Shown: positions 1-64,000 of the stretch, piece by piece
Layout of the letters: every line of letters begins with the position of its first letter
Numbering within the stretch: position 1 is the first letter of the stretch
DNA from: Paenibacillus dendritiformis
Lineage (GTDB): Bacteria; Bacillota; Bacilli; Paenibacillales; Paenibacillaceae
Reading direction: 5' to 3'
Assembly: GCF_945605565.1 (NCBI RefSeq)
Contig: NZ_OX216966.1
Coordinates: 1,991,001-2,055,000 of the forward strand
DNA: 64,000 bases
The notes under the pieces: model-generated
The model's database searches: none
Told to the model about the DNA's origin: nothing
What the model saw: only the letters and a program-made list of their open reading frames with translations
Made by a program: the position numbers and the translations under genes

Positions 1-945
1 TTGAATCTAGCAGACGGAATAGCAACCATGTGATGCCAACGACTTGTCCCCTAAACGCGCCCCTGAGCCGATGGGAGATTGCTTATAAGGCAGCCGAGGA
101 TATGCCCCGACTGGCTTCTGAATCAATGGGATAGTGACGCTAAGAAGAAACCGAAGCATGTACCGGGCGAGATGCTGATTCGATGGGATAGCGCCCCTAA
201 GGGAAAAGAGGCACCATCCCCGCCGGCGTGCCCTTGAGCCGATGGGAGATTGCTTATAAGGCAGCCGAGGATATGCCCCGACTGGCTTCTGAATCAACGG
301 GATAGGGTGGCGTTAAGGAAGAAAGCGAAGCATGTACCGGGCGAGTTGCTGATTCGATGGGATAGCGACCCTAAGGGAAAAGAGGCACCATCCCCGCCGG
401 CGTGCCCCTGAGCCGAAGGGAGATTGCTTATAAGACAGCCGAGGATATGCCCCGACTGGCTTCTGAATCAACGGGATAGTGACGCTAAGAAGAAACCGAA
501 GCATGTACCGGGCGAGATGCTGATTCGATGGGATAGCGACCCTAAGGGAAAAGAGGCACCATCCCCGCCGGCGTGCCCCTGAGCCGAAGGGAGATTGCTT
601 ATAAGACAGCCGAGGATATGCCCCGACTGGCTTCTGAATCAACGGGATAGTGACGCTAAGAAGAAACCGAAGCATGTACCGGGCGAGATGCTGATTCGAT
701 GGGATAGCGCCCCTAAGGGAAAAGAGGCACCATCCCCGCCGGCGTGCCCTTGAGCCGATGGGAGATTGCTTATAAGGCAGCCGAGGATATGCCCCGACTG
801 GCTTCTGAATCAACGGGATAGGGTGGCGTTAAGGAAGAAAGCGAAGCATGTACCGGGCGAGATGCTGATTCGACGGGATAGCGACCCTAAGGGAAAAGAG
901 GCAACCTCCCGGCCTGCACCCTGAACCAGGGGCTCGGGCATCCTC
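1..945. repeat. Hierarchical tandem repeat, 57-nt monomers in 171-nt trimers
   Basis: Five near-identical units follow each other; the landmark CTGGCTTCTGAATCAA recurs at about 111, 282, 457, 627 and 798, giving periods of 171, 175, 170 and 171. Each unit is itself three related monomers of about 57 nt (type A near 119, B near 178, C near 238 and so on) sharing a core close to CTGAnTCGATGGGATAG followed by CTAAGG. A decayed monomer is visible at 1-30, so the array probably continues to the left of the window. Because 171 is divisible by three, both strands stay open for long stretches (for example 313-813 minus), but no ribosome binding site or codon pattern supports a protein. From 945 to 1050 I see nothing else. 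Confidence 0.9.
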
Positions 946-1056
946 ACAGGCTTTACATCAAATGTAAGCTATGTGCTTCCATAATATACATATGTCCACT
1001 ACGAAAGGACGCATTAACCGCAGTGTCCGCATGTCAAAAACAAGAAAAAATAGTTG

Positions 1057-1084
1057 TTGATCTTTCGTTGGCATCGTTTATAAT
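1057..1084 (+). promoter_or_regulatory. Probable sigma-A promoter of the IclR gene
   Basis: TTGATC at 1057-1062, a 16-nt spacer and TATAAT at 1079-1084, about 80 nt before the GTG start of the IclR gene. Just downstream (about 1098-1120) an imperfect dyad ATAGA...TCTAT could be an operator, since IclR proteins usually regulate their own gene, but this is weak. Confidence 0.5.
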
Positions 1085-1166
1085 GATGAAAAATTATTTA
1101 TAGAAACAGTGTATCTATTATCGGTACAGAGGCCTTGCTGAATAAAAAAGGGGAAGAGGTGAGGAA

Positions 1167-1928
1167 GTGTCGCTCAAGACGCTGGCCAAATCGCTTGAAT
1201 TGCTTGATTGCTTTACATCGGATCATCCGATATGGGGGGTACGTGATTTAGCGAAGAAGCTGGGAATGCACCACTCGGTCGTGCATCGCATCGTAACGAC
1301 GTTCGAGCAGCACGGCTTTCTCATTCAGAACAGAGAGACGCAGAAATACCATCTTGGCTTGAAGCTGCTGGAGTACGGCAAGGTCGTCACCGATCAGCTC
1401 AACATTCAGCAATATTTTCAGCCGATTTTGAAGGAAATTGCGAATTCGACTGGGGAATCGGTGTACCTGAATATGCTGGAAGGGAAGGAGGGCGTCTGCG
1501 TATCCATCGTTCTCAGCTCGAAGGATATTCAATATCTGATTCCGGTCGGCGACCGTTCGCCGCTGTATGCCGGAGCTTCGCAGAAGGTCATGATGGCTTA
1601 CGTATCTGAGGAGCTTCAGGAGGAGATTATTCAGGAAGGCTTGACGGCCGTCACTTCTCGAACGATAACGGACTCGCTCCGCTTGCGGGCCCAATTGGCG
1701 CAAATCAAGGAGGAGGGCTGGTGCATTTCTGTCGGTGAATATACGGAAGATGTCGTCGGTATATCCGTTCCGATGCTGGACAGTCATCGCCGCATTCTTG
1801 GCTCCATTACGATTGCCGGACCAAGATACCGGATAGACGACGAGAGATGCGAGTCGTACTTGCGCATTTTGCTAGACCAAGTCCCTTTAATACGTCAAAG
1901 CTGCAATATTATATCGCATATGTGGTAA
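1167..1928 (+). CDS. IclR-family transcriptional regulator
   Basis: A 253-residue protein with the two-part IclR layout: an N-terminal winged helix-turn-helix (about residues 1-62, with the recognition-helix region around MHHSVVHRIVTTFEQHGF) and a C-terminal effector-binding domain (about 75-250, with the typical GDRSPLYAGASQKVMMAY and GISVPMLDSHRRILGSI segments). The start is a GTG preceded by a GAGGTGAGGA ribosome binding site. It stands at the head of a co-directional run of ABC transporter, peptidase, DUF1177 and aroM-like genes, so it probably senses the transported substrate or a breakdown product and controls that operon. Effector unknown. Confidence 0.9.
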   Translation: MSLKTLAKSLELLDCFTSDHPIWGVRDLAKKLGMHHSVVHRIVTTFEQHGFLIQNRETQKYHLGLKLLEYGKVVTDQLNIQQYFQPILKEIANSTGESVYLNMLEGKEGVCVSIVLSSKDIQYLIPVGDRSPLYAGASQKVMMAYVSEELQEEIIQEGLTAVTSRTITDSLRLRAQLAQIKEEGWCISVGEYTEDVVGISVPMLDSHRRILGSITIAGPRYRIDDERCESYLRILLDQVPLIRQSCNIISHMW

Positions 1929-2002
1929 CCAGGGTTCATATTTTTACACAGCTGCACTTTATTTAGATAATGAGATACCGCTTTAAAGGGGGAGGGGTTG
2001 CT

Positions 2003-3013
2003 TTGCTACAATTCATTACTCGACGTCTGTTATACCTCATTCCAAGCTTGCTCGGCATCGTGCTCATCACGTTCATTCTGTCCAGAGTGCTGCCGGGCGA
2101 CCCTGCTCTGATGATTGCCGGAGAGCAAGCGCCGCAGCATGTGGTGGAGAACATTCGCGCTCAGCTCGGGCTGAACGAGCCGCTGTACGTTCAGTTCGGC
2201 GCTTATATCAAACAGCTGGCGCAAGGGGATCTGGGGATCGCTTGGCACACGGGACATACGGTGGTAGAGGATTTCGCCGTCCGTCTGCCGGCCACGATTG
2301 AGCTTGGCTTCGCCAGTCTGTTGATTGCGTTATTGGTGGCCATTCCGGTTGGCATCGTGGCCGCCACGAAAAAAGAATCGATCGTGGATCACATCTCCCG
2401 CGTTTTTTCACTTATCGGCGCCTGCATGCCGGTTTTCTGGCTGGGACTGCTGCTCATCCTGTTCTTCTATTCCAAGCTTGGCATTGCGCCTGCTCCTATG
2501 GGCCGAATCGGCGGAGATATCCTCCCGCCCACGCATATTACCGGATTATTTCTTGTGGACAGCTTGCTTACGGCTGATTGGGTGGCCTTCAAGCAATCCT
2601 TATCGCATCTTATCCTTCCGGCCATTTGCCTTAGCGCCGGCACGATGGCCATCATCGCCCGCATGATGCGTTCCAGCATGCTGGAGGTCATCGGCCAGGA
2701 TTATATCCGGACGGCCCGCGCCAAAGGGCTCAACGAACGTTCCGTCGTGTACAAGCATGCTCTGGCCAATGCTTCGATCCCGACGATTACAATGGTCGGC
2801 CTCCAGATTGGTTACCTGCTCGGGGGCGCGGTCATTACGGAAACGATCTTCGCCTGGCCCGGCGTCGGAAGCTATGTCACGGAGTCGATTCTCGCGACGG
2901 ATTATGCCCCAATTCAGGCGTTCACGCTGCTAAGCGCCGTCGTATACAGCGGCATCAATTTGCTGGTCGATCTCATATATGGCTTGATCGATCCACGCAT
3001 TCGCTATGAATAA
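2003..3013 (+). CDS. Dipeptide/oligopeptide-type ABC transporter permease (DppB-like)
   Basis: Integral membrane permease of about 336 residues. It starts with a membrane helix (LLYLIPSLLGIVLITFIL), has the DppB/OppB segment PGDPALMIAGEQAPQ, several further helices, and a binding-protein-dependent permease loop (about DYIRTARAKGLNERSVVYKHALANA) that docks on the ATPases. I place the start at TTG 2003, which follows a GGGGGAGGGG ribosome binding site; an in-frame ATG at 1970 lacks one. First transport gene of the operon; pairs with the next permease to form the pore of the importer. Confidence 0.9.
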   Translation: MLQFITRRLLYLIPSLLGIVLITFILSRVLPGDPALMIAGEQAPQHVVENIRAQLGLNEPLYVQFGAYIKQLAQGDLGIAWHTGHTVVEDFAVRLPATIELGFASLLIALLVAIPVGIVAATKKESIVDHISRVFSLIGACMPVFWLGLLLILFFYSKLGIAPAPMGRIGGDILPPTHITGLFLVDSLLTADWVAFKQSLSHLILPAICLSAGTMAIIARMMRSSMLEVIGQDYIRTARAKGLNERSVVYKHALANASIPTITMVGLQIGYLLGGAVITETIFAWPGVGSYVTESILATDYAPIQAFTLLSAVVYSGINLLVDLIYGLIDPRIRYE

Positions 3014-3051
3014 TCCATCTCTCATGTCATGACATCTTAGGAGGTGCAACC

Positions 3052-3975
3052 GTGATGAAAGCATCAACCTCATCGTCCGCTGCAATCGCGGCGGCGAGCG
3101 ACACGTCCATGCTGCAGGAGTTCTGGTATGGGCTGCGGCAGTGGAGCAAGCTGTTCCTTCGCAACAAGCTTGCTGCGCTCGGCCTCTTCCTGATCGTGCT
3201 GTGGACGCTCCTGGCCATCGCCGCGCCGCTGGTCGCGCCCTATGCGCCGGATGCCACGCAGTTGGATGCGAAGCTGCAAGGTCCGAGCGGGGAGCATTGG
3301 TTCGGGACCGACCAATTCGGCCGGGATATTTTCAGCCGTGTGGTGTACGCTGCACGCATATCGATCTGGACCGGGCTTATCGCCGTCGGAATTTCCTTCT
3401 TCATCGGCGTTCCGCTCGGCGGCATCGCCGCTTATTACGGCGGCTGGATCGGGAATGTGATTATGCGCGTCATGGATATTTTTCTGGCGTTCCCTTCGCT
3501 CATTCTGGCGATGGCGATCGCGGCCGCCATGGGCCCTGGCCTCATCAGCGCGATGATGGCCGTTGGCGTCGTCGGCATTCCGGAGTTCGCCCGTCTCATG
3601 TACAGCCAGACCATCTATTTGAAGGAACGCGAATTCGTGGAGGCGAGCCGCTCCATTGGCGTCAAGGACGGCACCATTCTTGTCCGGCATATTTTCCCGA
3701 ATGCGCTGGCGCCGCTGCTCGTTCGCATTACGCTCGGGATGGGCTTCGCCATCTTGACGGCGGCGAGCTTGAGCTTCCTCGGTCTCGGCGTGCGTCCGCC
3801 GCTGGCGGAGTGGGGGGCCATGATATCCGAAGGCCGCGAGTACATTATTACCGGCGAATGGTGGCTGGTCACGTTCCCGGGGCTTGCCATCGCAACAACG
3901 ATTCTTGGCTTCAATCTGCTTGGCGACGGACTGCGCGACGTACTTGATCCGCGGCTGCGCACAAGCCGGAAATAA
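3052..3975 (+). CDS. Dipeptide/oligopeptide-type ABC transporter permease (DppC-like)
   Basis: Second permease subunit, 307 residues, with the N-terminal OppC-type region (FLRNKLAALGLFLIVLW) and the motif GPSGEHWFGTDQFGRDIFSR typical of DppC/OppC. The EAA-type loop is about FVEASRSIGVKDGTILVRHI. An AGGAGGTG ribosome binding site precedes a GTG-ATG pair (3052 and 3055); either codon could initiate. It lies 38 nt after the DppB-like gene and 38 nt before the binding-protein gene. Confidence 0.9.
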   Translation: MMKASTSSSAAIAAASDTSMLQEFWYGLRQWSKLFLRNKLAALGLFLIVLWTLLAIAAPLVAPYAPDATQLDAKLQGPSGEHWFGTDQFGRDIFSRVVYAARISIWTGLIAVGISFFIGVPLGGIAAYYGGWIGNVIMRVMDIFLAFPSLILAMAIAAAMGPGLISAMMAVGVVGIPEFARLMYSQTIYLKEREFVEASRSIGVKDGTILVRHIFPNALAPLLVRITLGMGFAILTAASLSFLGLGVRPPLAEWGAMISEGREYIITGEWWLVTFPGLAIATTILGFNLLGDGLRDVLDPRLRTSRK

Positions 3976-4013
3976 GCGAAATTTTTCAGTCGAATATTCA
4001 GGGGGAGGAAACA

Positions 4014-5612
4014 ATGATGAAACGAAGCAACTTGACGATGGCCCTTGTATTGACACTCATCTTGGCTCTGGTTGCGGGCTGCGCGCCGAAGGCGAACCAG
4101 TCCGGGGGAGACAGCGCCACCGGCTCTGGCGAACAAACGAACGCGACCGGCAGCAAAACGCTGACCGTAGCCTATTCCGAAGGCGGGCAGACGCTCGATC
4201 CGGCGGAAGCGAACGATCTGACGTCGGATACGCTGGTGCTGTCCACGTATGATCAGCTCGTCACGTATGGCGTCAAAAACGTAGATGGCGCGGATATCGC
4301 CGCCACCGAAGAAATCAAGCCGATGCTAGCTGAGTCGTGGGACGTATCCGATGACCAGAAGACGTATACGTTCAAGCTGCGCCAGGACGTGAAGTTCCAT
4401 AGCGGCAATCCGCTCGATGCGGATGCGGTCGTGTTCTCGCTCGATCATATCAAAAACTCGAACTCGGGCGGATTCCTGTATCAGCAAGCCTCCATCGAGT
4501 CGTACCGCAAGGTGGACGACCATACGGTGGAAGTGAAGCTGGAGCGCCCGAACCATATGTTCTTGCAAATTTTGGCGATGTATTCCTTCTCCGTCATCGA
4601 CCCGAAAGCGATCGAAGGGGATGCGAATGAATTTCTGAAGACGAAGACGGCAGGATCCGGGCCATTCAAGCTGGAGAAATGGGATCCTTCCTCTGAGGCG
4701 GTATTCGTGGCGAACGACGATTACTGGCAGGAGCGCGCCAAGCTGGACAAAGTCGTCATGAAGTTCATGAAGGAAGCTTCGTCCCGCACGATGATGCTGA
4801 ACAAGGGCGATATCGACCTGGCCATGGAGATTCCGCCGAAGGATGTCGATACGTTGAAGCAGAACAACGGGCTCACTGTACGCTCTGATGCGAGCAACCG
4901 CATTTTGTACATGGGTCTGAACAATAACATGAAGCCGTTCGACAATCCGAAGGTGCGCCAGGCGATCGCCTACGCGATTCCGCAGGATGCGCTCTTGAAG
5001 GATGTCATGTACGGACAAGCCAAGCAAATGAAGAGCATTGTGGCAAGCAATACGCCGGGCTTTTCCGATAATGGCTACGAGTATGAATACAATCTGGACA
5101 AAGCGAAGGAGCTGCTGAAGGAAGCGGGCTACGAGAATGGCTTCTCCTTCGACTTCACGCTCGGCTCCGGGTTCAAAGACTGGGAAGATGCCGCTACGGT
5201 CATTCAAGCGGAGCTGAAAAAGATCGGCGTTACGATGAACATCAACAAGCTGGCGCGCGCGCAGTTCCTGGAGCAGCTTCGCACCGGCAACGTGCAATCC
5301 TTCATGTCGAAATGGACCTCTTTCGTCAACGATCCGGAATATCATCTCGGATTCCTGGTAGATAGCGAGAGCTCGTCCAACTACGTTCATTACGATAATG
5401 CGAAGGTCAATGAGCTGTTGGATCTGGCAGCCGTCGAGACGGACATGACGAAGCGCAATGCCATGTATGATGAGATTCAGGGCTTGATCAATGCGGACAT
5501 GCCTTATGTGTACATGTACGAGTACAACCGTCTCGTAGCGTTCAACAACGACGTGAAGGGTTATATTTTCTTCCCGGATGAATGCTTGCGTTTTTACCCG
5601 CTTTCCAAATAA
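4014..5612 (+). CDS. Extracellular solute-binding lipoprotein, family 5 (DppA/OppA-like)
   Basis: A 532-residue lipoprotein. The N-terminus has a hydrophobic stretch ending in a lipobox (LVAGC, Cys near residue 23), then a low-complexity Gly/Ser/Thr linker typical of Gram-positive binding proteins. The mature part has family 5 signatures such as AESWDVSDDQKTYTFKLRQD and VRFHSG-like KFHSGNPLDADAVVFS. It captures the substrate outside the membrane and delivers it to the permeases. Family members bind peptides, nickel, sugars or opines, so the ligand cannot be read; the neighbouring peptidase suggests a peptide or N-acyl amino acid. GGGGGAGG ribosome binding site before ATGATG. Confidence 0.92.
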   Translation: MMKRSNLTMALVLTLILALVAGCAPKANQSGGDSATGSGEQTNATGSKTLTVAYSEGGQTLDPAEANDLTSDTLVLSTYDQLVTYGVKNVDGADIAATEEIKPMLAESWDVSDDQKTYTFKLRQDVKFHSGNPLDADAVVFSLDHIKNSNSGGFLYQQASIESYRKVDDHTVEVKLERPNHMFLQILAMYSFSVIDPKAIEGDANEFLKTKTAGSGPFKLEKWDPSSEAVFVANDDYWQERAKLDKVVMKFMKEASSRTMMLNKGDIDLAMEIPPKDVDTLKQNNGLTVRSDASNRILYMGLNNNMKPFDNPKVRQAIAYAIPQDALLKDVMYGQAKQMKSIVASNTPGFSDNGYEYEYNLDKAKELLKEAGYENGFSFDFTLGSGFKDWEDAATVIQAELKKIGVTMNINKLARAQFLEQLRTGNVQSFMSKWTSFVNDPEYHLGFLVDSESSSNYVHYDNAKVNELLDLAAVETDMTKRNAMYDEIQGLINADMPYVYMYEYNRLVAFNNDVKGYIFFPDECLRFYPLSK

Positions 5613-5656
5613 AGAGATAACGATCGCAATGGATATGGATACAGGAGGGGATTACG

Positions 5657-6916
5657 GTGAACGAATGGAAGCAACGCTGGATAGACGAAGTGGAACAACG
5701 CCAGGACGAATTGCTGGGATTATGCTCGAAGCTGATTCAATTCCCGACGGAAAATCCGCCTGGAGACTCGCGTGACATCAGTCAGTTCATTATCGACTAC
5801 TTGGCCGAGGTTGGCATCGAGACCAAGGTGTATGACGCTGGTGACAACATGCTCAATCTCATTGCTACGATTGGCGATGAATCGGCATCGGAACGCCATT
5901 TGATCTATTGCGGCCATACCGATGTCGTGCCGGCAGGCGACCGCTCCCGCTGGGACTTCGATCCGTTCTCCGGCGAAGTGCGGGACGGCTATGTGCTCGG
6001 ACGCGGGGCCAGCGACATGAAATGCGGCCTGGCCGGGCTCATCTTCAGCGTCAAGCTGCTGAAGGAGCTGCAGATTCCGCTCAAAGGCAGACTATCGCTG
6101 CTTATCGTGCCGGATGAAGAGACCGGCGGGCATCTCGGCGTACCGTGGGTGTTCGATCGGAAGCTGATTCATGGCACGGCGGCGGTTATCGCCGAGCCGT
6201 CGCATCCGCTTCATCCGACGATCGGGCAGAAGGGTAGCTGCTGGTTCAACTTCACGGTGACAGGCACGCCGGGCCACGGCAGCCTGTCCCCTATCCTCGG
6301 GGACAATGCAATTATGAAGGCGGCCGCAGCCGTTCAGGCGCTGCAGCAGCTGCATCAGTATCCGGTCGAGCTGCCAGAGGAAGTGAAGGATATTATCGAA
6401 GTGACGAAGCGTTATATCGCGGAAAAAGAAAATGCCGATTTCTCCGCCATCATCGATCGCGTGTCGGTCAATGTCGGCTTGATCGAAGGTGGAACGAAGA
6501 CGAACGTCGTGCCTGACCGCTGCACGGTCAGCGTCGATACGCGCCTTCCGTTCGGCGTCGAGCCGGCCCAGGTGCTGGCTGAGGCGAAGCAGCTGCTGTC
6601 CGCTATCGGCATCGAGACAGAGCTTCATCCGGAAGGCTTCCAGGGGCTGGCGAACTGGACGCCGCCGACGGACCCGATCGTGGAGGAACTCGTGCAGCAT
6701 ATCTGCGACGTGAAGCAGGAAGAAGGCTACGGCGTCCTGCAATGGGCATCCAGCGATGCGCGGCATTTCCGCCGTGCCGGCATTCCGGTGCTGCAATACG
6801 GCCCTGCCGAGCTGTCCACCATTCACGGCTTCAATGAGAAGGCGCCGGTGCAGGACGTGGTGGACGCGGCCAAGGTGTACACGCTGACGGCGCTCAGCTA
6901 CTTGGGTGGTGAGTAA
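5657..6916 (+). CDS. M20-family metallopeptidase (ArgE/DapE/ACY1-like)
   Basis: A 419-residue di-zinc amidohydrolase. Visible active-site motifs: [10 protein letters not shown] (His87, Asp89), GASDMKCG (Asp120 bridging ligand), PDEETGG (Glu154 catalytic base, Glu155), AEPS (Glu180) and a C-terminal STIHGFNE histidine. The middle region (about 195-320) is the dimerisation lid. Family members hydrolyse N-acyl amino acids, N-succinyl-diaminopimelate or dipeptides. Its place between binding protein and ATPases in one operon suggests that it cleaves the imported compound in the cytoplasm. GTG start after an AGGAGGGG ribosome binding site; the following ATPase gene begins 2 nt after its stop. Confidence 0.88.
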
Positions 6917-6917
6917 C

Positions 6918-7898
6918 ATGGAACCGGTGCTGGCAGTCGAACAGCTGGAAACGGAATTTGTTACGAACGGGGGCGTCTTTAAGGCGGTGGACGGCGTAAG
7001 CTTCCACGTGCACCAAGGGGAGACGCTCGGCGTTGTCGGCGAATCGGGCTGCGGCAAAAGCGTCACTTCCTTGTCCATCATGGGGCTTCTCCCGAAGAAA
7101 ATCGGCCGGGTGAAGGGCGGACGCATTCAGTTCCATGGGAACGACCTGCTGCAAGTCCCGGAAAAGAAAATGAGGTCCATTCGCGGCAACCGGATCGCGA
7201 TGATCTTCCAGGAGCCGATGACCTCGCTCAATCCGGTGTTCCGGATCGGCGATCAACTGGCCGAGTCCATCCAGCTTCATAAGAAGCTGAAGCGCAAGGA
7301 AGCGATGCGGCATGCCGTCGACATGCTGCGCAAGGTCGGCATTCCGCATCCCGAGTCGGTGGCGCAGGAATATCCGCACCAGCTCTCGGGCGGGATGCGC
7401 CAGCGGGTCATGATCGCGATGGCGATGTCCTGCAATCCGGAGGTGCTGATCGCGGATGAGCCGACGACAGCGCTTGACGTGACCATACAAGCGCAAATTT
7501 TGGATTTGATGCGGCAGCTGCAGGAGGAAGAGAAGACGTCCATCCTGCTCATTACCCACGACCTCGGGGTTGTCGCCGAGATGTGCCACCGCGTCGTCGT
7601 CATGTACGCGGGGCAGGTCGTGGAAGAGGCGGATGTGGACACGCTCTTCGAATCGCCGCAGCATCCGTATACGCAGGGGCTGCTGGCCTCGCTGCCGCAG
7701 CTTGCCGGGGAGCAGGAGCGGCTGGAGTCGATACCCGGCACCGTGCCGAGTCCGCTGCAGATGCCGCCGGGCTGCCGCTTCGCCCCGCGCTGCAAATACC
7801 GGACGGAAGCATGCGATCAGGCTCAGCCCGCGCTGACGGACCTGGGCGGCGGGCACCGCTGCCGGTGTCTGCTCGTCGAGAAGGGGGTGGCGCGATGA
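6918..7898 (+). CDS. Dipeptide/oligopeptide ABC transporter ATPase (DppD-like)
   Basis: ABC ATPase of about 326 residues: Walker A GESGCGKS (about 41-48), Q-loop [10 protein letters not shown], signature LSGGMRQR, Walker [13 protein letters not shown] and H-loop ITHD. The C-terminus carries the oligopeptide-transporter extension with a Cys-rich patch (PGCRFAPRC...C...CRC). I choose ATG 6918 because it has GGTGGTGAG upstream; a GTG at 6906 would overlap the peptidase. It overlaps the next ATPase gene by 4 nt (ATGA), so the two are translationally coupled and probably form a heterodimer. Confidence 0.9.
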
Positions 7899-8860
7899 CG
7901 GCATTGCTGCAAGTTCGCAATCTGAAAAAGCATTATCCGATTCGCAAAGGGCTGCTGAATAAGCAGGTCGGCTCCGTGAAATCGGTGGATGGCTTGAACT
8001 TCGATATCTATGAAGGCGAGACCTTCGGCATCGTCGGTGAATCCGGCTGCGGCAAGTCGACGACAGGCCGCTCCGTCTTGCGCCTGATTGAACCGACGGA
8101 AGGCGAAGTCTGGTTCCAGGGACGCAATATTATGGCTCTCTCTCCGAAGGAGCTGCGCCTGCTGCGCCCCGAGATGAGCATGATCTTCCAGGATCCGTAC
8201 GCGTCGCTGAATCCGCGCTGGACCGTTCAGCGCATCCTGGAGGAGCCGCTGCAGACGCATCAATCGACGATGCGGTCCTCGGATCGGAAGCAGCGCGTGC
8301 AGGAACTGATGGAGCGGGTAGGACTGTCCGCATTTCAAGCGAACCGATTTCCGCATGAATTTTCGGGCGGCCAGCGGCAGCGCGTCGGCATCGCCCGCGC
8401 CCTGGCGCTCAACCCGAAGTTCATCGTCTGCGACGAGCCGGTCTCGGCGCTGGACGTATCGATTCAGTCGCAGGTGCTTAACCTGATGCAGGATTTGCAA
8501 GAGCAAGAGAAGCTGACCTATATGTTCATTTCTCATGATTTATCGGTCGTGAAGTTCCTGTGCACGCGGGTCGGCGTCATGTATCTTGGCAAAATGGTCG
8601 AGCTGGCGCCGAAGCGGAAGCTGTATGCGAATCCGCTCCATCCTTATACGAAGGCGCTCATGTCGGCGGTGCCTGTACCGAACCCGAAGGCGAAGAAGGA
8701 GCGCATCGTCTTGTCCGGCGAAGTGCCGAGCGCCAAAAATCCGCCGCAAGGCTGCGCCTTCCATCTTCGCTGCCCGATTGCGTCGGAGCGCTGCCGCACC
8801 GTCCAGCCGGAATGGCGGGAGGCGGATGAAGGGCATTGGGTGGCCTGCCATCATATCTAA
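7895..8860 (+). CDS. Dipeptide/oligopeptide ABC transporter ATPase (DppF-like)
   Basis: Second ABC ATPase, 321 residues: Walker A GESGCGKS (about 48-55), Q-loop [10 protein letters not shown], signature FSGGQRQR, Walker [14 protein letters not shown]-loop ISHD, and the C-terminal oligopeptide extension [15 protein letters not shown]. The start is ATG 7895 with a GAAGGGGGTGG ribosome binding site; a reading frame open much further upstream is only the antisense-like shadow of the DppD gene. It completes a five-part importer (binding protein, two permeases, two ATPases). Confidence 0.9.
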
Positions 8861-8962
8861 GGCAGGCCCGTCTAAGGCAGGTCGGGCGAGGCAAACAGGT
8901 TGCGCTGCAATGTAACTATGATATCGACAACTATGACATCGAGCGGAAAGGAAGAGAGAATC

Positions 8963-9907
8963 ATGGCTTTACTGCAAACGTTGCGAATCTATGAAGCGGT
9001 AGACAATGCATTTACATCCGGCGAGGCGGTGAAGGAGCTGTTCAAGCCTTATCCGCTGGCTGACGTGAGCGTCCAGCGGGTTCATGGCGAGAAGGGATTT
9101 ACGGATTTCATCCGCATCCTTATCCCGGGGACGGAAGGCAAGCACGGAGGCGGACAAGCGCCGAGCTTCGGCATCGTAGGCCGGCTGGGCGGCTTGGGCG
9201 CCCGGCCGCAGCGCATCGGGCTCGTCTCCGATGGCGACGGCGCGATTGCGGCGCTGTCGGCCGCATTGAAGCTGGCCGACATGAGCGTGAAGGGCGACCG
9301 GTTACAAGGGGATGTATACATTACGACCCACATCTGCCCGGACGCGCCTACCTTGCCGCATGAGCCGGTCGATTTCATGGATTCGCCCGTGGATATTGCA
9401 ACGATGAACGAATACGAGGTGCTGGACGAGATGGAAGCGGTGTTGTCCATCGATACGACCAAAGGCAACCGCGTCATCAATCATAAAGGAATCGCCATTT
9501 CCCCGACGGTGAAGGAAGGCTATATCTTGCGCGTCAGCGATGATCTGCTTCGCATCATGGAGATGACGACCGGACAGCTTCCGGTCACGTTCCCGGTGAC
9601 GATGCAGGACATTACGCCGTACGGCAACGGACTCTATCATATTAACAGCATCCTGCAGCCTTGCGTCACGACCGCTGCGCCGGTCGTCGGCGTCGCGATT
9701 ACCGCGCAATCGACAGTGCCCGGCTGCGGGACAGGGGCAAGTCATGAAGTCGATATCGCGCTCGCCGCGCGCTTCGCGGTGGAAGTCGCCAAGGAATTCA
9801 CGAATGGAGTCTGTTCCTTCTATAATAAGGAGGAGTTCGAGCATATGCTTAACCTGTATGGGCCGATGAATGCGCTGCAGACGTTGGGAAAAACGGTGCA
9901 AGCTTAA
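8963..9907 (+). CDS. DUF1177 family protein
   Basis: A 314-residue cytoplasmic-looking protein that I recognise as DUF1177, a family with no established reaction. Conserved-looking stretches include GGQAPSFGIVGRLGGLGARP, VSDGDGAIAALSAALKLADM, ITTHICPDAPT-type THICPDAPTLPHEPVDFMDS and a glycine-rich PGCGTGASHEVDIALA near the C-terminus. The His/Cys/Asp residues in THICPDAP and the Asp-rich VSDGDGA hint at an enzyme, possibly metal dependent, but this is a guess. The start ATG 8963 follows GGAAAGGAAGAG. It lies 102 nt after the transporter and directly before the AroM-like gene, so the two probably work in one pathway. Confidence 0.85.
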   Translation: MALLQTLRIYEAVDNAFTSGEAVKELFKPYPLADVSVQRVHGEKGFTDFIRILIPGTEGKHGGGQAPSFGIVGRLGGLGARPQRIGLVSDGDGAIAALSAALKLADMSVKGDRLQGDVYITTHICPDAPTLPHEPVDFMDSPVDIATMNEYEVLDEMEAVLSIDTTKGNRVINHKGIAISPTVKEGYILRVSDDLLRIMEMTTGQLPVTFPVTMQDITPYGNGLYHINSILQPCVTTAAPVVGVAITAQSTVPGCGTGASHEVDIALAARFAVEVAKEFTNGVCSFYNKEEFEHMLNLYGPMNALQTLGKTVQA

Positions 9908-9971
9908 CCCTGCGAGGTCATTCGCCGTGTGGCTTAAGGCCCCGCCGCAAGAGAGAAAGGAGGCAGCCGGG

Positions 9972-10673
9972 ATGGAACGAAGCGACAGCCGGCAACGCGT
10001 TACAATAGGTCTCATTACGATAGGACAAGCGCCGCGAACGGATGTGCAGCCATTGATTGAGCGCTGGCTGGCGCCTTGTGCGGATGTCATCCAGCTTGGC
10101 GTGCTCGATGGCATGGCGGTGGCGGAGATCGAGCGCGAGCTTGGCCCGCAACAGGGCGAATTCGTCCTGACGACACGGCTGGCCGACGGCGAAGCCGTCG
10201 TCTTGTCCGCGGCCAAAACGGAATTAGCAATGCAGCGCTTGATTGACGAGTGCGAGCGGCAGGGCTGCCAAGTGATCATTCTGCTCTGCACCGGCGCCTT
10301 CCGGCATCTTGCCGCTGAACGGGCTTTATTGATTGAACCGGAACGGATACTGACGCCCGCGATTGCGAAGCTGGCCGGCGGGACGCAGATTGGACTGATC
10401 ATTCCGCTCGCGGAGCAAGCGGAGGAGATGCGCCAGAAATGGGGCGCGTTCGGCGCGTCGATTACGACGGCAGCCGCTTCTCCCTACACGGCGACGCGGG
10501 AGCGGCTTGCGGCCGCCGCACAGGAACTGAGAGCTGCCGGCGCCGGAATTATCGTGCTCGATTGCATGGGATACACGTTAGAACATCAACAGATCGCCAG
10601 AGAGGCGAGCGGATGCTTCGCGCTGCTGTCGAGCAGCTTGCTGTTCAAGCTGATAACAGAATTGTGTGAGTAA
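9972..10673 (+). CDS. AroM-family protein (possible racemase-like fold)
   Basis: A 233-residue protein of the AroM family, named after an Escherichia coli gene of unknown function. The opening TIGLITIGQAPRTDV is characteristic. Two cysteines sit in symmetric positions, LLCTGAF (Cys106) and VLDCMGY (Cys198), each ending a hydrophobic strand; that arrangement recalls the paired catalytic cysteines of the Asp/Glu/hydantoin racemase superfamily, so an isomerase role is conceivable (inference). Start ATG 9972 has an AAAGGAGG ribosome binding site. Last gene of the operon, followed by a strong terminator. Confidence 0.82.
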   Translation: MERSDSRQRVTIGLITIGQAPRTDVQPLIERWLAPCADVIQLGVLDGMAVAEIERELGPQQGEFVLTTRLADGEAVVLSAAKTELAMQRLIDECERQGCQVIILLCTGAFRHLAAERALLIEPERILTPAIAKLAGGTQIGLIIPLAEQAEEMRQKWGAFGASITTAAASPYTATRERLAAAAQELRAAGAGIIVLDCMGYTLEHQQIAREASGCFALLSSSLLFKLITELCE

Positions 10674-10705
10674 AGGTTAGAACGATGGCAATTTAACAGA
10701 TGATA

Positions 10706-10746
10706 ACCGCCTGTTGCTTGCGGATGCAAGCAGCGGGCGGTTTTTA
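10706..10746 (+). terminator. Rho-independent terminator of the transporter/aroM operon
   Basis: A stem of about 15 bp (ACCGCCTGTTGCTTGC against GCAAGCAGCGGGCGG, one mismatch) with a GGAT loop and a T5 tail, 33 nt after the AroM-like stop. Confidence 0.9.
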
Positions 10747-10810
10747 AGTTTTGGCCGGCCTTTACCTGCTCTGAGGCCGCTATTTTTGGAGAGGATGTAC
10801 CTCCTTCTCC

Positions 10811-11046
10811 CGCCCTTAGCTTCACTATCCCATCGGTTCAGACTGATCGGGCAGTGCGTGATAACTACACTTCTAAGTATAGGTTGCAAGGCATCCCTAT
10901 CCTGCTGCCATAATGGGAGCGTTGAAGCTCCCGCCGCTGGGAGATCGGAGAGCCCTCGGCAACTTCTGAACGAATGGGAGAGTGGATATAAGGAAGAAAA
11001 CAGCGCCTGTACCCGGTGCTGAGTCGATGGGATAGTGTGCCTAAGG
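10811..11046. repeat. Dispersed copies of the left-edge monomer, both orientations
   Basis: Three further copies of the core found in the 1-945 array: one on the minus strand at 10811-10842 (reads CTGAACCGATGGGATAG then CTAAGG on that strand), and two on the plus strand at about 10965-10995 and 11019-11046, spaced 55 nt apart with the same intervening GAAGAAA...TGTACCGG-type spacer. They are more diverged than the array copies. No protein-coding evidence was found between 10747 and 11250. Confidence 0.75.
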
Positions 11047-11249
11047 CCTAAGGAGAGAAGGACTGAAGCATGAAATTGCACCCTTGGCTCTGCCCGAACA
11101 TTTGACTCTGCCCCCGTAGAACAACAAGGGACGTTCCCCTAATCATGTTACAGGGTAAGATGGGGCAACTCGAAGGGCAAGAAGGGCAGCAGGGAACATT
11201 GGGACGTAAAGACCGCGGCGGGCAAAGATGCGGAAGAGAGAGGTGGCAG

Positions 11250-11440
11250 TGAAATCCTGCAAAAGCGCAGGATTTTTCGTGATTTGAGCGCTATTTGATG
11301 AAATTCCTGCATAAGCGCATCAATTTTCCTAATTTTCAATGGAAATCCATTGTTATGGCTAAAATTCCTGCAGTTTTGCAGGAACCCCGGTAACGGAGTA
11401 AACGTCACAAGGAAAAACTGCATTCTCGCAGTTTTTTCGG
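11250..11440. repeat. Cluster of short CTGCA hairpins
   Basis: Non-coding stretch with small perfect palindromes: AAATCCTGC/GCAGGATTT (11252-11260 with 11267-11275), TTCCTGCA/TGCAGGAA (11365-11372 with 11377-11384) and AAAAACTGC/GCAGTTTTT (11413-11421 with 11428-11436), plus a half-copy near 11314. Related hairpins recur at 52020-52370. The last one, with A and T tails on both sides, could also terminate transcription in either direction. Confidence 0.7.
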
Positions 11441-11493
11441 CAAGTCGAGTCTGTGATAAGAAAGTTCGGCAAATCGAGCTGTAAGAAGAAGGG

Positions 11494-11538
11494 GGGGCTG
11501 TCGCCCTGCAGCTGCAAACTACTTTATGGGACAGCCCC
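11494..11538 (-). terminator. Probable terminator of the GH8 gene
   Basis: Inverted repeat GGGGCTGTC (11494-11502) with GACAGCCCC (11530-11538) just beyond the stop of the minus-strand gene; on the minus strand it is followed by a T-rich CTTCTTCTTAC run rather than a pure T tract. Confidence 0.5.
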
Positions 11539-11555
11539 TAGAAGATGCGTTCAAG

Positions 11556-12848
11556 TTATGGCGTCCACCAGTTGCCGGAGACGACGATCAGGCTGAGCAG
11601 GCGGATGCTGTTGCCGAAGTAAGTGTCGCCGTTGGTCGACTTCGAGGTCGTGTTGCTCCATAAGGAATTGAGCCATGCCTGATTGCTGGAATCGATCATG
11701 GCGCTGACGGCGAACGGAGTGGAGAACGGAAGATCATAGTAGGACACGAGCGGGCTGCCGTTCAGCTTATATCCCGCGCGGATATTCGCCGGATTGCTGC
11801 TGGTGCTGCTCTTGATCCAGCTATTCAGCTTCGTGAGCTGCGCCTTGGCGCGGGTATCTCCCGTCAAAATGTAGTCGGTCGCGATTCTCCAAGGCGTCCG
11901 GCTGGAGTTGTAATAGTAGTTGCCGTCATTCGGCGTCTCCAGGTAGGTTCCGACGGCCGGTTTATAGCCGCTGGATTCTTTGGTTGCGAAATCAGGCATC
12001 AGTCCGGTTGAACTCGAATATCCGGAGAACAGCTGCTGAATGATGGTGTAGGTCTGGTTCAGCACATTGTCCCAACGCGAATCTCCGGTCGCTGCCTTGA
12101 AGGCGCGGAGATGATTGAGCATAAAGTCGGACGGCCGCGTTCCTTTGCCCCACTTCGAGTCCGAATCGGACGCCCAGTCTCCGAGCTTCAGATGCCACGA
12201 TTTCTGGTTGACCTCGCTTTGCATGATGGCGTTGATGAGGTTGACCGCTTCCGCGCGGTAATTGATGCCGCTGGAGCTGCCCCATTGCTTGTCGGCCAGC
12301 AGGAGCGCATAGGCCATATCCATGTCGCCGTCGGTGGCGGCATCCGATCCGGCCTCCGTGTTATTCACGATGGCGGAGCCGTTATCGATCTGCTGCCAGG
12401 CCATCAGCTTCGAGTTAATCTCGCTCGGGTGCGCCTTGTAGAAGCGGTACAATCCGTCAAAATAGGTTTTTGCATTGGCGTCATGCCCTGCCATATAGGC
12501 GGTAATGAGCATGCCGTATCCATTCGCTTCGCTGGTTGTGACGGCATTTGGATACTCGTCATCGGATTCGCCGTTTAAGTTGTAATGAACGAAATATTGA
12601 TTGCTGACATACGGGTTTTTCTTTAAGTATCGGGCCTTCCATTCGTCGTACAGCCGCTTCACTTCGTTGTCCATCTGGCTCTGGCTCACGTTATTCGGCT
12701 TAATGACCCCTGAAGCGTACGATTGGTGCTGCGGGAACGGACGATTGACGGTCGCGGCAGACACCGTCTTCTCGGACATGACCCACAGGGTCTGAACCGA
12801 ACCGATAAGCAGGGTAAGGCAGAGAAACCATTTTACTGACTTTCGCAA
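11556..12848 (-). CDS. Secreted glycoside hydrolase family 8 (endoglucanase/chitosanase type)
   Basis: A 430-residue exported enzyme. Residues 1-32 form a signal peptide ending near TVSAA. The catalytic domain shows the GH8 signature ATDGDMDMAYALLLADKQWG (Asp173/175/177) and TTSEANGYGM, whose Glu107 fits the family's general acid. A long loop containing TYLETPNDGNYYYNSSRTPW places Glu304 where the chitosanase/glucanase subgroup of GH8 has its catalytic base (inference from recalled family structure). Likely substrates are beta-1,4 or mixed glucans or chitosan. The start reads TTG with AAGGAG 10 nt upstream, a rather long spacing. Transcribed alone; convergent with nothing nearby. Confidence 0.88.
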   Translation of the reverse strand: MRKSVKWFLCLTLLIGSVQTLWVMSEKTVSAATVNRPFPQHQSYASGVIKPNNVSQSQMDNEVKRLYDEWKARYLKKNPYVSNQYFVHYNLNGESDDEYPNAVTTSEANGYGMLITAYMAGHDANAKTYFDGLYRFYKAHPSEINSKLMAWQQIDNGSAIVNNTEAGSDAATDGDMDMAYALLLADKQWGSSSGINYRAEAVNLINAIMQSEVNQKSWHLKLGDWASDSDSKWGKGTRPSDFMLNHLRAFKAATGDSRWDNVLNQTYTIIQQLFSGYSSSTGLMPDFATKESSGYKPAVGTYLETPNDGNYYYNSSRTPWRIATDYILTGDTRAKAQLTKLNSWIKSSTSSNPANIRAGYKLNGSPLVSYYDLPFSTPFAVSAMIDSSNQAWLNSLWSNTTSKSTNGDTYFGNSIRLLSLIVVSGNWWTP

Positions 12849-13386
12849 TGCGATACGACTCCTTTCAATTTATAAAGTTGAAGCGACTCAATTTTCATAC
12901 AAGAAAATTAAATCGGTTTCACTTTAACCTATGCCGATGGCGGTAAGTTCATGATTGCAGAATGAGGTATGAGGAAATCCATCTGGGCCCGAGAGGAAAG
13001 GGGAAAGTCAAGCAACTCAGACAAATCAGGTAATCATGCATGTCTGAAAATCAGGCGGATCAGATCATCATTTCGAAGCAGGCAATTGCGGTCATGTATG
13101 AAAATATAAGCGATTTAACCTTTTGGGGCCGAAAACAAGAGCGTGCATGAATCAGGAGGCATTTTTTTCAATTATAATACGGGCCCGGGCAAAAAGAAAA
13201 GAGAAATTTAAAGCGCTTACAGACCCTTAAAAATGTTACGCTTTTTTCCGAAATTGCGTCCGAAAAAACCAAGATTAACGACATAAATCCCTAAATTTTG
13301 AAAAAACGATTTCATGTTATAGAATATAATGGAAAATGTTTGTATAATTAAGGAGGAATTGAATTCCTTCTCCGAAGGAAGCTGTT
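12849..13386. other. 538-nt intergenic region between divergent genes
   Basis: AT-rich spacer between the minus-strand GH8 gene and the plus-strand glycosyltransferase operon. It holds promoter-like AT-rich stretches (TATAAT-like hexamers near 13174 and 13347), a candidate catabolite-response element described separately, and no convincing coding sequence on either strand. Confidence 0.6.
13208..13221. promoter_or_regulatory. Candidate catabolite-response element (cre)
   Basis: TTAAAGCGCTTACA matches the cre consensus TGWAANCGNTNWCA at 13 of 14 positions (T for G at position 2). CcpA binding here could link the divergent GH8 and glycosyltransferase genes to carbon supply. It is about 165 nt upstream of the glycosyltransferase start and 360 nt from the GH8 start. 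Confidence 0.4.
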
Positions 13387-14391
13387 ATGATGACAACACC
13401 GATTTTGTATATGGTTGTTCCTTGCTATAACGAAGAGGCGGTGCTTCCCCTCACGATGCAGACCTTGACCGGCGTCCTGTCCCGCTTGGTTCAGGACCGC
13501 GTCGTCTCCGCCGAGAGCCGGATATTGCTGGTCGATGACGGCAGCAGAGATGCGACCTGGCTGACCATCGTACAGGAGCGGGAACGGAATCACTGGATTG
13601 CCGGATTGAAGCTGTCCCGCAATGCCGGGCATCAGAAGGCGCTGCTCGCCGGGCTGATGTATGCCAAAAATTTTGCCGATTGCGTCGTCTCCCTTGACGC
13701 CGATCTGCAGGACGATGTCGCCGTCGTGAGGCAATTCGTCGAGCAGTTCCGCGACGGCTGCGATATTGTGTATGGCGTAAGGGACAACCGGGATAACGAT
13801 ACGTATTTCAAGCGGTGGAGCGCCGAATTTTTCTATAAGCTGATGCGGCGGATGGGCATTCCGCTTGTCTACAATCATGCCGATTACCGGCTGATGAGCC
13901 GCCGTGCTCTCGACTACCTGAGCCAGTTCCCCGAGTCCAATCTGTTCCTGCGCGGCATCGTGCCGCTTATCGGCTTCCCGTCTTCCGTCGTGCCTTACCG
14001 GAGACTGGAGCGGGCAGCGGGCGTGACCAAGTATCCGCTCCGCAAAATGCTGTCGTTCGCCTGGGACGGCATTACGTCATTCAGCATGAAGCCGATGCGG
14101 TTCGTCACCACCCTTGGCTTCGTCAGCCTGGGCGCAAGCGCGCTGGCGGGCCTCTACGCCCTCCTGTCCAAGCTGCTGGGACAGACCGTATCCGGATGGA
14201 CCTCCCTAATGCTGTCCGTATGGTTCGTCGGAAGCGTTCAATTGCTCGGCCTGGGGGTGGTCGGGGAATACATCGGCAAGATCTATTCCGAGGTCAAGCG
14301 GCGTCCGCCTTACATTATTGAGCAGGTGCTGGCGGACAAGCCCGTGATCGAGCAGCCGATCCGGGCATATGGAACGGGGTGGGCGGAGTGA
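13387..14391 (+). CDS. Family 2 glycosyltransferase, GtrB/bactoprenol type
   Basis: A 334-residue GT-A enzyme: N-terminal VVPCYNEEAVLPL, LLVDDGSRDATW, LSRNAGHQKALLAG and the metal-binding SLDADLQDD, followed by RLMSRRAL-type acceptor region and two C-terminal membrane helices (about 235-255 and 270-295). This arrangement is that of GtrB/dolichyl-phosphate-type enzymes that load a sugar onto undecaprenyl phosphate at the inner membrane face. AAGGAGG lies about 35 nt upstream and the segment GAAGGAAGC just before the ATG is a weaker site. The stop overlaps the next gene, a GtrA-like flippase. Confidence 0.88.
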   Translation: MMTTPILYMVVPCYNEEAVLPLTMQTLTGVLSRLVQDRVVSAESRILLVDDGSRDATWLTIVQERERNHWIAGLKLSRNAGHQKALLAGLMYAKNFADCVVSLDADLQDDVAVVRQFVEQFRDGCDIVYGVRDNRDNDTYFKRWSAEFFYKLMRRMGIPLVYNHADYRLMSRRALDYLSQFPESNLFLRGIVPLIGFPSSVVPYRRLERAAGVTKYPLRKMLSFAWDGITSFSMKPMRFVTTLGFVSLGASALAGLYALLSKLLGQTVSGWTSLMLSVWFVGSVQLLGLGVVGEYIGKIYSEVKRRPPYIIEQVLADKPVIEQPIRAYGTGWAE

Positions 14392-14864
14392 GCGGCGCGA
14401 AGCTGGCCGTACGGGGCGGCGACCGCCTGTTCGGCCGCTATGCCGCCGTCGGAGCCGTGAACACGCTGGTCGGGCTCGGCACGGCGTATGTGCTGCTGTA
14501 TGCCGGATGGAGCCATTTTCATGCGACATTCGCGGGCAATTCGGTCGGCGTAGGGATGAGCTATATTTTGAACCGCCGCTATACGTTCCGCTACCAGGGG
14601 CAATGGCTGGCAAGCTTGCTCCGGTTCATCGCCATCGCGCTGCTCTGCTACGCGCTGGCGTATCAGGCGCTGCATCCGGCCATGTCTGCCCTGGCAGCCC
14701 TCCTGCTGCCCGCTTGGGCCTCGCCTTGGGAGCCGTATGCGGCCATATTGGGGGAAGCGGCGATCTATACCGCCGCCTCGTTCCGGCTTCACCGGGGCAT
14801 CACATTCGCCCGGACCAGCGGCGGGGAGGACGACACCCCGCCTATCGAAGCCGGCGTCAAATAG
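14379..14864 (+). CDS. GtrA-like membrane protein
   Basis: About 161 residues with four predicted membrane helices and the GtrA signature FGRYAAVGAVNTLVGLGTAY and GVGMSYILNRRYTFRYQG. GtrA proteins are thought to flip the lipid-linked sugar made by GtrB to the outside. Two GTG codons could start it, at 14379 or 14388; the second gives a GTGA overlap with the stop of the preceding gene and is slightly favoured. Encoded between the GtrB-like enzyme and a polytopic transferase-like protein. Confidence 0.85.
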   Translation: MGGVSGAKLAVRGGDRLFGRYAAVGAVNTLVGLGTAYVLLYAGWSHFHATFAGNSVGVGMSYILNRRYTFRYQGQWLASLLRFIAIALLCYALAYQALHPAMSALAALLLPAWASPWEPYAAILGEAAIYTAASFRLHRGITFARTSGGEDDTPPIEAGVK

Positions 14865-14906
14865 CAAGCAAGCATAGCGATTTCCACACGGGAGAGTGAT
14901 TCATGC

Positions 14907-16328
14907 ATGAAGCAGAAAGACTGGGTAACGTGGGGAGCCATGGGAATAGGCGCGCTTATTCTCATCGTAATTCTGTTCATTCCCCCGTTCATCGGAGTCG
15001 CGAACAACGGCGACTTCGAACGGATTGTGGGCAGCGGCGGCATTGCTCCGCTGAGCGACAAGTTCACCTATGAACAAAAATATTTCGGATACAGCCACTC
15101 GCGCCATGACTACGGCCCCTTCTCCTTGAACTATTGGTCATCTCAAGCACTGTTCGTCTTCCTGGCCGGGCTGCTCGGGCGGGCATGGAGTTCCGCTTCG
15201 TTCCCGCTGGAAGCGATGGGAGCGATCTATGCCGCCCTGCTGCTGGCGGTGCTGTTCCTTATTGTCCGGCATGCCTGTTCCGGACAGCGCTGGCTGCAGT
15301 TGACCGTCGCGCTCTGCCTGCTGTTTGTCTTCTTCGATATTGGCTATGTGGCGTATTTTCAATCTTTTTTCGGCGAGCCGGTCTCCCTTATCTTCCTGCT
15401 GCTCGCATCCGGAACGTCCTTCGTGTTAGCGTCGCGGCGCAAGCCTTCCATCGGCTGGCTCGTTCTGTTCTTCGTCTCCATCCTGATTCTATCCGCATCC
15501 AAGCTGCAGAATGCGCCGATCGGCCTTATCTTCATCCTCTTCGCCTTCCGGATCTACCAGAAGCGTCCGGAGTGGAGCTGGAGAAGCACGGTTATTGCCG
15601 GCTCGGCCTCGATACTGGCCGTGTCCGTATTGATGTATGCCAATGCGCCGCAGGAGCTGAAGCAGATTAACCTGTACCAGACGATATTTTACGGAATATT
15701 GAAAGACTCGCCTCATGTGGAGCAAGATCTGACAGAGTTGGGCATCCCGGAGAAATTCGCCCCGCTCGCCGGAACGAATTACTTCCAGAAGGATGTGCCG
15801 ATCCGGCAGGACGATCCGGAATTGACGGAGCATGTCTATTCCCGGCTCGGACATGTCGATGTGGCCGCATACTATCTGCGCCACCCCGGGCGGATGATCG
15901 ATAAGCTGGAGGCCGCCTCCTCTCAGGCCGCAATGATACGGCCGTACTACCTGGGCAATTACGAGCAAGAGGCCGGCAAGCCTCGGGGCGCTTTGTCTTA
16001 TACATACAGCGTGTGGAGCGAGACGAAGAAGGACTTGCTCCCGCAGCGCTTCGCTTTTTATCTCGTTTTTTTCCTTCTATATATAGGTGTGGCGCTCAGG
16101 GAGTACACCCGCAGACGATACGCGAAGCATGTGGTCGACGCGGCGTTGATCATCGGCTTCGTTGCGATTATCGCGGTGGCGGTGCCGCTGGTGGGGGACG
16201 GCGAGGCGGATTTGGGCAAGCATTTGTTCCTGTTCAACGTCAGCTTCGACATGATGATGATCGTATCGGTCGTCTGGGTGATAGCCCAGATTCGCAGAAT
16301 CTTCGACCGATCCCCCGAATTGCATTGA
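14907..16328 (+). CDS. Polytopic membrane protein, WsfD/GT-C-like glycosyltransferase
   Basis: A 473-residue protein with roughly ten membrane helices and a long extracytoplasmic loop. The first loop holds GVANNGDFERI, an acidic motif at the position where GT-C enzymes carry their catalytic Asp/Glu. It resembles proteins annotated as glycan hexose transferase WsfD from S-layer glycosylation loci of Paenibacillus and Geobacillus (recalled, not searched). As third gene after GtrB and GtrA types it fits the serotype-specific transferase of a three-component Gtr system, adding the sugar to an exported glycan or teichoic acid. The plus strand shows GGGAGAGTG upstream of the ATG. Confidence 0.68.
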   Translation: MKQKDWVTWGAMGIGALILIVILFIPPFIGVANNGDFERIVGSGGIAPLSDKFTYEQKYFGYSHSRHDYGPFSLNYWSSQALFVFLAGLLGRAWSSASFPLEAMGAIYAALLLAVLFLIVRHACSGQRWLQLTVALCLLFVFFDIGYVAYFQSFFGEPVSLIFLLLASGTSFVLASRRKPSIGWLVLFFVSILILSASKLQNAPIGLIFILFAFRIYQKRPEWSWRSTVIAGSASILAVSVLMYANAPQELKQINLYQTIFYGILKDSPHVEQDLTELGIPEKFAPLAGTNYFQKDVPIRQDDPELTEHVYSRLGHVDVAAYYLRHPGRMIDKLEAASSQAAMIRPYYLGNYEQEAGKPRGALSYTYSVWSETKKDLLPQRFAFYLVFFLLYIGVALREYTRRRYAKHVVDAALIIGFVAIIAVAVPLVGDGEADLGKHLFLFNVSFDMMMIVSVVWVIAQIRRIFDRSPELH

Positions 16329-16416
16329 TGAAGTGCAGACGATATGACGATAAGGGCCGTATGCACCCGCCGGCATATGACCTTGTTCCTAGCGAATCAT
16401 TCAAAAATAAGGATAT

Positions 16417-16454
16417 TGTAGATGGGACAGCCGGTAACGCCGGCCACATCTACA
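16417..16454 (+). promoter_or_regulatory. Two-part hairpin in the leader of the radical-SAM gene
   Basis: Outer stem TGTAGATG (16417-16424) with CATCTACA (16447-16454), inner stem GCCGG with CCGGC around a TAACG loop. It ends 19 nt before the ATG and is not followed by T residues, so it is not an ordinary terminator. The GAAGGGGG ribosome binding site lies right behind it. Confidence 0.45.
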
Positions 16455-16473
16455 GATGAAGGGGGCATAGCCT

Positions 16474-17727
16474 ATGAACCTTGACGTGAGAGACATCGCC
16501 CGCCATCCATTCACTGGTGTCATGTGGAAGACCGTGTCCGAGGATTGCAATCTGGCATGCGACTACTGCTACTACAGCTCATGCCAGGGACGGCCCGGCC
16601 ACACGATTCAGCGGATTGACGACGATATGCTGGACACGTTCATCCGTCAATGGATGGAGCAATCGCAGGGGGTGGCCTCATTTGCCTGGCAAGGAGGGGA
16701 ACCGCTGCTCGCCGGCAAGCCCTTCTTCGAGCAGGTCGTCCGGCTGCAGGCGGCCTATGCGCCGCCGCGCACGGTGATCAGCAATGCGCTGCAGACGAAC
16801 GGCACCCTGCTCGATGCGGAGTGGGCGGCCTTTTTCAAGCAATATGCCTTCCTGATCGGCGTCAGTCTGGACGGTCCGCAGCCGATTCACGACAAGCATC
16901 GCGTCACCGGATCGGGAGCCGGCTCCTACCAAGCCGTCATGCGCGGAATCGAACATTTGCGCAAGGCAGGCGTGGACTATAATATATTGACCGTCATCCA
17001 CGAGGACAATGTGGGCGAGGCGGCCGCGCTGATGGATTTCTTCGCGGCGGAGCGGTTTACGCATGTTCAGTTCATACCGTGCATGGATTTCCGCTCTCAG
17101 AACGTGGACGCGCCCGGCATCTATACGATCACGCCGGAGCTGTACGGACAATTTCTATGTGAAGCTTTCGATAAATGGTACAACGGTGGGGAGCCGCTTT
17201 TCTCCGTCCGCATGTTCGACAATGTCCTTCAGGCCGAATTGGGCCTGGAGCCGGAAATGTGCACTCATCGCGAATCCTGCCCCTCGGCGCTCGTGCTGGA
17301 GCCGAACGGGGATGCCTATCCGTGCGATTTCTTCCTGCACGACCGCTACCGGCTCGGCAACGTCGGCACCGACCGGCTGGCCTCCTTGTCCCGCCATCCG
17401 AGCTGGCGGCAATTCCATCAGATGAAGAAGGATGTGCCGGACGCTTGCCGCGCATGCGAATATTGGCGCTACTGCCATGGCGGCTGCCCCCGCAACCGGA
17501 TCGGCCGGGACGGCTTATGGGAAGGCCATACCGACTATTTCTGCGAGAGCTACCGGATGCTGTACGCGCATGCAGGGGAGCGCATTGCCACGCTCGGCCG
17601 GAAGATCCGCCTGCAGGAGCTGCTGCGGCTCCGGGGGAGCGGCCGCCCGCTGCCCGGCCGCAATCAACCTTGCGTATGCGGCAGCGGACGCAAGTTCAAG
17701 CAATGCTGCGGGCCGCTGCTCCCATAG
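16474..17727 (+). CDS. Radical SAM/SPASM enzyme, anaerobic sulfatase-maturase-like, with SEC-C tail
   Basis: A 417-residue protein. CNLACDYCYY gives the CxxxCxxC cluster that binds the SAM-cleaving [4Fe-4S] centre (Cys25, 29, 32). The radical-SAM barrel follows (SFAWQGGEPLLAG, SLDGPQPIHDKHR), then a SPASM domain with the Cys pattern C...C...PCDFF...C..C..W.YCHGGCPR. This layout is that of anSME enzymes which turn Cys or Ser of sulfatases into formylglycine. The last 25 residues (NQPCVCGSGRKFKQCCG) are a SEC-C zinc motif, unusual but seen in some members. No sulfatase gene is in the window, so the target is unknown. Confidence 0.85.
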   Translation: MNLDVRDIARHPFTGVMWKTVSEDCNLACDYCYYSSCQGRPGHTIQRIDDDMLDTFIRQWMEQSQGVASFAWQGGEPLLAGKPFFEQVVRLQAAYAPPRTVISNALQTNGTLLDAEWAAFFKQYAFLIGVSLDGPQPIHDKHRVTGSGAGSYQAVMRGIEHLRKAGVDYNILTVIHEDNVGEAAALMDFFAAERFTHVQFIPCMDFRSQNVDAPGIYTITPELYGQFLCEAFDKWYNGGEPLFSVRMFDNVLQAELGLEPEMCTHRESCPSALVLEPNGDAYPCDFFLHDRYRLGNVGTDRLASLSRHPSWRQFHQMKKDVPDACRACEYWRYCHGGCPRNRIGRDGLWEGHTDYFCESYRMLYAHAGERIATLGRKIRLQELLRLRGSGRPLPGRNQPCVCGSGRKFKQCCGPLLP

Positions 17728-17750
17728 CGTGCCCGCATTTTCAAGTACAA

Positions 17751-17777
17751 GAGGCGATGCCCGGATGGCATCGCCTC
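17751..17777. terminator. Hairpin between convergent genes
   Basis: Perfect 11-bp stem GAGGCGATGCC / GGCATCGCCTC with a 5-nt loop, 23 nt after the radical-SAM stop and 10 nt beyond the stop of the opposing SH3-repeat gene. It lacks a clear T tail on either side. Confidence 0.55.
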
Positions 17778-17786
17778 CTATGTATG

Positions 17787-18446
17787 TTACCACTTGATCC
17801 ACAAGTCGCCTTTCCAGGTGAACACCTTGCCCCAGCGCTGGTTATTCCCGTCGTAGCGAACCTCTGACACGTTCACCGTCTGCGGGGAGAGCGCGCCTGC
17901 CTTGCGGCCATTGACTTGATCATACAACGCAGTCTTCTCCGTCAGCTTCGCCTTCTGCTTCTCCTGGCTTGGGGAGATGACCCAGGCCTTGCCCTTGTAA
18001 GTGTGAAGCTGATACCAGACGAACCCGGAGTCGTCGACATCTTCATTGATTACGTTTACGGTCTGGCGGCTGAGCACTCCAAGCCGCTCGCCGTTAACTT
18101 TATCGTAGAAAACCGTTTTGTCGGGCAGGTCGATCGTCTTGTAGGAAGCGTTCGGATCCTTGAAGTAGCCGTATCCGATCCAGGTCAATGCTCTGTGCCA
18201 GGTCCGGTTGTCTTTATCCACGACCGATTCTTCAATATTGACGATCTGGGGCCCCAGTGCCCCCATCCGCTTCCCGCCCGGAAACGTGTAGAACGGGACG
18301 GACTCATCGAGATCGACTTGCTTCGTCGGCTTCCCGACCGTCCCTTGAACCGCGTGTCCCTCAGAATCCGCGGCCCATGCCGCTGTCGCCGAGAAGGCAC
18401 TTAGGGCTGAGGCCAATGCCAATATTGCCGATAATTTCTTCATCAT
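17787..18446 (-). CDS. Secreted protein with three SH3-like repeats
   Basis: A 219-residue exported protein. Residues 1-26 form a signal peptide (ALASALSAFSATAAWA). The mature part contains three copies of a roughly 60-residue unit with the pattern (V/T)xFYDxVNGxRxGxLSxQTVNV...W....TYKGxxW(V/I), beginning near VPFYTFPGGKR, TVFYDKVNGER and TALYDQVNGRK. Such bacterial SH3-type repeats usually bind the cell wall. The start ATGATG (18446) follows GAGGAG with a 6-nt spacer; an ATG further upstream at 18464 has no site. Monocistronic. Function beyond wall binding is not evident. Confidence 0.75.
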   Translation of the reverse strand: MMKKLSAILALASALSAFSATAAWAADSEGHAVQGTVGKPTKQVDLDESVPFYTFPGGKRMGALGPQIVNIEESVVDKDNRTWHRALTWIGYGYFKDPNASYKTIDLPDKTVFYDKVNGERLGVLSRQTVNVINEDVDDSGFVWYQLHTYKGKAWVISPSQEKQKAKLTEKTALYDQVNGRKAGALSPQTVNVSEVRYDGNNQRWGKVFTWKGDLWIKW

Positions 18447-18609
18447 TGAATTCTCCTCTCTCATGGTTATACAATGGTATGGTTTACAGCGATGAGATAT
18501 ACGGGCCGCCGTCTATCTCACACTTGCTTGTACACTATGTAACCGTGGGCAATTCGATTTGAAACAGGGCCTTCCCGCTGGTTAAATAGTAGGAGAGGGA
18601 GGAGATTGC

Positions 18610-19188
18610 ATGAAAAAAAGATGGAAATGGCTGGGGAGAACGATTGCCTTCCTGATCTTATTCGTGATTATCGCAAGCGTTGCTGTCATATTCTATATTC
18701 GGCCGGCAGACAAGATTGGGTGGCCTGGCCACGTCGAGGTATCGATCCTCGGCAAGCTGGAGCAGATGGTGAAGAACCGTTCCTTGTCCTTGGAGCTGAA
18801 TGAGGACGAGATCAATGCGCTGGCGGTTCAAGGGATGCAGAAGACAGAGCCGTACCGATCGTATATGAAATTGTGGAAGCTGGACGGCATGCGGATTCAT
18901 CTGCAGCCGGGCGGCCTCGAGGCGCAGGTGCAGATGGAGCCGTTCCCGGGCATCCGGGCCGAAGCGAACATTCTCTATGATATGGAATGGAACCCGGAGC
19001 AGCAGACCGTGCGTGCGATTCCGCAGTCGGTGCGCATGAAGGGCTGGGAGATTCCGGAGTCGTGGCTGAACCTGAAGCCGATGGAATTCCCGATCGCGAC
19101 AGAACTGCCGGATTGGGTGAAGGTCAAGAAGTTCGACTTCTACGCCGACGGCTGGGTAATGAAGCTGGGGCTGTCCTTGACCAGGTAG
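18610..19188 (+). CDS. Membrane-anchored protein, YpmS/DUF2140-like
   Basis: A 192-residue protein with a positively charged start (MKKRWKWLGR), one membrane helix (about 11-31) and an extracytoplasmic domain. The pattern NRSLSLELNEDEINAL followed by a beta-rich remainder recalls B. subtilis YpmS (DUF2140), whose function is unknown. Ribosome binding site GGGAGGAG. It stands alone between the SH3-repeat gene (divergent) and the cystine transporter. Confidence 0.65.
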   Translation: MKKRWKWLGRTIAFLILFVIIASVAVIFYIRPADKIGWPGHVEVSILGKLEQMVKNRSLSLELNEDEINALAVQGMQKTEPYRSYMKLWKLDGMRIHLQPGGLEAQVQMEPFPGIRAEANILYDMEWNPEQQTVRAIPQSVRMKGWEIPESWLNLKPMEFPIATELPDWVKVKKFDFYADGWVMKLGLSLTR

Positions 19189-19338
19189 ACATACCCGCGC
19201 GCCATCCAATGAAGGCGTCCTCGAATGCATCACTTGCCTGCACTGGATAACTGTTCCCGAATTGGGCAGTAATAAAAACGCAGGGGACCGGCAAACGGCT
19301 GCTCCAGCGATTTGAACCAGGACAGAGGAGTGATGTAG

Positions 19339-20733
19339 ATGACAGTCGGATGGTGGGTAGCTCTTCACGCCATCGTTATGCTCGGCCTGGTGGCGCTGCT
19401 GTACCGCATGCAGCGCAAGCATGTCTCTTTTACGAAGCGGGTATTCGCGGGTCTTGGTCTCGGAATTGTATACGGGGCAGTGCTGCAGTCGCTTCATGGC
19501 CCGAACAGCGCCATTGTGGAGCAGGCGGCCGACTGGTTCGAGATCGTCGGTGTCGGCTATGTGCGGCTGCTGCAAATGGTCATCATGCCGCTCATTATCG
19601 TATCGATCATCTCCGCCATCATTCATGTGAAGGCCAAGGCGGGGGTAGGCAAGATGAGCGCCTCCATCATCGGCATCTTGATCGGCACGACAGCCGTGGC
19701 CGCCGTTGTCGGCATCGTCACGGCCCTCGTCTTTCAGTTGTCCTCGTTCGAGATTGAAGCGGGCAAGGAGGAGATTGAGCGCGGCAATTATTTGGACAGC
19801 AAGCTGGGGGAAGTCAGCGAGATGACGCTGCCGCAGCAAATTATTGAATTCATTCCGGCCAATCCGTTCCTTGATATGACGGGAGAGCGGCGGACCTCGA
19901 CGATCGCCGTCGTCATCTTCGCGGCCTTCGTCGGCGTCGCCGCGCTTGGCGTGATGCGCAAGAAGCCGGACACAGGGGCCGCTTTCATGACCATCATCGA
20001 CGCGCTGCATGCCGTCGTCATGCGGATGGTAACGTTAGTGCTGAGGCTGACCCCTTATGGCGTGCTGACGCTGATGGCCGTCGTGGTCGCCACGACGGCG
20101 CCCTCGGAAATATGGAAGCTGGGGAAATTCGTCATCGCTTCATATGTGGCGATCGTCATCATGTTCTGTCTGCATCTGCTGCTCATGGCGCTGTCCGGCA
20201 TCTCGCCGATCCGGTATGTGACCGGGGCGCTGCCGGCGCTCGTCTTCGCGTTCACCTCCCGCACCAGCGCAGGCTCGATTCCGATCAACGTCGAGATGCA
20301 GGTCAATCGGCTCGGTGTGCCGGAGAGCTTCGCCAACTTCAGCGCCTCGTTCGGCGCCTCGATGGGGCAGAACGGCTGCGCCGGCATCTATCCGGCGATG
20401 CTGGCCGTCATGATCGCCCCGAGCGCCGGCATCGATCCGTACAACCTTGGATTTCTGCTGCAATTGGTTGCGGTCGTGGCCATCAGCTCATTCGGCGTCG
20501 CCGGGGTCGGGGGAGGAGCGACCTTCGCCGCGCTGATCGTGCTGTCCTCGATGAACTTGCCGGTCGCGCTGGCGGGACTCCTGATTAGCGTCGAGCCGCT
20601 GATTGACATGGGGCGGACGGCCTTGAACGTGAACGGCTCGATGACCGCGGGCGTCCTGTCCTCCCGCTGGCTCGGCCAATGGAACCGGAAGCGGTTCAAT
20701 GAGGAGCGCCAGCCGCATCGCGAGGACATATAG
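19339..20733 (+). CDS. tcyP: L-cystine symporter, TcyP type
   Basis: A 464-residue dicarboxylate/amino acid:cation symporter. Length and sequence agree closely with B. subtilis TcyP as I remember it: KHVSFTKRVFAGLGLGIVYG near the N-terminus, VKLLQM-like VRLLQMVIMPLIIVSI, the re-entrant serine-rich loop FAFTSRTSAGSIPINVE, SFGASMGQNGCAGIYPAML, and the C-terminal SVEPLIDMGRTALNVNGSMT. It imports cystine with cations. An AGAGGAGTG site precedes the ATG. No S-box or T-box leader is visible in the 150 nt upstream. A strong terminator follows. Confidence 0.88.
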   Translation: MTVGWWVALHAIVMLGLVALLYRMQRKHVSFTKRVFAGLGLGIVYGAVLQSLHGPNSAIVEQAADWFEIVGVGYVRLLQMVIMPLIIVSIISAIIHVKAKAGVGKMSASIIGILIGTTAVAAVVGIVTALVFQLSSFEIEAGKEEIERGNYLDSKLGEVSEMTLPQQIIEFIPANPFLDMTGERRTSTIAVVIFAAFVGVAALGVMRKKPDTGAAFMTIIDALHAVVMRMVTLVLRLTPYGVLTLMAVVVATTAPSEIWKLGKFVIASYVAIVIMFCLHLLLMALSGISPIRYVTGALPALVFAFTSRTSAGSIPINVEMQVNRLGVPESFANFSASFGASMGQNGCAGIYPAMLAVMIAPSAGIDPYNLGFLLQLVAVVAISSFGVAGVGGGATFAALIVLSSMNLPVALAGLLISVEPLIDMGRTALNVNGSMTAGVLSSRWLGQWNRKRFNEERQPHREDI

Positions 20734-20798
20734 CGGATGATCCCCATGGAAAATATGAACAAGCTTTCACACCTTTTTGCCCGCAAATGCGATACAAT

Positions 20799-20838
20799 AC
20801 AAAGGACGCCTTCTTCGTCGGAAGGCGTCCTTTGTTGC
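20799..20838. terminator. Strong terminator between tcyP and the DUF1328 gene
   Basis: A perfect 15-bp stem ACAAAGGACGCCTTC / GAAGGCGTCCTTTGT around a TTCGTCG loop, lying between converging genes and able to act in both directions. Confidence 0.8.
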
Positions 20839-20873
20839 ATTGCAGGGCAGATGCGGACTGCATGCTGCAAGGG

Positions 20874-21035
20874 CTATGGCGTTCTTCGTCCCGTGAACAG
20901 GGAGATGATGAACAGAATCAGGAACAGGAAGAACAGGATTTTGGCAATGGATGCCGCGGCCTCCACAATGCCGAAAAACCCGAATATCCCGGCTATGATC
21001 GCGATAATTAAAAAGATGACGGACCATCTTAACAT
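20874..21035 (-). CDS. Small membrane protein, DUF1328 (YtjA-like)
   Basis: A 53-residue protein made of two membrane helices with the YtjA/DUF1328 signature: it opens [20 protein letters not shown], has [14 protein letters not shown] and ends LFTGRRTP, matching E. coli YtjA in layout. Start ATG 21035 with AGGAG 9 nt upstream; a longer frame to 21137 is not supported. A sigma-B-like promoter is readable on the minus strand 88 nt upstream, so it is probably a general stress membrane protein. Function unknown in the family. Confidence 0.85.
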
Positions 21036-21122
21036 CGGTTTCCACTCCTTTGGCTGGTTAATGGGTCTGATGAATGCATGGATGCTCACCGGCCGGTGGA
21101 TCCAGTGTGAAGTTAAGGATGA

Positions 21123-21149
21123 ATAACCGGTCTCCACTTGGAATGAAAC
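21123..21149 (-). promoter_or_regulatory. Sigma-B-type promoter of the DUF1328 gene
   Basis: On the minus strand GTTTCA (21149-21144), a 15-nt spacer and GGTTAT (21128-21123), close to the B. subtilis sigma-B consensus GTTTAA-N12-15-GGGTAT. Its -35 lies only 14 nt from the -35 of the divergent promoter. Confidence 0.65.
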
Positions 21150-21163
21150 AACTAAAGATAACT

Positions 21164-21189
21164 GTTTCAGAAGCGGGGCAGACGGGTAC
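21164..21189 (+). promoter_or_regulatory. Sigma-B-type promoter of the YtxG-like gene
   Basis: GTTTCA (21164-21169), 14-nt spacer, GGGTAC (21184-21189), one or two positions off the sigma-B consensus. It lies 92 nt before the start codon. B. subtilis ytxGH(J) is known to be sigma-B controlled, which supports the call. Confidence 0.7.
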
Positions 21190-21280
21190 TAAATGGATGA
21201 TTTCATGGCAACATGCACATCCGTTTTGCAAATAGATGATTGGGTTCACATTTATACAGAGAGAGAAAGGCGGAGATGTT

Positions 21281-21889
21281 ATGCTCGTTGAAATCAGCGC
21301 GCTGATCGCGGCGCTGGCCTTTGCCGTATTGGTCGTCTTCCTGATTCAGACGCTGCGGTCGGCCAAGCAGTCGCTCGACAAGGCGTCAAGAACGCTGGAG
21401 GATGTGCAGCAGACCGTACATATGCTGAGCGGGGATCTGCAGGCGATCGCGCGGAATGCCAATCACATGACCGAGGAATTGCAGGGACAATTGAAGAAGA
21501 TTGAGCCTGTGGCCGATTCGGTCCAGAATGCCGGAGAAGCCTTGAATGAATTGACGCTGGCCGCGAAGCAAATCTCGGTCGGCTTCGTCAGCGGCGTCCG
21601 CAAAGCGGCGAGCCGCTTCGAGAAGAAGCGCCAGGACGGGCCGGCACCGGGAAGCCAGCCGGCGAACACGGTCGGCTCTTATGCGGACAGCCCGGCTCCA
21701 GGCGGACAAGCCGCTTCTCCGGTGCAGGACGGAGCGACCGGAGCAAGCGCCGCTTCCGCGCTGCCGCTCGCGCCCGCAGCCGCAGAGCACCCGCAACCGG
21801 GAGCGCCGGCGAAGCAGGGCGGGGACGATTGGAAGGCCTGGGTCGATCTCGGGATTCGCGCATGGCAGCTGTGGAGACAACGAAGCTAG
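21281..21889 (+). CDS. DUF948 protein, YtxG-like general stress protein
   Basis: A 202-residue protein: an N-terminal membrane helix (about 5-25), then a long amphipathic coiled-coil region (about 28-110) with the DUF948 pattern SLDKASRTLEDVQQTVHMLSG..., and a Pro/Ala/Gly-rich low-complexity tail ending in DDWKAWVDLGIRAWQLWRQRS. Start ATG 21281 has GGCGGAG upstream. Homologous proteins sit in the ytxGH operon of Bacillus; here a separate YtxH-like gene lies 9 kb downstream on the other side of sigB. Followed by a terminator. Confidence 0.78.
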   Translation: MLVEISALIAALAFAVLVVFLIQTLRSAKQSLDKASRTLEDVQQTVHMLSGDLQAIARNANHMTEELQGQLKKIEPVADSVQNAGEALNELTLAAKQISVGFVSGVRKAASRFEKKRQDGPAPGSQPANTVGSYADSPAPGGQAASPVQDGATGASAASALPLAPAAAEHPQPGAPAKQGGDDWKAWVDLGIRAWQLWRQRS

Positions 21890-21895
21890 TTATCC

Positions 21896-21928
21896 AGCCG
21901 GACTAACGGTTACGTTAGCCGGCTTTTC
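21896..21928 (+). terminator. Terminator after the YtxG-like gene
   Basis: AGCCGG-A-CTAAC stem with GTTAG-CCGGCT, loop GGTTAC, followed by TTTT. It separates the YtxG-like gene from the kinase/phosphatase genes. Confidence 0.8.
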
Positions 21929-22064
21929 CGATCTGAACGGGAACGCGACTGGATCCTGTACCATAAAAAGGGGTGCGAAAGCAGCATCGTTTCCGTTATA
22001 TTGGAAGGTAGAGATTTGTAAGTGTTCGGGCAGTGGAATGCTGTCGATTGAGGGGAGGAGAAGG

Positions 22065-23207
22065 ATGTTGAACGTACTTGTTGTCGACGATAATCCGACC
22101 AATGTCATGCTGATTCGGGAGATCCTTCGCAAGGCGGGCTATACGGGGGTGCAGTCTGCCGCTTCCGCGCGGGAAATGTACGAGGTGCTAGGCCTGGAAG
22201 GACCGGTAGGTCCGCTCTATGTGCCGGACATTGATCTCATTTTGCTGGATATGATGATGCCCGAGATTGACGGGCTGGAAGCGTGCCGGACCATTCAGCA
22301 GTATTCCGAGCTGCGGGATATTCCGATCATTATCGTGACGGCGATCGGAGATTCGCATATGCTGGCCGAGGCGCTGGACGCGGGAGCGGCCGACTACGTG
22401 ACGAAGCCGATTAACCGCATCGAGCTGCTCGCCCGTATCCGGCTGGCCCTCCGCTTGAAGCAGGAGAAGGACTGGCATAAGGAACGCGACCGCCATATCC
22501 GGGAGGAGCTGCGGCTCGCCGCCCGGGTGCAGACCTCGGTGCTGACGGAGCCGCTCTCCGATGAGCGGATTACGATAGATGCCCTCTATCAGCCGTCCGA
22601 GGAGCTGGCTGGAGACCTGTACGCCTGGTTCAAGCTGGGAGAAGGCCGGTACGGCATCATGATTATCGACATGATGGGGCATGGCGTCTCCTCCGCGCTG
22701 CTGTGCATGTTCATCGCCTCGGTCCTGAGGGACGCGGTGGTGCAGACCGAGCAGCCGGACATGGTGCTGAAGCGGTTGAACACGAAGTTCCACCAGCTTC
22801 ATATGAACGGGAATCTGATGCTGTATTATATGACGGCGCTCTATGTCGTCGTGGATACGAATGAACGCACGATCCAATATGCCAATGCGGGCCACCCGCC
22901 GGGAATCGTCATGATGGAGGACGGCCGGATGGTGACGCTGGAGTCGACAGGCTATCCTGTCGGCATGTTCCCCGATCTGGAAGTGGATACCCATGCGCTG
23001 AGATTCGACTCGCGGGCGAGAATCGCGCTGTATACCGATGGGCTGCTGGAATCGGCAGGGGCAACCGTGGAGAGCGCGATGGAGCGGATAGGAACGCTGC
23101 TGACGCAGGAGCAGTCCTTGAAGAGCCGAGCCTGGGACGAACTGCTCCACCCGCCGGGAGAAGAGAGCGAGGACGACAAATGCCTCGTATGGGTCGATAT
23201 TCATTAG
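22065..23207 (+). CDS. rsbY: Response regulator-PP2C phosphatase (RsbY-like sigma-B activator)
   Basis: A 380-residue two-domain protein. Residues 1-125 are a receiver domain: acidic pair Asp9/Asp10, phosphoacceptor Asp62 in DLILLDMMMPEIDG and Lys114 in YVTKPIN. Residues about 150-380 are a SpoIIE/RsbU-type PP2C phosphatase with metal-binding EELAGDLYAW, IDMMGHGVSSAL, ANAGHPPG, YTDGLLE and EDDKCLVW. By analogy with RsbY/RsbP of the Bacillus cereus group, phosphorylation of the receiver should turn on dephosphorylation of RsbV. I start it at ATG 22065 behind GGGGAGGAGAAGG. The RsbK-like kinase gene follows 18 nt later. Gene name is by analogy. Confidence 0.88.
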   Translation: MLNVLVVDDNPTNVMLIREILRKAGYTGVQSAASAREMYEVLGLEGPVGPLYVPDIDLILLDMMMPEIDGLEACRTIQQYSELRDIPIIIVTAIGDSHMLAEALDAGAADYVTKPINRIELLARIRLALRLKQEKDWHKERDRHIREELRLAARVQTSVLTEPLSDERITIDALYQPSEELAGDLYAWFKLGEGRYGIMIIDMMGHGVSSALLCMFIASVLRDAVVQTEQPDMVLKRLNTKFHQLHMNGNLMLYYMTALYVVVDTNERTIQYANAGHPPGIVMMEDGRMVTLESTGYPVGMFPDLEVDTHALRFDSRARIALYTDGLLESAGATVESAMERIGTLLTQEQSLKSRAWDELLHPPGEESEDDKCLVWVDIH

Positions 23208-23225
23208 ACAGAGGGGGAGCAGGCG

Positions 23226-26200
23226 TTGAAGCTGCGAACGAAGCTCATCATCGGCTATGTCATGTTCATGATCATCATACTCGCATTGGGCTGGTATTCG
23301 TTTGCCCGGATGGGCGGCCTGAAGCAAGACCTGGATCATTTCTACCGGGACAGCTTCCAGAAGGTTGAACTGGCGCTGTCGACGCGGGATGATGCCAATG
23401 CGATTGCCCGTGACCTGGTGACCGAACTGCTCAATCCGGACAAAGCGGATCAGAGCGGCAGAGAAGTGCTGGATAAGGTCGACGGCTACAAGGAGCGGAT
23501 TAACCGCTCCCTGGAAGAGCTGACCCGGAAAGCGGCCAAGGCCGAGGAGAAGCAGATGGTGGAGGCGGCGCTTCACGATTGGGGCCGCTATGACCAATTC
23601 GTGACCGATGCGATTCGGTTGAGCATGGAGAACGAGTATGAGCAGGCGAACCAGATGCGCAATGAATACGGGCTTGATTATCAGAACTATTTGCTGAACA
23701 GCCTGGGCGATCTCGCCCGCTACCATGAAGCGATGATGGATGATCAGGTGACGGCCGCAACCGATACGTATGAAGCTGCCCTCACTTGGACGGCGGCCAT
23801 TATGCTGCTCGGCATTCTCGTCACCGCTGCGGTCACGCTGTGGGTCATTCCGAGCGTCACGCGCAATCTGAACACGATGTCGGTCATGATGCGGAGCCTG
23901 GCCCGCGGACGGATGCGCGTCATTCAGAAGCTGGAGCCGCATACGAATGATGAGATCGGGGAAGTCATCCACGTCTTCAAGCAGATGGCCGAGGACATCG
24001 AGAGACGGAAGCGGAGCGAGGAGCAGTTCCGCTTGGTACAGGAGGAACAAGCCTGGATGGACGCCAATATCGCTCGCGTGACGGAGCTGTTGAACGGCGC
24101 GGCGACCTTGAATCAGGTCGGGGAGACGTTCGTGAGCGAATTCGTGCCGACGCTTGGCGCGCAATACGGGGCGCTGTATATCCGGGATGACCTGAAGAAC
24201 CCGGACTGGCTTCATCTGTGCGGCGCCTATGCGGCCAACGGCAGTCTTCAGGCCGAGACGGGCTTCCGCGTCGGCGAAGGCTTGGTCGGGCAGTGCGCGC
24301 ATGACGAGAAGCCGATCTATATTCATGATGTGAAAAACAGCTCGCTGCGCATCCAGAGCGGGATATGCGACACGGCGCCGGTAGAGCTCGTTGTCTATCC
24401 GATCATTTTCGAATCTACGGTTATCGCCGTGCTGGAGCTGGCATCTGTGTCGCCGCTGGCGAAGAAGGAGCAGCAACTGCTCGAGCAGCTGGCGGACCAA
24501 CTGGGCGTCATTATCCACTCGATATCCGGACGGCTGCGGGTCGAGGAATTGCTGCGCGAGTCACAGACGCTGACGGAGGAGCTGCAGTGCCAATCCGAGG
24601 AGCTGCTGACGCAGCAAGAAGAGATGCGGCGCTCGAACGAGCATCTGGAAGCCCAGACCGAGGCGTTGAAGCGGTCGGAGGAGATGCTGCAGCGCCAGCA
24701 GGAGGAGCTGGAACACTACAATACGGAACTGATCGCGAAGACGCGCGCGCTGGAAGAGCAGATGCTGGCCACGCAGGAAAAGAACGAGGAACTGGAGGCG
24801 GCCCGCAAGGAGATGGAGCGTCAGGCGCTGCAGCTAGCGCTCGCTTCCAAGTACAAATCGGAATTCCTGGCGAACATGTCGCATGAATTGCGGACGCCGC
24901 TGAACAGTCTGCTCGTCCTGTCCCAGCTGCTCTCCGAGAACAAGGAGGGCAATCTGCAGCAGAAGCAGATCGAGTATGCGCGCACGATTCATATGTCCGG
25001 ATCGGATCTGTTGAAAATGATTGACGAGATTTTGGACTTGTCCAAAGTCGATGCGGGCAAAATGCACCTGAACTATGAAAAGGTGCATTTGTCGGAGCTG
25101 ACAGCCTATATCCGCGACAGCTTCTCCGAGATCGCTTCGCAAAAAGGCCTCCGGCTTGAAGTCCATATGGATGAGAATGTGCCGGACAGCCTGGTGACCG
25201 ACGGGCACCGGGTGATGCAGATCATCCGCAACCTGATGTCCAATGCGGTCAAATTCACGAACCGCGGAAGCGTCGCCTTCCATATCGGAATGGCGGCGGA
25301 GGAAGAGATACCGGCCCATATCCGCAAGGAGGGAATGCCTTACTTCGCGATGCGGGTGAAGGATACCGGAATCGGAATTCCGGAGGAGAAGCAGGATCTG
25401 ATCTTCGAAGCGTTCCAGCAGCTGGACGGCACGACAAGCCGGAAGTACGGCGGTGCCGGGCTGGGGTTGTCCATCAGCCGGGAACTGGCCCGTCTGCTGG
25501 GCGGAACGCTTTCGGTGGAGAGCAAGGAGGACGAGGGCAGCACCTTCACCTTCTATTTGCCGGTTCAAGCGACCAGGCAGCCGGAAGCAATGGAGGGCAG
25601 CGCCCGCCTCATCGAACAATGGAATGAGAAGGCGATGGCGTCTGCGGCGGCGGAGCCATCCGCAGCGGAGCCGGGAGAGGAGCCGCGTGACGATGAGCCG
25701 GCGGCTTCGCCCGATCGCACGTGGAAGAAGTCCCATCTGGAGTGGGACAACGCGGTGATGCATGAGGTCGCCGCAGCCGCGGAGCAGAAGCGGGAACGGG
25801 TATGCCCGCTGGAACGGAAGAAGCTGCTCATTGTGGAAGACGACGGCCCGCAGATGCAGTCGCTGATCGCGCTCATCGAGGGCGCCGATGTGGAAGTGCA
25901 TGCCGTCTCGACCGGCACGGAGGCGCTGAAGTCGCTGGCAGACACGAAGTACGACGGCATGGTGCTGGATCTGCTGCTGCCTGACATGAACGGATTCGAG
26001 CTGCTGGACAGCATGGGCGCTCATGCGGAGTTGAGCAAGGTTCCAGTCATTGTATATACGGGCAAGCTGCTGGATAAGAAGGAAGAGCTGGAGCTGAAGA
26101 AGCGCGCGCGGAGCATCATCATCAAGGATGTGAAGTCGCCGGAGCGGCTGCTTCAGGAGACGATGCTGCTGCTGAACCGGTCCGGAGAAGAGGAAGCGGG

Positions 26201-26615
26201 GGCGCGCGCGAGCGGGCATGCCTCGAATGATCAGCTCCTTGCAGGCAAGCGCATCCTGCTCGTCGATGACGATGTGCGCAACGTGTTCGCTCTGTCCAGC
26301 GTGCTGGAGCAGTACGATATGGACATCGTCTATGCGGAGAATGGCAGAGAAGCCATCGAGGCGTTGACTGGGGATCCGGAGCATTTTGACCTGGTCCTGA
26401 TGGATATGATGATGCCGGAAATGGACGGCTACGAGGCGATGCGCCTCATTCGGGAGATGCCTGCGTTCGAGAAGCTCCCGATCATTGCCCTGACCGCCAA
26501 GGCGATGAAGGAAGACCGCAACAAATGCATTGAAGCCGGGGCTTCCGACTATGTGAGCAAGCCGTTCCAGACCGAACAGCTGCTCTCGCTAATGCGGGTC
26601 TGGCTGTACAAGTAG
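23226..26615 (+). CDS. rsbK: Hybrid sensor histidine kinase with HAMP, GAF and two receivers (RsbK-like)
   Basis: A 1129-residue membrane kinase. Domains in order: TM1 (7-27), extracytoplasmic four-helix-type sensor (30-185), TM2 (187-208), HAMP (209-262), GAF (280-430), Gln/Glu-rich coiled coil (435-540), HisKA with His553 in FLANMSHELRTPLN, HATPase (N box near 667-677, DTGIGI 713-718, YGGAGLGLSI), acidic linker (785-860), receiver 1 (866-980, Asp915) and receiver 2 (1008-1125, Asp1060, Lys1112). B. cereus RsbK has the same order but, as I recall, one receiver. The coiled coil is rich in EE/QE pairs of the kind methylated by RsbM. TTG start after AGGGGGAGC. Probably phosphorylates the RsbY-like protein. 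Confidence 0.86.
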   Translation: MKLRTKLIIGYVMFMIIILALGWYSFARMGGLKQDLDHFYRDSFQKVELALSTRDDANAIARDLVTELLNPDKADQSGREVLDKVDGYKERINRSLEELTRKAAKAEEKQMVEAALHDWGRYDQFVTDAIRLSMENEYEQANQMRNEYGLDYQNYLLNSLGDLARYHEAMMDDQVTAATDTYEAALTWTAAIMLLGILVTAAVTLWVIPSVTRNLNTMSVMMRSLARGRMRVIQKLEPHTNDEIGEVIHVFKQMAEDIERRKRSEEQFRLVQEEQAWMDANIARVTELLNGAATLNQVGETFVSEFVPTLGAQYGALYIRDDLKNPDWLHLCGAYAANGSLQAETGFRVGEGLVGQCAHDEKPIYIHDVKNSSLRIQSGICDTAPVELVVYPIIFESTVIAVLELASVSPLAKKEQQLLEQLADQLGVIIHSISGRLRVEELLRESQTLTEELQCQSEELLTQQEEMRRSNEHLEAQTEALKRSEEMLQRQQEELEHYNTELIAKTRALEEQMLATQEKNEELEAARKEMERQALQLALASKYKSEFLANMSHELRTPLNSLLVLSQLLSENKEGNLQQKQIEYARTIHMSGSDLLKMIDEILDLSKVDAGKMHLNYEKVHLSELTAYIRDSFSEIASQKGLRLEVHMDENVPDSLVTDGHRVMQIIRNLMSNAVKFTNRGSVAFHIGMAAEEEIPAHIRKEGMPYFAMRVKDTGIGIPEEKQDLIFEAFQQLDGTTSRKYGGAGLGLSISRELARLLGGTLSVESKEDEGSTFTFYLPVQATRQPEAMEGSARLIEQWNEKAMASAAAEPSAAEPGEEPRDDEPAASPDRTWKKSHLEWDNAVMHEVAAAAEQKRERVCPLERKKLLIVEDDGPQMQSLIALIEGADVEVHAVSTGTEALKSLADTKYDGMVLDLLLPDMNGFELLDSMGAHAELSKVPVIVYTGKLLDKKEELELKKRARSIIIKDVKSPERLLQETMLLLNRSGEEEAGARASGHASNDQLLAGKRILLVDDDVRNVFALSSVLEQYDMDIVYAENGREAIEALTGDPEHFDLVLMDMMMPEMDGYEAMRLIREMPAFEKLPIIALTAKAMKEDRNKCIEAGASDYVSKPFQTEQLLSLMRVWLYK

Positions 26616-26660
26616 ACGGGATTACCTTCTCAAGATGACACAGACATGAAGGAGTATGGG

Positions 26661-27533
26661 ATGGAGATGACAGGCAGACCAACCGAACGGAACCGCGAGG
26701 AACAGCGTCCGCAGGATTCGGATCGGGAGAGAGTAGAAATCGAGCTGCTCCTGGAAGGAATTTATCGGGTCTATGGTTACGATTTTCGGGACTATGCCTT
26801 TCCTTCTCTTCAACGGCGAATCTGGCATCAAGTATATGCCGAGCAGGTGGAGACGATCTCCGAATTGCAAAGCCGCGTGCTCCATAACCGGGACAGCCTG
26901 CAGCGGCTCGTGCACAGCCTGTCCATTCCGGTGACGGAAATGTTCCGCGATCCCCAGATGTTCGGCGCCTTCCGCCGCACCGTGGTCCCTTTGCTCCGAA
27001 CCTATCCGTACATCCGCATCTGGCATGCCGGCTGCTCGACGGGGGAGGAGGTCTACTCGATGGCCATCCTTCTTCACGAGGAAGGGCTGTACGAGAAGAC
27101 GAGACTGTATGCGACCGACATGAATTCGCGTTCGCTGGGCATTGCCAAGGAAGGCATCTGCCCCTTGGACAAAATGAAATTGTACACCAAAAACTATATG
27201 GAAGCGGGCGGCACCCGTTCCTTCTCCGAATATTACACGGCTTCCGGAGAAGGGGTCGTCATTCATCCCTACTTGCGCAAAAACATTATTTTTGCCGAGC
27301 ATAATCTGGCGACGGACCGTTCCTTCAACGAGTTCAATGTCATTCTCTGCCGCAATGTCATGATCTATTTCAACGACCCGCTGCGCAACCGGGTGCATGA
27401 GCTGTTCTACGAGAGTCTCGCCCCGCTGGGCGTGCTCATTGTCGGCGCCAAGGAATCGCTGCATTTCACGGTGCATGAATCACGCTATGAGGAGATGGAC
27501 CGGAACGAGAAGATTTATCGCAAAATACGGTAG
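26661..27533 (+). CDS. rsbM: CheR-type methyltransferase (RsbM-like)
   Basis: A 290-residue SAM-dependent glutamate methyltransferase. The N-terminal helical domain ends at VTEMFRDPQMF, the SAM site is IWHAGCSTGEEVYSMA (about 120-135) with ATDMN (151-155), and the C-terminal CRNVMIYF is typical of CheR. No chemoreceptor genes are nearby; instead it sits between two hybrid kinase genes, which matches RsbM, known to methylate and restrain the kinase RsbK in the B. cereus group. AAGGAG precedes ATG 26661; an upstream ATG at 26646 overlaps that site and is less likely. The next gene starts 12 nt later. Confidence 0.86.
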   Translation: MEMTGRPTERNREEQRPQDSDRERVEIELLLEGIYRVYGYDFRDYAFPSLQRRIWHQVYAEQVETISELQSRVLHNRDSLQRLVHSLSIPVTEMFRDPQMFGAFRRTVVPLLRTYPYIRIWHAGCSTGEEVYSMAILLHEEGLYEKTRLYATDMNSRSLGIAKEGICPLDKMKLYTKNYMEAGGTRSFSEYYTASGEGVVIHPYLRKNIIFAEHNLATDRSFNEFNVILCRNVMIYFNDPLRNRVHELFYESLAPLGVLIVGAKESLHFTVHESRYEEMDRNEKIYRKIR

Positions 27534-27545
27534 GAGGTACTACGG

Positions 27546-28760
27546 ATGACTACCTTGGAACCGATAAATATACTGATGGTCGATGACAGACCTGAAAATC
27601 TGCTGGCGCTGGAGGCGGTCCTGTCCGAAGAAAGCTACCGGCTCGTCAAGGCGACGTCGGGCGAGGAGGCCTTGCGCCATCTGATGAAGAGCGAATTCGC
27701 GGTCATCGTCCTCGACGTTCAAATGCCCGGCATGGACGGCATCGAGACCGCCAAGTGGATTAAAGCGCGGGAAAAGACGAAAAACATCCCGATCATCTTC
27801 GTATCCGCCAACTACAAAGAGACCGAGCATCTCTTCGCCGGCTATTCGGCAGGCGGGATAGATTACATGATCAAGCCGTTCGTCCCCCATATTCTCAAAT
27901 CCAAAATTCACAGCTTCGTCGGCATGTTCCTGGCGCAGAAGCGGTTGCAAGCGCAGAAGATGCTCCTTCACCAGAAGACGCAGGAGCTGGAGCGGATGAA
28001 CCGCGAGCTGGCTGCGGCGAAGGAAGCCGCCGAACGCGCCGCTCTCGCCCGGACGCAGTTCCTGGCGATGATGAGCCATGAGATCCGCACCCCGATGAAC
28101 GGAGTGCTCGGCATGGTCGATCTGCTGATGGATACCGAACTCACTCCCGAGCAGGGGAATTATGCCGAGATGATCCGGAAGAGCGCGGATGCGCTTATTC
28201 GGACGATCAACAACATTCTCGACTTCACGAAGATGGAGTCGGGCAAGCTGGAGCTGGACGAATTCCCGTTCAACTGCAACGCGCTCGTCTCGGAAGTGTA
28301 TGAGCTGTTCACGCCCGAAGCGAGCAAGCGCGATCTGAAGCTGACATACACCATTGCGCCCGATGTGCCGAATTGTCTCTACGGCGACATGTTCCGGCTG
28401 CGGCAGATTCTCGTCAACCTGGTCGGGAACGCCGTCAAGTTCACGGACAGCGGTGAGGTCGAGATCCGCATCTCCCTTCTGCCGGAACGGCAGCGAGAAG
28501 AGGACCAGGAACGGATGAAGGTCCAATTTGAAGTGAAGGATTCGGGCGTCGGCATTCCCGAAAATAAAATGGACGGGCTGTTCCAGCCGTTCTCCCAACT
28601 GGATTCCTCGATGAACCGCAAGTACGGCGGAAGCGGGCTCGGACTGGCGATCTGCAAATCGCTCGTCCACATGATGCAGGGAGATATCCGTACCGTTCCC
28701 GTAGAGGAAGGCGCATTGTTCGTCTTCCATGTATGGCTGGGGACATGCGAGGAGCCGTAG
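27546..28760 (+). CDS. Receiver-histidine kinase fusion
   Basis: A 404-residue soluble protein: N-terminal receiver (1-125; Asp13/14, Asp57 in [13 protein letters not shown], Lys110 in DYMIKPF), a coiled coil (128-170), then HisKA with His178 in [14 protein letters not shown] and a HATPase domain (N box [29 protein letters not shown]). It has no membrane segment or sensory domain, so it is probably driven by phosphorylation of its own receiver, for instance from the upstream RsbK-like kinase, and passes phosphate onward. Ribosome binding site AGGAGG about 10 nt upstream. This fourth member is not part of the standard RsbKYM set. Confidence 0.85.
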
Positions 28761-28773
28761 GATTCGATTCGAT

Positions 28774-28799
28774 GTTTCGGGCCCTCGCATTTCGGTTAT
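28774..28799 (+). promoter_or_regulatory. Sigma-B-type promoter of rsbV-rsbW-sigB
   Basis: GTTTCG (28774-28779), 14-nt spacer, GGTTAT (28794-28799), 60 nt before the rsbV start. Autoregulation of the rsbV-rsbW-sigB operon by sigma-B is established in Bacillus. Confidence 0.7.
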
Positions 28800-28858
28800 T
28801 TACGTTACAGTGAGGGATTAGGTCAGAACCTAGAAGTCGTGAGTTAGGAGAGGAAGCT

Positions 28859-29179
28859 ATGAACGGCAATAAATTCAAAGTAACGACGCAGCAAGATGAA
28901 CATCAAGTGACAGTGCATTTGCAAGGGGATCTGGACTTGGCGGCCGCAGGGGAGTTCCGCAGCCTGCTGGAGCCGATTGTCAATGACCCGGCACTGGATT
29001 TGACCTTGGATCTGCAGGAGCTTACCTATATCGACAGCACCGGGATCGGGATTCTCATCTCCGTGCTGAAGCTTCGGAAGGAGCAGCAAGCGCAGTTCCG
29101 CATCGTTCATGTTCCGCAGCAGATTCAGAAGCTGTTCGATATGACGGGGATTTCGAAGTTTTTGACACCGAACGCATAA
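28859..29179 (+). CDS. rsbV: Anti-anti-sigma factor RsbV
   Basis: A 106-residue STAS-domain protein. The phosphorylatable serine is Ser60 in LTYIDSTGIGILIS, the equivalent of Ser56 in B. subtilis RsbV. Unphosphorylated RsbV binds RsbW and frees sigma-B; RsbW phosphorylates it and the PP2C phosphatase reverses this. AGGAGAGGAAG precedes the ATG. It is the first of three tightly spaced genes behind a sigma-B-type promoter. Confidence 0.93.
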   Translation: MNGNKFKVTTQQDEHQVTVHLQGDLDLAAAGEFRSLLEPIVNDPALDLTLDLQELTYIDSTGIGILISVLKLRKEQQAQFRIVHVPQQIQKLFDMTGISKFLTPNA

Positions 29180-29208
29180 ATTTAAGGGATGATGAAAGGG
29201 AATGACTT

Positions 29209-29667
29209 ATGGCAAATGACAGAGAGCGGAAGCAAATCAAATTAATTCTGCCTGCGCAAGCGGCATATGTCGATCTGGCCCGTCTGACGCTGTACGGCAT
29301 TGCAAGCCGCATCGGGTTCTCTTACGAGGATATCGAGGATATGAAGGTCGCCATCTCCGAGGCCTGTAACAACGCGGTATTATACGCTTACCGAACGACG
29401 CAGGGGATGGTCGAAATTATTTTCGAGGAGGGACCTGACGAGATCGGCATCATGGTCAAGGACGAGGGCGGCAGCTTCGATGCGGACAGCAAGACGAGCG
29501 GCTTATGCGGGTGGCATGAGAAGAGCCTGGACGAGGTAGAAGCCGGGGGGCTCGGGTTCTACCTGATGCAGGCGCTGATGGATGATGTGGAAGTGATGAG
29601 CACGGAGGGGCGAGGCACTGTTGTCAAAATGCGCAAGCGACTTTTGAAAAGCGGAGAACTGATATGA
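29209..29667 (+). CDS. rsbW: Serine kinase and anti-sigma-B factor RsbW
   Basis: A 152-residue GHKL-fold serine kinase, slightly shorter than the 160 residues of B. subtilis. The start region LPAQAAYVDLARLTLYGIAS and the ATP-site motifs DMKVAISEACNNAVLYAY, VKDEGGSFD and GGLGFYLMQALMDDV agree with RsbW rather than the sporulation paralog SpoIIAB. It holds sigma-B inactive or phosphorylates RsbV. Its stop overlaps the sigB start by 4 nt, so both are translated in a coupled way. Confidence 0.93.
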   Translation: MANDRERKQIKLILPAQAAYVDLARLTLYGIASRIGFSYEDIEDMKVAISEACNNAVLYAYRTTQGMVEIIFEEGPDEIGIMVKDEGGSFDADSKTSGLCGWHEKSLDEVEAGGLGFYLMQALMDDVEVMSTEGRGTVVKMRKRLLKSGELI

Positions 29668-30434
29668 GCGCAGCCTCCCGGCATGGAACAGCCGAAGATG
29701 CGATTCAGCTCATCAGTGATTATCAGAAGACGCAGGACAACGATATCGCCACGCTCCTCATCCACAAGTATGAGCCCATGGTCAAGATGGCCGCTGGCAA
29801 AATTTCGCGCAACCGTCCCGATTTGTACGAAGACCTGATGCAGGTCGGCAATATGGCATTGATTCGTCTGCTGCAGCAATTCGACAGCTCCTTGGGCGTA
29901 CCCTTCGAAGCTTATGCGATGAAGAGCATGATCGGTCATATGAAAAATTTCCTTCGGGACAAGTCGTGGTATATTCAAGTGCCGCGCCGAATCAAGGAGA
30001 AGGGAGCCCTCATTCAGCAGACGATCGACGAATTGACCGTTCAGCTGGAACGTTCGCCGAACGTGGAGGAGATTGCGGAGCGGCTCGAATTATCCGTTGA
30101 GGAGACTGTCGAAGTATTGGCCGGCCGGGAATGCTATCATTATGTGTCGCTGGACACGCCATTGTCGCAGGAAGAGAGCGCGGCGACGCTGGGGGAGCTG
30201 ATCAGCTCGGACAGCGACGATTACGAAGCCGTCGAGCGCCGGATGGATCTGAGCGATGCGATGGCAGCGCTCAAAGCGGAAGAGCGGCAGGTGCTTGCCC
30301 TCGTATTCGAGGAAGGGCTGTCCCAGCGCGCGGCCGCCGAACGGCTCGGGGTATCCCAGATGAGCGTCTCGCGGATTCAACGCAGAGCAACGGACAAGCT
30401 CCGGCATATTCTATCCTCCCGCTATGACGGATAG
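29664..30434 (+). CDS. sigB: RNA polymerase sigma factor sigma-B
   Basis: A 256-residue sigma-70 group 3 factor. Region 2 is visible in DLMQVGNMALIRLLQQFDSS and FEAYAMKSMIGHMKNFLRDK, region 3 in VPRRIKEKGALIQQTIDELT, and region 4 with its helix-turn-helix in SQRAAAERLGVSQMSVSRIQ. The opening ISDYQKTQDNDIATLLIHKY matches SigB more than SigF or SigG, and the partners are RsbV and RsbW. It directs the general stress regulon, of which at least four members with matching promoters lie within 10 kb. Confidence 0.92.
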   Translation: MSAASRHGTAEDAIQLISDYQKTQDNDIATLLIHKYEPMVKMAAGKISRNRPDLYEDLMQVGNMALIRLLQQFDSSLGVPFEAYAMKSMIGHMKNFLRDKSWYIQVPRRIKEKGALIQQTIDELTVQLERSPNVEEIAERLELSVEETVEVLAGRECYHYVSLDTPLSQEESAATLGELISSDSDDYEAVERRMDLSDAMAALKAEERQVLALVFEEGLSQRAAAERLGVSQMSVSRIQRRATDKLRHILSSRYDG

Positions 30435-30463
30435 CTGTCCTGCGCCTTATGCCGCGGACAGAA

Positions 30464-30490
30464 CGAAGCACGCCTCCAGGGCGTGCTTCG
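30464..30490. terminator. Terminator after sigB
   Basis: Perfect 11-bp stem CGAAGCACGCC / GGCGTGCTTCG with a TCCAG loop between the converging sigB and the small minus-strand gene. The T tail is poor, but no competing hairpin is present. Confidence 0.65.
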
Positions 30491-30531
30491 ATGGTTGCTC
30501 TTCTCGATCATTCGGGTCATCCCCATAACAC

Positions 30532-30939
30532 TCAGTCCGTCATGGCTTGAACCTGTCTCAGCTCCGCTTCGCACGGAGCGATGGCATGGAGCAGATCCGC
30601 ATCGGAAGCGGGGGGCTCCACGCCGGGAACGCTGAGCTTGCGCTCGAGCTGGGCGCACAGCTTCGACAGGATCGTCCACGCTCTTGCCTGTATCGCTTCC
30701 GGCACAGGCGCGTTGCTCGAGAAGCCCGCCAAGCCGGCTTCGACCTGCAACGCTCCGTTCGCCAGCTTGACAGCCGGAACGGTGAACATATGGCTTGCCC
30801 TTGCTGTATCAAGCGCCTCGTTCACCAGCCCCAGCACGAAGACTTCCTGCTCGCTGCACTGAATGCCGGTGAAGCCGTGCCGCAAAAATAATTTGCGCAC
30901 GGCTTCGGCCTGAGCAGAGACGGGAGGTATCGGCGTCAT
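30532..30939 (-). CDS. Hypothetical protein downstream of the ytxH-like gene
   Basis: A 135-residue protein that I do not recognise. It is soluble and alpha-helical in appearance, opening MTPIPPVSAQAEAVRKLFLR, with a hydrophobic centre and an acidic C-terminus containing two cysteines (Cys near 28 and near 124). The start is ATG 30939, 7 nt behind GGGAGG; an ATG at 30945 would be too close to that site. It begins 14 nt after the YtxH-like stop and so shares its sigma-B-type promoter, which suggests a stress-related role. Confidence 0.6.
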   Translation of the reverse strand: MTPIPPVSAQAEAVRKLFLRHGFTGIQCSEQEVFVLGLVNEALDTARASHMFTVPAVKLANGALQVEAGLAGFSSNAPVPEAIQARAWTILSKLCAQLERKLSVPGVEPPASDADLLHAIAPCEAELRQVQAMTD

Positions 30940-30953
30940 TCCCATTCCTCCCG

Positions 30954-31319
30954 TCAGTTCGAGTTCAGCTGACTCGCCACTTCATCCGCCACATCGGAAG
31001 AAGCTTCCTTCAACTGCGCCGTCGCTTCGGATGCGGCGTCCTTCACGGTAGCCGCCACCTGCTGGGACGCATCCTTCATGCTGTGCACGACCGCTTCGGC
31101 CTTGCTGCCGACCGACTTGACGGCATCGGCGGTCTTCGTGCCGAGATCACAGGCGATATCCTTCGTCTTCTCGCCCACCTTCTGCGCCGTGTCGCACAGA
31201 TCGGAACGCAATTCGCGGCCCGACTTCGGTGCCAGCAGCAGGGCAGCCGCCGCGCCGATAATGCCGCCGACGATGGCGCCTTTCAAAAATCCGTTGGAAT
31301 TGTTATTATTTTCACTCAC
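30954..31319 (-). CDS. YtxH-domain general stress protein
   Basis: A 121-residue protein with one glycine/alanine-rich membrane segment (GFLKGAIVGGIIGAAAALLLAP) followed by KSGRELRSDL, the hallmark of the YtxH family, then a long helical Ala/Lys/Glu repeat tail. YtxH of B. subtilis belongs to the sigma-B regulon. GTG start at 31319 behind AAGGAGAT; an ATG at 31343 lacks a site. A sigma-B-like promoter is present upstream and a second gene follows in the same transcript. Confidence 0.85.
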   Translation of the reverse strand: MSENNNNSNGFLKGAIVGGIIGAAAALLLAPKSGRELRSDLCDTAQKVGEKTKDIACDLGTKTADAVKSVGSKAEAVVHSMKDASQQVAATVKDAASEATAQLKEASSDVADEVASQLNSN

Positions 31320-31364
31320 TATCATCATCTCCTTGTACGTCATTCGTTGCTATCTACCATACGA

Positions 31365-31390
31365 TTACACCGATTTACCGCTTTTGAAAC
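31365..31390 (-). promoter_or_regulatory. Candidate sigma-B-type promoter of the ytxH-like gene
   Basis: On the minus strand GTTTCA (31390-31385), 14-nt spacer, GTGTAA (31370-31365). The -10 element has one extra deviation from GGGTAA compared with the other three sites, so this is the weakest of the set. Confidence 0.5.
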
Positions 31391-31417
31391 AGGCTGTGCC
31401 GAAATTTGATCCCCCAA

Positions 31418-32122
31418 TTACGCACGGCGCTTGCGGCGGATCCATTGCAGCGCGTAAATGCAGGTGGTAAGCCAGACGCCTCCTGCGCAGAAGCCGGCGA
31501 TCACATCCGTAGCATAATGCACGCCCAGATAAATCCGGCTCAAGCCGATGGCCAGGATGAGCAGCCCGGTCAGGACGAGAATATAGGCGGCAGGCCGCCC
31601 CCGTTCCTTGCGATGCAGCCAGAGGAGATAGCCAAGCATGCCATAGAACGCGATCGAAGCCATGGAATGGCCGCTCGGGAAGCTGTATCCGGATTCGACC
31701 ACCCAGTGCTCCCATGACGGTCTGGCGCGCTGAATCAGGTTTTTGATGATCAGGTTCAGCGTGTAGCTGCCGCCAAGCGCGGCCAGCAAGCCGAGCGCAT
31801 CCCAGCGCCGCTTGAATCCCCAGGCGCAAATGCCTGCGCACAGCAGCGAGATGGGGATAATGCCGTGGCTGGAAGCGAGATCGGTGAACAAGGCTACGGC
31901 CTTGGTCAGCCCCGGCGATGCGGCGAGCCGCACCGTGTCCGTGACGGCGGCGTCAAATTGTTGAAAGTTGTCCGCGAGGACTCCCCGAATCAACACAAAA
32001 AGCAGTACGATCAGAATCAGAACGGCAAGGCCGCCCCATAATAGGCTTAATGTGAACATCGCCGTTTCTTTCGGGGAGGGGGCGGCCGGTTTGTTGCTGG
32101 ATTGATGATTCATCGCTGTCAT
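31418..32122 (-). CDS. PAP2-family membrane phosphatase
   Basis: A 234-residue protein with about six membrane helices and the three PAP2 active-site blocks: KNLIQRARP, YSFPSGHSM and SRIYLGVHYATDVIAG. Members remove phosphate from lipid phosphates such as undecaprenyl pyrophosphate or phosphatidic acid on the outer membrane face. ATG 32122 has AAGGAG with a 5-nt spacer. It lies just upstream of the ytxH-like gene on the same strand but with about 100 nt between that contain the ytxH-like promoter. Confidence 0.87.
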   Translation of the reverse strand: MTAMNHQSSNKPAAPSPKETAMFTLSLLWGGLAVLILIVLLFVLIRGVLADNFQQFDAAVTDTVRLAASPGLTKAVALFTDLASSHGIIPISLLCAGICAWGFKRRWDALGLLAALGGSYTLNLIIKNLIQRARPSWEHWVVESGYSFPSGHSMASIAFYGMLGYLLWLHRKERGRPAAYILVLTGLLILAIGLSRIYLGVHYATDVIAGFCAGGVWLTTCIYALQWIRRKRRA

Positions 32123-32319
32123 GATTTCTCCTTAAGCGGCACACAGGCGGGTGAACACATGCTCTCGCCTGAGGCTGTGTGAATATAAATAGACCGAATA
32201 CAGGAAAGAGCCCCATTATATGAATATCACAAAGCTTCTATCGAATGCAAATAGACCGATAGGCAGCGGCTTCGGAAAGGGATATAATTTAGGAAGTGGC
32301 TACGAGGAAAGGAAGACCG

Positions 32320-33330
32320 ATGATGAATGAACGACTGATAGAAGAAACGCGCAACGGCTGGCTGGAATGCGAGCATCGGGGCGCGATATGCGGCATGGAC
32401 GAACATGGCCGCATCCGTTATGCTGTAGGGGACACGGCCCGGCCGATGTTTCTCCGTTCGGCAGCCAAGCCGCTGCAGGCGATTCCGGTCGTGCGAAGCG
32501 GAATGCTGGATCATTTCCAGCTTGAGGATCGGGACTTGGCGCTAATGACTGCCTCGCACCGGGGAGAAGCGGCCCATGTCGATACGTTGGAGCATGTGAT
32601 GGAGCATTGCGAGCTTCGCGACGAGGAGCTGATCTGCAGTCCTTCTCTGCCGCTCCATGAGGAATCAAGAGAAGCGCTGCTTCGCCAGGGCGGAGACCGG
32701 CGGCGCATGTACCACAATTGCGCGGGCAAGCATTTCGGCGTGTTGGCCTGGAGCAAGATGGCCGGCATGGACATGGCATCGTATGCCGATCCCGCGCATC
32801 CGGCCCAGCGCCAGATGAGAGACATGATCAGCTACATGTCGGAAGTGCCGCAGGAGGCGATGATTCAAGGGACGGACGGATGCGGATTCCCGGTATACGG
32901 CATTCCGCTGACCGGTCTGGCGACCGCCTACCTTAAGCTGGCCTGTCCTGATCTGATCGGAGACGCGTCCACGAGGGAAGCCGCGGCGCGCGTTCGCCGC
33001 GCGATGCAGCGCTATCCGTTCCTGGTCGGGGGCACGGACCGGGTCGACTCGCTGCTGATGGAGGATGACAACATCATCGCCAAGGGCGGGTTCAAAGGGA
33101 TCTTCGCCTTCGCGCTGACCAAGGAGCGGCTCGGCTTCGCCTTCAAGATAGCCGACGGATCAGATGAAGAGTGGGCGTTGGTGACTGCCTCCATTCTGGA
33201 GCAGATCGGGTACGAGCGCCGGGAGACGGTAGAGCGTCTTCGCAGCCGGATACCGGCGGTGATTCTCAATGACAACGGCCGGCAGGTCGGGGAACGACGG
33301 ACCGTCTTCGTGCTGAAGCCGGGAACGTAA
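32320..33330 (+). CDS. Asparaginase (thermolabile / L-asparaginase II Pfam family)
   Basis: A 336-residue enzyme of the family that includes Rhizobium etli asparaginase II, different from the classical bacterial AnsA/AnsB fold. Key blocks: FLRSAAKPLQAIP, MTASHRGEAAHV, MYHNCAGKHFGVLAW, GTDGCGFPVYGIPL and a C-terminal GGTDRVDSLLM and AKGGFKGIFAFAL. The Ser-x-x-Lys pair and the Cys in TDGCG fit the catalytic residues proposed for the family. It hydrolyses asparagine to aspartate and ammonia. ATG 32320 follows GAGGAAAGGAAG. The CutC gene follows 47 nt after it. Confidence 0.85.
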   Translation: MMNERLIEETRNGWLECEHRGAICGMDEHGRIRYAVGDTARPMFLRSAAKPLQAIPVVRSGMLDHFQLEDRDLALMTASHRGEAAHVDTLEHVMEHCELRDEELICSPSLPLHEESREALLRQGGDRRRMYHNCAGKHFGVLAWSKMAGMDMASYADPAHPAQRQMRDMISYMSEVPQEAMIQGTDGCGFPVYGIPLTGLATAYLKLACPDLIGDASTREAAARVRRAMQRYPFLVGGTDRVDSLLMEDDNIIAKGGFKGIFAFALTKERLGFAFKIADGSDEEWALVTASILEQIGYERRETVERLRSRIPAVILNDNGRQVGERRTVFVLKPGT

Positions 33331-33377
33331 GCGGCTGCAACCGAAGGCGGGAACGCAACATGGAGAGAGGCAGGGTG

Positions 33378-34082
33378 ATGGAGATGAAGCAAGTGCTGCT
33401 GGAAGTGATAGGGACGACACGGGAAGAGGTGGTGACAGCGGCCCGGAACGGGGCGGATCGAATCGAGCTGATTACCGCCATTACCGAAGGCGGGCTGACG
33501 CCGAGCCTCGGACTTGTGTATGAGGCGGTGGAGGCGGTGGACATTCCGGTCAACGTCATGATCCGGCCGCACAGCCGATCTTTTATGTATGATGCGGATG
33601 ATATGCGAACGATTGTGGCCGATGTGCGGCTCATCCGTTCTACCGGAGCGAACGCGATCGTATTCGGCGCCTTGACGCCGGAAGGAACGATAGACAAGGC
33701 AGCTCTCGAGCAGGTGCTTGAGGCCGCCGACGGCCTGCCGATGACCTTCCATCGGGCCGTGGACGAGACGAGGGACATCTATGAAGCGCTCGATGTGCTG
33801 CTCGGGTATCCTCAGATTACGAGCGTACTGACCTCGGGAGGACAGCCGAGCGCCTTGCAGGCGACCGATGTAATCGCCGAGATGGTCCGGCGCGCGGAAG
33901 GCTCCTTGCTGTCGATTCTGGCCGGCAGCGGGCTTACGGTGGAGTCGGTCGGCGGATTCATTCAGGAGACGGGCGTCCGCCATGTCCATTTCGGATCGAA
34001 CGTAAGGCAGGGAACGCGGTCACTGTCGCCGATCGATCCCGAGCGGTTGTCAGGTCTGGCCGCGCTGCTTCGCACAGTATAG
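33378..34082 (+). CDS. cutC: CutC-family protein
   Basis: A 234-residue TIM-barrel protein with CutC signatures: LEVIGTTREEVVTAARNGADRIEL, NVMIRPHSRSFMYDADD, FGALTPEGTID, MTFHRAVDET, ITSVLTSGGQ and ILAGSGLTVESV. The family was named for copper tolerance in E. coli, though a direct copper role is disputed; it may act in metabolism. I favour ATG 33378 after AGAGAGGCAGGG; ATG 33360 is an alternative. Probably co-transcribed with the asparaginase. Confidence 0.88.
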   Translation: MEMKQVLLEVIGTTREEVVTAARNGADRIELITAITEGGLTPSLGLVYEAVEAVDIPVNVMIRPHSRSFMYDADDMRTIVADVRLIRSTGANAIVFGALTPEGTIDKAALEQVLEAADGLPMTFHRAVDETRDIYEALDVLLGYPQITSVLTSGGQPSALQATDVIAEMVRRAEGSLLSILAGSGLTVESVGGFIQETGVRHVHFGSNVRQGTRSLSPIDPERLSGLAALLRTV

Positions 34083-34097
34083 ACGTCCAATCCCGCC

Positions 34098-34132
34098 CTT
34101 GACCGGCTGCCGGCTCTGCCGGCCCGGTCAAG
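34098..34132. terminator. Hairpin between convergent cutC and DUF1128 genes
   Basis: Stem CTTGACCGG / CCGGTCAAG enclosing an inner GCCGGC pair. No T tract, so termination efficiency is uncertain. Confidence 0.5.
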
Positions 34133-34141
34133 AGCAGGAAC

Positions 34142-34366
34142 TCAGCCCTGGCGCAGGCGGCCGAGCTCGGAGACGAGCGCTTCCATTTCGCTAATGCTGT
34201 ACGATGATTTGCTCATGACGATGTCGTATACATCCTTAATATCGTCATATTGCTCCACGGAGAAGGCGGAGGGCTGCATCGCGGCTGCCGTCGCCATCTT
34301 CAGGCGCCCCTTGATCGCCTCAATCATCAATTCCACGTTCTGCTGCGTTTTTTCATTGGTAATCAT
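34142..34366 (-). CDS. DUF1128 protein (YfkK-like, UPF0435)
   Basis: A 74-residue soluble protein with the pattern NVELMIEAIKGRLKMATAAA, YDDIKDVYDIVMSK and FSISEMEA-like YSISEMEALVSELGRLR, matching B. subtilis YfkK in length and sequence as remembered. Function unknown. ATG 34366 lies behind GAGGAGGAATAGC; the longer frame to 34414 is not supported. Confidence 0.88.
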   Translation of the reverse strand: MITNEKTQQNVELMIEAIKGRLKMATAAAMQPSAFSVEQYDDIKDVYDIVMSKSSYSISEMEALVSELGRLRQG

Positions 34367-34542
34367 GCTATTCCTCCTCGAACGGTTGTGAACAACCTGC
34401 TCGTATTGTATCACGAATGCGGTGGAAACTGAACGAACTCCCGGGATGCGCTCCCGCCAGCTGGCCTGCGGGACAGGCTTGGCATGGCAGGAAATGTGAA
34501 GTACAATAAGGCATCATGAAGATGAAAAGGAGTACGCAACCG

Positions 34543-35094
34543 ATGCAGCTCAATTTATTTCCGCCCCTGGATCCCCGGTCCGCGGAGAGGCGGCAGAAGA
34601 TGGCGGGAGCGCAGCTGTCCGGTTTTTTGCAATCGGTGGCCGCGTCGCATCCGTCCGAGCCGGTCACGTTCATCTGTATCGGAACCGACCGTTCCACGGG
34701 GGACGCGCTTGGCCCGCTGGTGGGAACCAGGCTGCGTGAGAGCGGATGGACGAATGTGATCGGCTGCCTGGACGAGCCTTGCGATTCGTCCAATCTGGAG
34801 GCGAGGCTCGCCGGATTGCCGGATAATCTCCTCACCATTGCGATCGACGCCTGCCTTGGCCATCCTTCGACGGTAGGCTATTATCTGGTCGGCAATCAGC
34901 CGCTGCTTCCCGCGGAATCGGTTGGCATGGCGCTCCCTCCCGTAGGCCGTTACAGCATCGCCGCGGTCGTCAATACGATCGGGCCGAAGCCGTACTGGAC
35001 CCTGCAGACAACTTCTCTCCGCTTCGTGATGAAGATGGCGCATGAAGTGGCGGATGCCATTATGCAATCTTTTCCAGGTAATCGTAAGGAATAA
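34543..35094 (+). CDS. yyaC: YyaC-type sporulation protein (DUF1256)
   Basis: A 183-residue protein related to the germination protease GPR/hydrogenase-maturation fold: FICIGTDRSTGDALGPLVGT, GCLDEPCDSSNLEARLA, AIDACLGHPSTVGYY and PPVGRYSIAAVVN are characteristic of YyaC. In Bacillus it is made during sporulation; its substrate is not established. ATG 34543 has AAAAGGAG 10 nt upstream; in-frame ATGs at 34516 and 34522 lie before that site. It indicates a spore former. Confidence 0.86.
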   Translation: MQLNLFPPLDPRSAERRQKMAGAQLSGFLQSVAASHPSEPVTFICIGTDRSTGDALGPLVGTRLRESGWTNVIGCLDEPCDSSNLEARLAGLPDNLLTIAIDACLGHPSTVGYYLVGNQPLLPAESVGMALPPVGRYSIAAVVNTIGPKPYWTLQTTSLRFVMKMAHEVADAIMQSFPGNRKE

Positions 35095-35169
35095 AAAAGG
35101 TATTTTCCCCATATGAATGATGTCGTGGGCCTGGGGAGGCATCCCGTTCGACAGGTTCGGATACAGAAT

Positions 35170-35198
35170 AAAGAGCCGGACCCGACATCCGACTCTTT
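35170..35198 (-). terminator. Candidate terminator for the toxin mRNA
   Basis: Read on the minus strand, AAAGAG-TCGGA pairs with TCCGG-CTCTTT and runs into TTTATTCTGT. It would end a transcript coming from the 35344 start about 50 nt after the toxin stop. Confidence 0.45.
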
Positions 35199-35225
35199 GG
35201 CACTGATCGCGTCAACCCCTATGTT

Positions 35226-35258
35226 GATCCGTTCCTGGCATGAACGGATCATTTTTTA
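35226..35258 (+). terminator. Rho-independent terminator on the plus strand, overlapping the toxin stop codon
   Basis: Perfect stem GATCCGTTC / GAACGGATC with a CTGGCAT loop, followed by ATTTTTTAT. It faces the toxin gene and would end a plus-strand RNA (yyaC read-through or a dedicated antisense RNA) exactly at the toxin 3 prime end. Confidence 0.75.
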
Positions 35259-35344
35259 TCCTGCCGGTCCGTCAGCTTAATGATGAGCTGAACGAGGCCG
35301 AGCACAAACGCACTCGTGGCGAAGAACATTTCGAACCCTTCCAT
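35249..35344 (-). CDS. Putative holin-like toxin peptide (type I toxin candidate)
   Basis: A 31-codon gene too short for ordinary gene finding. The peptide has a short polar start, one membrane helix (about residues 8-23, FATSAFVLGLVQLIIK) and a charged end TDRQDKK, the layout of the Hol_Tox peptides (relatives of TxpA and BsrG) in Bacillales. It is preceded by AAAGGAGGTGATC, an almost full-length complement of the 16S rRNA 3 prime end, 8 nt before the ATG, a level of ribosome affinity seen in type I toxins. A plus-strand terminator overlaps its stop codon, so converging RNAs meet at the 3 prime end, as in txpA/RatA. The antitoxin RNA itself is not proven. Confidence 0.65.
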   Translation of the reverse strand: MEGFEMFFATSAFVLGLVQLIIKLTDRQDKK

Positions 35345-35583
35345 GATGATCACCTCCTTTCGCGGCCGGACAACAAATACTGGAGCAGATACTGCGCCAT
35401 AGAAGGTGCTGATTCAGCGGTATTCATTTTGTGTAATATTATTCTATATCTATGTAGAAAAGTCGTTTCATAGAATCCATCTGTAGGAAATTTTGAATTT
35501 TTTTTGCACTTTGTGACAAGCATTCATAATATACAACCCGCGCGCATACGATGCGCGGCGCTTACAGAAAAGAGGAGATAGCT

Positions 35584-36372
35584 ATGCCAACGATCGCGGT
35601 TCATCCACAATTCAGCATACATATGGAGGAGCAAGGCCAGGGGCCGGCCGTCGTACTGCTGCACGGGTTCTGCGGCAGCTCGCGGTACTGGGCGGATCTG
35701 GCGCCGCTGCTGGCAGGAAGCTGCCGCGTCATTACGCCGGATCTGAGAGGCCATGGCAAATCGGATGCGCCTGTCGGTCCCTACACGATCGAACAGATGG
35801 CGGACGATGTGCTCCACTTGGCCGATACGCTCGGCCTGGACCAATTCGTGCTGCTGGGCCATTCGTTGGGAGGATATATTACGCTGTCATTCGCGCAGCG
35901 GCATGCGCACCGCTTGAAGGGATTCGGGCTGATCCACTCGACCGGGAAGCCGGACACGGAGGAGGGCAAGCAGAAGCGGCTTGCTACCGTAGAAGCGCTC
36001 CAGCGGCACGGCATCGTTCCGGTCGTGGACGATCTCGTGCCGAAGCTGTTCGCCGAGGATAGCGGCCCTGGGGAGGCTATCGACAAGGCGAAGGAGATTG
36101 GCTATTCTACGCCGCCTCAAGGGGCGATCGGCGCGGTGCTCGCGATGCGCGAACGGCCCGACCGCACGGCGGTCCTGCAGGCGACCGCGCTCCCGGTGCT
36201 GCTCGTGGCCGGGGAGAAAGATCGGATTGTCCCGCCGGACAATGTATTCACTGCGGCTGGAGACCATATCGAGCGCGTTACCCTCGAAGGGGTCGGACAT
36301 ATGGGCATGATGGAGGCGCCGGAGAAGCTGGCGGCCGAGATTCGTTCCTTCGCGGGCAAAGTATACGCATGA
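35584..36372 (+). CDS. Alpha/beta-fold hydrolase
   Basis: A 262-residue hydrolase. HG motif LLHGFCGSSRYW supplies the oxyanion hole, the nucleophile is Ser in LLGHSLGGYI (about residue 93), the acid is Asp in GEKDRIVP and the base His in GVGHMGMMEAP. DLRGHGKSDAP is the usual strand-4 motif. Substrate cannot be predicted; similar proteins are esterases or lactonases. ATG 35584 follows AGAGGAGATAGCT. Single gene with its own terminator. Confidence 0.88.
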   Translation: MPTIAVHPQFSIHMEEQGQGPAVVLLHGFCGSSRYWADLAPLLAGSCRVITPDLRGHGKSDAPVGPYTIEQMADDVLHLADTLGLDQFVLLGHSLGGYITLSFAQRHAHRLKGFGLIHSTGKPDTEEGKQKRLATVEALQRHGIVPVVDDLVPKLFAEDSGPGEAIDKAKEIGYSTPPQGAIGAVLAMRERPDRTAVLQATALPVLLVAGEKDRIVPPDNVFTAAGDHIERVTLEGVGHMGMMEAPEKLAAEIRSFAGKVYA

Positions 36373-36410
36373 CAGGCGGCCGAATGATAGACGGGCCCTT
36401 GTGAGAACGG

Positions 36411-36443
36411 GAGTGCTGCACCCTTGTGGACAGCACTCTTTGT
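36411..36443 (+). terminator. Terminator after the hydrolase gene
   Basis: GAGTGCTG / CAGCACTC stem with a 12-nt loop followed by TTTGTG. Confidence 0.65.
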
Positions 36444-36578
36444 GCGTTATACTGGATGTAATTTTGAGTAAATTAGACAGTTGTTAAAACGAATTCTTCT
36501 GCTACCCGATCATGATTATCACCGTATTTCTATAGGTTAGGAGCTGCACCTTATCGTCTTCGGCAGGGAGGTGGATTC

Positions 36579-37310
36579 ATGTATAGAAAGGATTATTTGC
36601 TGCGGCTGGTGCAGGAGATGACCGACCTGATCGGCAAAGCGATGAACCTGCGGCAGCAGAAAAAACGAACCGAGCTGCTGTTCGAATGGGACGAGCTAAT
36701 GCGGGAACGGTTCCGCATCAATGGCGATCTGGCCGATCGGCTGACCGGAGAGGACTTGATTCACCTGTTCCGGACCAATGGGCGGCTGCATGCCGACGAG
36801 CTTCAGGCTTTCGCGATCCTGCTCAATGAGCGGGCGAAGCTTGATCGGGAGAAAGAGCTGGCCGAACGCCATGAGATGCCCGTCAATGACGCTTCCCGAT
36901 CTGGACCGGATGATGTCACCTTCGAGGACCTGTATATCCGGCGTTCCATCAAAAGCTTGCATCTGCTGCTCGAGGCCATGCTGCATGGCAGCGACCGGCG
37001 GCTGCTTCCCGTCGTGGAGACGACGGATCGCCTGCTGCGGGAGCTGAAGGGCTACCGGATGCCGGACGAGCTGCTTGAGCGCCTGTGTGGTTGGCTCGAA
37101 CGGGAAGGCCGCTACGCCGAGGCCGAGGATGCGCTGTTCCGCTGGGTGCGGCAGGCCGCCGGCCACCCGGAGGAAGCGGAGCGGCGCAAGCGCCAGGGCG
37201 AACGATTCTATGAACGCCTCGCGGAATGCCCGGATGAAGCGCTGGAGCAGGGCGGCCTGCCTCGCGAAGAGCTGGCCGACGGCCGCGCTGATCTGGAGGC
37301 GATTCCATGA
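36579..37310 (+). CDS. DUF6483 family protein
   Basis: A 243-residue, almost fully alpha-helical cytoplasmic protein that I place in DUF6483. Conserved-looking parts are YRKDYLLRLVQEMTDLIGKA at the start and LYIRRSIKSLHLLLEAML in the middle; the C-terminal part (RLCGWLEREGRYAEAEDALFRW) looks like a TPR-type helical pair. No function is established. The ATG follows GGGAGGTGG. Single gene. Confidence 0.72.
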   Translation: MYRKDYLLRLVQEMTDLIGKAMNLRQQKKRTELLFEWDELMRERFRINGDLADRLTGEDLIHLFRTNGRLHADELQAFAILLNERAKLDREKELAERHEMPVNDASRSGPDDVTFEDLYIRRSIKSLHLLLEAMLHGSDRRLLPVVETTDRLLRELKGYRMPDELLERLCGWLEREGRYAEAEDALFRWVRQAAGHPEEAERRKRQGERFYERLAECPDEALEQGGLPREELADGRADLEAIP

Positions 37311-37672
37311 ACCCGGCCTTGGCCGGCCTGTGCTTCAGCCGATGGTTGACCCATTCAAGCCCGTCTTCAAGACCCAATATAAGACCTAAATATGACGAGA
37401 ACCTTGCCGGCCCGCAGGGTTCTTTTTCGATCCGCGCGATCGGTTCCCATGCTCACAATCATAGTTCCTAGGTCCTCTGATATAAGAAGCTCTTCACATT
37501 TACGGCTGATCCGTCGATAAAGTATAGTAGGTAATTCGGACTATGCATATTTTTGAATCTCTGGATACAGGAATTGCCGGATGCCGGCGAGGCGGCCAAC
37601 GGGGCTGCCTGCGACACGGCAAGCGGACCGATATAACACCCTGGCGCGAGAGACATGAGGAGGTTTTTTTAC
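37311..37672. other. Intergenic region before the PilZ gene
   Basis: 362 nt without a gene. It holds a terminator for the upstream gene (AGAACC / GGTTCT stem followed by TTTTTCG, 37398-37428) and a small GCCGGATGCCGGC palindrome near 37575. I see no riboswitch motif and no convincing promoter. Confidence 0.6.
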
Positions 37673-38338
37673 ATGGGGAATCAGGCATACACGATGGACA
37701 GCCCGGGTTTATTATCGGGAGCTTTGTTGAACTGCAGAACTGTGATCGAAGGCAGTGGCTGCGTGGCAACGGGTATGTTATCTTATATGGAAGGCGATTT
37801 GATCGAGGTTGAATTGCCTCAATTCGAACACTTCGAATTAGGGGAGCAAGTCAAAGTTACGATCTATTCCGGAATGGGCATCGTCAATTTTTTCACCAAA
37901 ATCATCGCCCGGAACGAGGGCTCCCTGCTGCTCATCCATCCGCCTCAGCAGCAGCAGCGGTTTACGGATAAGCGCGAGTCCCCGCGGGTCATTATCCGCA
38001 AGCATGGCTTCATCCATTCCGAAGCCGCATCACAGGAGAACCGGAGCGCCGTTCAGAGCGGAACCCCGATACACCTGGTCGATATCAGCCTGACCGGCGT
38101 GGGCTTCACGATGAGCGAAGGAGAGCCGCTGCGCGAGGGCATGCGGGTCGAAGCGGAGCTTCAATTGGGCTTCACCTTGCCCTGCCGCCTCAAGATTATG
38201 CACCGCTCCCGCCATTCCGAAGGGATGCTGTACGGAGCCAGCCTGGAAGGCCTCGACGAAGCCTCCATCCGTTCCCTGCGCGCCTTCATCCTGCGCGAAC
38301 AGATCACGGCTTATGTGGATAAGAAGCAGAATATATAG
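37673..38338 (+). CDS. PilZ-domain protein (c-di-GMP effector candidate)
   Basis: A 221-residue protein. The N-terminal half (about 15-95) resembles the YcgR-type flagellar-brake beta domain; the C-terminal half is PilZ with KRESPRV (Arg101 and Arg105, RxxxR) and VDISLTGVGF (Asp137, Ser139, Gly142, the D/NxSxxG box). Both c-di-GMP binding motifs are intact. It probably adjusts motility or surface glycan export; the gene for a secreted protein and an O-antigen-ligase-like protein follow. ATG 37673 lies 8 nt behind GAGGAGG. Confidence 0.85.
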   Translation: MGNQAYTMDSPGLLSGALLNCRTVIEGSGCVATGMLSYMEGDLIEVELPQFEHFELGEQVKVTIYSGMGIVNFFTKIIARNEGSLLLIHPPQQQQRFTDKRESPRVIIRKHGFIHSEAASQENRSAVQSGTPIHLVDISLTGVGFTMSEGEPLREGMRVEAELQLGFTLPCRLKIMHRSRHSEGMLYGASLEGLDEASIRSLRAFILREQITAYVDKKQNI

Positions 38339-38385
38339 ATAACATGTCGGCACTATATCCCTTTTCGAAGAAAGGAGAAGCAATT

Positions 38386-39780
38386 TTGAAAATATCATCC
38401 TTACGGTATTTCCTAACTTGCTGCGGACTAGCTGTATTCGGCGTCATGTTATTTCTTCTTCCAGGAACTGCAGAAGCCGGAACGGTATTTCCGCAGAAGC
38501 AGATCGATTCCTACGATGTAGAATTGAAGGAGGATCCGACATATGTTCCGACTCCGCTGAGCGTCACGGAAGCAACCTACACCCAGACCGTCAACCTCGA
38601 CCCGGCGGTGGCGGAAGTCACGGTGGATCCGGTTCTGGGCCAATATGCGATTACAGGCAAAACCTACGGCACGACCACCGTCGAATACAAATGGACCACC
38701 GCCCAAAATGTCGAGCTCGTACATAAGTTCACGGTTACGGTCGATTCCGGCGGGATAGCGCCGCGTGTGAACATTAACGCTCAAGACGATATTTATTTTC
38801 CCTTATCCAGGAGCACTACACATGATATAAAATTAAATAGTATTTTCTCAGGGAATATTAACTGGGTTTTAAATTCATTTGAGTATACGGATACAAATAA
38901 TCTGTTTCGTCGTGGCTACAACTTTAATGATCCCAACAATTGTTCTTATACGTTAATATACGATGACCGTACAGGTGACACGAGAATAGAGCTCAAAGTG
39001 AAGGATCTGAATGGTTATTATGCTTCCTACTTCTTCGACGTCTCAACCAACTGGGATCCCGTCTTTCAGCCGCAGCCGGACCGGACCCTAGTTCAGGGCA
39101 AGGAGTACACCTTCAATCTGAACGAAATGAAGGTCTTTACGGATGCGGATGATGACAAACTGAACTACACTATAGATCCGGTTACTGGAGTGACGGCATC
39201 CATTAATGAGGATACGTTGACGGTTACGTCAAATATCGAGCAAGAGTTCGCGCTGACGATCCGGGCCGATGACGGCCGGAACGGGAAGGCTGCCGGCGTG
39301 TTACATTTCAAGGCTTGGCGCTCCGAGGAGGTTGGCATTGCAGGGACCTATCCGGAGACGCACAACACGATCCGCTTTACCCAGGTCGCCCAAGGGAAGT
39401 ATGTGCTCGCTCCTCTCAAAAAAACTACGATGCCTGGAGAGACGGAGCTGCTGGGGTGGGTAGATGAAGGTGAAGCGCGGGCTGCGGATTCAGACGGGGA
39501 TCTTGAATTTGCTATCGATGAAGTCAATGAGCCGAACCAAAAGCTTCCAGCCTTGCAAGCAGGCACTTACGGACTTTATTATTTATATGACTCTTCCAAT
39601 ATTACGCTCGACAGAGTCGTGCATCTTATCGGCATCGATGTGGTGCGGAGCCAGTTGGAGGAAATCGACCGTGACCATGAAAATAACGGGCTGGATATTA
39701 TGGATGCGCATCGATGGTTAATGATGTACAATAACACGTATTTTAATGCGAAAGTCGTCCTGTCGCTGCTTCCATCTTAA
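38386..39780 (+). CDS. Secreted beta-rich protein with C-terminal calcium-loop segment
   Basis: A 464-residue exported protein with a signal peptide (to about TAEA, residue 31). The mature part is beta-rich, with Ig/cadherin-like passages (ATYTQTVNLDPAVAEVTV; FQPQPDRTLVQGKEYTFNL; VFTDADDDKLNYTID) and near the end DHENNGLDIMDAHRWLMM, an EF-hand/dockerin-like Asp-x-x-x-Asn loop. The TTG start at 38386 follows AAAGGAG. The stretch 38800-39010 is clearly richer in A and T than its surroundings, suggesting a domain of different origin. I do not recognise a specific family; a surface-structure or adhesion role is possible. Confidence 0.6.
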   Translation: MKISSLRYFLTCCGLAVFGVMLFLLPGTAEAGTVFPQKQIDSYDVELKEDPTYVPTPLSVTEATYTQTVNLDPAVAEVTVDPVLGQYAITGKTYGTTTVEYKWTTAQNVELVHKFTVTVDSGGIAPRVNINAQDDIYFPLSRSTTHDIKLNSIFSGNINWVLNSFEYTDTNNLFRRGYNFNDPNNCSYTLIYDDRTGDTRIELKVKDLNGYYASYFFDVSTNWDPVFQPQPDRTLVQGKEYTFNLNEMKVFTDADDDKLNYTIDPVTGVTASINEDTLTVTSNIEQEFALTIRADDGRNGKAAGVLHFKAWRSEEVGIAGTYPETHNTIRFTQVAQGKYVLAPLKKTTMPGETELLGWVDEGEARAADSDGDLEFAIDEVNEPNQKLPALQAGTYGLYYLYDSSNITLDRVVHLIGIDVVRSQLEEIDRDHENNGLDIMDAHRWLMMYNNTYFNAKVVLSLLPS

Positions 39781-39807
39781 CGGCAGACAAGCACGTCAGA
39801 ATCATAC

Positions 39808-39836
39808 AGGCTAACCTTAGGGTTGGCCTTTTGCTA
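39808..39836 (+). terminator. Terminator after the secreted protein gene
   Basis: AGGCTAACC / GGTTGGCCT stem with a TTAG loop followed by TTTTGC. Confidence 0.7.
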
Positions 39837-39886
39837 TTAAGAGAACAATATTAAAGATATATAGAGTGATAGGTGGAGAAGAAGGC

Positions 39887-41851
39887 ATGAATGAGAAAAG
39901 CGAACGAAACGGAGGATGGACCGCGGCGGCTGCCGGGGTGGCGGCAGGCATCCTGCTGCTCACGCTGTGGTTGAACGGCCTGTTCTACAACGGAGATACG
40001 GTTGTGCTCTCCGTTCTGATGTGTGCGGCGGCTATCGCGCTCCTTCTGATCAGGCGCGCAGTTCTATCCCCTGCCATTCTGCTGCCGCTCGTTCTCCTGG
40101 CCGCCTATGGCATCGTCCGCTTCCTCGATCCGGCGAGCGTGCACGGCACCCACATGCAGATAATCCGCTATGCGATGTACACCGGGTGGACGGTGGCGAT
40201 ATCCGCGTTTTTTTGCGGGCGCAGCTCTGACTCGGCGTGGAAAAAAGGACTGCAAGCGCTCCTCGTCGTTGGCGCCATCAACAGCCTGAGCGCGCTCCTG
40301 ATGCTGGGCGGATGGCTTCCTTATGAAGCCGGTGTCATGACAAGCGAGAACGTCGAAATCTCCGCCTGGGGATTCCGCCTGGGCGGCTTCCTGCAATATC
40401 CGAACACCCTCGGAGCGGTAACGGGCGCTTTTCTGCTCCTTCAGCTTTATCTTGTCCAGACCGCTTCCGGCTTCCGGGCGCGTATGGCAGCGATGCTGCC
40501 CGTCCTTCCTCACATGGCCGTCCTGATGCTGACGGAGTCCCGGGGCTCGTGGCTGGTCGTCGCGTTTGTATGGACTGTCGGGCTGTTGTTTTTGCATAAA
40601 AAACGGCGCGCTTATATCTTGTTAACCGCCCGCTCGGCAGCCTGGGGATTCGTCGGGGCCGCGAGCGCCGCTTCCTTGTGGCCGGAGCATCGCGATATGA
40701 TTCCGTTAGCCGTGGCGGCGGCCTGGGCCGGATCAATAGGGGGAGAAGCGCTGCTTCACCGTCTGCGGCATTCCCGCCGGCTCGGAATCGTATGCTCGTT
40801 CTTGATTGCGGCGGCACCTGCTGTGCTTGGTCTGCTGCTGATGCCGCAGGGGGCATCCGAGCGCCTAACGGATCATTATGCGACCGCAGGCGCGCGGACG
40901 CAGTTCTACCGCGATGCGCTGATCTTGTGGCGGGAGCATCCGTGGTTCGGCGCTGGCGGAGATGCTTGGCGGCAGCAGTTCGCGCGCATTCAGAGCGAGC
41001 CCTATGTCGGCAAAGAAGTCCACAGCAGCTTCTTCGATCTGCTCCTCGACGTCGGCGTCATCGGAACGGCGCCCGCGCTCATGCTGGCCGCGGCGGCGCT
41101 TTATACTGCTTGGCGCCGTCACCAAGGGCTGGCCATGGCCGCGGCCGTGCTCCTGCTGCATAGCGCAGTCGACTTCGACATGGCCTTCGGCTTCTTCGCG
41201 CTGCTGCTCCTTGCCTTGCTGGCGCTTGCAGCAGGCGCCGGCGAGCCGGGCCATGGAAGGCCGCTCCTGCGCATCGGCCGCACGGCGTCGCTTCTGCTGG
41301 CGCTGCCGCTGGGCGCCGCAGGCTTGCTGGCGGCTGTGCACGCCGCAGCCCAGCCGCTCGCGGACGCCGACGGCATGCTGGCGCTGAAGCTGACGCCAGC
41401 CGACACCGGGCTTCGCATCGCGGTGTCGCGGGCCTTGCCGCCGGAAGAGGCCGTCGCCCTGCTCGCGGAAGGCGGCCGCTATGAACGGAGCGGCTTCGCG
41501 CTCTACCGCGAGCTTGCCTTGGCCAGCAGCGGCCTCGGCCGGGCGGCGGAGGAGGCCGGCTATTGGCGGGAGGCCATCGCCTGCGCCCCGTTCGACCGCG
41601 ACCTGCGAACGGAAGCGATTGAGCGGCTGGCCGAGCAGGCCCGCCACGCCGCAATTGCCGGCGCCCGCGACAAGGCCAAAATATTGGCGGCGGCTGCCGA
41701 AGACATGTACCATCGCTATGAAGCCGAGGTACAGCGCGTTGCATCGATGCCGAATGCCGCCAATGACAAGCATTTTGCGATGACCGAGGAGGCCAGGCGC
41801 GCGTACATGGCCATCGTGCCTCTGCTCGGCTTCAACAGCGACCGGCGATAA
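39887..41851 (+). CDS. O-antigen ligase/polymerase-like membrane protein with TPR-like tail
   Basis: A 654-residue protein with about a dozen membrane helices (residues 10-440) and a soluble helical C-terminus (about 480-654). The Wzy_C/O-antigen-ligase region is recognisable by LTESRGSWLVV, GARTQFYRDALILWREHPWFGAGGDAWRQQF and the large periplasm-facing loop after it. The tail (ELALASSGLGRAAEEAGYWREAIACAP) looks like TPR repeats. Such proteins join or polymerise lipid-linked glycans outside the membrane. GTGGAGAAGAAGG precedes ATG 39887. No other polysaccharide genes are adjacent. Confidence 0.75.
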   Translation: MNEKSERNGGWTAAAAGVAAGILLLTLWLNGLFYNGDTVVLSVLMCAAAIALLLIRRAVLSPAILLPLVLLAAYGIVRFLDPASVHGTHMQIIRYAMYTGWTVAISAFFCGRSSDSAWKKGLQALLVVGAINSLSALLMLGGWLPYEAGVMTSENVEISAWGFRLGGFLQYPNTLGAVTGAFLLLQLYLVQTASGFRARMAAMLPVLPHMAVLMLTESRGSWLVVAFVWTVGLLFLHKKRRAYILLTARSAAWGFVGAASAASLWPEHRDMIPLAVAAAWAGSIGGEALLHRLRHSRRLGIVCSFLIAAAPAVLGLLLMPQGASERLTDHYATAGARTQFYRDALILWREHPWFGAGGDAWRQQFARIQSEPYVGKEVHSSFFDLLLDVGVIGTAPALMLAAAALYTAWRRHQGLAMAAAVLLLHSAVDFDMAFGFFALLLLALLALAAGAGEPGHGRPLLRIGRTASLLLALPLGAAGLLAAVHAAAQPLADADGMLALKLTPADTGLRIAVSRALPPEEAVALLAEGGRYERSGFALYRELALASSGLGRAAEEAGYWREAIACAPFDRDLRTEAIERLAEQARHAAIAGARDKAKILAAAAEDMYHRYEAEVQRVASMPNAANDKHFAMTEEARRAYMAIVPLLGFNSDRR

Positions 41852-41900
41852 TCCCGCCTGCAAGCGCAGGAGGGGATTATCGGCCGGTCGTTTTTTTTGG
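41848..41900 (+). terminator. Terminator after the O-antigen-ligase-like gene
   Basis: ATAATCCC-GCCTGC / GCAGG-GGGGATTAT stem followed some 12 nt later by T8. Confidence 0.7.
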
Positions 41901-42127
41901 CATGGGACGAAATATGTCCGGTAAAGCCCTTTGATCCACTCTCCCGTGTACCCAGAACTTGAAAATGTTGAATGACGAACGCGCTATCCTGATTACTTAA
42001 TATTTCCTTATTGATATATACGTTTTCTTAACTATTTTTAATAGAATGTTTTGTTGGTTTTTTCCAATCTATTCGTTAGGGTTATAGGGTGAGCATATAT
42101 GACAGAAATGACATGGGAGGTTTTATC

Positions 42128-43168
42128 ATGAGCTTGAAAAAAGCTATCGTCGCAACTTTGATTGGATCCGGCATACTGGCCGCATTGACAGGCCCGATTC
42201 CTGCAGGCGCGAAGGCAGCGCAGGAGAAGCGGCAAGAGCAGCAGCAAGCGGATCGCTGGACGGTTCAAGTGGATCCGAAATTTACTGAAAAGTTGAATAA
42301 AGCGGTAAAGTTATTTGCCGGGAAAGACGTTGAATTGCAGAAGGCAGGCAAGCTTGTCATTTATTCGGCTTATGTCGCAGAAGTGCGATCTGTAGATGGG
42401 AAATATTTTGCGCAATATGACATCGATACAGGGACTATCTGGACCGTAGGCGGCCAAACCGCCACGCTTGACCAGATCAGCAAGCAGGATCAAGAAGAGG
42501 TTCTGAAGGCGTTGAAAGGAATATATGCGAAGAAGGACTACGTATTTGATAATGAAGTTGAGGTGACTCACCAGTATACGGATGAGAAGGCAGAGGTGAG
42601 AGATGAGAGAACGTATCGCTTGCGAGGAAAAGATTTCTCTGCTGATCTAAACAAAGATTGGGTTATTGGGGGAGATCACCTCATCTCTATAGAGATTTAT
42701 TTCGATAAGCAAGAGCTTGATCCGAAATTGTTGAAAGCGGCGACAGATGCCGCTAAAACGGCTTTTGCCCATAATTTTGAAATGGAGAGGGGTCACCTTA
42801 CGGCTTATTTTAGTCCACATCAGTCGAAAAAAGGTCAAAAACCAGAATTAAAGTGGGTGCTTCGGGACGACAAGGTTACGATTTACGCGGATCCCAAGTC
42901 AGGAAAAATAAATAGCGTAATCAATGAGCTCGGAATAAAAGTACGGGATAATAAAGGAATTTCAGAAAAAGAGGCAAAAGAAGCGGTTGCTCCGTTAGCA
43001 AAGAAATTGTTCAACATCGATCTTAATGGATATAACGTAAAATGGGATAACCTGGAAAAGGACTATTACTTCACCAAAAAGAATGGCACGAGTGTGAGGG
43101 CGGCATTGGATGCCAAGAAAAAAGCGGTCTACCTGAAAGCGGGGAGCGCTGCGGCTCGCGGGGCCTAA
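42128..43168 (+). CDS. Secreted protein, first member of a tandem paralog pair
   Basis: A 346-residue exported protein of unknown function. The signal peptide (MSLKKAIVATLIGSGILAAL, cleavage near AGAKA) is nearly identical to that of the next gene. The mature part alternates short helices and beta strands; near the end EKEAKEAVAPLAKKLFNIDL...VKWDNLEKDYYF recalls PepSY or YcdB-type inhibitor-like repeats, but the match is weak. Lys/Glu/Asp rich and very soluble. ATG 42128 follows GGGAGGTTTTATC. No membrane anchor after the signal peptide. Confidence 0.7.
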   Translation: MSLKKAIVATLIGSGILAALTGPIPAGAKAAQEKRQEQQQADRWTVQVDPKFTEKLNKAVKLFAGKDVELQKAGKLVIYSAYVAEVRSVDGKYFAQYDIDTGTIWTVGGQTATLDQISKQDQEEVLKALKGIYAKKDYVFDNEVEVTHQYTDEKAEVRDERTYRLRGKDFSADLNKDWVIGGDHLISIEIYFDKQELDPKLLKAATDAAKTAFAHNFEMERGHLTAYFSPHQSKKGQKPELKWVLRDDKVTIYADPKSGKINSVINELGIKVRDNKGISEKEAKEAVAPLAKKLFNIDLNGYNVKWDNLEKDYYFTKKNGTSVRAALDAKKKAVYLKAGSAAARGA

Positions 43169-43263
43169 GAAGTCAGCGGCGACTACGGCGCGAATCTTAA
43201 GTATTTAAGTCTGTTTACAGTTTGAAGTGATGAATGAGATATTTCGAAGAGGAGGATTTTATC

Positions 43264-44283
43264 ATGAACTTGAAAAAAACTATCGTCGCAACCTTGATCG
43301 CATCCGGCATGCTGGCCGCATTGACAGGCCCGATACCTGCGGGCGCGGAGGCAGCGCAGGAGACACAGCAAGAGCAGCAATCGGACAGTAAGAAGGTTCC
43401 CATCGACAAGAAGCTGCTTCCCAAGCTGCAAAAAGCGGTAAAACAATTCGCGGGAAAAGAGATAAAGCTGCAGGATGTTGGAGAGTTTGATAATGAAGCA
43501 AGAACGGTGGTAGAAGTCAAATCTGAAGACGGAAACTATCGAGCTTACTTCGAACATAAATCAGGAAGAATATGGAGTGTAAGCGGAAATACGACAATCG
43601 ATAAAATCGGCAAAAAGGATCAAGATGAAATCCTGAAAACATTGAAAGGGATGCATTCAAAGAAGACATACGCATTTGACAAAGAAGTGGTCATGTTCGC
43701 GGGCTATGATGATAAAAAAGAAAAGCTTACAGAGCATATCACATATCAGTTGAGAGGGAAAGACTTTACTGTAAGTCTGGGTAGCGATTCTGGGGGGCTG
43801 CAAAAAGAGCGTTTCGATATCAATATCAAATTTGAAAAGAAGGAACTTGATTCGAAATTATTGAAAACGGCGGCTGAAGCGGTGAAGACGGCTTTAGAGC
43901 ATGAATTCGACGTGACGGAGGCAGCTCTCGTATATACCGGGGCTAGAGGGAATTCATGGGTCCTTGAGGACGACAATGCTATGGTTTATGTAGAAGCAAA
44001 GACCGGAAAGGCAACCAACTTTTTTCATCATGCCCGCAAACAAGTCACGACAAATAAAGTGATTACGGAAAAAGAGGCCAAAGAAAAGGTCGCTCCGATT
44101 GCCAAGAAATTATTCAATATCGACATTTCCAAATCTGAAGTGAAATGGGACAGCTTATATAAAGATTACTGCTTCTTCATCGAAAATAAAGGCACCGTGG
44201 TGAGAGCGGCATTGGATGCCGACAAAAACGTGGTGTATCTTAAATCCGGGGACAATGCGGCTCACGGGGGAGACGGCGTTTGA
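43264..44283 (+). CDS. Secreted protein, second member of a tandem paralog pair
   Basis: A 339-residue exported protein, clearly a duplicate of the preceding gene: same signal peptide (MNLKKTIVATLIASGMLAAL), same order of blocks (KLQKAVKQFAGKEIKLQ, TIWTVGG-like RIWSVSGN, YQLRGKDFTV, ELDSKLLKTAAEAVKTAL and the C-terminal EKEAKEKVAPIAKKLFNID). The middle has diverged more than the ends. Ribosome binding site AGGAGGATTTTATC is also shared, so the duplication included the leader. Function unknown. Confidence 0.7.
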   Translation: MNLKKTIVATLIASGMLAALTGPIPAGAEAAQETQQEQQSDSKKVPIDKKLLPKLQKAVKQFAGKEIKLQDVGEFDNEARTVVEVKSEDGNYRAYFEHKSGRIWSVSGNTTIDKIGKKDQDEILKTLKGMHSKKTYAFDKEVVMFAGYDDKKEKLTEHITYQLRGKDFTVSLGSDSGGLQKERFDINIKFEKKELDSKLLKTAAEAVKTALEHEFDVTEAALVYTGARGNSWVLEDDNAMVYVEAKTGKATNFFHHARKQVTTNKVITEKEAKEKVAPIAKKLFNIDISKSEVKWDSLYKDYCFFIENKGTVVRAALDADKNVVYLKSGDNAAHGGDGV

Positions 44284-44350
44284 TATCTATGCATGCATGG
44301 AATTGACCCTTAAAAGACAATTGGCGGCTTCCAATATATAAATACCCACC

Positions 44351-44382
44351 AAAAAACCGGGGGCGGCGCCTCCGGTTTTTTC
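44351..44382. terminator. Bidirectional terminator
   Basis: AAAAAACCGG / CCGGTTTTTT stem with a GC-rich loop, between the converging paralog gene and the dehydrogenase gene; A and T tails allow both directions. Confidence 0.85.
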
Positions 44383-44385
44383 GTG

Positions 44386-45339
44386 TCAGTATTGGCGGTC
44401 GTAATCGACGAGATTGCGGGCGGGGGAGCCCGTGTCGAGGTAGGCCGCCAGATTCTCGAGGAATAACGCCGTGACTTTTTCCTTCAGACGGTCGGTATTC
44501 CCTCCGGTATGGGGCGTGATGATCACGTTGTCCATCGCCCAGAGGGGATGATCTTCCGGAAGCGGTTCGGTCTCGAACACGTCCAGGCCTGCGCCGGCCA
44601 GATGGCCCTTCGTCAGGGCCTGGACGAGCGCATCGGTGCGAACCGACGCGCCGCGTCCGACATTCACGAAGAAGGCGCCTCGCTTCATGGCGGCAAAGCG
44701 GACTTCGTCGAACAAGCCGTCCGTCTCCGTGGTTTTCGGGAGCACGTTGACGATGACGTCGCTGGCGGCAAGCGCCTCGTCCAGCTTGTCCAGCGTATGG
44801 ACGGCATCGACATGGTCCGCCGGGCGAGCAGTTCGGCGCACGCCGATGACGCGCATGCCGAAGGCTTGGGCCAGGCGGGCGATCTCGGTGCCGATGCTGC
44901 CGAGTCCGATAACGGCCATCGTGCGGCCGTTCAGCTCGGTGAAGCGGCCTGCCTTATCCCAATGGCGGCGCGTTTGATTGCGAATCGCGCGCGGGAGCTC
45001 GCGCGTGAAGGCGAGCAGCATGGCGAACACTGTCTCGGCCATCGGGACGGGATGGACCCCGCTCGCGGTGGTCAGCATAACCTCCCGCTGCTTCAGCTTC
45101 TCGAACGGCATATAATCGGCTCCGGATGACCATAATTGGATCCAACGAAGCTTGCTTCCGGGCGCCAATCCTGTCTCTTGGGCGGCATCGCACCAGCCGA
45201 GTATCACTTCGGCATCGCCGAATTCGGCCGGATCCAGATCCTTCGGACGGCCGAAGATTATATGCCAATCCGGCGCCGCTTCCCGGATACTGGCTTCCTG
45301 CTCAGGCGCCAGTCCGTGCAGACATATCATTTTACGCAC
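44386..45339 (-). CDS. D-2-hydroxyacid dehydrogenase (NAD-dependent)
   Basis: A 317-residue enzyme of the D-isomer-specific dehydrogenase family. Nucleotide-binding motif VIGLGSIGTEIARLAQAFGM, catalytic Arg in FVNVGRGASVRTDAL, Glu in FETEPLPEDHPLW and His in IITPHTGGNTDR are all present. It is nearest to glyoxylate/hydroxypyruvate-reductase-like members with ITPHTGG. It reduces a 2-oxoacid to a D-2-hydroxyacid or the reverse; substrate unknown. GTG start behind AAGGAGG with a 7-nt spacer. Confidence 0.88.
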   Translation of the reverse strand: MRKMICLHGLAPEQEASIREAAPDWHIIFGRPKDLDPAEFGDAEVILGWCDAAQETGLAPGSKLRWIQLWSSGADYMPFEKLKQREVMLTTASGVHPVPMAETVFAMLLAFTRELPRAIRNQTRRHWDKAGRFTELNGRTMAVIGLGSIGTEIARLAQAFGMRVIGVRRTARPADHVDAVHTLDKLDEALAASDVIVNVLPKTTETDGLFDEVRFAAMKRGAFFVNVGRGASVRTDALVQALTKGHLAGAGLDVFETEPLPEDHPLWAMDNVIITPHTGGNTDRLKEKVTALFLENLAAYLDTGSPARNLVDYDRQY

Positions 45340-45434
45340 AGCTTGTCCTCCTTTATCGCATGTCTTTTCTACAAAAGATTCCCCGCTTCGAGGCGGATTT
45401 CCTCTTTTACCGGAAATAAGCTACTATATATCGT

Positions 45435-45474
45435 ATAACGGCTATGGAAACCATAGCATTTACATAGGTTATAC
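45435..45474. promoter_or_regulatory. Nested palindrome in the dehydrogenase/oxidoreductase intergenic region
   Basis: GCTATGG-AAA-CCATAGC (45441-45447 with 45451-45457) is a perfect 7-bp dyad, enclosed by the wider pair TATAAC (45435) and GTTATA (about 45469). It lies 27-65 nt before the start of the luciferase-like gene and overlaps possible -10 sequences, so it is a good candidate operator for a dimeric regulator. Confidence 0.45.
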
Positions 45475-45500
45475 TCCATACGAGCAAGGAGGCCCGCGAT

Positions 45501-46496
45501 ATGAACATCGGAATTCTTGATCAATCCCCCATACTGCCAGGCGAGAATGCGACAGACGCATTCCGGCACACGCTGGAGCTGGCAGCGCATGCCGAACGGC
45601 TTGGCTTCAGCCGATATTGGGTGTCGGAGCATCACGATGCAACCGGGCTGGCCGGTTCCTCGCCGGAAGTGCTGATTGCCTCGATTGCGGCCCATACGAA
45701 GCGGATTCGGGTCGGCTCCGGCGGCGTCCTGCTTCCGCATTACAGTCCGTACAAGGTGGCGGAGAATTTCCACGTGCTGGCATCGCTCTATCCCGGGCGG
45801 ATTGATCTCGGCATCGGGCGCGCTCCGGGGGGAATGCCGCTCGCGACGCGGGCCCTCCGCTATGGCCGGCCTGCCGATTATGAGACCACCTTCGACAGGG
45901 CGCTCTCGGATCTTGGCGGCTTCCTGAAGCATGACCTTCCTGCAGAGCATCCGCTCCACGGTCTGAAGGCGACGCCGATCCCCGAGCAGCCGCCGGAAGT
46001 ATGGCTGCTCGGATCGAGCGGTTACAGCGGAAGGAAGGCGGCGGAGACGGGGGCTTCATTCTCGTTCGCCCACTTCATTAACGGGGAAGGCGGAGAAGAG
46101 GTCGTCCGCGCTTATTATGATGCGTTCCGTCCCGGGCCGCTTGGCGACAAGCCGCGAGCGAACGCCTGCATCATCGTCATCTGCGCCGATACGGATGAGG
46201 AGGCGGAGCGGCTGGCATCCTCCGTCGATTTGCGGCTGCTGCTGCTCGACCGGGGGGATTCGAGGGCGACGTTCGTTTCTCCGGAGGAAGCGGCAGACTT
46301 TCCCTACACGGAGTGGGATCGCGAGCGCATCCGGTACAATCGCGGCCGGATGATTGTCGGCGGACCGGGTAAGGTGAAGCGGGACTTGGAGGCATTTGCG
46401 GAGCGGTACGGCATTGACGAGGTGATCGCGATGACGGTGACGTATGACTTCGCGGCGCGGCTCCGATCGTACGAGCTGATTGGGGAGATGTTCTGA
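45501..46496 (+). CDS. Luciferase-like flavin-dependent oxidoreductase
   Basis: A 331-residue LLM-class monooxygenase. The opening GILDQSPILPGENATDAFRH and RYWVSEHHDATGLAGSSPEV, RIRVGSGGVLLPHYSPYKVAE and LGIGRAPGG are typical of the MsnO8/YwcH/YhbW subgroup of bacterial luciferase-like enzymes that use FMNH2. Natural substrate is unknown for the subgroup. Ribosome binding site AAGGAGG 8 nt before the ATG. Preceded by a palindrome that may be its operator. Confidence 0.88.
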   Translation: MNIGILDQSPILPGENATDAFRHTLELAAHAERLGFSRYWVSEHHDATGLAGSSPEVLIASIAAHTKRIRVGSGGVLLPHYSPYKVAENFHVLASLYPGRIDLGIGRAPGGMPLATRALRYGRPADYETTFDRALSDLGGFLKHDLPAEHPLHGLKATPIPEQPPEVWLLGSSGYSGRKAAETGASFSFAHFINGEGGEEVVRAYYDAFRPGPLGDKPRANACIIVICADTDEEAERLASSVDLRLLLLDRGDSRATFVSPEEAADFPYTEWDRERIRYNRGRMIVGGPGKVKRDLEAFAERYGIDEVIAMTVTYDFAARLRSYELIGEMF

Positions 46497-46548
46497 CGCG
46501 CATAGGGAACAAGCCGGTTCGCATCGGGCGGCCGGCTGTTCGAGCTGC

Positions 46549-46860
46549 CTATCCGCCGAAGGCTTGGCGGAAGCAGGCGGAGAGCTTCTTCGCATCGACC
46601 TCCCATAGGGCGGCGAGCTCCTCGCATACGGCTTCGTCCCACCAGTCTGACAGCTTCTTGCGGTTGGCGTGATTCTCGTGAATCCATATCAGATTGCCAA
46701 TCACTTTGCGATAATAGAGCTCTTCGCCTTCCTTCCGTTTGTCGTCGGGAATCCAGACATTCATGCGCTTGATCGTGCGGTACAGCTCATTGCTGCAAGC
46801 CCGGCGGATGCCCCGGGCGGTAGGCAGGGCAGCGGTGTGGCGCTGTCTCGGTGTCTTCAT
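46549..46860 (-). CDS. Small conserved hypothetical protein
   Basis: A 103-residue soluble protein. I recall similar proteins in Paenibacillus genomes, sometimes labelled dehydrogenase without clear basis. Visible features: LPTARGIRRACSNELYRTIKR near the start, a central RKVIGNLIWIHENHANRKKL and a C-terminal WDEAVCEELAALWEVDAKKL, all probably helical. No cofactor motif. It is convergent with the luciferase-like gene. Function unknown. Confidence 0.65.
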   Translation of the reverse strand: MKTPRQRHTAALPTARGIRRACSNELYRTIKRMNVWIPDDKRKEGEELYYRKVIGNLIWIHENHANRKKLSDWWDEAVCEELAALWEVDAKKLSACFRQAFGG

Positions 46861-46938
46861 GGCCGTTGGCCCCTTTCCTGCAGGTTGTGTTATACCATAT
46901 GCAGGATGGTGGCCCGATGCCAGAAAGACCTCGCGCGG

Positions 46939-47391
46939 CTAATCGACGACGATGTACCCGATCATCGGACCATTGCTGGCCGCATCGGCATGCGTCGTGC
47001 AGACGATGCGGTAAATCCCTTCCTTCGCGGTGAAGCGGATGATCGTTTCCTTGTTTTTTTCGATGGTGCCGGAGATATCGAGCCCTTCAATCACGAAATC
47101 ATGGCGGTGCCCGTTCACGCCCCGGATGCGCAGCTCGACGCGCTCGCCTTCGTTCGCGTTCACCGTGCCGGGGGCGAATTGATACGCTTCGATCTCGGTT
47201 CCGTCTTCAAGGGTGGACTTGAATTCGCCCGTCACCATATGCAGGATGCGGGTCTCTTGGGGGGCGGCTTGCGCGGCCTGCTCTATCCGCATCGATTCGT
47301 ACCGCCAGAAGGCGGCGCCGACCATGATAGCGGCGATAGCGATCAAGCCGATGCGCCATTGCTTGGGGGTAATGACCCAGAAATTAGCCAT
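46939..47391 (-). CDS. Membrane-anchored cupredoxin
   Basis: A 150-residue protein with an N-terminal membrane helix (about 12-28) and an extracytoplasmic cupredoxin domain. Copper ligands can be proposed: His95 or His97 in NGHRHDFVIEGL, then Cys131, His134 and Met143 in IVCTTHADAASNGPM, fitting a type 1 (or Cox2-like) copper site. Probably an electron carrier or copper-handling protein at the cell surface. ATG 47391 follows GAGGAGGTTCACATCT; a longer frame to 47511 lacks a site. Confidence 0.75.
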   Translation of the reverse strand: MANFWVITPKQWRIGLIAIAAIMVGAAFWRYESMRIEQAAQAAPQETRILHMVTGEFKSTLEDGTEIEAYQFAPGTVNANEGERVELRIRGVNGHRHDFVIEGLDISGTIEKNKETIIRFTAKEGIYRIVCTTHADAASNGPMIGYIVVD

Positions 47392-47527
47392 AGATGTGAA
47401 CCTCCTCGACATGTATTCGGAAAGCTTGGAGTTCAGGAGCTTTTTGTAAGGGAGCGAAAATGGCCATGCAGTCCAGCTAGTCCATATGTATGCCGGAGAG
47501 GGCGGTAACATGAGCCCTGCCGGTCGA

Positions 47528-47557
47528 TTGCGTTAGAGTCATGTCCCATCGTAAAAT
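47528..47557 (+). promoter_or_regulatory. Candidate sigma-A promoter of the dedA-like gene
   Basis: TTGCGT (47528-47533), 18-nt spacer, TAAAAT (47552-47557), 34 nt before the start codon. Confidence 0.4.
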
Positions 47558-47591
47558 AGAATAGACTGGTAGCAAAAAGAGGAGATGGGAC

Positions 47592-48203
47592 ATGGAATTT
47601 GTGCATCAAATTGTGACTACGCTCTTGCATTGGGTGCAGCAATTGGGAGAATGGGGAATCATGCTTGGCTTGATGATAGAGATAATTCCGAGCGAGATTG
47701 TCCTTGCCTACGGAGGTTTTCTCGTCTCGATTCAAGAGATTACCTTTGTGGAAGCGGTCATCTTCGGCGTCATCGGCGGGGTTATCGCCCAACTGTTCGT
47801 CTATTGGATCGGCCGATACGGGGGAAGACCTGTGCTCGAACGGTACGGCAAATACATTCTGATTCAGCCGCATCATATTGCGAAATCGGAAGAATGGTTC
47901 CAGAAATATGGGACAGGCGTTATTTTTACGGCCCGGTTCGTTCCGGTTGTACGGCATGCCATCTCCATACCGGCGGGCATTTCCAAAATGAATGTATGGC
48001 GATTCACGCTCCTGACGACGCTGGCGGTCATCCCGTGGACGATACTGTTTGTCTATCTGGGCTTTGTGCTGGGCGACAAATGGGAGCAGATTGACGACGT
48101 GGCCGGCAAATGGGTCAAGCCGTTTATTCTCGTTGCCCTGGCGCTGTTAATCGTGTATGTTGTCATTAAATATACGTATTCCAAAAAGAAAGCGGGGAAA
48201 TGA
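47592..48203 (+). CDS. DedA-family membrane protein
   Basis: A 203-residue protein with about five membrane helices and the DedA (SNARE-associated/VTT) pattern: EIIPSEIVLAYGGFL, GGVIAQLFVYWIGRYGGRP and FTARFVPVVRHAISIPAGISKMN, the last holding the conserved Arg residues. DedA proteins are linked to undecaprenyl phosphate or phospholipid flipping and proton-motive-force homeostasis. AGAGGAGATGGG precedes the ATG. Its stop overlaps the next gene by 4 nt. Confidence 0.88.
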   Translation: MEFVHQIVTTLLHWVQQLGEWGIMLGLMIEIIPSEIVLAYGGFLVSIQEITFVEAVIFGVIGGVIAQLFVYWIGRYGGRPVLERYGKYILIQPHHIAKSEEWFQKYGTGVIFTARFVPVVRHAISIPAGISKMNVWRFTLLTTLAVIPWTILFVYLGFVLGDKWEQIDDVAGKWVKPFILVALALLIVYVVIKYTYSKKKAGK

Positions 48204-48772
48204 AGATGGCCAAGAGCGTAGCCGACGTAATGGGAAAAGGAATTCGCCCCCAAGCCTTTGTGGACGGGATGCAAAAGAACAAGGAGACCTTCGTCTCCTG
48301 GTATGACCAATTTGCATGGGCGGATGAAGAAGATAAAGCTTTCTTCGAGTCGCTTCAATACCGCGACGACCTGCGCTGTCTTATCCTGGCGGCGGATTGG
48401 TGCGGCGATGTCGTCCGCAACGTGCCGGTCGTCTTCCGTGCGATGGAAGCGGCGCAAATCGAGACGGAAGTGCTGATTATGGAGCAATTCCCGCAGACGA
48501 TGGATCAGTTCCTGACGATGGGCGGCCGTTCGGTGCCGGTTGTCATCTTCGCCGATACCGGCGGGCATGTTCTCGGCCAGTGGGGCCCGCGCCCGAGCGA
48601 TGTGCAGGCGCATATGATCCGCTTCAAGCAGGAGAATCCGGACCGGGAAGCGCCGGACTATCAAGACAAATTGAAAGTGGTAAGACAGCAAATGATGGAA
48701 ACGTACGGCGAAGGCACGGGATACCAGACACGCATCGTGCGCGAGCTCAAAGAGCTGCTGTCTTCCTTTTGA
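48200..48772 (+). CDS. Thioredoxin-family protein with a single active-site cysteine
   Basis: A 190-residue protein with a thioredoxin-like domain in the middle: LRCLILAADWCGDVVRNVPVV carries Cys68 but Asp-Val replace the usual second half of CxxC, so it is a monothiol form. SVPVVIF contains the cis-Pro. A helical C-terminal extension follows. It may bind bacillithiol or act in redox repair. Start ATG 48200 overlaps the dedA-like stop (ATGA); ATG 48206 is an alternative. Translational coupling suggests a shared membrane or redox task. Confidence 0.75.
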   Translation: MKMAKSVADVMGKGIRPQAFVDGMQKNKETFVSWYDQFAWADEEDKAFFESLQYRDDLRCLILAADWCGDVVRNVPVVFRAMEAAQIETEVLIMEQFPQTMDQFLTMGGRSVPVVIFADTGGHVLGQWGPRPSDVQAHMIRFKQENPDREAPDYQDKLKVVRQQMMETYGEGTGYQTRIVRELKELLSSF

Positions 48773-48868
48773 CATCAAGCTAAGTTCAACAAGTCAACCT
48801 TTCCAAAAGGGTAAACCTATGTTTGCGGTCGACTTCGCGAACAACTTTAACAAAGGCGGTGTTCTTCT

Positions 48869-49492
48869 ATGTTCCGCATTCAAAGCTATACACTCGGTCC
48901 GGTTCAGACCAATGCCTATGTGCTGATCAATGAAGAGACGAAGGAAGCGGTCGTCATTGATCCCGGCATGAATCCGGAGCCGCTGCTGCAGGGCCTTCAG
49001 GGGTTGAAGGTATCGGCCGTCCTGCTGACGCATGCGCATTTCGATCATATCGGCGGGGTTGACGCCGTGCGTGAAGCGCACGGATGCCCGGTCTATATTC
49101 ATGAGCGGGAAGCGGACTGGCTTACGACGCCCGAGCTGAATGGTTCGACGATGTGGCCCCAAGTCTGCCCGCCGATGACGATGAAGCCTGCAGAGCATCT
49201 GCTGCAGGACGGACAGACGCTGGAGCTGATCGGCCATACGTTCCAGGTCATGCATACGCCGGGCCACTCTCCCGGCAGCGTCAGCTTCCTCCACGAGAAG
49301 CACTTGTTCTCGGGCGATGTCCTCTTCCGTACGTCGGTAGGGAGAACGGATCTCCGGGACGGGGATATGAACGTGCTGCTCCAATCGATTCATGGCAAGC
49401 TGTTCCCGCTGGGGGATGACGTTACGGTCTACCCAGGGCATGGTCCCAAGACCCAGATCGGGTACGAGAAGGAGCATAATCCTTTTGTATAA
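48869..49492 (+). CDS. Metallo-beta-lactamase-fold hydrolase (glyoxalase II-like)
   Basis: A 207-residue hydrolase with the zinc motif LLTHAHFDHIGG, further ligands in HTPGHSPGS, FSGDVLF and YPGHGPKT. Opening RIQSYTLGPVQTNAYVL is typical of the YqgX/GloB-like group. Probably cleaves a thioester such as S-lactoyl-bacillithiol, by analogy. Ribosome binding site AAAGGCGG. Single gene. Confidence 0.87.
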   Translation: MFRIQSYTLGPVQTNAYVLINEETKEAVVIDPGMNPEPLLQGLQGLKVSAVLLTHAHFDHIGGVDAVREAHGCPVYIHEREADWLTTPELNGSTMWPQVCPPMTMKPAEHLLQDGQTLELIGHTFQVMHTPGHSPGSVSFLHEKHLFSGDVLFRTSVGRTDLRDGDMNVLLQSIHGKLFPLGDDVTVYPGHGPKTQIGYEKEHNPFV

Positions 49493-49570
49493 TGAGGTAA
49501 TGCTTGACGAGGCGGCTTGCCGGACGCAATGTTCGGGCAGGCCGTCTTCCTTATTAACGCCATCGGGCCA

Positions 49571-49600
49571 TTGGCGCTGATTTTGGGTTCGTGGTATGAT
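49571..49600 (+). promoter_or_regulatory. Candidate sigma-A promoter upstream of the prolidase gene
   Basis: TTGGCG (49571-49576), 18-nt spacer, TATGAT (49595-49600). It would give a leader of about 235 nt before the prolidase start. Confidence 0.45.
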
Positions 49601-49619
49601 GAGCTTAATTGAGGATCGG

Positions 49620-49736
49620 ATGCGCATTCTGCGGGGGAATGAGGCTGTCCCTTGGGCGGAAGCACGGATTGAATTCGTGTTTGCGGGGCTGCACGCACAG
49701 GAACGAGGATGGATAGAGGAGAAGGCGGGCGCGTAA
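49620..49736 (+). CDS. Possible small leader protein
   Basis: A 38-codon frame starting at ATG 49620, 5 nt behind GAGG, directly downstream of a promoter-like sequence and ending about 105 nt before the prolidase. The peptide is amphipathic (MRILRGNEAVPWAEARIEFV, then ERGWIEEKAGA). I do not recognise it; it could be a real small protein, a leader peptide or chance. The rest of the 349-nt gap holds GC-rich stem-loops at about 49768-49820 and nothing else. Confidence 0.3.
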   Translation: MRILRGNEAVPWAEARIEFVFAGLHAQERGWIEEKAGA

Positions 49737-49841
49737 ACCAGGTGAGGTTTGCGCTTTTTGTGTCCCCCGCGGGAGCATTCGCGCAAGGCGGGAGCCTCCG
49801 TCTGACTGGAGGCTTCAGTAAGCAGGAAGGGAGCAAGATCA

Positions 49842-51047
49842 ATGGAAGGCGTATTGAAGCAAGAAATCGAAGGGCGAATTGCCCGGCTGCAGGCAGCGAT
49901 GCAGGAACGAACCATGGACGGCTGTCTGATTACGCAAAATGTGGGGATTTATTATTTTACCGGATCGATGCAGACAGGGTATTTGTTCGTGCCGAAGCAG
50001 GGCGAGCCTGTCTACTTCGTCAAGCGCAGTCTGGAGCGCGCGCGGCATGAAGCCGCGGTGGCGGTCGAGCCGCTCGGATCCTTCCGCTCCTTCGGGACGC
50101 TGCTGCAGGAGCGCTTCCCGGCGGTGTTCGCAGCCGAACGCCCGGTCATTGCCACGGAATACGACGTGCTTCCGGTGCAGGTGTTCGAACGGCTCCGCTC
50201 CGTGCTGCCGGATGCGGCATGGACCGACGGATCCGCGATGCTGCGCGGGCTGCGGATGGTCAAATCGCCGTGGGAAATCGACCGCATCCGCACGGCCGCG
50301 CGTGCGGCGCATCATGCGCTTGAGCAAGCGGCCGCTTACGTCCGGCCCGGCATGATGGAGCTCCAGCTCATCGCCCACATCGAGCATGTGTTCCGCATGC
50401 AGGGCCATGTCGGGTTCATCCGGATGCGCGGGTACAACCAAGAGATTATTACAGGGATGGTCGCCTCGGGCGAAGCGGGGGCGGAGCCGACTTACTTCGA
50501 CGGTCCGGCCGGCGGACGCGGCTTGACCCCGGCTAGCCCGCAAGGCTCCAGCCGGAAGGTCATCGCAGAGAATGAACCGATTCTTGTCGATATCGGATGC
50601 TGTATTGACGGCTATGTTATCGACCAGACCCGGACGCTGGTCATTGGCAAGCTGGATGAGGAGCTCGAACGGGCCTACGAGTCGTCCGAGGCGATACTGC
50701 GGGCCGCCGAGGCGAGTCTGAAGCCGGGGACGGTATGCGAGACGCTGTACGCCGACGCGTTGAAGCTGGCCGAACAATACGGCTTGTCGGACCATTTCAT
50801 GGGCTTCGGGAGCGATCAGGTCAGCTTCCTCGGCCATGGCATCGGCATGGAGATGGATGAATGGCCCGTGCTGGCCCGCGGCTTCACGATGCCGCTTGAA
50901 CCCGGCATGGTCATCGCGATCGAGCCGAAATTCACGTTCCCTGGCCGGGGCGTCGTCGGCATCGAGAACACGTACCTGATAACAGATGACGGGTTCGAGA
51001 AGCTGACCACCCCGCCGGAAGGCGTATGGCGCATCGCGGCGCCGTAA
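49842..51047 (+). CDS. M24-family Xaa-Pro peptidase (prolidase/aminopeptidase P-like)
   Basis: A 401-residue enzyme: an N-terminal creatinase-type domain (about 1-140) and a pita-bread catalytic domain. Metal ligands appear in ILVDIGCCIDGYVIDQTRTLV (two Asp), FLGHGIGMEMDEWP (His), IAIEPKFTFPGRG (Glu) and GIENTYLI (Glu). It removes residues next to proline. ATG 49842 follows GGAAGGGAGC. Immediately followed by a short gap and a separate promoter. Confidence 0.88.
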   Translation: MEGVLKQEIEGRIARLQAAMQERTMDGCLITQNVGIYYFTGSMQTGYLFVPKQGEPVYFVKRSLERARHEAAVAVEPLGSFRSFGTLLQERFPAVFAAERPVIATEYDVLPVQVFERLRSVLPDAAWTDGSAMLRGLRMVKSPWEIDRIRTAARAAHHALEQAAAYVRPGMMELQLIAHIEHVFRMQGHVGFIRMRGYNQEIITGMVASGEAGAEPTYFDGPAGGRGLTPASPQGSSRKVIAENEPILVDIGCCIDGYVIDQTRTLVIGKLDEELERAYESSEAILRAAEASLKPGTVCETLYADALKLAEQYGLSDHFMGFGSDQVSFLGHGIGMEMDEWPVLARGFTMPLEPGMVIAIEPKFTFPGRGVVGIENTYLITDDGFEKLTTPPEGVWRIAAP

Positions 51048-51105
51048 AAGGGTTAGGATGGGACTCGCAATGCCGTGCTTCCCATCGATTTCCTGCGAAT
51101 GCGGG

Positions 51106-51134
51106 TTGACATTTGCGCGGAAGTCACATATTTT
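51106..51134 (+). promoter_or_regulatory. Sigma-A promoter
   Basis: TTGACA (51106-51111), 17-nt spacer, TATTTT (51129-51134), about 105 nt before the start of the next gene. Confidence 0.6.
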
Positions 51135-51239
51135 ATTTTGAAAAGGCAGCGTCTTTTTTGCGAGAACAAGCATACATTTACAGCAATCATAAATTTTAGT
51201 ACGATAGAGGAAACAGCATATGGATGGGAGGCATGGACA

Positions 51240-51623
51240 ATGCTGCATTTGGGAGAGAAAGTAGTCATTGTTGCCGACCGCTTCGAACAACATTTGCCTA
51301 TCGGGGAATATGGCTATATCATTGCCTATGACCGCAATGCGGATAACGCATTCGATTACGTCATCCGGGTGCCGAGAGCAAACCGCAACTTCTTCGTGCC
51401 GGCGTCTGACGTCGAGCAGGAAGGCCTGCTCCTGCAGCAGGAAGCGGACCGCATCGAACGGGAAGCGCTTATCGACTATGCACTGGCTACTCACAATGAG
51501 TCTCTGTTCCGCCGGATCATGAATGGTGATGCGGCAGAAGACCAGGAGGAAGAGAACGAGCAGGAAGAAGCGATGTCTCAGGAAGAGTTCATCCGGCAAG
51601 TCAACCTGCGCGCATGGATATAA
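51240..51623 (+). CDS. Conserved hypothetical protein with acidic tail
   Basis: A 127-residue soluble protein. The first 65 residues look like a small beta-barrel (LHLGEKVVIVADRFEQHLPIGEYGYIIAYDRN, VIRVPRANRNFFVPASDVE), of the kind that binds RNA or protein; then a helical segment and a Glu-rich stretch (about 100-113). I do not recognise a named family. ATG 51240 follows GGGAGG; the frame is open further upstream but includes the promoter. It ends in a strong terminator. Confidence 0.7.
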   Translation: MLHLGEKVVIVADRFEQHLPIGEYGYIIAYDRNADNAFDYVIRVPRANRNFFVPASDVEQEGLLLQQEADRIEREALIDYALATHNESLFRRIMNGDAAEDQEEENEQEEAMSQEEFIRQVNLRAWI

Positions 51624-51628
51624 GGAAG

Positions 51629-51674
51629 AGCACCGGTTTGCGTTACGGGGTAACGTGTGACCGGTGCTTTTTTG
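51629..51674 (+). terminator. Terminator
   Basis: AGCACCGGT / ACCGGTGCT stem with an inner GTTAC/GTAAC hairpin followed by T6. Confidence 0.9.
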
Positions 51675-51796
51675 ATATGATAGACTAAATTTGTTTGGGT
51701 GCAAGCTGGTCTTCCGCTTGTTTCTGTTTTTGGTCAGGTTAGGATATGGAGAGGAACATCTTGAAACGAAACTTTTTTGGATAAAAATTTGCCGCT

Positions 51797-51894
51797 CAGA
51801 GCGCTTTACATCGATTTTTTCTATTGAGAGACACGGGTCCACCACATAAAAAATGAATCGCCCAAAACTCCCCAAAAAACACTATGGACTTTCT
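51797..51894 (+). repeat. Degenerate flanking repeat, left copy
   Basis: Shares with 52436-52509 the order CAGAGCG-TTTA-ATC-ATTTTT-CTAT-GA-AGAC ... CCAAAA...GGACTTTCT. The left copy is 98 nt, the right copy 74 nt. Together they bound the CTGCA-hairpin array. Confidence 0.6.
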
Positions 51895-52019
51895 CAACGG
51901 TCTGATTTCGGGCTCCAAGAGACTGCGCCGGTATTATCGCTTTCTGCAGGCCTTGTTGGCTCTAGGAGGCATCGTAGCCTTCTGGAATCATCGTTTCCTC
52001 CTCGGGCTTGAAATTGTGG

Positions 52020-52370
52020 AGGGAATTGCTGCTATTTTACAGGAATTTCGGCTCAATGCGTCTACATCCCGAGGAAATGCTGCACAGCTACATCATTTTA
52101 GGCCTTTTTGCTCCAAGTCGAAGCGAAGCGGGTGAAATTGCTGCCCTTTTGCAGGATTCCCTTTCTGGTGAAGTCGTCCCTATCGAATTGCTGTATTTGC
52201 GCAGGATTTTGCTTGCCGAACAGGCTTTACCGAATAAGTGTGCCTTGAGAAATCATGCAGTTATGCGGATTTCCTTATCGAATCGGCGTGTCTGGAGAAA
52301 TTATGCAGTTATGCAGAATTGGCCTACCGGATAGACGTGTTTAGGGATATTGTGCAGTTTTCAGGCCGTT
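52020..52370. repeat. Array of diverged CTGCA hairpins
   Basis: About seven units at roughly 50-60-nt spacing (near 52022, 52073, 52133, 52184, 52247, 52295, 52344), each close to GAAATTnTGCAnTTnTGCAGnATTTC and able to fold on itself; the clearest is GAAATCATGC with GCGGATTTC at 52247. Similar to the hairpins at 11250-11440. Open frames here carry no ribosome binding sites and show repeat-driven translations. Confidence 0.7.
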
Positions 52371-52435
52371 GGAACCCCCATTTTTTCGAAGGGGTGGAGA
52401 TTGTCCATTTACCTAATCAAACTTGGCACTCCGTG

Positions 52436-52509
52436 CAGAGCGTTTTAAATCCATTTTTCTATGAAGAGACGAATCCGAATAGAGTGCCGAAAAATCCCTT
52501 GGACTTTCT
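52436..52509 (+). repeat. Degenerate flanking repeat, right copy
   Basis: Right-hand counterpart of 51797-51894 (same direction). Beyond it (52510-52600) lies a GC-rich stretch with a GCGGCGC/GCGCCGC palindrome and then the gatCAB promoter. Confidence 0.6.
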
Positions 52510-52604
52510 TGTATCGAGAAGGCGGCAAGGGGCTGCCCGCAAGCTAATACCGCTGCGGGGCGGCTCAAAAGCGCGGCGCTGCGCCGCATTAATGGAAGCC
52601 AGCG

Positions 52605-52633
52605 TTGAGTTGGCCACGCTTCTAGGCTATAAT
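52605..52633 (+). promoter_or_regulatory. Sigma-A promoter of gatCAB
   Basis: TTGAGT (52605-52610), 17-nt spacer, TATAAT (52628-52633), about 42 nt before the gatC start. Confidence 0.75.
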
Positions 52634-52674
52634 AGAGGGATGAATTTGGCCCAATTGGGACAAGGAGGAACAGG

Positions 52675-52968
52675 TTGCCGATGAGCATTCAGGTACAAGA
52701 CGTCGAGCATGTGGCCAAGCTGGCACGGCTCAATTTAACCGATGAAGAAAAAGCGCGCTATACCGAGCAGCTGAACGCGATTCTGAAGTACGCAGAGAAG
52801 TTGAACGAGCTGGATACGGATGACGTGCCGCCGACAACGCATGTTCTGCCGATTCGCAATGTGATGCGTGACGATACCGTTCGTCCATCGCTGCCGATAG
52901 AGAAAGTCATGCTGAACGCGCCGCAGGAAGAGGACGGCCAATTCCAGGTTCCGGCGGTTCTGGAGTAA
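52675..52968 (+). CDS. gatC: Aspartyl/glutamyl-tRNA amidotransferase subunit C
   Basis: A 97-residue subunit of the GatCAB complex, which amidates Glu-tRNA(Gln) (and Asp-tRNA(Asn)). Signatures: [20 protein letters not shown] and [22 protein letters not shown] followed by [17 protein letters not shown] is followed 6 nt later by TTG 52675 and 12 nt later by ATG 52681, so the TTG is slightly preferred. First gene of gatC-gatA-gatB. Confidence 0.93.
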
Positions 52969-52988
52969 AGAGAGAGGGGGTAACCGCA

Positions 52989-54449
52989 TTGACATTGTTG
53001 GATATGACGATATCACAAGCTAGACAAGCCTTGGCAGACCGCAAAGTATCCGCCGCCGAGCTGACGGAGGCGTCTTTTGCGCGCATCGCGCAGACTGACG
53101 GGCGGGTGCAGGCGTTCCTGACGCTGAATGAAGAAGGAGCCAAGGCGCAGGCGAAGCGCATCGATGAGCGCCGGGCCGCAGGCGAGGCGCTCCATCCGCT
53201 GGCCGGCATTCCGGCTGGCTTGAAAGACAATATCGTGAGCGAAGGGATGCGCACGACATGCGCCAGCCGCTTCCTCGAGAACTATGAGCCGGTCTATGAC
53301 GGAACCGTTGCCCGCAAGCTGAAGGAAGCGGACGTCGTTACGGTTGGCAAGCTCAATATGGATGAGTTCGCCATGGGCGGCTCCAATGAGAATTCGGCTT
53401 ACCAGCTGACCCGCAATCCGTGGGATCTGGAGCGCGTACCTGGCGGTTCGAGCGGCGGCTCGGCTGCAGCGGTGGCCGCCGGCCAAGTCAGCTTCGCTCT
53501 CGGATCCGATACGGGCGGATCGATCCGCCAGCCGGCGTCCTATTGCGGCATCGTCGGCCTGAAGCCTACCTACGGCCTCGTATCGCGCTTCGGCCTTGTC
53601 GCGTTCGCATCTTCCCTCGATCAGATCGGGCCGCTGACGAACAATGTGGAGGATGCCGCGCATGTGCTGCAGGCCATCGCCGGCTACGACCCGATGGATT
53701 CCACCTCGGCCCGGGTCGACATTCCCGATTATGCGGCGGCCTTGAGCGGAGAGGTGCGCGGCCTGCGCATCGGCGTGCCGTCCGAATATATCGGGCAGGG
53801 CGTCGATCCGAAGGTGAAGGAAGCGGTGCTCGCTGCCCTGAAGGTATACGAGCAATTGGGCGCGACCTGGGAAGAGGTGTTGATGCCGCATACGGATTAT
53901 GCCGTGGCGACCTATTACCTGCTCGCTTCGTCCGAAGCGTCGTCCAACCTGGCGCGCTTCGACGGGGTACGCTATGGCGTTCGCGCGGAGCAGCCGGGCA
54001 ATCTGCTCGAGCTGTATCTTCAGTCGCGCAGCCAGGGCTTCGGCCCGGAAGTGAAGCGGCGCATCATGCTCGGAACATACGCGCTCAGTTCCGGCTACTA
54101 CGACGCCTATTATCTGAAGGCGCAGAAGGTTCGGACCTTGATTCAGCGCGACTTCGAACAGGCATTCCAGAAGTATGACGTTCTGCTCGGGCCGACGGCG
54201 CCGACGACGGCCTTCCGTCTGGGCGAACAGATTGACGATCCGCTTCAAATGTACTTGAATGATATTTTGACGATTCCAGTCAGCTTGGCGGGCGTGCCGG
54301 CGATCAGCATTCCATGCGGGTTGGCGGACGGCATGCCGGTAGGGCTGCAGCTGATCGGACGTGCGTTCGATGAGGCGACCGTGCTGCGCGCGGCGCATGC
54401 GTTCGAGCAGAATACCGATCATCACAAGCTGCGTCCGCAGTTGTCATAG
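52989..54449 (+). CDS. gatA: Aspartyl/glutamyl-tRNA amidotransferase subunit A
   Basis: A 486-residue amidase-signature enzyme that releases ammonia from glutamine. The Ser-cisSer-Lys triad is readable: Lys in [10 protein letters not shown], the serines in [15 protein letters not shown] and [16 protein letters not shown]. It follows gatC by 20 nt behind GAGAGGGGG and uses a TTG start. Channels ammonia to GatB. Confidence 0.95.
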
Positions 54450-54463
54450 AGGAGGCTTACGAC

Positions 54464-55906
54464 ATGCCAAGTGCTAGATATGAGACGGTAATCGGACTGG
54501 AAGTTCACGTTGAGCTTCGCACCGAATCCAAAATATTTTGCGGCTGCTCCACTGCCTTCGGCGCGCCGCCGAACACGCATACTTGCCCGATCTGTCTCGG
54601 GCATCCGGGCGTTTTGCCGGTGCTGAACCGCCAGGCGGTCGAATATGCGATGAAGGCCGCCATGGCGCTCAACTGCGAGATCGCGTCCGTGAGCAAATTC
54701 GACCGCAAAAACTATTTCTACCCCGATTCGCCGAAGGCCTATCAGATATCGCAGTATGATCAGCCGATCGGGCAGAACGGCTGGATTGATATCGAAATCG
54801 GCGGCGAGACGAAGCGCATCCGCATCAATCGTCTGCATCTCGAAGAGGATGCGGGCAAGCTGACGCACGTCGATGGCGGCTATGCTTCGCTCGTCGACTT
54901 CAACCGGGTAGGCACGCCGCTGGTCGAGATCGTGTCGGAGGCGGATCTGCGTTCGCCGGAAGAAGCCAAGGCTTATTTGGAAAAATTAAAGGCTATTATG
55001 CAATATTGCGAAGTATCCGATGTCAAGATGGAGGAAGGCTCGCTCCGCTGTGACGCGAATATCAGCCTGCGCCCGTACGGGCAGGAGGAATTCGGCACGA
55101 AGGCTGAGCTGAAGAACATGAACTCCTTCCGCGGCGTGCAGCGCGGCCTCGAGTATGAAGAGGAGCGCCAGGCCGATATTCTGGACGAGGGCGGCCAGGT
55201 GGTGCAGGAGACGCGCCGCTGGGATGAAGCGCAAGGACGGACGCTGTCGATGCGCAGCAAGGAAGAGGCGCATGACTACCGCTATTTCCCGGATCCGGAC
55301 CTCGTAACCGTCGTCATCGACGACGAATGGAAGGAGCGCATCCGCGCTACGATTCCGGAGCTGCCGGATGCCCGCAAGGCCCGGTATGCCGCCGATTACG
55401 GCTTGTCCGGATACGATGCCGAGGTCATCACCTCCTCCAAAAAGCTGGCCGATCTGTTCGAAGACAGCCTTCAATATACGAAGGATGCCAAAGCAGTGGC
55501 GAATTGGATCATGGGAGATCTGCTCGCCTACTTGAATGCGGGCGGTCTTGAGATCGAAGCCGCCAAGTTGGACGGACAAGGGCTCGGGGAAATGATCGGG
55601 CTGATCGAAAAGGGCACCATCAGCACGAAAATCGCCAAAACCGTATTCAAGGAAATGCTCGAATCCGGCAAGCCGCCGCAAACGATTGTCGAGGAGCAGG
55701 GACTGGTGCAAATTAGCGACGAAGGCGCCATCCTGGCTGTCGTGCAGCAGATCATCGCGTCCAATCCGCAATCGGTCGAGGACTATAAGGCAGGCAAGCA
55801 AAAAGCGATTGGCTTCCTCGTCGGCCAGGTGATGAAGGAGACGAAGGGCAAGGCGAATCCGGGACTCGTCAATCAATTGCTGGTCCAGTGCCTGAACAGC
55901 CAATGA
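54464..55906 (+). CDS. gatB: Aspartyl/glutamyl-tRNA amidotransferase subunit B
   Basis: A 480-residue kinase/amidotransferase subunit. Signatures [39 protein letters not shown] (zinc cysteines), [20 protein letters not shown] and the C-terminal YqeY-like helical tail domain ending in [14 protein letters not shown]. It phosphorylates and amidates misacylated tRNA. AGGAGG precedes the ATG, 14 nt after gatA. Confidence 0.95.
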
Positions 55907-55931
55907 TACCGGCTACGATATAGCAGTCCGC

Positions 55932-56003
55932 AAGACGGAGCATGCGCCGCAGTTTTTTCATCGATTCACATGGAGGAGCTTGGCGCATACTTCGTCTTTT
56001 TTT
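55932..56003 (+). terminator. Terminator of gatCAB
   Basis: Long stem AAGACG-GAG-ATGCGCC pairing with GGCGCAT-CT-CGTCTT around a roughly 30-nt loop, followed by T7. Confidence 0.75.
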
Positions 56004-56048
56004 GCTTACAGATAAATAGAGCAATAAAAATTTACGGTCTGTGGGGGA

Positions 56049-56534
56049 ATGATTGTGCTTCGTCAACTGGATATGAATGATACTGAGACCCTCGAACAAT
56101 TATGGTATTTGCAGCAGAGCGCCTACCGCATCGAAGCGGATCTTCTCGGCTTCGACCGGATTCCTCCGTTGATGGATACGATCGACGATCTGAGGCATTG
56201 CAAGGAAATCTTCTATGGCTGGTGGGATGAAGCCGAGCTGATGGGAGCCATCTCGTATGAGGTGCCGGAACCGGATGTGATCGATATTTGCCGGCTGATG
56301 GTTCATCCGCGCTCGTTCCGCCAAGGCATCGGTTCCCGTCTGCTGGAGCATGTCCTGCAGATTCCGGGATTCCCCATTCACCGCATTGCGACGGGGGCCC
56401 GCAACACTCCCGCCTTGCGGTTGTATGAGCGTGCGGGCTTCCGATTCCGGCATGAAGAAGAAATCGCACCCGGGGTATATCTTCGCCATCTGGAACGGGT
56501 GTCGGAGGAGGGCGGTTCAGGATGGGAGAAATAA
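56049..56534 (+). CDS. GNAT-family N-acetyltransferase
   Basis: A 161-residue acetyltransferase. The acetyl-CoA binding motif is RLMVHPRSFRQGIGSRLLEH (Q/RxxGxG/A as RQGIGS), with a C-terminal NTPALRLYERAGFRFR. Substrate unknown. Start ATG 56049 has GGGGG just upstream. It overlaps the MgtC-like gene by 13 nt, so both are probably co-translated. Confidence 0.87.
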   Translation: MIVLRQLDMNDTETLEQLWYLQQSAYRIEADLLGFDRIPPLMDTIDDLRHCKEIFYGWWDEAELMGAISYEVPEPDVIDICRLMVHPRSFRQGIGSRLLEHVLQIPGFPIHRIATGARNTPALRLYERAGFRFRHEEEIAPGVYLRHLERVSEEGGSGWEK

Positions 56535-57247
56535 TCGACGCCTCAAATCCGTGGGTCATTGACAATGTCTCGCTGATGATGCGCTTGTTCCTGGCGATGC
56601 TGTTGGGCGGCCTGGTCGGATTGGAACGGGAGCAGGCGAATCATCCTGCGGGCTTGCGCACGCATATTCTCGTATGTCTCGGCTCAGCCTTGATTATGCT
56701 GTTGTCCATTTATGGCTTCGCTCAATTCGTCTATGAAGGCAATGTCAGGGTTGACCCGGCCCGTCTCGCGACGGCGGTCATTACGGGCATCGGCTTCCTC
56801 GGAGCGGGAACGATTATCTTTACGGGCAAATCGATCGCCGGTCTGACGACGGCCGCCTCTTTATGGGTCGTTGCTTCGATCGGTCTCGCCGTCGGAGCCG
56901 GATTTTATTTCGCGGCCGTCGCGGCAACGGTGCTCGTCATCGTCAATCTGTTTGTCTTCAACAAGATTGAGCAGCGGTATTTTACAAGCAAGAAAACCTA
57001 TGTCCTTACGCTGGAGACGGACGGAGCTTCCCATTTTCTTCATCAGCTCCACGAATTTTTGAACGAACAGGAGATTCAGACGAAAAAAGTTACGACGCAG
57101 CGCTTGCTCAATCGCCCCTACGAGGGTCCGGATATCAAACATACCGAAGTTCAAGTTGTCCTTATTGTACCCCGGCAGTTCGAAATTTTTGCATTTACGA
57201 CCCAAGTCGAGCAGATGTCCGGCGTGCGTTCCGTTACCGTTGAATAG
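56522..57247 (+). CDS. MgtC/SapB-family membrane protein
   Basis: A 241-residue protein with four to five membrane helices and the MgtC signature: LGGLVGLEREQANHPAGLRTHILV, TAVITGIGFLGAGTIIFTG and GLTTAASLWVVASIGLAVGAG, plus a C-terminal ACT-like cytoplasmic domain (about 150-241). Members are linked to growth at low magnesium and to ATP synthase or phosphate homeostasis. GGAGGGCGG precedes the ATG. Followed by a terminator. Confidence 0.9.
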   Translation: MGEIIDASNPWVIDNVSLMMRLFLAMLLGGLVGLEREQANHPAGLRTHILVCLGSALIMLLSIYGFAQFVYEGNVRVDPARLATAVITGIGFLGAGTIIFTGKSIAGLTTAASLWVVASIGLAVGAGFYFAAVAATVLVIVNLFVFNKIEQRYFTSKKTYVLTLETDGASHFLHQLHEFLNEQEIQTKKVTTQRLLNRPYEGPDIKHTEVQVVLIVPRQFEIFAFTTQVEQMSGVRSVTVE

Positions 57248-57293
57248 CCGCTTCCCCGGCGATTGGCGCAATGCAGACTAGACTAAAGTCGGT

Positions 57294-57326
57294 GAAACCT
57301 TCCTGGACCCGGGAAGGTTTCTTTCG
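57294..57326 (+). terminator. Terminator after the mgtC-like gene
   Basis: Perfect GAAACCTTCC / GGAAGGTTTC stem around TGGACCCG followed by TTTCG and a further T-rich stretch. Confidence 0.75.
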
Positions 57327-57417
57327 TTTCCCCGTCCGCCTTACAATAAAAGCAGAAGATTGGAGAGGCGGCCCGACAGGCTGCCATCGTGGAGAAACGG
57401 AAAGGAAGTCGGCTATC

Positions 57418-57996
57418 GTGGAACGTGAATTGCGGAATCAATCAGATGAACAGCTCGTTCAGCTTATTTTGGGCGGCAATGAAGAGGGGATGCGCATTTT
57501 GGTGGAAAGACACCGCCCATTTGTGTTAACTTGTATTTGTCAAACGGTTCAGGACCGGCATCTGGCAGAGGATATCGCACAAGAGGTCTTCGTCAAAGTA
57601 TACCGCCGGCTCCATACATTCCGCGGGGATTCGAAATGGACGACATGGTTGTACCGTCTCACCCGGAACCAGCTCATCGATTCGCTGCGGAGACAGAGAC
57701 GGGGAGCCGCCGATCGGCTGGAGCCTGCTACGATAGTGGCCCTTCCGCATCAGGATGAGGAAGCGATGCCGGAGGAATGGGTCATCAAGCGCGAGCGATG
57801 CGAGCAGGTGCGCCGGACGTTGGGCAGCCTCCCGGACAAGTACCGGACCGTGATGGTGCTCTACCATATGCGCCAGCGAACCTACGCCGAGATTGCCGAA
57901 CAGCTGCAAATGCCGGTGCGGACGGTTGAGACCCGATTGTACCGCGCCAAAGCGCTGTTCAAAAATGTATGGAACGAATCGGTCGGAGCCGTATGA
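57418..57996 (+). CDS. ECF-type RNA polymerase sigma factor
   Basis: A 192-residue sigma-70 factor with only regions 2 and 4. Region 2: RHRPFVLTCICQTVQDRHLAEDIAQEVFVKVYRRLHTFRGDS and WLYRLTRNQLID; region 4: LPDKYRTVMVLYHMRQRTYAEIAEQLQMPVRTVETRLYRAK. GTG start at 57418 behind AAAGGAAG; a longer frame to 57271 runs through the terminator. It is followed by two membrane-protein genes in the same direction that may regulate it; no classical zinc-binding anti-sigma (zf-HC2) is present. No self-regulated ECF promoter could be made out. Confidence 0.87.
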   Translation: MERELRNQSDEQLVQLILGGNEEGMRILVERHRPFVLTCICQTVQDRHLAEDIAQEVFVKVYRRLHTFRGDSKWTTWLYRLTRNQLIDSLRRQRRGAADRLEPATIVALPHQDEEAMPEEWVIKRERCEQVRRTLGSLPDKYRTVMVLYHMRQRTYAEIAEQLQMPVRTVETRLYRAKALFKNVWNESVGAV

Positions 57997-58018
57997 TTGC
58001 AAGGGAGGAATGAATACA

Positions 58019-58708
58019 ATGAACGATGGAGGCCGCAGAGACAAGGAATCACCGGTGGAGCAACCGGAACGCCAGCGGATGGACCAGGTCCGCACGCCGG
58101 AATGGGACAGAGAAGAAGAGCAATTTCTCCGGCGAAGAATGGCGAATCTGGAGCATCAGCAGCGTCAGCACCAGCATCCTGGCAATTATCCGCCGTATGA
58201 CGGAATGCCTCCTGTACCTCCCGTATATGGAACACCGCCCCAGCGGAAGAGCAAATTTTTATCGCTCCTGCTGTCCTTTATTTTCCCGGGAAGCGGCCAT
58301 TTTTATTTGGGATTGATGCAGCGGGGACTGCTCATTATGATGCTGCTCGCTCTGGATATTGTAGCGATTGTCTATTTCAGCGCTACCGATGCCCGGATTA
58401 ACGTGCCGCTTATCGTGCTGCTTGCCCTTATGCTGCCTGTTATTTATTTCTTCAATTTGTTCGACGCTTTGCAGAGTACGGAGCGCGTCAACCAGCAGGC
58501 TGTCTATGGACTGGGAGCCGGCAATGTCAAGCAAGGCCCTTGGCTTGGCCTGCTGCTCCTGTTCGGCGGGGTCGTTCTGCTGCTGTTCACGGTCGATCCG
58601 GCTTGGCTGCGCTGGTTTTTCAGCAATGCAGGATCTTACGCTGGAGCAGCGGTGCTTATCGGCGGAGGGATTTTTCTGCTAATCAAGGAATCGCGCAAAA
58701 GACGCTAG
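58019..58708 (+). CDS. Membrane protein behind the ECF sigma factor
   Basis: A 229-residue protein: a long hydrophilic, Arg/Gln/Pro-rich N-terminus (about 1-78) on the cytoplasmic side, then about five membrane helices. FIFPGSGHFYLGLMQRGLLIM resembles a TM2-domain turn (PGxGxFYLG). The charged N-terminus facing the cytoplasm could contact the sigma factor (inference). ATG 58019 lies 10 nt after GGGAGG. It starts 22 nt after the sigma gene and is followed 25 nt later by the LiaF-like gene. Confidence 0.65.
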   Translation: MNDGGRRDKESPVEQPERQRMDQVRTPEWDREEEQFLRRRMANLEHQQRQHQHPGNYPPYDGMPPVPPVYGTPPQRKSKFLSLLLSFIFPGSGHFYLGLMQRGLLIMMLLALDIVAIVYFSATDARINVPLIVLLALMLPVIYFFNLFDALQSTERVNQQAVYGLGAGNVKQGPWLGLLLLFGGVVLLLFTVDPAWLRWFFSNAGSYAGAAVLIGGGIFLLIKESRKRR

Positions 58709-58733
58709 CCGATCGTAAGGAGTTGGGGCATAC

Positions 58734-59927
58734 TTGATAAAGGTAGGCCGGATTACTGCAGCCTTGTTGATTATCGCCGTCGGCGTGATGGTGCTCGTCG
58801 ATCAATTATTCGGCCTGCGCAGCATCCGGCTTCTGCTCGTGTGGTGGCCTTGCATCTTCGTGCTATGGGGATTGGAGATGGTGGTGAGCGCCAAGCGCGG
58901 GCGAAGCCCGGACGGGAAGAGAAGCTGGAAGATCGATTGGCTCGGCATGTTCGCTGCCATCTTTTTATCCGTCTCGGTGTTCATGATTGCCCAGCCTTAT
59001 CTATTCAGGGACTGGGTGCGGAGCATTCAGTTCGATTTTTCCATGATGAAGGAAATGAAGCTTGCCGAAGGAATGAAATTCAAGCAGTCTGCCCTGAATT
59101 ATTCCATCGAAGGCCGTTCGATTCGTGAGCTTGCCGTTCGCAATCGCTATGGCAATGTGTCGATACGGAGCGGGAATGTGACGGATGTGGAGGTGGAACC
59201 GACGGTCATCGTCAGCAGCTTGTCCAAGGAAGAGGCCGAGCGGCTGGCAGACCGATCCCGCGTAGACATCGCGGAGTCCGCCGCAGAACACCAGGTTCGC
59301 ATCGAAGGGGCGCCGGCACGTTATGCAGCGAATGAACAACTCATCCGCATCGACCTTAGCATTACGGTTCCGGATAAGGTTGCATGGAATCTCGATGTCC
59401 AACTGGACGACGGGCTGATTGATATCCGTGAGCTCCGCGGCGCCATCGCCGCCGAGACGAAGAGCGGATCGATCCAGATTGCCAATATCGATAACTCCGT
59501 TCAAGCGCGCACTTGGGACGGAGATATTGTCGTGAAGGGCATTGGACAGGATCTGAATGCGGACACGGCCCGGGGAGATATCATCATTCATGACATCGAG
59601 GGGGATGTGACAGCGAACACGAAGAGCGGCGATATCGATATTAGCCGCGCGGTACGAGCCGTTCAGGCGGAGACGCTGAGCGGGGACGTGCTGGTCGAAT
59701 CGGAGGTTGTCGGAGGACACTGGAAGCTACTGAGTCTGGCGGGGGACATGACGATTCACCTTCCGGATGACGCAGATGCCACTGTGTCCGGCAGGAATAC
59801 ATTCGGCGACATTACTTCGGATTATCCGCTGGACATTGCCGACAATCGTATCGAAGGAACGCTGGGAAGCGGGAGGCATGATATCGCTTTGCAGACGAAT
59901 GGAGACCTTCATGTTCTGAGGAGATGA
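58734..59927 (+). CDS. LiaF/DUF4097-like membrane protein
   Basis: A 397-residue protein. The N-terminus has about three membrane helices with the LiaF/LiaI-type pattern LIIAVGVMVLVDQLFG and VWWPCIFVLWGLEMV. From about residue 130 to the end the sequence forms regular beta repeats (GSIQIANIDNSVQARTWDGD, GDIIIHDIEGDVTANTKSGD, GDIDISRAVRAVQAETLSGD), a DUF4097 right-handed beta-helix. Such proteins sense or control envelope stress. TTG start behind AAGGAG. With the preceding gene it forms a sigma-factor operon. Confidence 0.78.
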   Translation: MIKVGRITAALLIIAVGVMVLVDQLFGLRSIRLLLVWWPCIFVLWGLEMVVSAKRGRSPDGKRSWKIDWLGMFAAIFLSVSVFMIAQPYLFRDWVRSIQFDFSMMKEMKLAEGMKFKQSALNYSIEGRSIRELAVRNRYGNVSIRSGNVTDVEVEPTVIVSSLSKEEAERLADRSRVDIAESAAEHQVRIEGAPARYAANEQLIRIDLSITVPDKVAWNLDVQLDDGLIDIRELRGAIAAETKSGSIQIANIDNSVQARTWDGDIVVKGIGQDLNADTARGDIIIHDIEGDVTANTKSGDIDISRAVRAVQAETLSGDVLVESEVVGGHWKLLSLAGDMTIHLPDDADATVSGRNTFGDITSDYPLDIADNRIEGTLGSGRHDIALQTNGDLHVLRR

Positions 59928-59961
59928 TCGCGGAGTTGCGGGCGTCCGAGACAGAATAACA

Positions 59962-59991
59962 TTGACAAATCGAAAAAGGTAACCGTACAAT
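59962..59991 (+). promoter_or_regulatory. Sigma-A promoter of perR with a dyad downstream
   Basis: TTGACA (59962-59967), 18-nt spacer, TACAAT (59986-59991). A dyad ATTAT...ATAAT at 60004-60019 just downstream has the A/T character of a PerR/Fur box but not its exact 7-1-7 spacing, so autoregulation is only suggested. Confidence 0.6.
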
Positions 59992-60080
59992 GGACATATA
60001 GATATTATTTCTTGATAATCGTTACAATGTACAGATCAGACAACCCGAAGGAATCATGAGCGTAGAAGGCGGTGGACAGG

Positions 60081-60518
60081 ATGAAGACACGGGTTCAACA
60101 TGCATTGGAACAATTGAAAATGTCCGGAGTACGCATTACGCCACAACGCCATGCGATCTTAACCTATTTGATGGATGCGATGAACCATCCGACGGCGGAT
60201 GAAATATATCGGGCGCTTGAGCCCAAGTTTCCTAGCATGAGCGTAGCCACGGTCTACAACAACTTGAAGTTGTTTATTGAAGCCGGCCTGGTGCGTGAAT
60301 TGACTTACGGAGACAGCTCAAGCCGATTTGATGCGAACGTCTCCGATCACTATCATGCGATATGCGAGCAATGCGGCAAGATTGTCGATTTCACGCTGCC
60401 GGCTCTGCAATCGGTAGAGGAGACCGCCGCCGAACGGACGGGCTTCTTCATACGGGGACACCGCATGGAAGTGTATGGCGTGTGCGAATCGTGTGCAGCT
60501 GAGGCTGCCAAGAAGTAA
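60081..60518 (+). CDS. perR: Peroxide-responsive repressor PerR
   Basis: A 145-residue Fur-family repressor. Winged helix with [15 protein letters not shown] and [21 protein letters not shown]. The regulatory metal ligands of B. subtilis PerR are conserved with a shift of one: His36, Asp84, His90, His92 and Asp103; the structural zinc cysteines are in CEQC and CESC. Oxidation of the histidines by peroxide should release DNA. ATG 60081 is chosen; a GTG at 60072 is possible. Its neighbours (ygzB-like, ygxA-like) are the same as in B. subtilis. Confidence 0.92.
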
Positions 60519-60554
60519 CCGGATCGTTCCGGAGGACAATCGTTGAATCATACA

Positions 60555-60592
60555 TGCGCGCAGCAGATTTTGCTTGCGCGTTTTCTTTTTGA
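60555..60592 (+). terminator. Terminator of perR
   Basis: TGCGCGCAGCA / TGCTTGCGCG stem with a GATTT loop followed by TTTTCTTTTTG. Confidence 0.8.
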
Positions 60593-60630
60593 CAGGGAGA
60601 GCAAGACTTGGGAGTAGGAGGAACGACAAC

Positions 60631-62403
60631 ATGAGTTACCGGGGAGAGCGCCGGGGTGGAAGGACGGCCAATGGAAGGCATGTGAACATGCCGGGAAGCC
60701 GTGGCCAGCGCAAAAAGGGCGGCTGCGGCGGATGTCTCGTCATCATAATAGGAGTTATTGTATTGTCCGTGTGCATTTGGAAAGGATGGTCGGAGTGGTG
60801 GCCTGGCCATGAACGGGCGGAGTCCGAGATGACGCAAGTTGAGCAGCCGCTCACCTATAACGGGACATGGAGCGGTTACGGCACGACAGGACAGGGAAAT
60901 GATCTGCTCATTCCGGTGCCGGCGCTGGATGGATTGCTGCCGGTCACATTTGAAGCGGAGAGCGACACTGTTATTTTGACAAGCCCGGTCTCGGTCGCTT
61001 CGATGCCATTGGACCAGCTGGGCGGGATGCTGAACGGAAGTCCGAAGGAATGGCCGGCGGCTGCCGTCCGCATCGGAGAGACGGTGCATGTTCCCGCATC
61101 TGTGCTCGAAGAGCTGTACGGGATTGAAGTGAAGCAGTATCCGGCGAACGGAGCGGTTCAGTTCGGAATGCCGGGCCAGACGCTCCAATCCGGCACGATC
61201 GTGAAGCTGCGGGAGCCGGAAGACACGGTCCCGATGAGGCAGGGTTCAGACAAAAAGTCGCCGATTATCGCTGATCTGAAGAGCGAGTCGGCAGTGACCA
61301 TTTGGGAGGAGAGCGGAGACTGGCTCCGGGTAGAGGCGGATGACGGCACATTGGGGTATGTGGCGGCCGAGGATATATTGCCGGGAGACGCACATACCGT
61401 ACCTAAGACGGCAGAGGCGCGGGTGCCGCAGTTCGTCGAGGAGAAGACGCCCGTGAGCCTGGCCTGGGAGGCCGTCTATTCGCGCAATCCCGACCCATCC
61501 AAGCTGCCGGATATGCCGGGAACGAATGTCATCAGCCCGACGTGGTTCAGTCTGGAGGATGAGGAAGGGAATGTCCTCAGCAAGGCGGACATGAGTCTGA
61601 CCGAATGGGCGCACCGGAACGGCAAGCAGGTGTGGGCCCTGTACAGCAACAGCTTCGAACCGGAGCGGACGACGGAAGCCCTTTCGACCTTCGAACGGCG
61701 GAATCGTACGATCGGTCAATTGCTTGCATTGGCGGATCGTTATCAGGCCGACGGAATCAATCTTGATTTTGAAAATGTGAATGTCGAGGATCGGAATAAG
61801 CTGACCCAGTTCGTAAGAGAGCTTGTTCCCCGGCTTCATGCCAAAGGTCTCGTCGTATCCATCGATGTGACGGCGAAGTCGGATAGCGGCAGATGGTCGC
61901 AATTCCTCGACAGGGAAGCCCTCGGCAAGCTTGTCGACTATATGATGGTCATGGCGTATGACGAGCATTGGGCGGCAAGCCCTGTCGCCGGATCCGTCGC
62001 ATCTCTGCCGTGGACCGAGCAAGCGGTGACGCGAATTATGAATGAAGACAGCGTGCCGGCGCATAAGCTGGTGCTGGGCATGCCGCTTTATACGCGTATC
62101 TGGACGGAAGAAGTGCAGGACGGGGAGACGAAGGTGAGTTCCAAAGCCTTGGGCATGCAATCGATTCAAGATATATTGACGGATAAGAAGCTGAAGCCGC
62201 AATTTGATGAATCTGCGGGACAGCACTACGTTGAGTATAAAGAAGAAGGGAACTTGCAGCGGATTTGGATTGAGGATGAGCGTTCCGTCCGGGCGCGGAT
62301 TGAGCTGGCCGATCGGCTGGGCCTCGGAGGAATCGCCGTCTGGGCCCGCACGTTCGCGAGTGATGACATATGGGATGTGCTGCGTTATCCGCCCGTTCCT
62401 TAA
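60631..62403 (+). CDS. Membrane-anchored GH18 glycosidase with SH3 domain
   Basis: A 590-residue protein. Cytoplasmic Arg/Gly-rich start (1-30), one membrane helix (about 33-50), a copper-amine-oxidase-N-like or stalk domain (about 65-185), an SH3-like domain (about 188-250, VPMRQGSDKKSPIIADLKSE) and a GH18 barrel (about 270-590). The catalytic DxxDxDxE is DGINLDFE with Glu381. Family members of this layout cleave N-acetylglucosamine polymers in spore cortex or cell wall (YaaH/SleL type). ATG 60631 has AGGAGGAACGACAAC upstream. Confidence 0.85.
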   Translation: MSYRGERRGGRTANGRHVNMPGSRGQRKKGGCGGCLVIIIGVIVLSVCIWKGWSEWWPGHERAESEMTQVEQPLTYNGTWSGYGTTGQGNDLLIPVPALDGLLPVTFEAESDTVILTSPVSVASMPLDQLGGMLNGSPKEWPAAAVRIGETVHVPASVLEELYGIEVKQYPANGAVQFGMPGQTLQSGTIVKLREPEDTVPMRQGSDKKSPIIADLKSESAVTIWEESGDWLRVEADDGTLGYVAAEDILPGDAHTVPKTAEARVPQFVEEKTPVSLAWEAVYSRNPDPSKLPDMPGTNVISPTWFSLEDEEGNVLSKADMSLTEWAHRNGKQVWALYSNSFEPERTTEALSTFERRNRTIGQLLALADRYQADGINLDFENVNVEDRNKLTQFVRELVPRLHAKGLVVSIDVTAKSDSGRWSQFLDREALGKLVDYMMVMAYDEHWAASPVAGSVASLPWTEQAVTRIMNEDSVPAHKLVLGMPLYTRIWTEEVQDGETKVSSKALGMQSIQDILTDKKLKPQFDESAGQHYVEYKEEGNLQRIWIEDERSVRARIELADRLGLGGIAVWARTFASDDIWDVLRYPPVP

Positions 62404-62407
62404 AATA

Positions 62408-62450
62408 AGAAGAAAAGCCGCTTTCCCGGTAAGGGAGGCGGCTTTTCTTA
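62408..62450. terminator. Bidirectional terminator
   Basis: AAGAAAAGCCGC / GCGGCTTTTCTT stem with an inner CCC/GGG pair, between the converging GH18 and ygzB-like genes, with A/T flanks on both sides. Confidence 0.85.
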
Positions 62451-62457
62451 TGTACCG

Positions 62458-62859
62458 TCAAGATTTCGGCGCGGACGCAACCGGCTGACCCGATTCGGCA
62501 GGAGCTTCATCAGACAGTCCTGCATTGGCTTTGGCCGGATCAAAGGTCAGGATGGTCCGGCAGAACATGCAGCGGTCTGTCTTGCCGATCATTTTCGTCG
62601 GCTTGCCGCATTCCGGGCATTCCAGCGCGACGACACTCGTGGAGAGCATGCCGGCCCAAAAATAAATGCCCATGCTTCCCAATAGAAGAATGCCGCCAAG
62701 CACCATGAATACCGCAGCGAACGGACGGCCCTGCACGCCCCACATCAATATGCCGGAGGTGCCCAAGATCATCATACCCATGCCTGCTAAAATAAGGACG
62801 AGCCCCCACAACCGGAATTCACTAAGCTTGCTTGTCTTAAATAGCCGAGTGTTCATCAT
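62458..62859 (-). CDS. ygzB: DUF2614 zinc-ribbon membrane protein (YgzB-like)
   Basis: A 133-residue protein: two membrane helices (about 17-38 and 48-70), then a zinc ribbon VVALECPECGKPTKMIGKTDRCMFCR with two CxxC pairs and a variable tail. FWAGMLST before the ribbon is typical of YgzB. In B. subtilis ygzB lies next to perR; here a GH18 gene has been inserted between them and ygzB-like is on the opposite strand. ATG 62859 follows GGGAGGCTC. Confidence 0.87.
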   Translation of the reverse strand: MMNTRLFKTSKLSEFRLWGLVLILAGMGMMILGTSGILMWGVQGRPFAAVFMVLGGILLLGSMGIYFWAGMLSTSVVALECPECGKPTKMIGKTDRCMFCRTILTFDPAKANAGLSDEAPAESGQPVASAPKS

Positions 62860-62991
62860 GAGCCTCCCATTACATGTCTTGAAAATGTTTTGCAACATAG
62901 AAGGAAAGAGAGAATCTATGTAGAATTATAAACATGAATCAAGACAAAAGAAAGCTGGTTGGCAAGAAAGTCGAAAAAGCGTGGGATTCAT

Positions 62992-63879
62992 ATGAAGCAA
63001 GCAATAGACAAGGTCAAGATGGAGCAATGGATGAACGCGCCGCACATTCAAGGCGTTCTTCAGTTGATCCCTGACTCGAGGAAGCTGGCAGTACAGGAAT
63101 ACCACAGGTGTGATCACCTGTATATCGTTATCGATGAACAGTGTCCGTCTTCTCCCTATCATACGCAGACGGAGCAGGACAGCTCCATCACGCAGTGGAT
63201 ATTCATCCATCCGGATCAGTGGAGAGCATGGAGCACATCAATGGAGGGTCTGCCTATGATGTCTTCCTTTGGACGAACCGAGATTATCGCCGATCGCAGC
63301 GGTATGCTGGCGGAATGGCAGCAGCTGCATCGTGCGGGCGGCAAGGAATTATTTCAATCGGAATACATGAAGATGTATGCGATGTTCCTGGACTGCTACT
63401 CCCAGGCCAAGCAATTTGCAGGTGCAGGACATATGCTGGATGCTTATCGCTTCGTAGATCAAGCGTTCTATTATTGGGCACGCATTGCCGTGATGGAACA
63501 GAAGGAAATACCGTCGCCAGCACTGTGGCAGCAGGTCAAGCTATTGAATCTCGGCGTATATAAAATGTATGAGGAATTTACGACAAGCACGGAGACCGTG
63601 GCCCAGCGAATCGAGCTGGCGCTGCTCGCTTGCGAGTTTTCTCTCTCTACCAAGAGCGCGGAATGCTGTCATCCGTTATTGGAATGGATTAAGGAACACG
63701 GCGCGCCGGTTGCTATCACGGATGTGCTGGAGCATGCCGAATTCAGGGCGCTTACGGAATATTTGCCCATGTTGTTGAAGAAGCTCGCTTATCGAGGATA
63801 TTTGCGCGAGAAGCTGGTTGACCATCCATCTCCTTACGGGGAGTTGGGAAGAACGCCGGCTTATGAATGGGCAGGCTAA
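62992..63879 (+). CDS. ygxA: Nucleotidyltransferase-like protein (YgxA-like)
   Basis: A 295-residue protein (306 if TTG 62959 is used) similar in setting and sequence to B. subtilis YgxA. The N-terminal part is an alpha/beta nucleotidyltransferase-like domain lacking an obvious GS...D-x-D site; the second half (about 120-295) is helical with HMLDAYRFVDQAFYYWARIAV. Neither start has a strong ribosome binding site; ATG 62992 fits homologs better. Function unknown. In B. subtilis this gene directly precedes an rRNA operon, and the same seems true here. Confidence 0.78.
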   Translation: MKQAIDKVKMEQWMNAPHIQGVLQLIPDSRKLAVQEYHRCDHLYIVIDEQCPSSPYHTQTEQDSSITQWIFIHPDQWRAWSTSMEGLPMMSSFGRTEIIADRSGMLAEWQQLHRAGGKELFQSEYMKMYAMFLDCYSQAKQFAGAGHMLDAYRFVDQAFYYWARIAVMEQKEIPSPALWQQVKLLNLGVYKMYEEFTTSTETVAQRIELALLACEFSLSTKSAECCHPLLEWIKEHGAPVAITDVLEHAEFRALTEYLPMLLKKLAYRGYLREKLVDHPSPYGELGRTPAYEWAG

Positions 63880-63897
63880 CCATACATGAACCACTTT

Positions 63898-63932
63898 GCC
63901 GCATCCAATCCGGATGCGGCGTTATTTTTTTA
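63898..63932 (+). terminator. Terminator after the ygxA-like gene
   Basis: Perfect GCCGCATCC / GGATGCGGC stem with a 5-nt loop followed by GTTATTTTTTT. Confidence 0.9.
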
Positions 63933-63941
63933 AAAAAGGGA

Positions 63942-63971
63942 TTGACTTCACCGGAATGGATATGATACATT
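63942..63971 (+). promoter_or_regulatory. Probable promoter of an rRNA operon beyond the window
   Basis: TTGACT (63942-63947), 18-nt spacer (17 if read as ATACAT), TACATT (63966-63971), directly after the ygxA-like terminator. By synteny with B. subtilis perR-ygzB-ygxA-rrnD it should drive a 16S rRNA gene starting right of the window. Confidence 0.5.
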
Positions 63972-64000
63972 AGTATTCGCCCTTCTGAAGGAGGCAAGTG

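What the first reader, a model, noticed from the sequence alone, without database searches (positions are those of the whole stretch)
22065..30434. RsbKYM-type phosphorelay feeding sigma-B, with an extra receiver and an extra kinase
Seen: phosphatase with receiver, giant hybrid kinase, CheR-type methyltransferase, receiver-kinase, RsbV, RsbW, sigma-B in one direction, the last three behind their own sigma-B promoter. Known: in the B. cereus group RsbK phosphorylates RsbY and RsbM methylates RsbK; the stressosome route (RsbR/S/T) is not visible here. New elements are the second receiver on the kinase and the separate receiver-HK. Inference: a branched relay, where one receiver tunes or drains phosphate and the second kinase adds another input. 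This is the best candidate for a little described system in the window.
Basis: partly seen in the sequence, partly recalled or inferred. Interest (0 to 1): 0.78.

Follow-up and report, generated by a model that had tools for sequence, protein, structure and literature searches.

The report
Methylation-tuned stress switch with second kinase
This stretch is the general-stress control panel of a Paenibacillus-type bacterium: a sensor kinase, its methylating enzyme, a phosphatase and a stress sigma factor of an already described kind, plus a second kinase that looks like an old, regular part of the same module in many bacteria rather than an add-on.

Summary
The seven genes are real, at the stated coordinates, and contiguous in the same order in 27 of 80 loci fetched from this genome and its relatives. 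The core is an RsbK-RsbY-RsbM two-component system feeding an RsbV-RsbW-sigma-B partner switch; no RsbR/RsbS-like STAS protein was found in the genome, and RsbKYM in Paenibacillus is already in print (PMC9847131). The 42 long kinases outside the window's genus carry three receivers; the 14 in the genus carry two. The receiver-kinase (H) accompanies 54 of 56 long kinases and recurs beside kinase-CheR(-CheB) in other phyla, resembling Pseudomonas putida cfcABCDE. The B. cereus-like type has one receiver and mostly no H. H's receiver is better conserved than its kinase half, so H is more likely gated by K (as in LvrA-LvrB) than a separate sensory input. Four K-less genomes keep M and H under purifying selection and hold another RsbK-type kinase elsewhere. 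Two sigma-B-like promoter motifs frame the locus. New variant of a known kind; no phosphotransfer was tested and H's target remains open.

The parts
21164..21188 (+). sigma-B-like promoter motif (GTTTC-N15-GGGTA) before the DUF948 gene
   Evidence: motif upstream of 40 of 45 DUF948 genes found in 86 loci
21236..21889 (+). DUF948 gene (family of B. subtilis YtxG, recalled), 175 bases before Y; may be read through into Y
   Evidence: PF06103; ytxG is in the core SigB set of PMC7824861 (section read)
22065..23207 (+). Y: RsbY-like response regulator, REC (22074-22442) + SpoIIE/PP2C phosphatase (22641-23201)
   Evidence: all ten positions checked are invariant in 48 of 48
23226..26615 (+). K: RsbK-like hybrid kinase, TTG start; 4HB_MCP, HAMP, GAF, signalling helix, HisKA-HATPase, two receivers
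24564..24614 (+). K signalling helix core QxxxEELQxQSEELxxQ, presumed methyl-acceptor region
   Evidence: near-invariant in 74 K; EELQxQxEEL in 68 of 74 K, 0 of 70 H
24882..24884 (+). codon of the presumed phospho-accepting histidine H553 of K
   Evidence: H in 74 of 74
25821..26180 (+). K receiver 1 (approximate limits; middle receiver of the three-receiver relatives)
   Evidence: Asp in 57 of the 58 that have this receiver; one acidic-pocket position changed in 12 of 58
26253..26591 (+). K receiver 2 (terminal; aligned with the single receiver of short K)
   Evidence: Asp, Thr, Lys in 74 of 74
26646..27533 (+). M: RsbM-like CheR-type methyltransferase
   Evidence: PF01739 134.9 bits; M-type copy in 76 of 118 genomes
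27546..28760 (+). H: receiver-kinase, REC (27570-27908), HisKA (28047-28244), HATPase (28386-28736)
   Evidence: receiver Asp in 70 of 71, H-box His in 71 of 71 aligned (one of the 71, L124, is not a true H)
28774..28798 (+). sigma-B-like promoter motif (GTTTC-N15-GGTTA) before rsbV
28859..29179 (+). V: RsbV-like anti-anti-sigma factor (STAS)
29209..29667 (+). W: RsbW anti-sigma kinase
   Evidence: NF003144 160.1 bits, cut-off 145 (TIGR01924 136.2, cut-off 155, not reached)
29664..30434 (+). S: sigma-B-type sigma factor
   Evidence: best match TIGR02941, below its cut-off

Best explanation
A sigma-B general-stress operon of the RsbK-RsbY-RsbM type with its probably ancestral receiver-kinase kept. 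K senses through its four-helix (membrane) and GAF domains and autophosphorylates at H553. It phosphorylates Y, whose phosphatase half then dephosphorylates V-P; V binds W and frees sigma-B, which transcribes V-W-S (and DUF948, perhaps with Y-K-M-H) from two sigma-B-like promoters, a positive loop. M methylates K's signalling helix and, with the terminal receiver, holds K off before stress. K (or, in genomes that lost K, another kinase of the same class) also phosphorylates the receiver of H, raising H's autokinase activity, and H passes phosphate to a different receiver; K's own terminal receiver is the best candidate I found. Shown here: gene content, domains, intact residues, conservation, promoter motif, no stressosome found. 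Inferred from B. cereus work: K to Y, methylation, inhibition. Inferred from LvrA-LvrB and conservation: K to H. Least certain: the target of H.
For: Domains and residues. 27 of 80 loci contiguous Y-K-M-H-V-W-S. The 56 long-K loci (1100 aa or more) all lie in genomes with this sigma-B. The two residues after the H-box ('NS') are the same in 74 of 74 K here and 62 of 64 elsewhere (2 unread), while H varies (NG 59, TT 7, unread 4 of 70): the kinase of K is fixed, H's output is not. H receiver 74%, kinase half 55% median identity in 53 long-K loci; in 11 of 12 short-K loci with a true H the kinase half falls to 21-27% while the receiver stays at 46-63%. Y's receiver scores closest to K's terminal receiver in 46 of 49 loci, as expected if both take phosphate from K. 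In the K-less clade M and H stay under purifying selection (dN/dS 0.03-0.09), and those genomes keep a K-class kinase with the EELQxQSEEL helix but no methyltransferase beside it. Promoters. Precedents: PMC4574943, PMC5863495, PMC4951495 (passages).
Against: No phosphotransfer is shown for any of these proteins. H's receiver is not specially close to Y's in this genome (40th of 78 other receiver matches), so the CfcD-CfcR similarity argument from P. putida does not carry over. In P. putida the authors state, as unpublished results, that mutants in the other cfc genes keep the phenotype that needs CfcA. 9 of 76 genomes with an M-type methyltransferase lack this sigma-B and 18 sigma-B genomes lack M. 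11 of 54 long-K loci with H have no Y within three genes upstream. H changes state at least 15 times on the M tree, so it is not an obligate part. Y may not be the only phosphatase: besides SpoIIE there is a 27.3-bit SpoIIE-domain match (cut-off 25) elsewhere, and PMC9847131 reports RsbQP in Paenibacillus (with rsbP and rsbY in one ortholog group). B. cereus proteins themselves were not compared.
Confidence: 0.6

Rival explanations
1. Feedback loop: H's kinase phosphorylates K's terminal receiver, the inhibitory element in B. cereus RsbK, so K, H and K's receiver form an adaptation loop; H would then be what sets the state of that receiver.
For: 26 of 54 long-K copies of H have their own C-terminal receiver; the window's H has none, and of 71 receiver matches in the window's genome to that receiver of L059, the closest is K's terminal receiver (60.1 bits, next 47.9). 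Within the 27 loci that have it, the closest receiver is K's terminal one in 27. Receiver deletion or D827 change in B. cereus RsbK gives constitutive sigma-B (PMC4574943, passages).
Against: K's terminal receiver is also the closest to Y's receiver within loci, so it may simply be the most typical receiver; similarity is weak evidence for specificity. B. cereus regulates with no H described. Compatible with the best explanation and extends it.
Confidence: 0.25
2. One reading: H is a second, parallel kinase for Y and adds an input.
For: H sits in the operon, its kinase residues are intact, it persists where K is lost, and H of some relatives carries PAS domains (L080, L076, L105).
Against: The window's H has no sensor except a receiver; its kinase class differs from K's in 66 of 66 readable copies here and 26 of 27 elsewhere; the K-less genomes hold another K-class kinase; the receiver that H's relatives carry on their own chain resembles Y's less than K's (mean scores 107 and 191).
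Confidence: 0.15
3. H is a phosphate sink or phosphatase that resets K and Y after stress.
For: No call speaks for it specifically.
Against: Autokinase residues are conserved in nearly all copies; nothing in the sequence favours phosphatase over kinase.
Confidence: 0.12
4. K-M-H has another dedicated output and its place beside sigma-B is incidental.
For: 11 long-K loci have K-M-H without Y within three genes upstream; 9 genomes have M without this sigma-B; in 57 non-Bacillota loci no Y or sigma-B was found near.
Against: The 56 long-K loci are all in sigma-B genomes; 27 contiguous operons; short-K K-M pairs also sit beside Y, V, W or sigma-B in other loci (L117, L123, L157, L158, L162, L210).
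Confidence: 0.05

Closest known systems
RsbK-RsbY-RsbM of Bacillus cereus
   Same: Hybrid kinase with GAF, signalling helix, HK and terminal receiver; response-regulator phosphatase; methyltransferase; RsbV-RsbW-sigma-B (PMC4574943, passages read); the B. subtilis-type routes are absent in the B. cereus group (PMC3231935, passages read).
   Different: B. cereus RsbK has CHASE3 and one receiver and no receiver-kinase is mentioned in the passages; the window's K has a 4HB_MCP sensor and two receivers (relatives three), and H is present. Gene order differs (B. cereus order partly recalled).
cfcABCDE of Pseudomonas putida (PMC4951495, passages read)
   Same: Multisensor hybrid kinase, CheR, CheB and CfcD, which carries a receiver; CfcA H496 needed to activate the separate response regulator CfcR; Pseudomonas loci here show kinase-CheR-CheB-(REC-HK).
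   Different: Output is a diguanylate cyclase regulator, not a phosphatase for a sigma switch; has a CheB, which the window's locus lacks. That CfcD is a REC-HK is inferred from related loci, not read in the paper.
LvrA-LvrB of Leptospira (PMC5863495, passages read)
   Same: Hybrid kinase phosphorylates Asp56 of a REC-HK of the same layout (REC, then DHp and CA) and raises its autokinase activity.
   Different: No methyltransferase or sigma switch in the passages; different organism and targets. A precedent for mechanism, not for kinship.
PakF-KipF in Sphingomonas melonis (as cited in PMC5863495)
   Same: A kinase of a stress response that is phosphorylated by another kinase and is compared there with LvrB.
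   Different: Alphaproteobacterial PhyR-NepR-EcfG system, no partner switch of the RsbVW kind.
RsfS-RsfR of Mycobacterium smegmatis (PMC10950880, passages read)
   Same: CHASE3 kinase and receiver-PP2C phosphatase controlling an anti-sigma antagonist.
   Different: No receiver on the kinase, no RsbM, phosphorylation lowers phosphatase activity.

Membership tests
RsbK-Y-M sigma-B module | receiver + PP2C phosphatase (RsbY) with intact catalytic residues | tested here: met
RsbK-Y-M sigma-B module | hybrid kinase with GAF, signalling helix, HisKA-HATPase and terminal receiver | tested here: met
RsbK-Y-M sigma-B module | CHASE3 sensor as in B. cereus RsbK | tested here: not met
   window K has 4HB_MCP_1; CHASE3 was found in the three one-receiver kinases scanned (L117, L138, L142). 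I treat the sensor as a subtype mark, not as needed for the module; RsbK-type kinases are recalled as having variable sensors (de Been 2011, not read).
RsbK-Y-M sigma-B module | CheR-type methyltransferase beside the kinase | tested here: met
RsbK-Y-M sigma-B module | methylation of the signalling helix by RsbM | not testable with these tools
   helix motif conserved; no assay
RsbK-Y-M sigma-B module | RsbV-RsbW-sigma-B partner switch in the same locus | tested here: met
   sigma below the Sigma_B cut-off
RsbK-Y-M sigma-B module | direct orthology with the B. cereus proteins by sequence | not tested
   B. cereus sequences were not in the sets fetched; only architecture and related Bacillota loci were compared
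Stressosome (RsbRST) route | RsbR/RsbS STAS proteins | tested here: not met
   only 4 STAS matches in the genome: SpoIIAA, RsbV and frames of 588 and 489 aa
kinase-CheR-CheB-(REC-HK) module (Cfc type) | hybrid kinase with the NS pair after the H-box beside CheR | tested here: met
kinase-CheR-CheB-(REC-HK) module (Cfc type) | REC-HK gene next to CheR/CheB | tested here: met
kinase-CheR-CheB-(REC-HK) module (Cfc type) | stand-alone CheB methylesterase | tested here: not met
   none in the locus; the genome's only CheB match is in a 448-aa frame elsewhere; none in 47 Paenibacillales loci scored by a motif. So the window's set is like this module, not a full member.
LvrB/PakF-like receiver-gated kinases | N-terminal receiver with intact Asp followed directly by an HK core with intact residues | tested here: met
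LvrB/PakF-like receiver-gated kinases | phosphorylation of the receiver by the partner kinase raises autokinase activity | not testable with these tools
   needs purified proteins

The most novel reading that the evidence does not exclude
Kinase-CheR-(CheB)-receiver-kinase is one ancient, transferable control module in which a methylation-tuned kinase drives a swappable effector (PP2C phosphatase onto sigma-B in Paenibacillales, a cyclic-di-GMP regulator in Pseudomonas) while the receiver-kinase closes a feedback loop on the kinase's terminal inhibitory receiver; the B. cereus RsbK-RsbM pair, on which the published model rests, is a reduced form that lost the loop, two receivers and the demethylase. 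A natural partner swap (K lost, M kept, a second K that lost its own M) shows that the parts are exchangeable.
Probability: 0.25. Interest if true: 0.68.

Novelty: new variant of a known kind. Interest (0 to 1): 0.45.

Why it matters
In the B. cereus passages read (PMC4574943) the terminal receiver of RsbK is inhibitory and what sets its state is left open. A partner kinase that travels with K and M in nearly all long-K loci gives a concrete candidate, and the K-less species give a ready-made test of which kinase M acts on. It also links sigma-B control to a signalling module known from Pseudomonas biofilm regulation.

Tried and rejected
H as a direct twin of K for Y: not the first choice, because the kinase classes differ in 66 of 66 readable copies and H's receiver is 40th of 78 in similarity to Y's.

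H as the methyl-acceptor of M in K-less genomes: set aside, because H lacks the EELQxQxEEL helix in 70 of 70 copies while the second kinase (K2) there has it.

An assembly fault as the reason for the missing K: judged unlikely, since four assemblies show the same Y-M junction with a 22-base gap, and the best match to K's N-terminal 540 residues elsewhere is 25-27% identical.

Sigma as SigF: rejected, a separate spoIIAA-spoIIAB-sigma locus exists.

Counting corrections: searches counted L124 as having H; it has no receiver, so H is 70 of 79 and short-K loci with H are 12 of 16, not 13. The residue counts use 71 aligned sequences including L124; the short-K medians include it too. L121 had no M after gene picking and was dropped from the 79; L110 starts at M, so its K could not be seen. 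L103's H is split in two frames. The 'long K' (1050 aa or more, 58 loci) includes L108 and L116, which lack H and sigma-B; from then on long means 1100 aa or more (56 loci). One search's first gene picking masked several genes and was replaced. The CheB label is a short motif and misses some; Pfam confirmed 5 of 5 tested, and of ten small genes printed two (L166, L168) do not look like CheB.

Search one search used terms so strict that nothing came back and proves nothing. (Hmr system of Caulobacter) looked unrelated in the passages. One search (generic promoters and terminators) found nothing that stands out from the shuffles. Structure prediction, fold search, Rfam, solved-structure search, search_dna_similar and the search for homologous proteins were not used.

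Full report
What is there. Seven genes lie head to tail on the + strand from 22065 to 30434. Pfam gives Y: receiver + SpoIIE/PP2C; K: 4HB_MCP_1, HAMP, GAF, HisKA, HATPase, two receivers (1129 aa, TTG start); M: CheR; H: receiver, HisKA, HATPase (404 aa) with no further domain; V: STAS; W: HATPase_c_2; S: sigma-70 regions 2, 3, 4. W passes one NCBIfam RsbW cut-off and misses another; S scores best on Sigma_B but below the cut-off. The genome (G000, 6.72 Mb, one contig) has a separate spoIIAA-spoIIAB-sigma locus near 4.74 Mb, so S is not taken for SigF. Four STAS matches exist genome-wide and none looks like RsbR or RsbS. Besides Y the strong SpoIIE-domain match is an 838-aa frame, presumably SpoIIE itself; two weak ones score 27.3 (just over the cut-off of 25) and 21.5 bits.

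Conservation. The M protein was searched in 118 relatives: 76 genomes have an M-type copy (279 bits or more; the next listed match has 124). Eighty stretches were fetched, mostly one per genome, and parsed by script with domain pieces of the window's own proteins as queries. M was found in 79, K beside it in 74, a REC-HK directly after it in 70. Of 56 K of 1100 aa or more, 54 have H; the exceptions are L107 and L120. Twenty-seven loci are contiguous Y-K-M-H-V-W-S. M and this sigma-B co-occur (67 both, 9 M only, 18 sigma only, 24 neither; Fisher p = 3e-7, not corrected for kinship), and the 56 long-K loci all lie in sigma-B genomes.

The 'second receiver'. In the window's genus 14 of 14 K have two receivers; the 42 other long K have three. 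The window's K lacks the first of the three and has a linker of about 80 residues there. The terminal receiver is the invariant one (Asp, Thr, Lys in 74 of 74); the middle one keeps its Asp in 57 of 58, but one acidic-pocket position has changed in 12 of 58. So the second receiver is most simply a remnant of three, not an addition.

The 'second kinase'. Among 41 loci with a three-receiver K and at least three genes held downstream, 32 have a REC-HK within three genes (five of all three-receiver loci are Paenibacillus, L144-L148); among 12 with a one-receiver K, 1 has. In 36 of 56 non-Bacillota loci scored, a CheB-like gene follows CheR by motif; Pfam confirmed 5 of 5 tested. A tree of 125 M proteins (quick method, SH-aLRT only, midpoint root) joins most Bacillota rows (95 for a set of 64; L107, L120, L122 and L126 fall outside it) and splits them into a long-K set (37 rows, 93) and a mainly one-receiver set (27 rows, 84). 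Inside the latter lies a set of 15 one-receiver rows (99) from Paenibacillus, Neobacillus, Fictibacillus, Lysinibacillus and others: H absent in 13, one not scorable, one (L124) mis-scored; 8 have sigma-B in the stretch. By architecture B. cereus belongs there, though it was not included. The tree is not rooted and H changes at least 15 times on it, so that B. cereus is the reduced form is the simplest reading, not a result. The Pseudomonas loci resemble cfcABCDE of P. putida, where CfcA acts on CfcR through its histidine and CfcB/CfcC are a CheR/CheB pair (PMC4951495, passages).

Who talks to whom. The two residues after K's H-box are NS in 74 of 74 Paenibacillales K and 62 of 64 elsewhere (2 unread); H has NG in 59 of 70, TT in 7, unread 4, and elsewhere a mixture (27 of 44 readable, one of them NS). 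H's receiver is better conserved than its kinase half (medians 74% and 55% for 53 long-K copies; in 11 of 12 true short-K copies the kinase half is at 21-27%, L109 being the exception). I read this as a fixed input from K and a changeable output. Some relatives' H also carry PAS domains, so they may sense on their own. Y's receiver is nearest to K's terminal receiver in 46 of 49 loci and to H's in 3; among 78 other receiver matches in the genome K's terminal receiver is 3rd and H's 40th. The C-terminal receiver that 26 of 54 long-K H carry is nearest to K's terminal receiver in 27 of 27 loci tested (L109 included), and in the window's genome, where H has none, K's terminal receiver is the first of 71 matches to L059's copy. 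That points to, but does not prove, H acting on K. LvrA-LvrB is the biochemical precedent for a hybrid kinase switching on a REC-HK (PMC5863495, passages).

A natural experiment. Four genomes of the same genus (G005, G007, G012, G015) have Y-M-H-V-W-S with K absent. Their nearest match to K's first 540 residues is a kinase of 919-931 aa elsewhere, 25-27% identical, with the same residues after the H-box and the same helix motif; Pfam of one of the four gives CHASE3-HAMP(weak)-GAF-HK-REC. In G002 and G011, which keep K and M, that second kinase has its own M next to it; in the four K-less genomes it does not. M and H remain under purifying selection there (dN/dS 0.03-0.09, in or below the range of most K-bearing pairs). 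The simplest reading is a partner swap: M now serves K2. The four form one clade in the tree, hence one event. One more genome, G010 (3.8 Mb, 580 contigs), keeps Y, W and S next to each other; K's N-terminal part, an M-type copy and an RsbV were not found in it, and H is not in the locus.

Promoters. The motif GTTTC-N14,15-GG[GT][AT]A occurs twice in the 64 kb (0.63 expected): before rsbV (28774-28798) and before a DUF948 gene upstream of Y (21164-21188). A looser form stands upstream of rsbV in 22 of 46 loci, of Y in 6 of 48, of K in 2 of 74, of M, H, W and S in none of 80, 71, 45 and 41, and upstream of 40 of 45 DUF948 genes found in 86 loci. Some rsbV cases were missed because the script called the start codon wrongly (for example L049). 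A pattern closer to the B. subtilis form gave one match, inside a long frame, with 1.6 expected. A YtxH gene flanks the operon on the other side (30957-31343). ytxG and ytxH are in a core SigB set of 146 B. subtilis genes (PMC7824861, section 3.3 read); that DUF948 is the YtxG family is recalled.

What is known. RsbK, RsbY and RsbM act on sigma-B in B. cereus; receiver deletion or D827 changes make it constitutive and methylation is needed for repression (PMC4574943, passages). The same paper cites 127 RsbK-like kinases in 10 phyla. RsbKYM, and RsbQP, are reported for Paenibacillus (two genomes examined) in PMC9847131 (passages). de Been et al. 2011 was not held; I recall that its abstract mentions Paenibacillus, variable receivers and methylation-demethylation. 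I saw no held paper naming the receiver-kinase as part of the sigma-B locus in the listings of searches; only some listed papers were opened and most subscription papers are outside that library, so this is weak evidence of absence.

Verdict. Observation right; interpretation half right. It is a new variant of a known kind: an RsbK-type sigma-B system that keeps the receiver-kinase of an apparently older, wider kinase-CheR module.

Noticed in passing
21236-21889 and 30957-31343: DUF948 (YtxG-like) and YtxH genes flank the operon; the DUF948 gene has a sigma-B-like promoter motif, present in 40 of 45 copies found near such loci.
   Followed up: yes
L061, L064, L065, L066: K is missing from the operon in four genomes of the genus while M and H stay; a second RsbK-type kinase lies elsewhere without a methyltransferase beside it (L138-L141).
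   Followed up: yes
L137 10046-12561: A 3.8-Mb genome of the genus keeps Y, W and sigma-B side by side without K, M, H and V, leaving an anti-sigma factor without a visible antagonist.
   Followed up: partly
L142, L143: Second K-M pair beside a small gene and two transporter-sized genes (my reading of the sequences: MarR-like and ABC transporter) in two genomes; output unknown.
   Followed up: partly
L105, L111, L115, L118, L122: K-M-H loci in genomes without this sigma-B; in L105 and L111 the kinase half of H looks by eye like sporulation kinases, and L105 has PAS domains. Output unknown.
   Followed up: no
L117, L123, L157, L210: One-receiver K-M pairs facing a second RsbW-RsbV and a receiver-phosphatase, with RsbW and sigma-B on the other side: a different arrangement with two RsbW-like genes.
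   Followed up: no
L149: In a Gemmatimonadetes bin the script's gene picking shows a 2344-aa kinase frame with three receivers; where the methyltransferase match lies relative to it was not checked.
   Followed up: no
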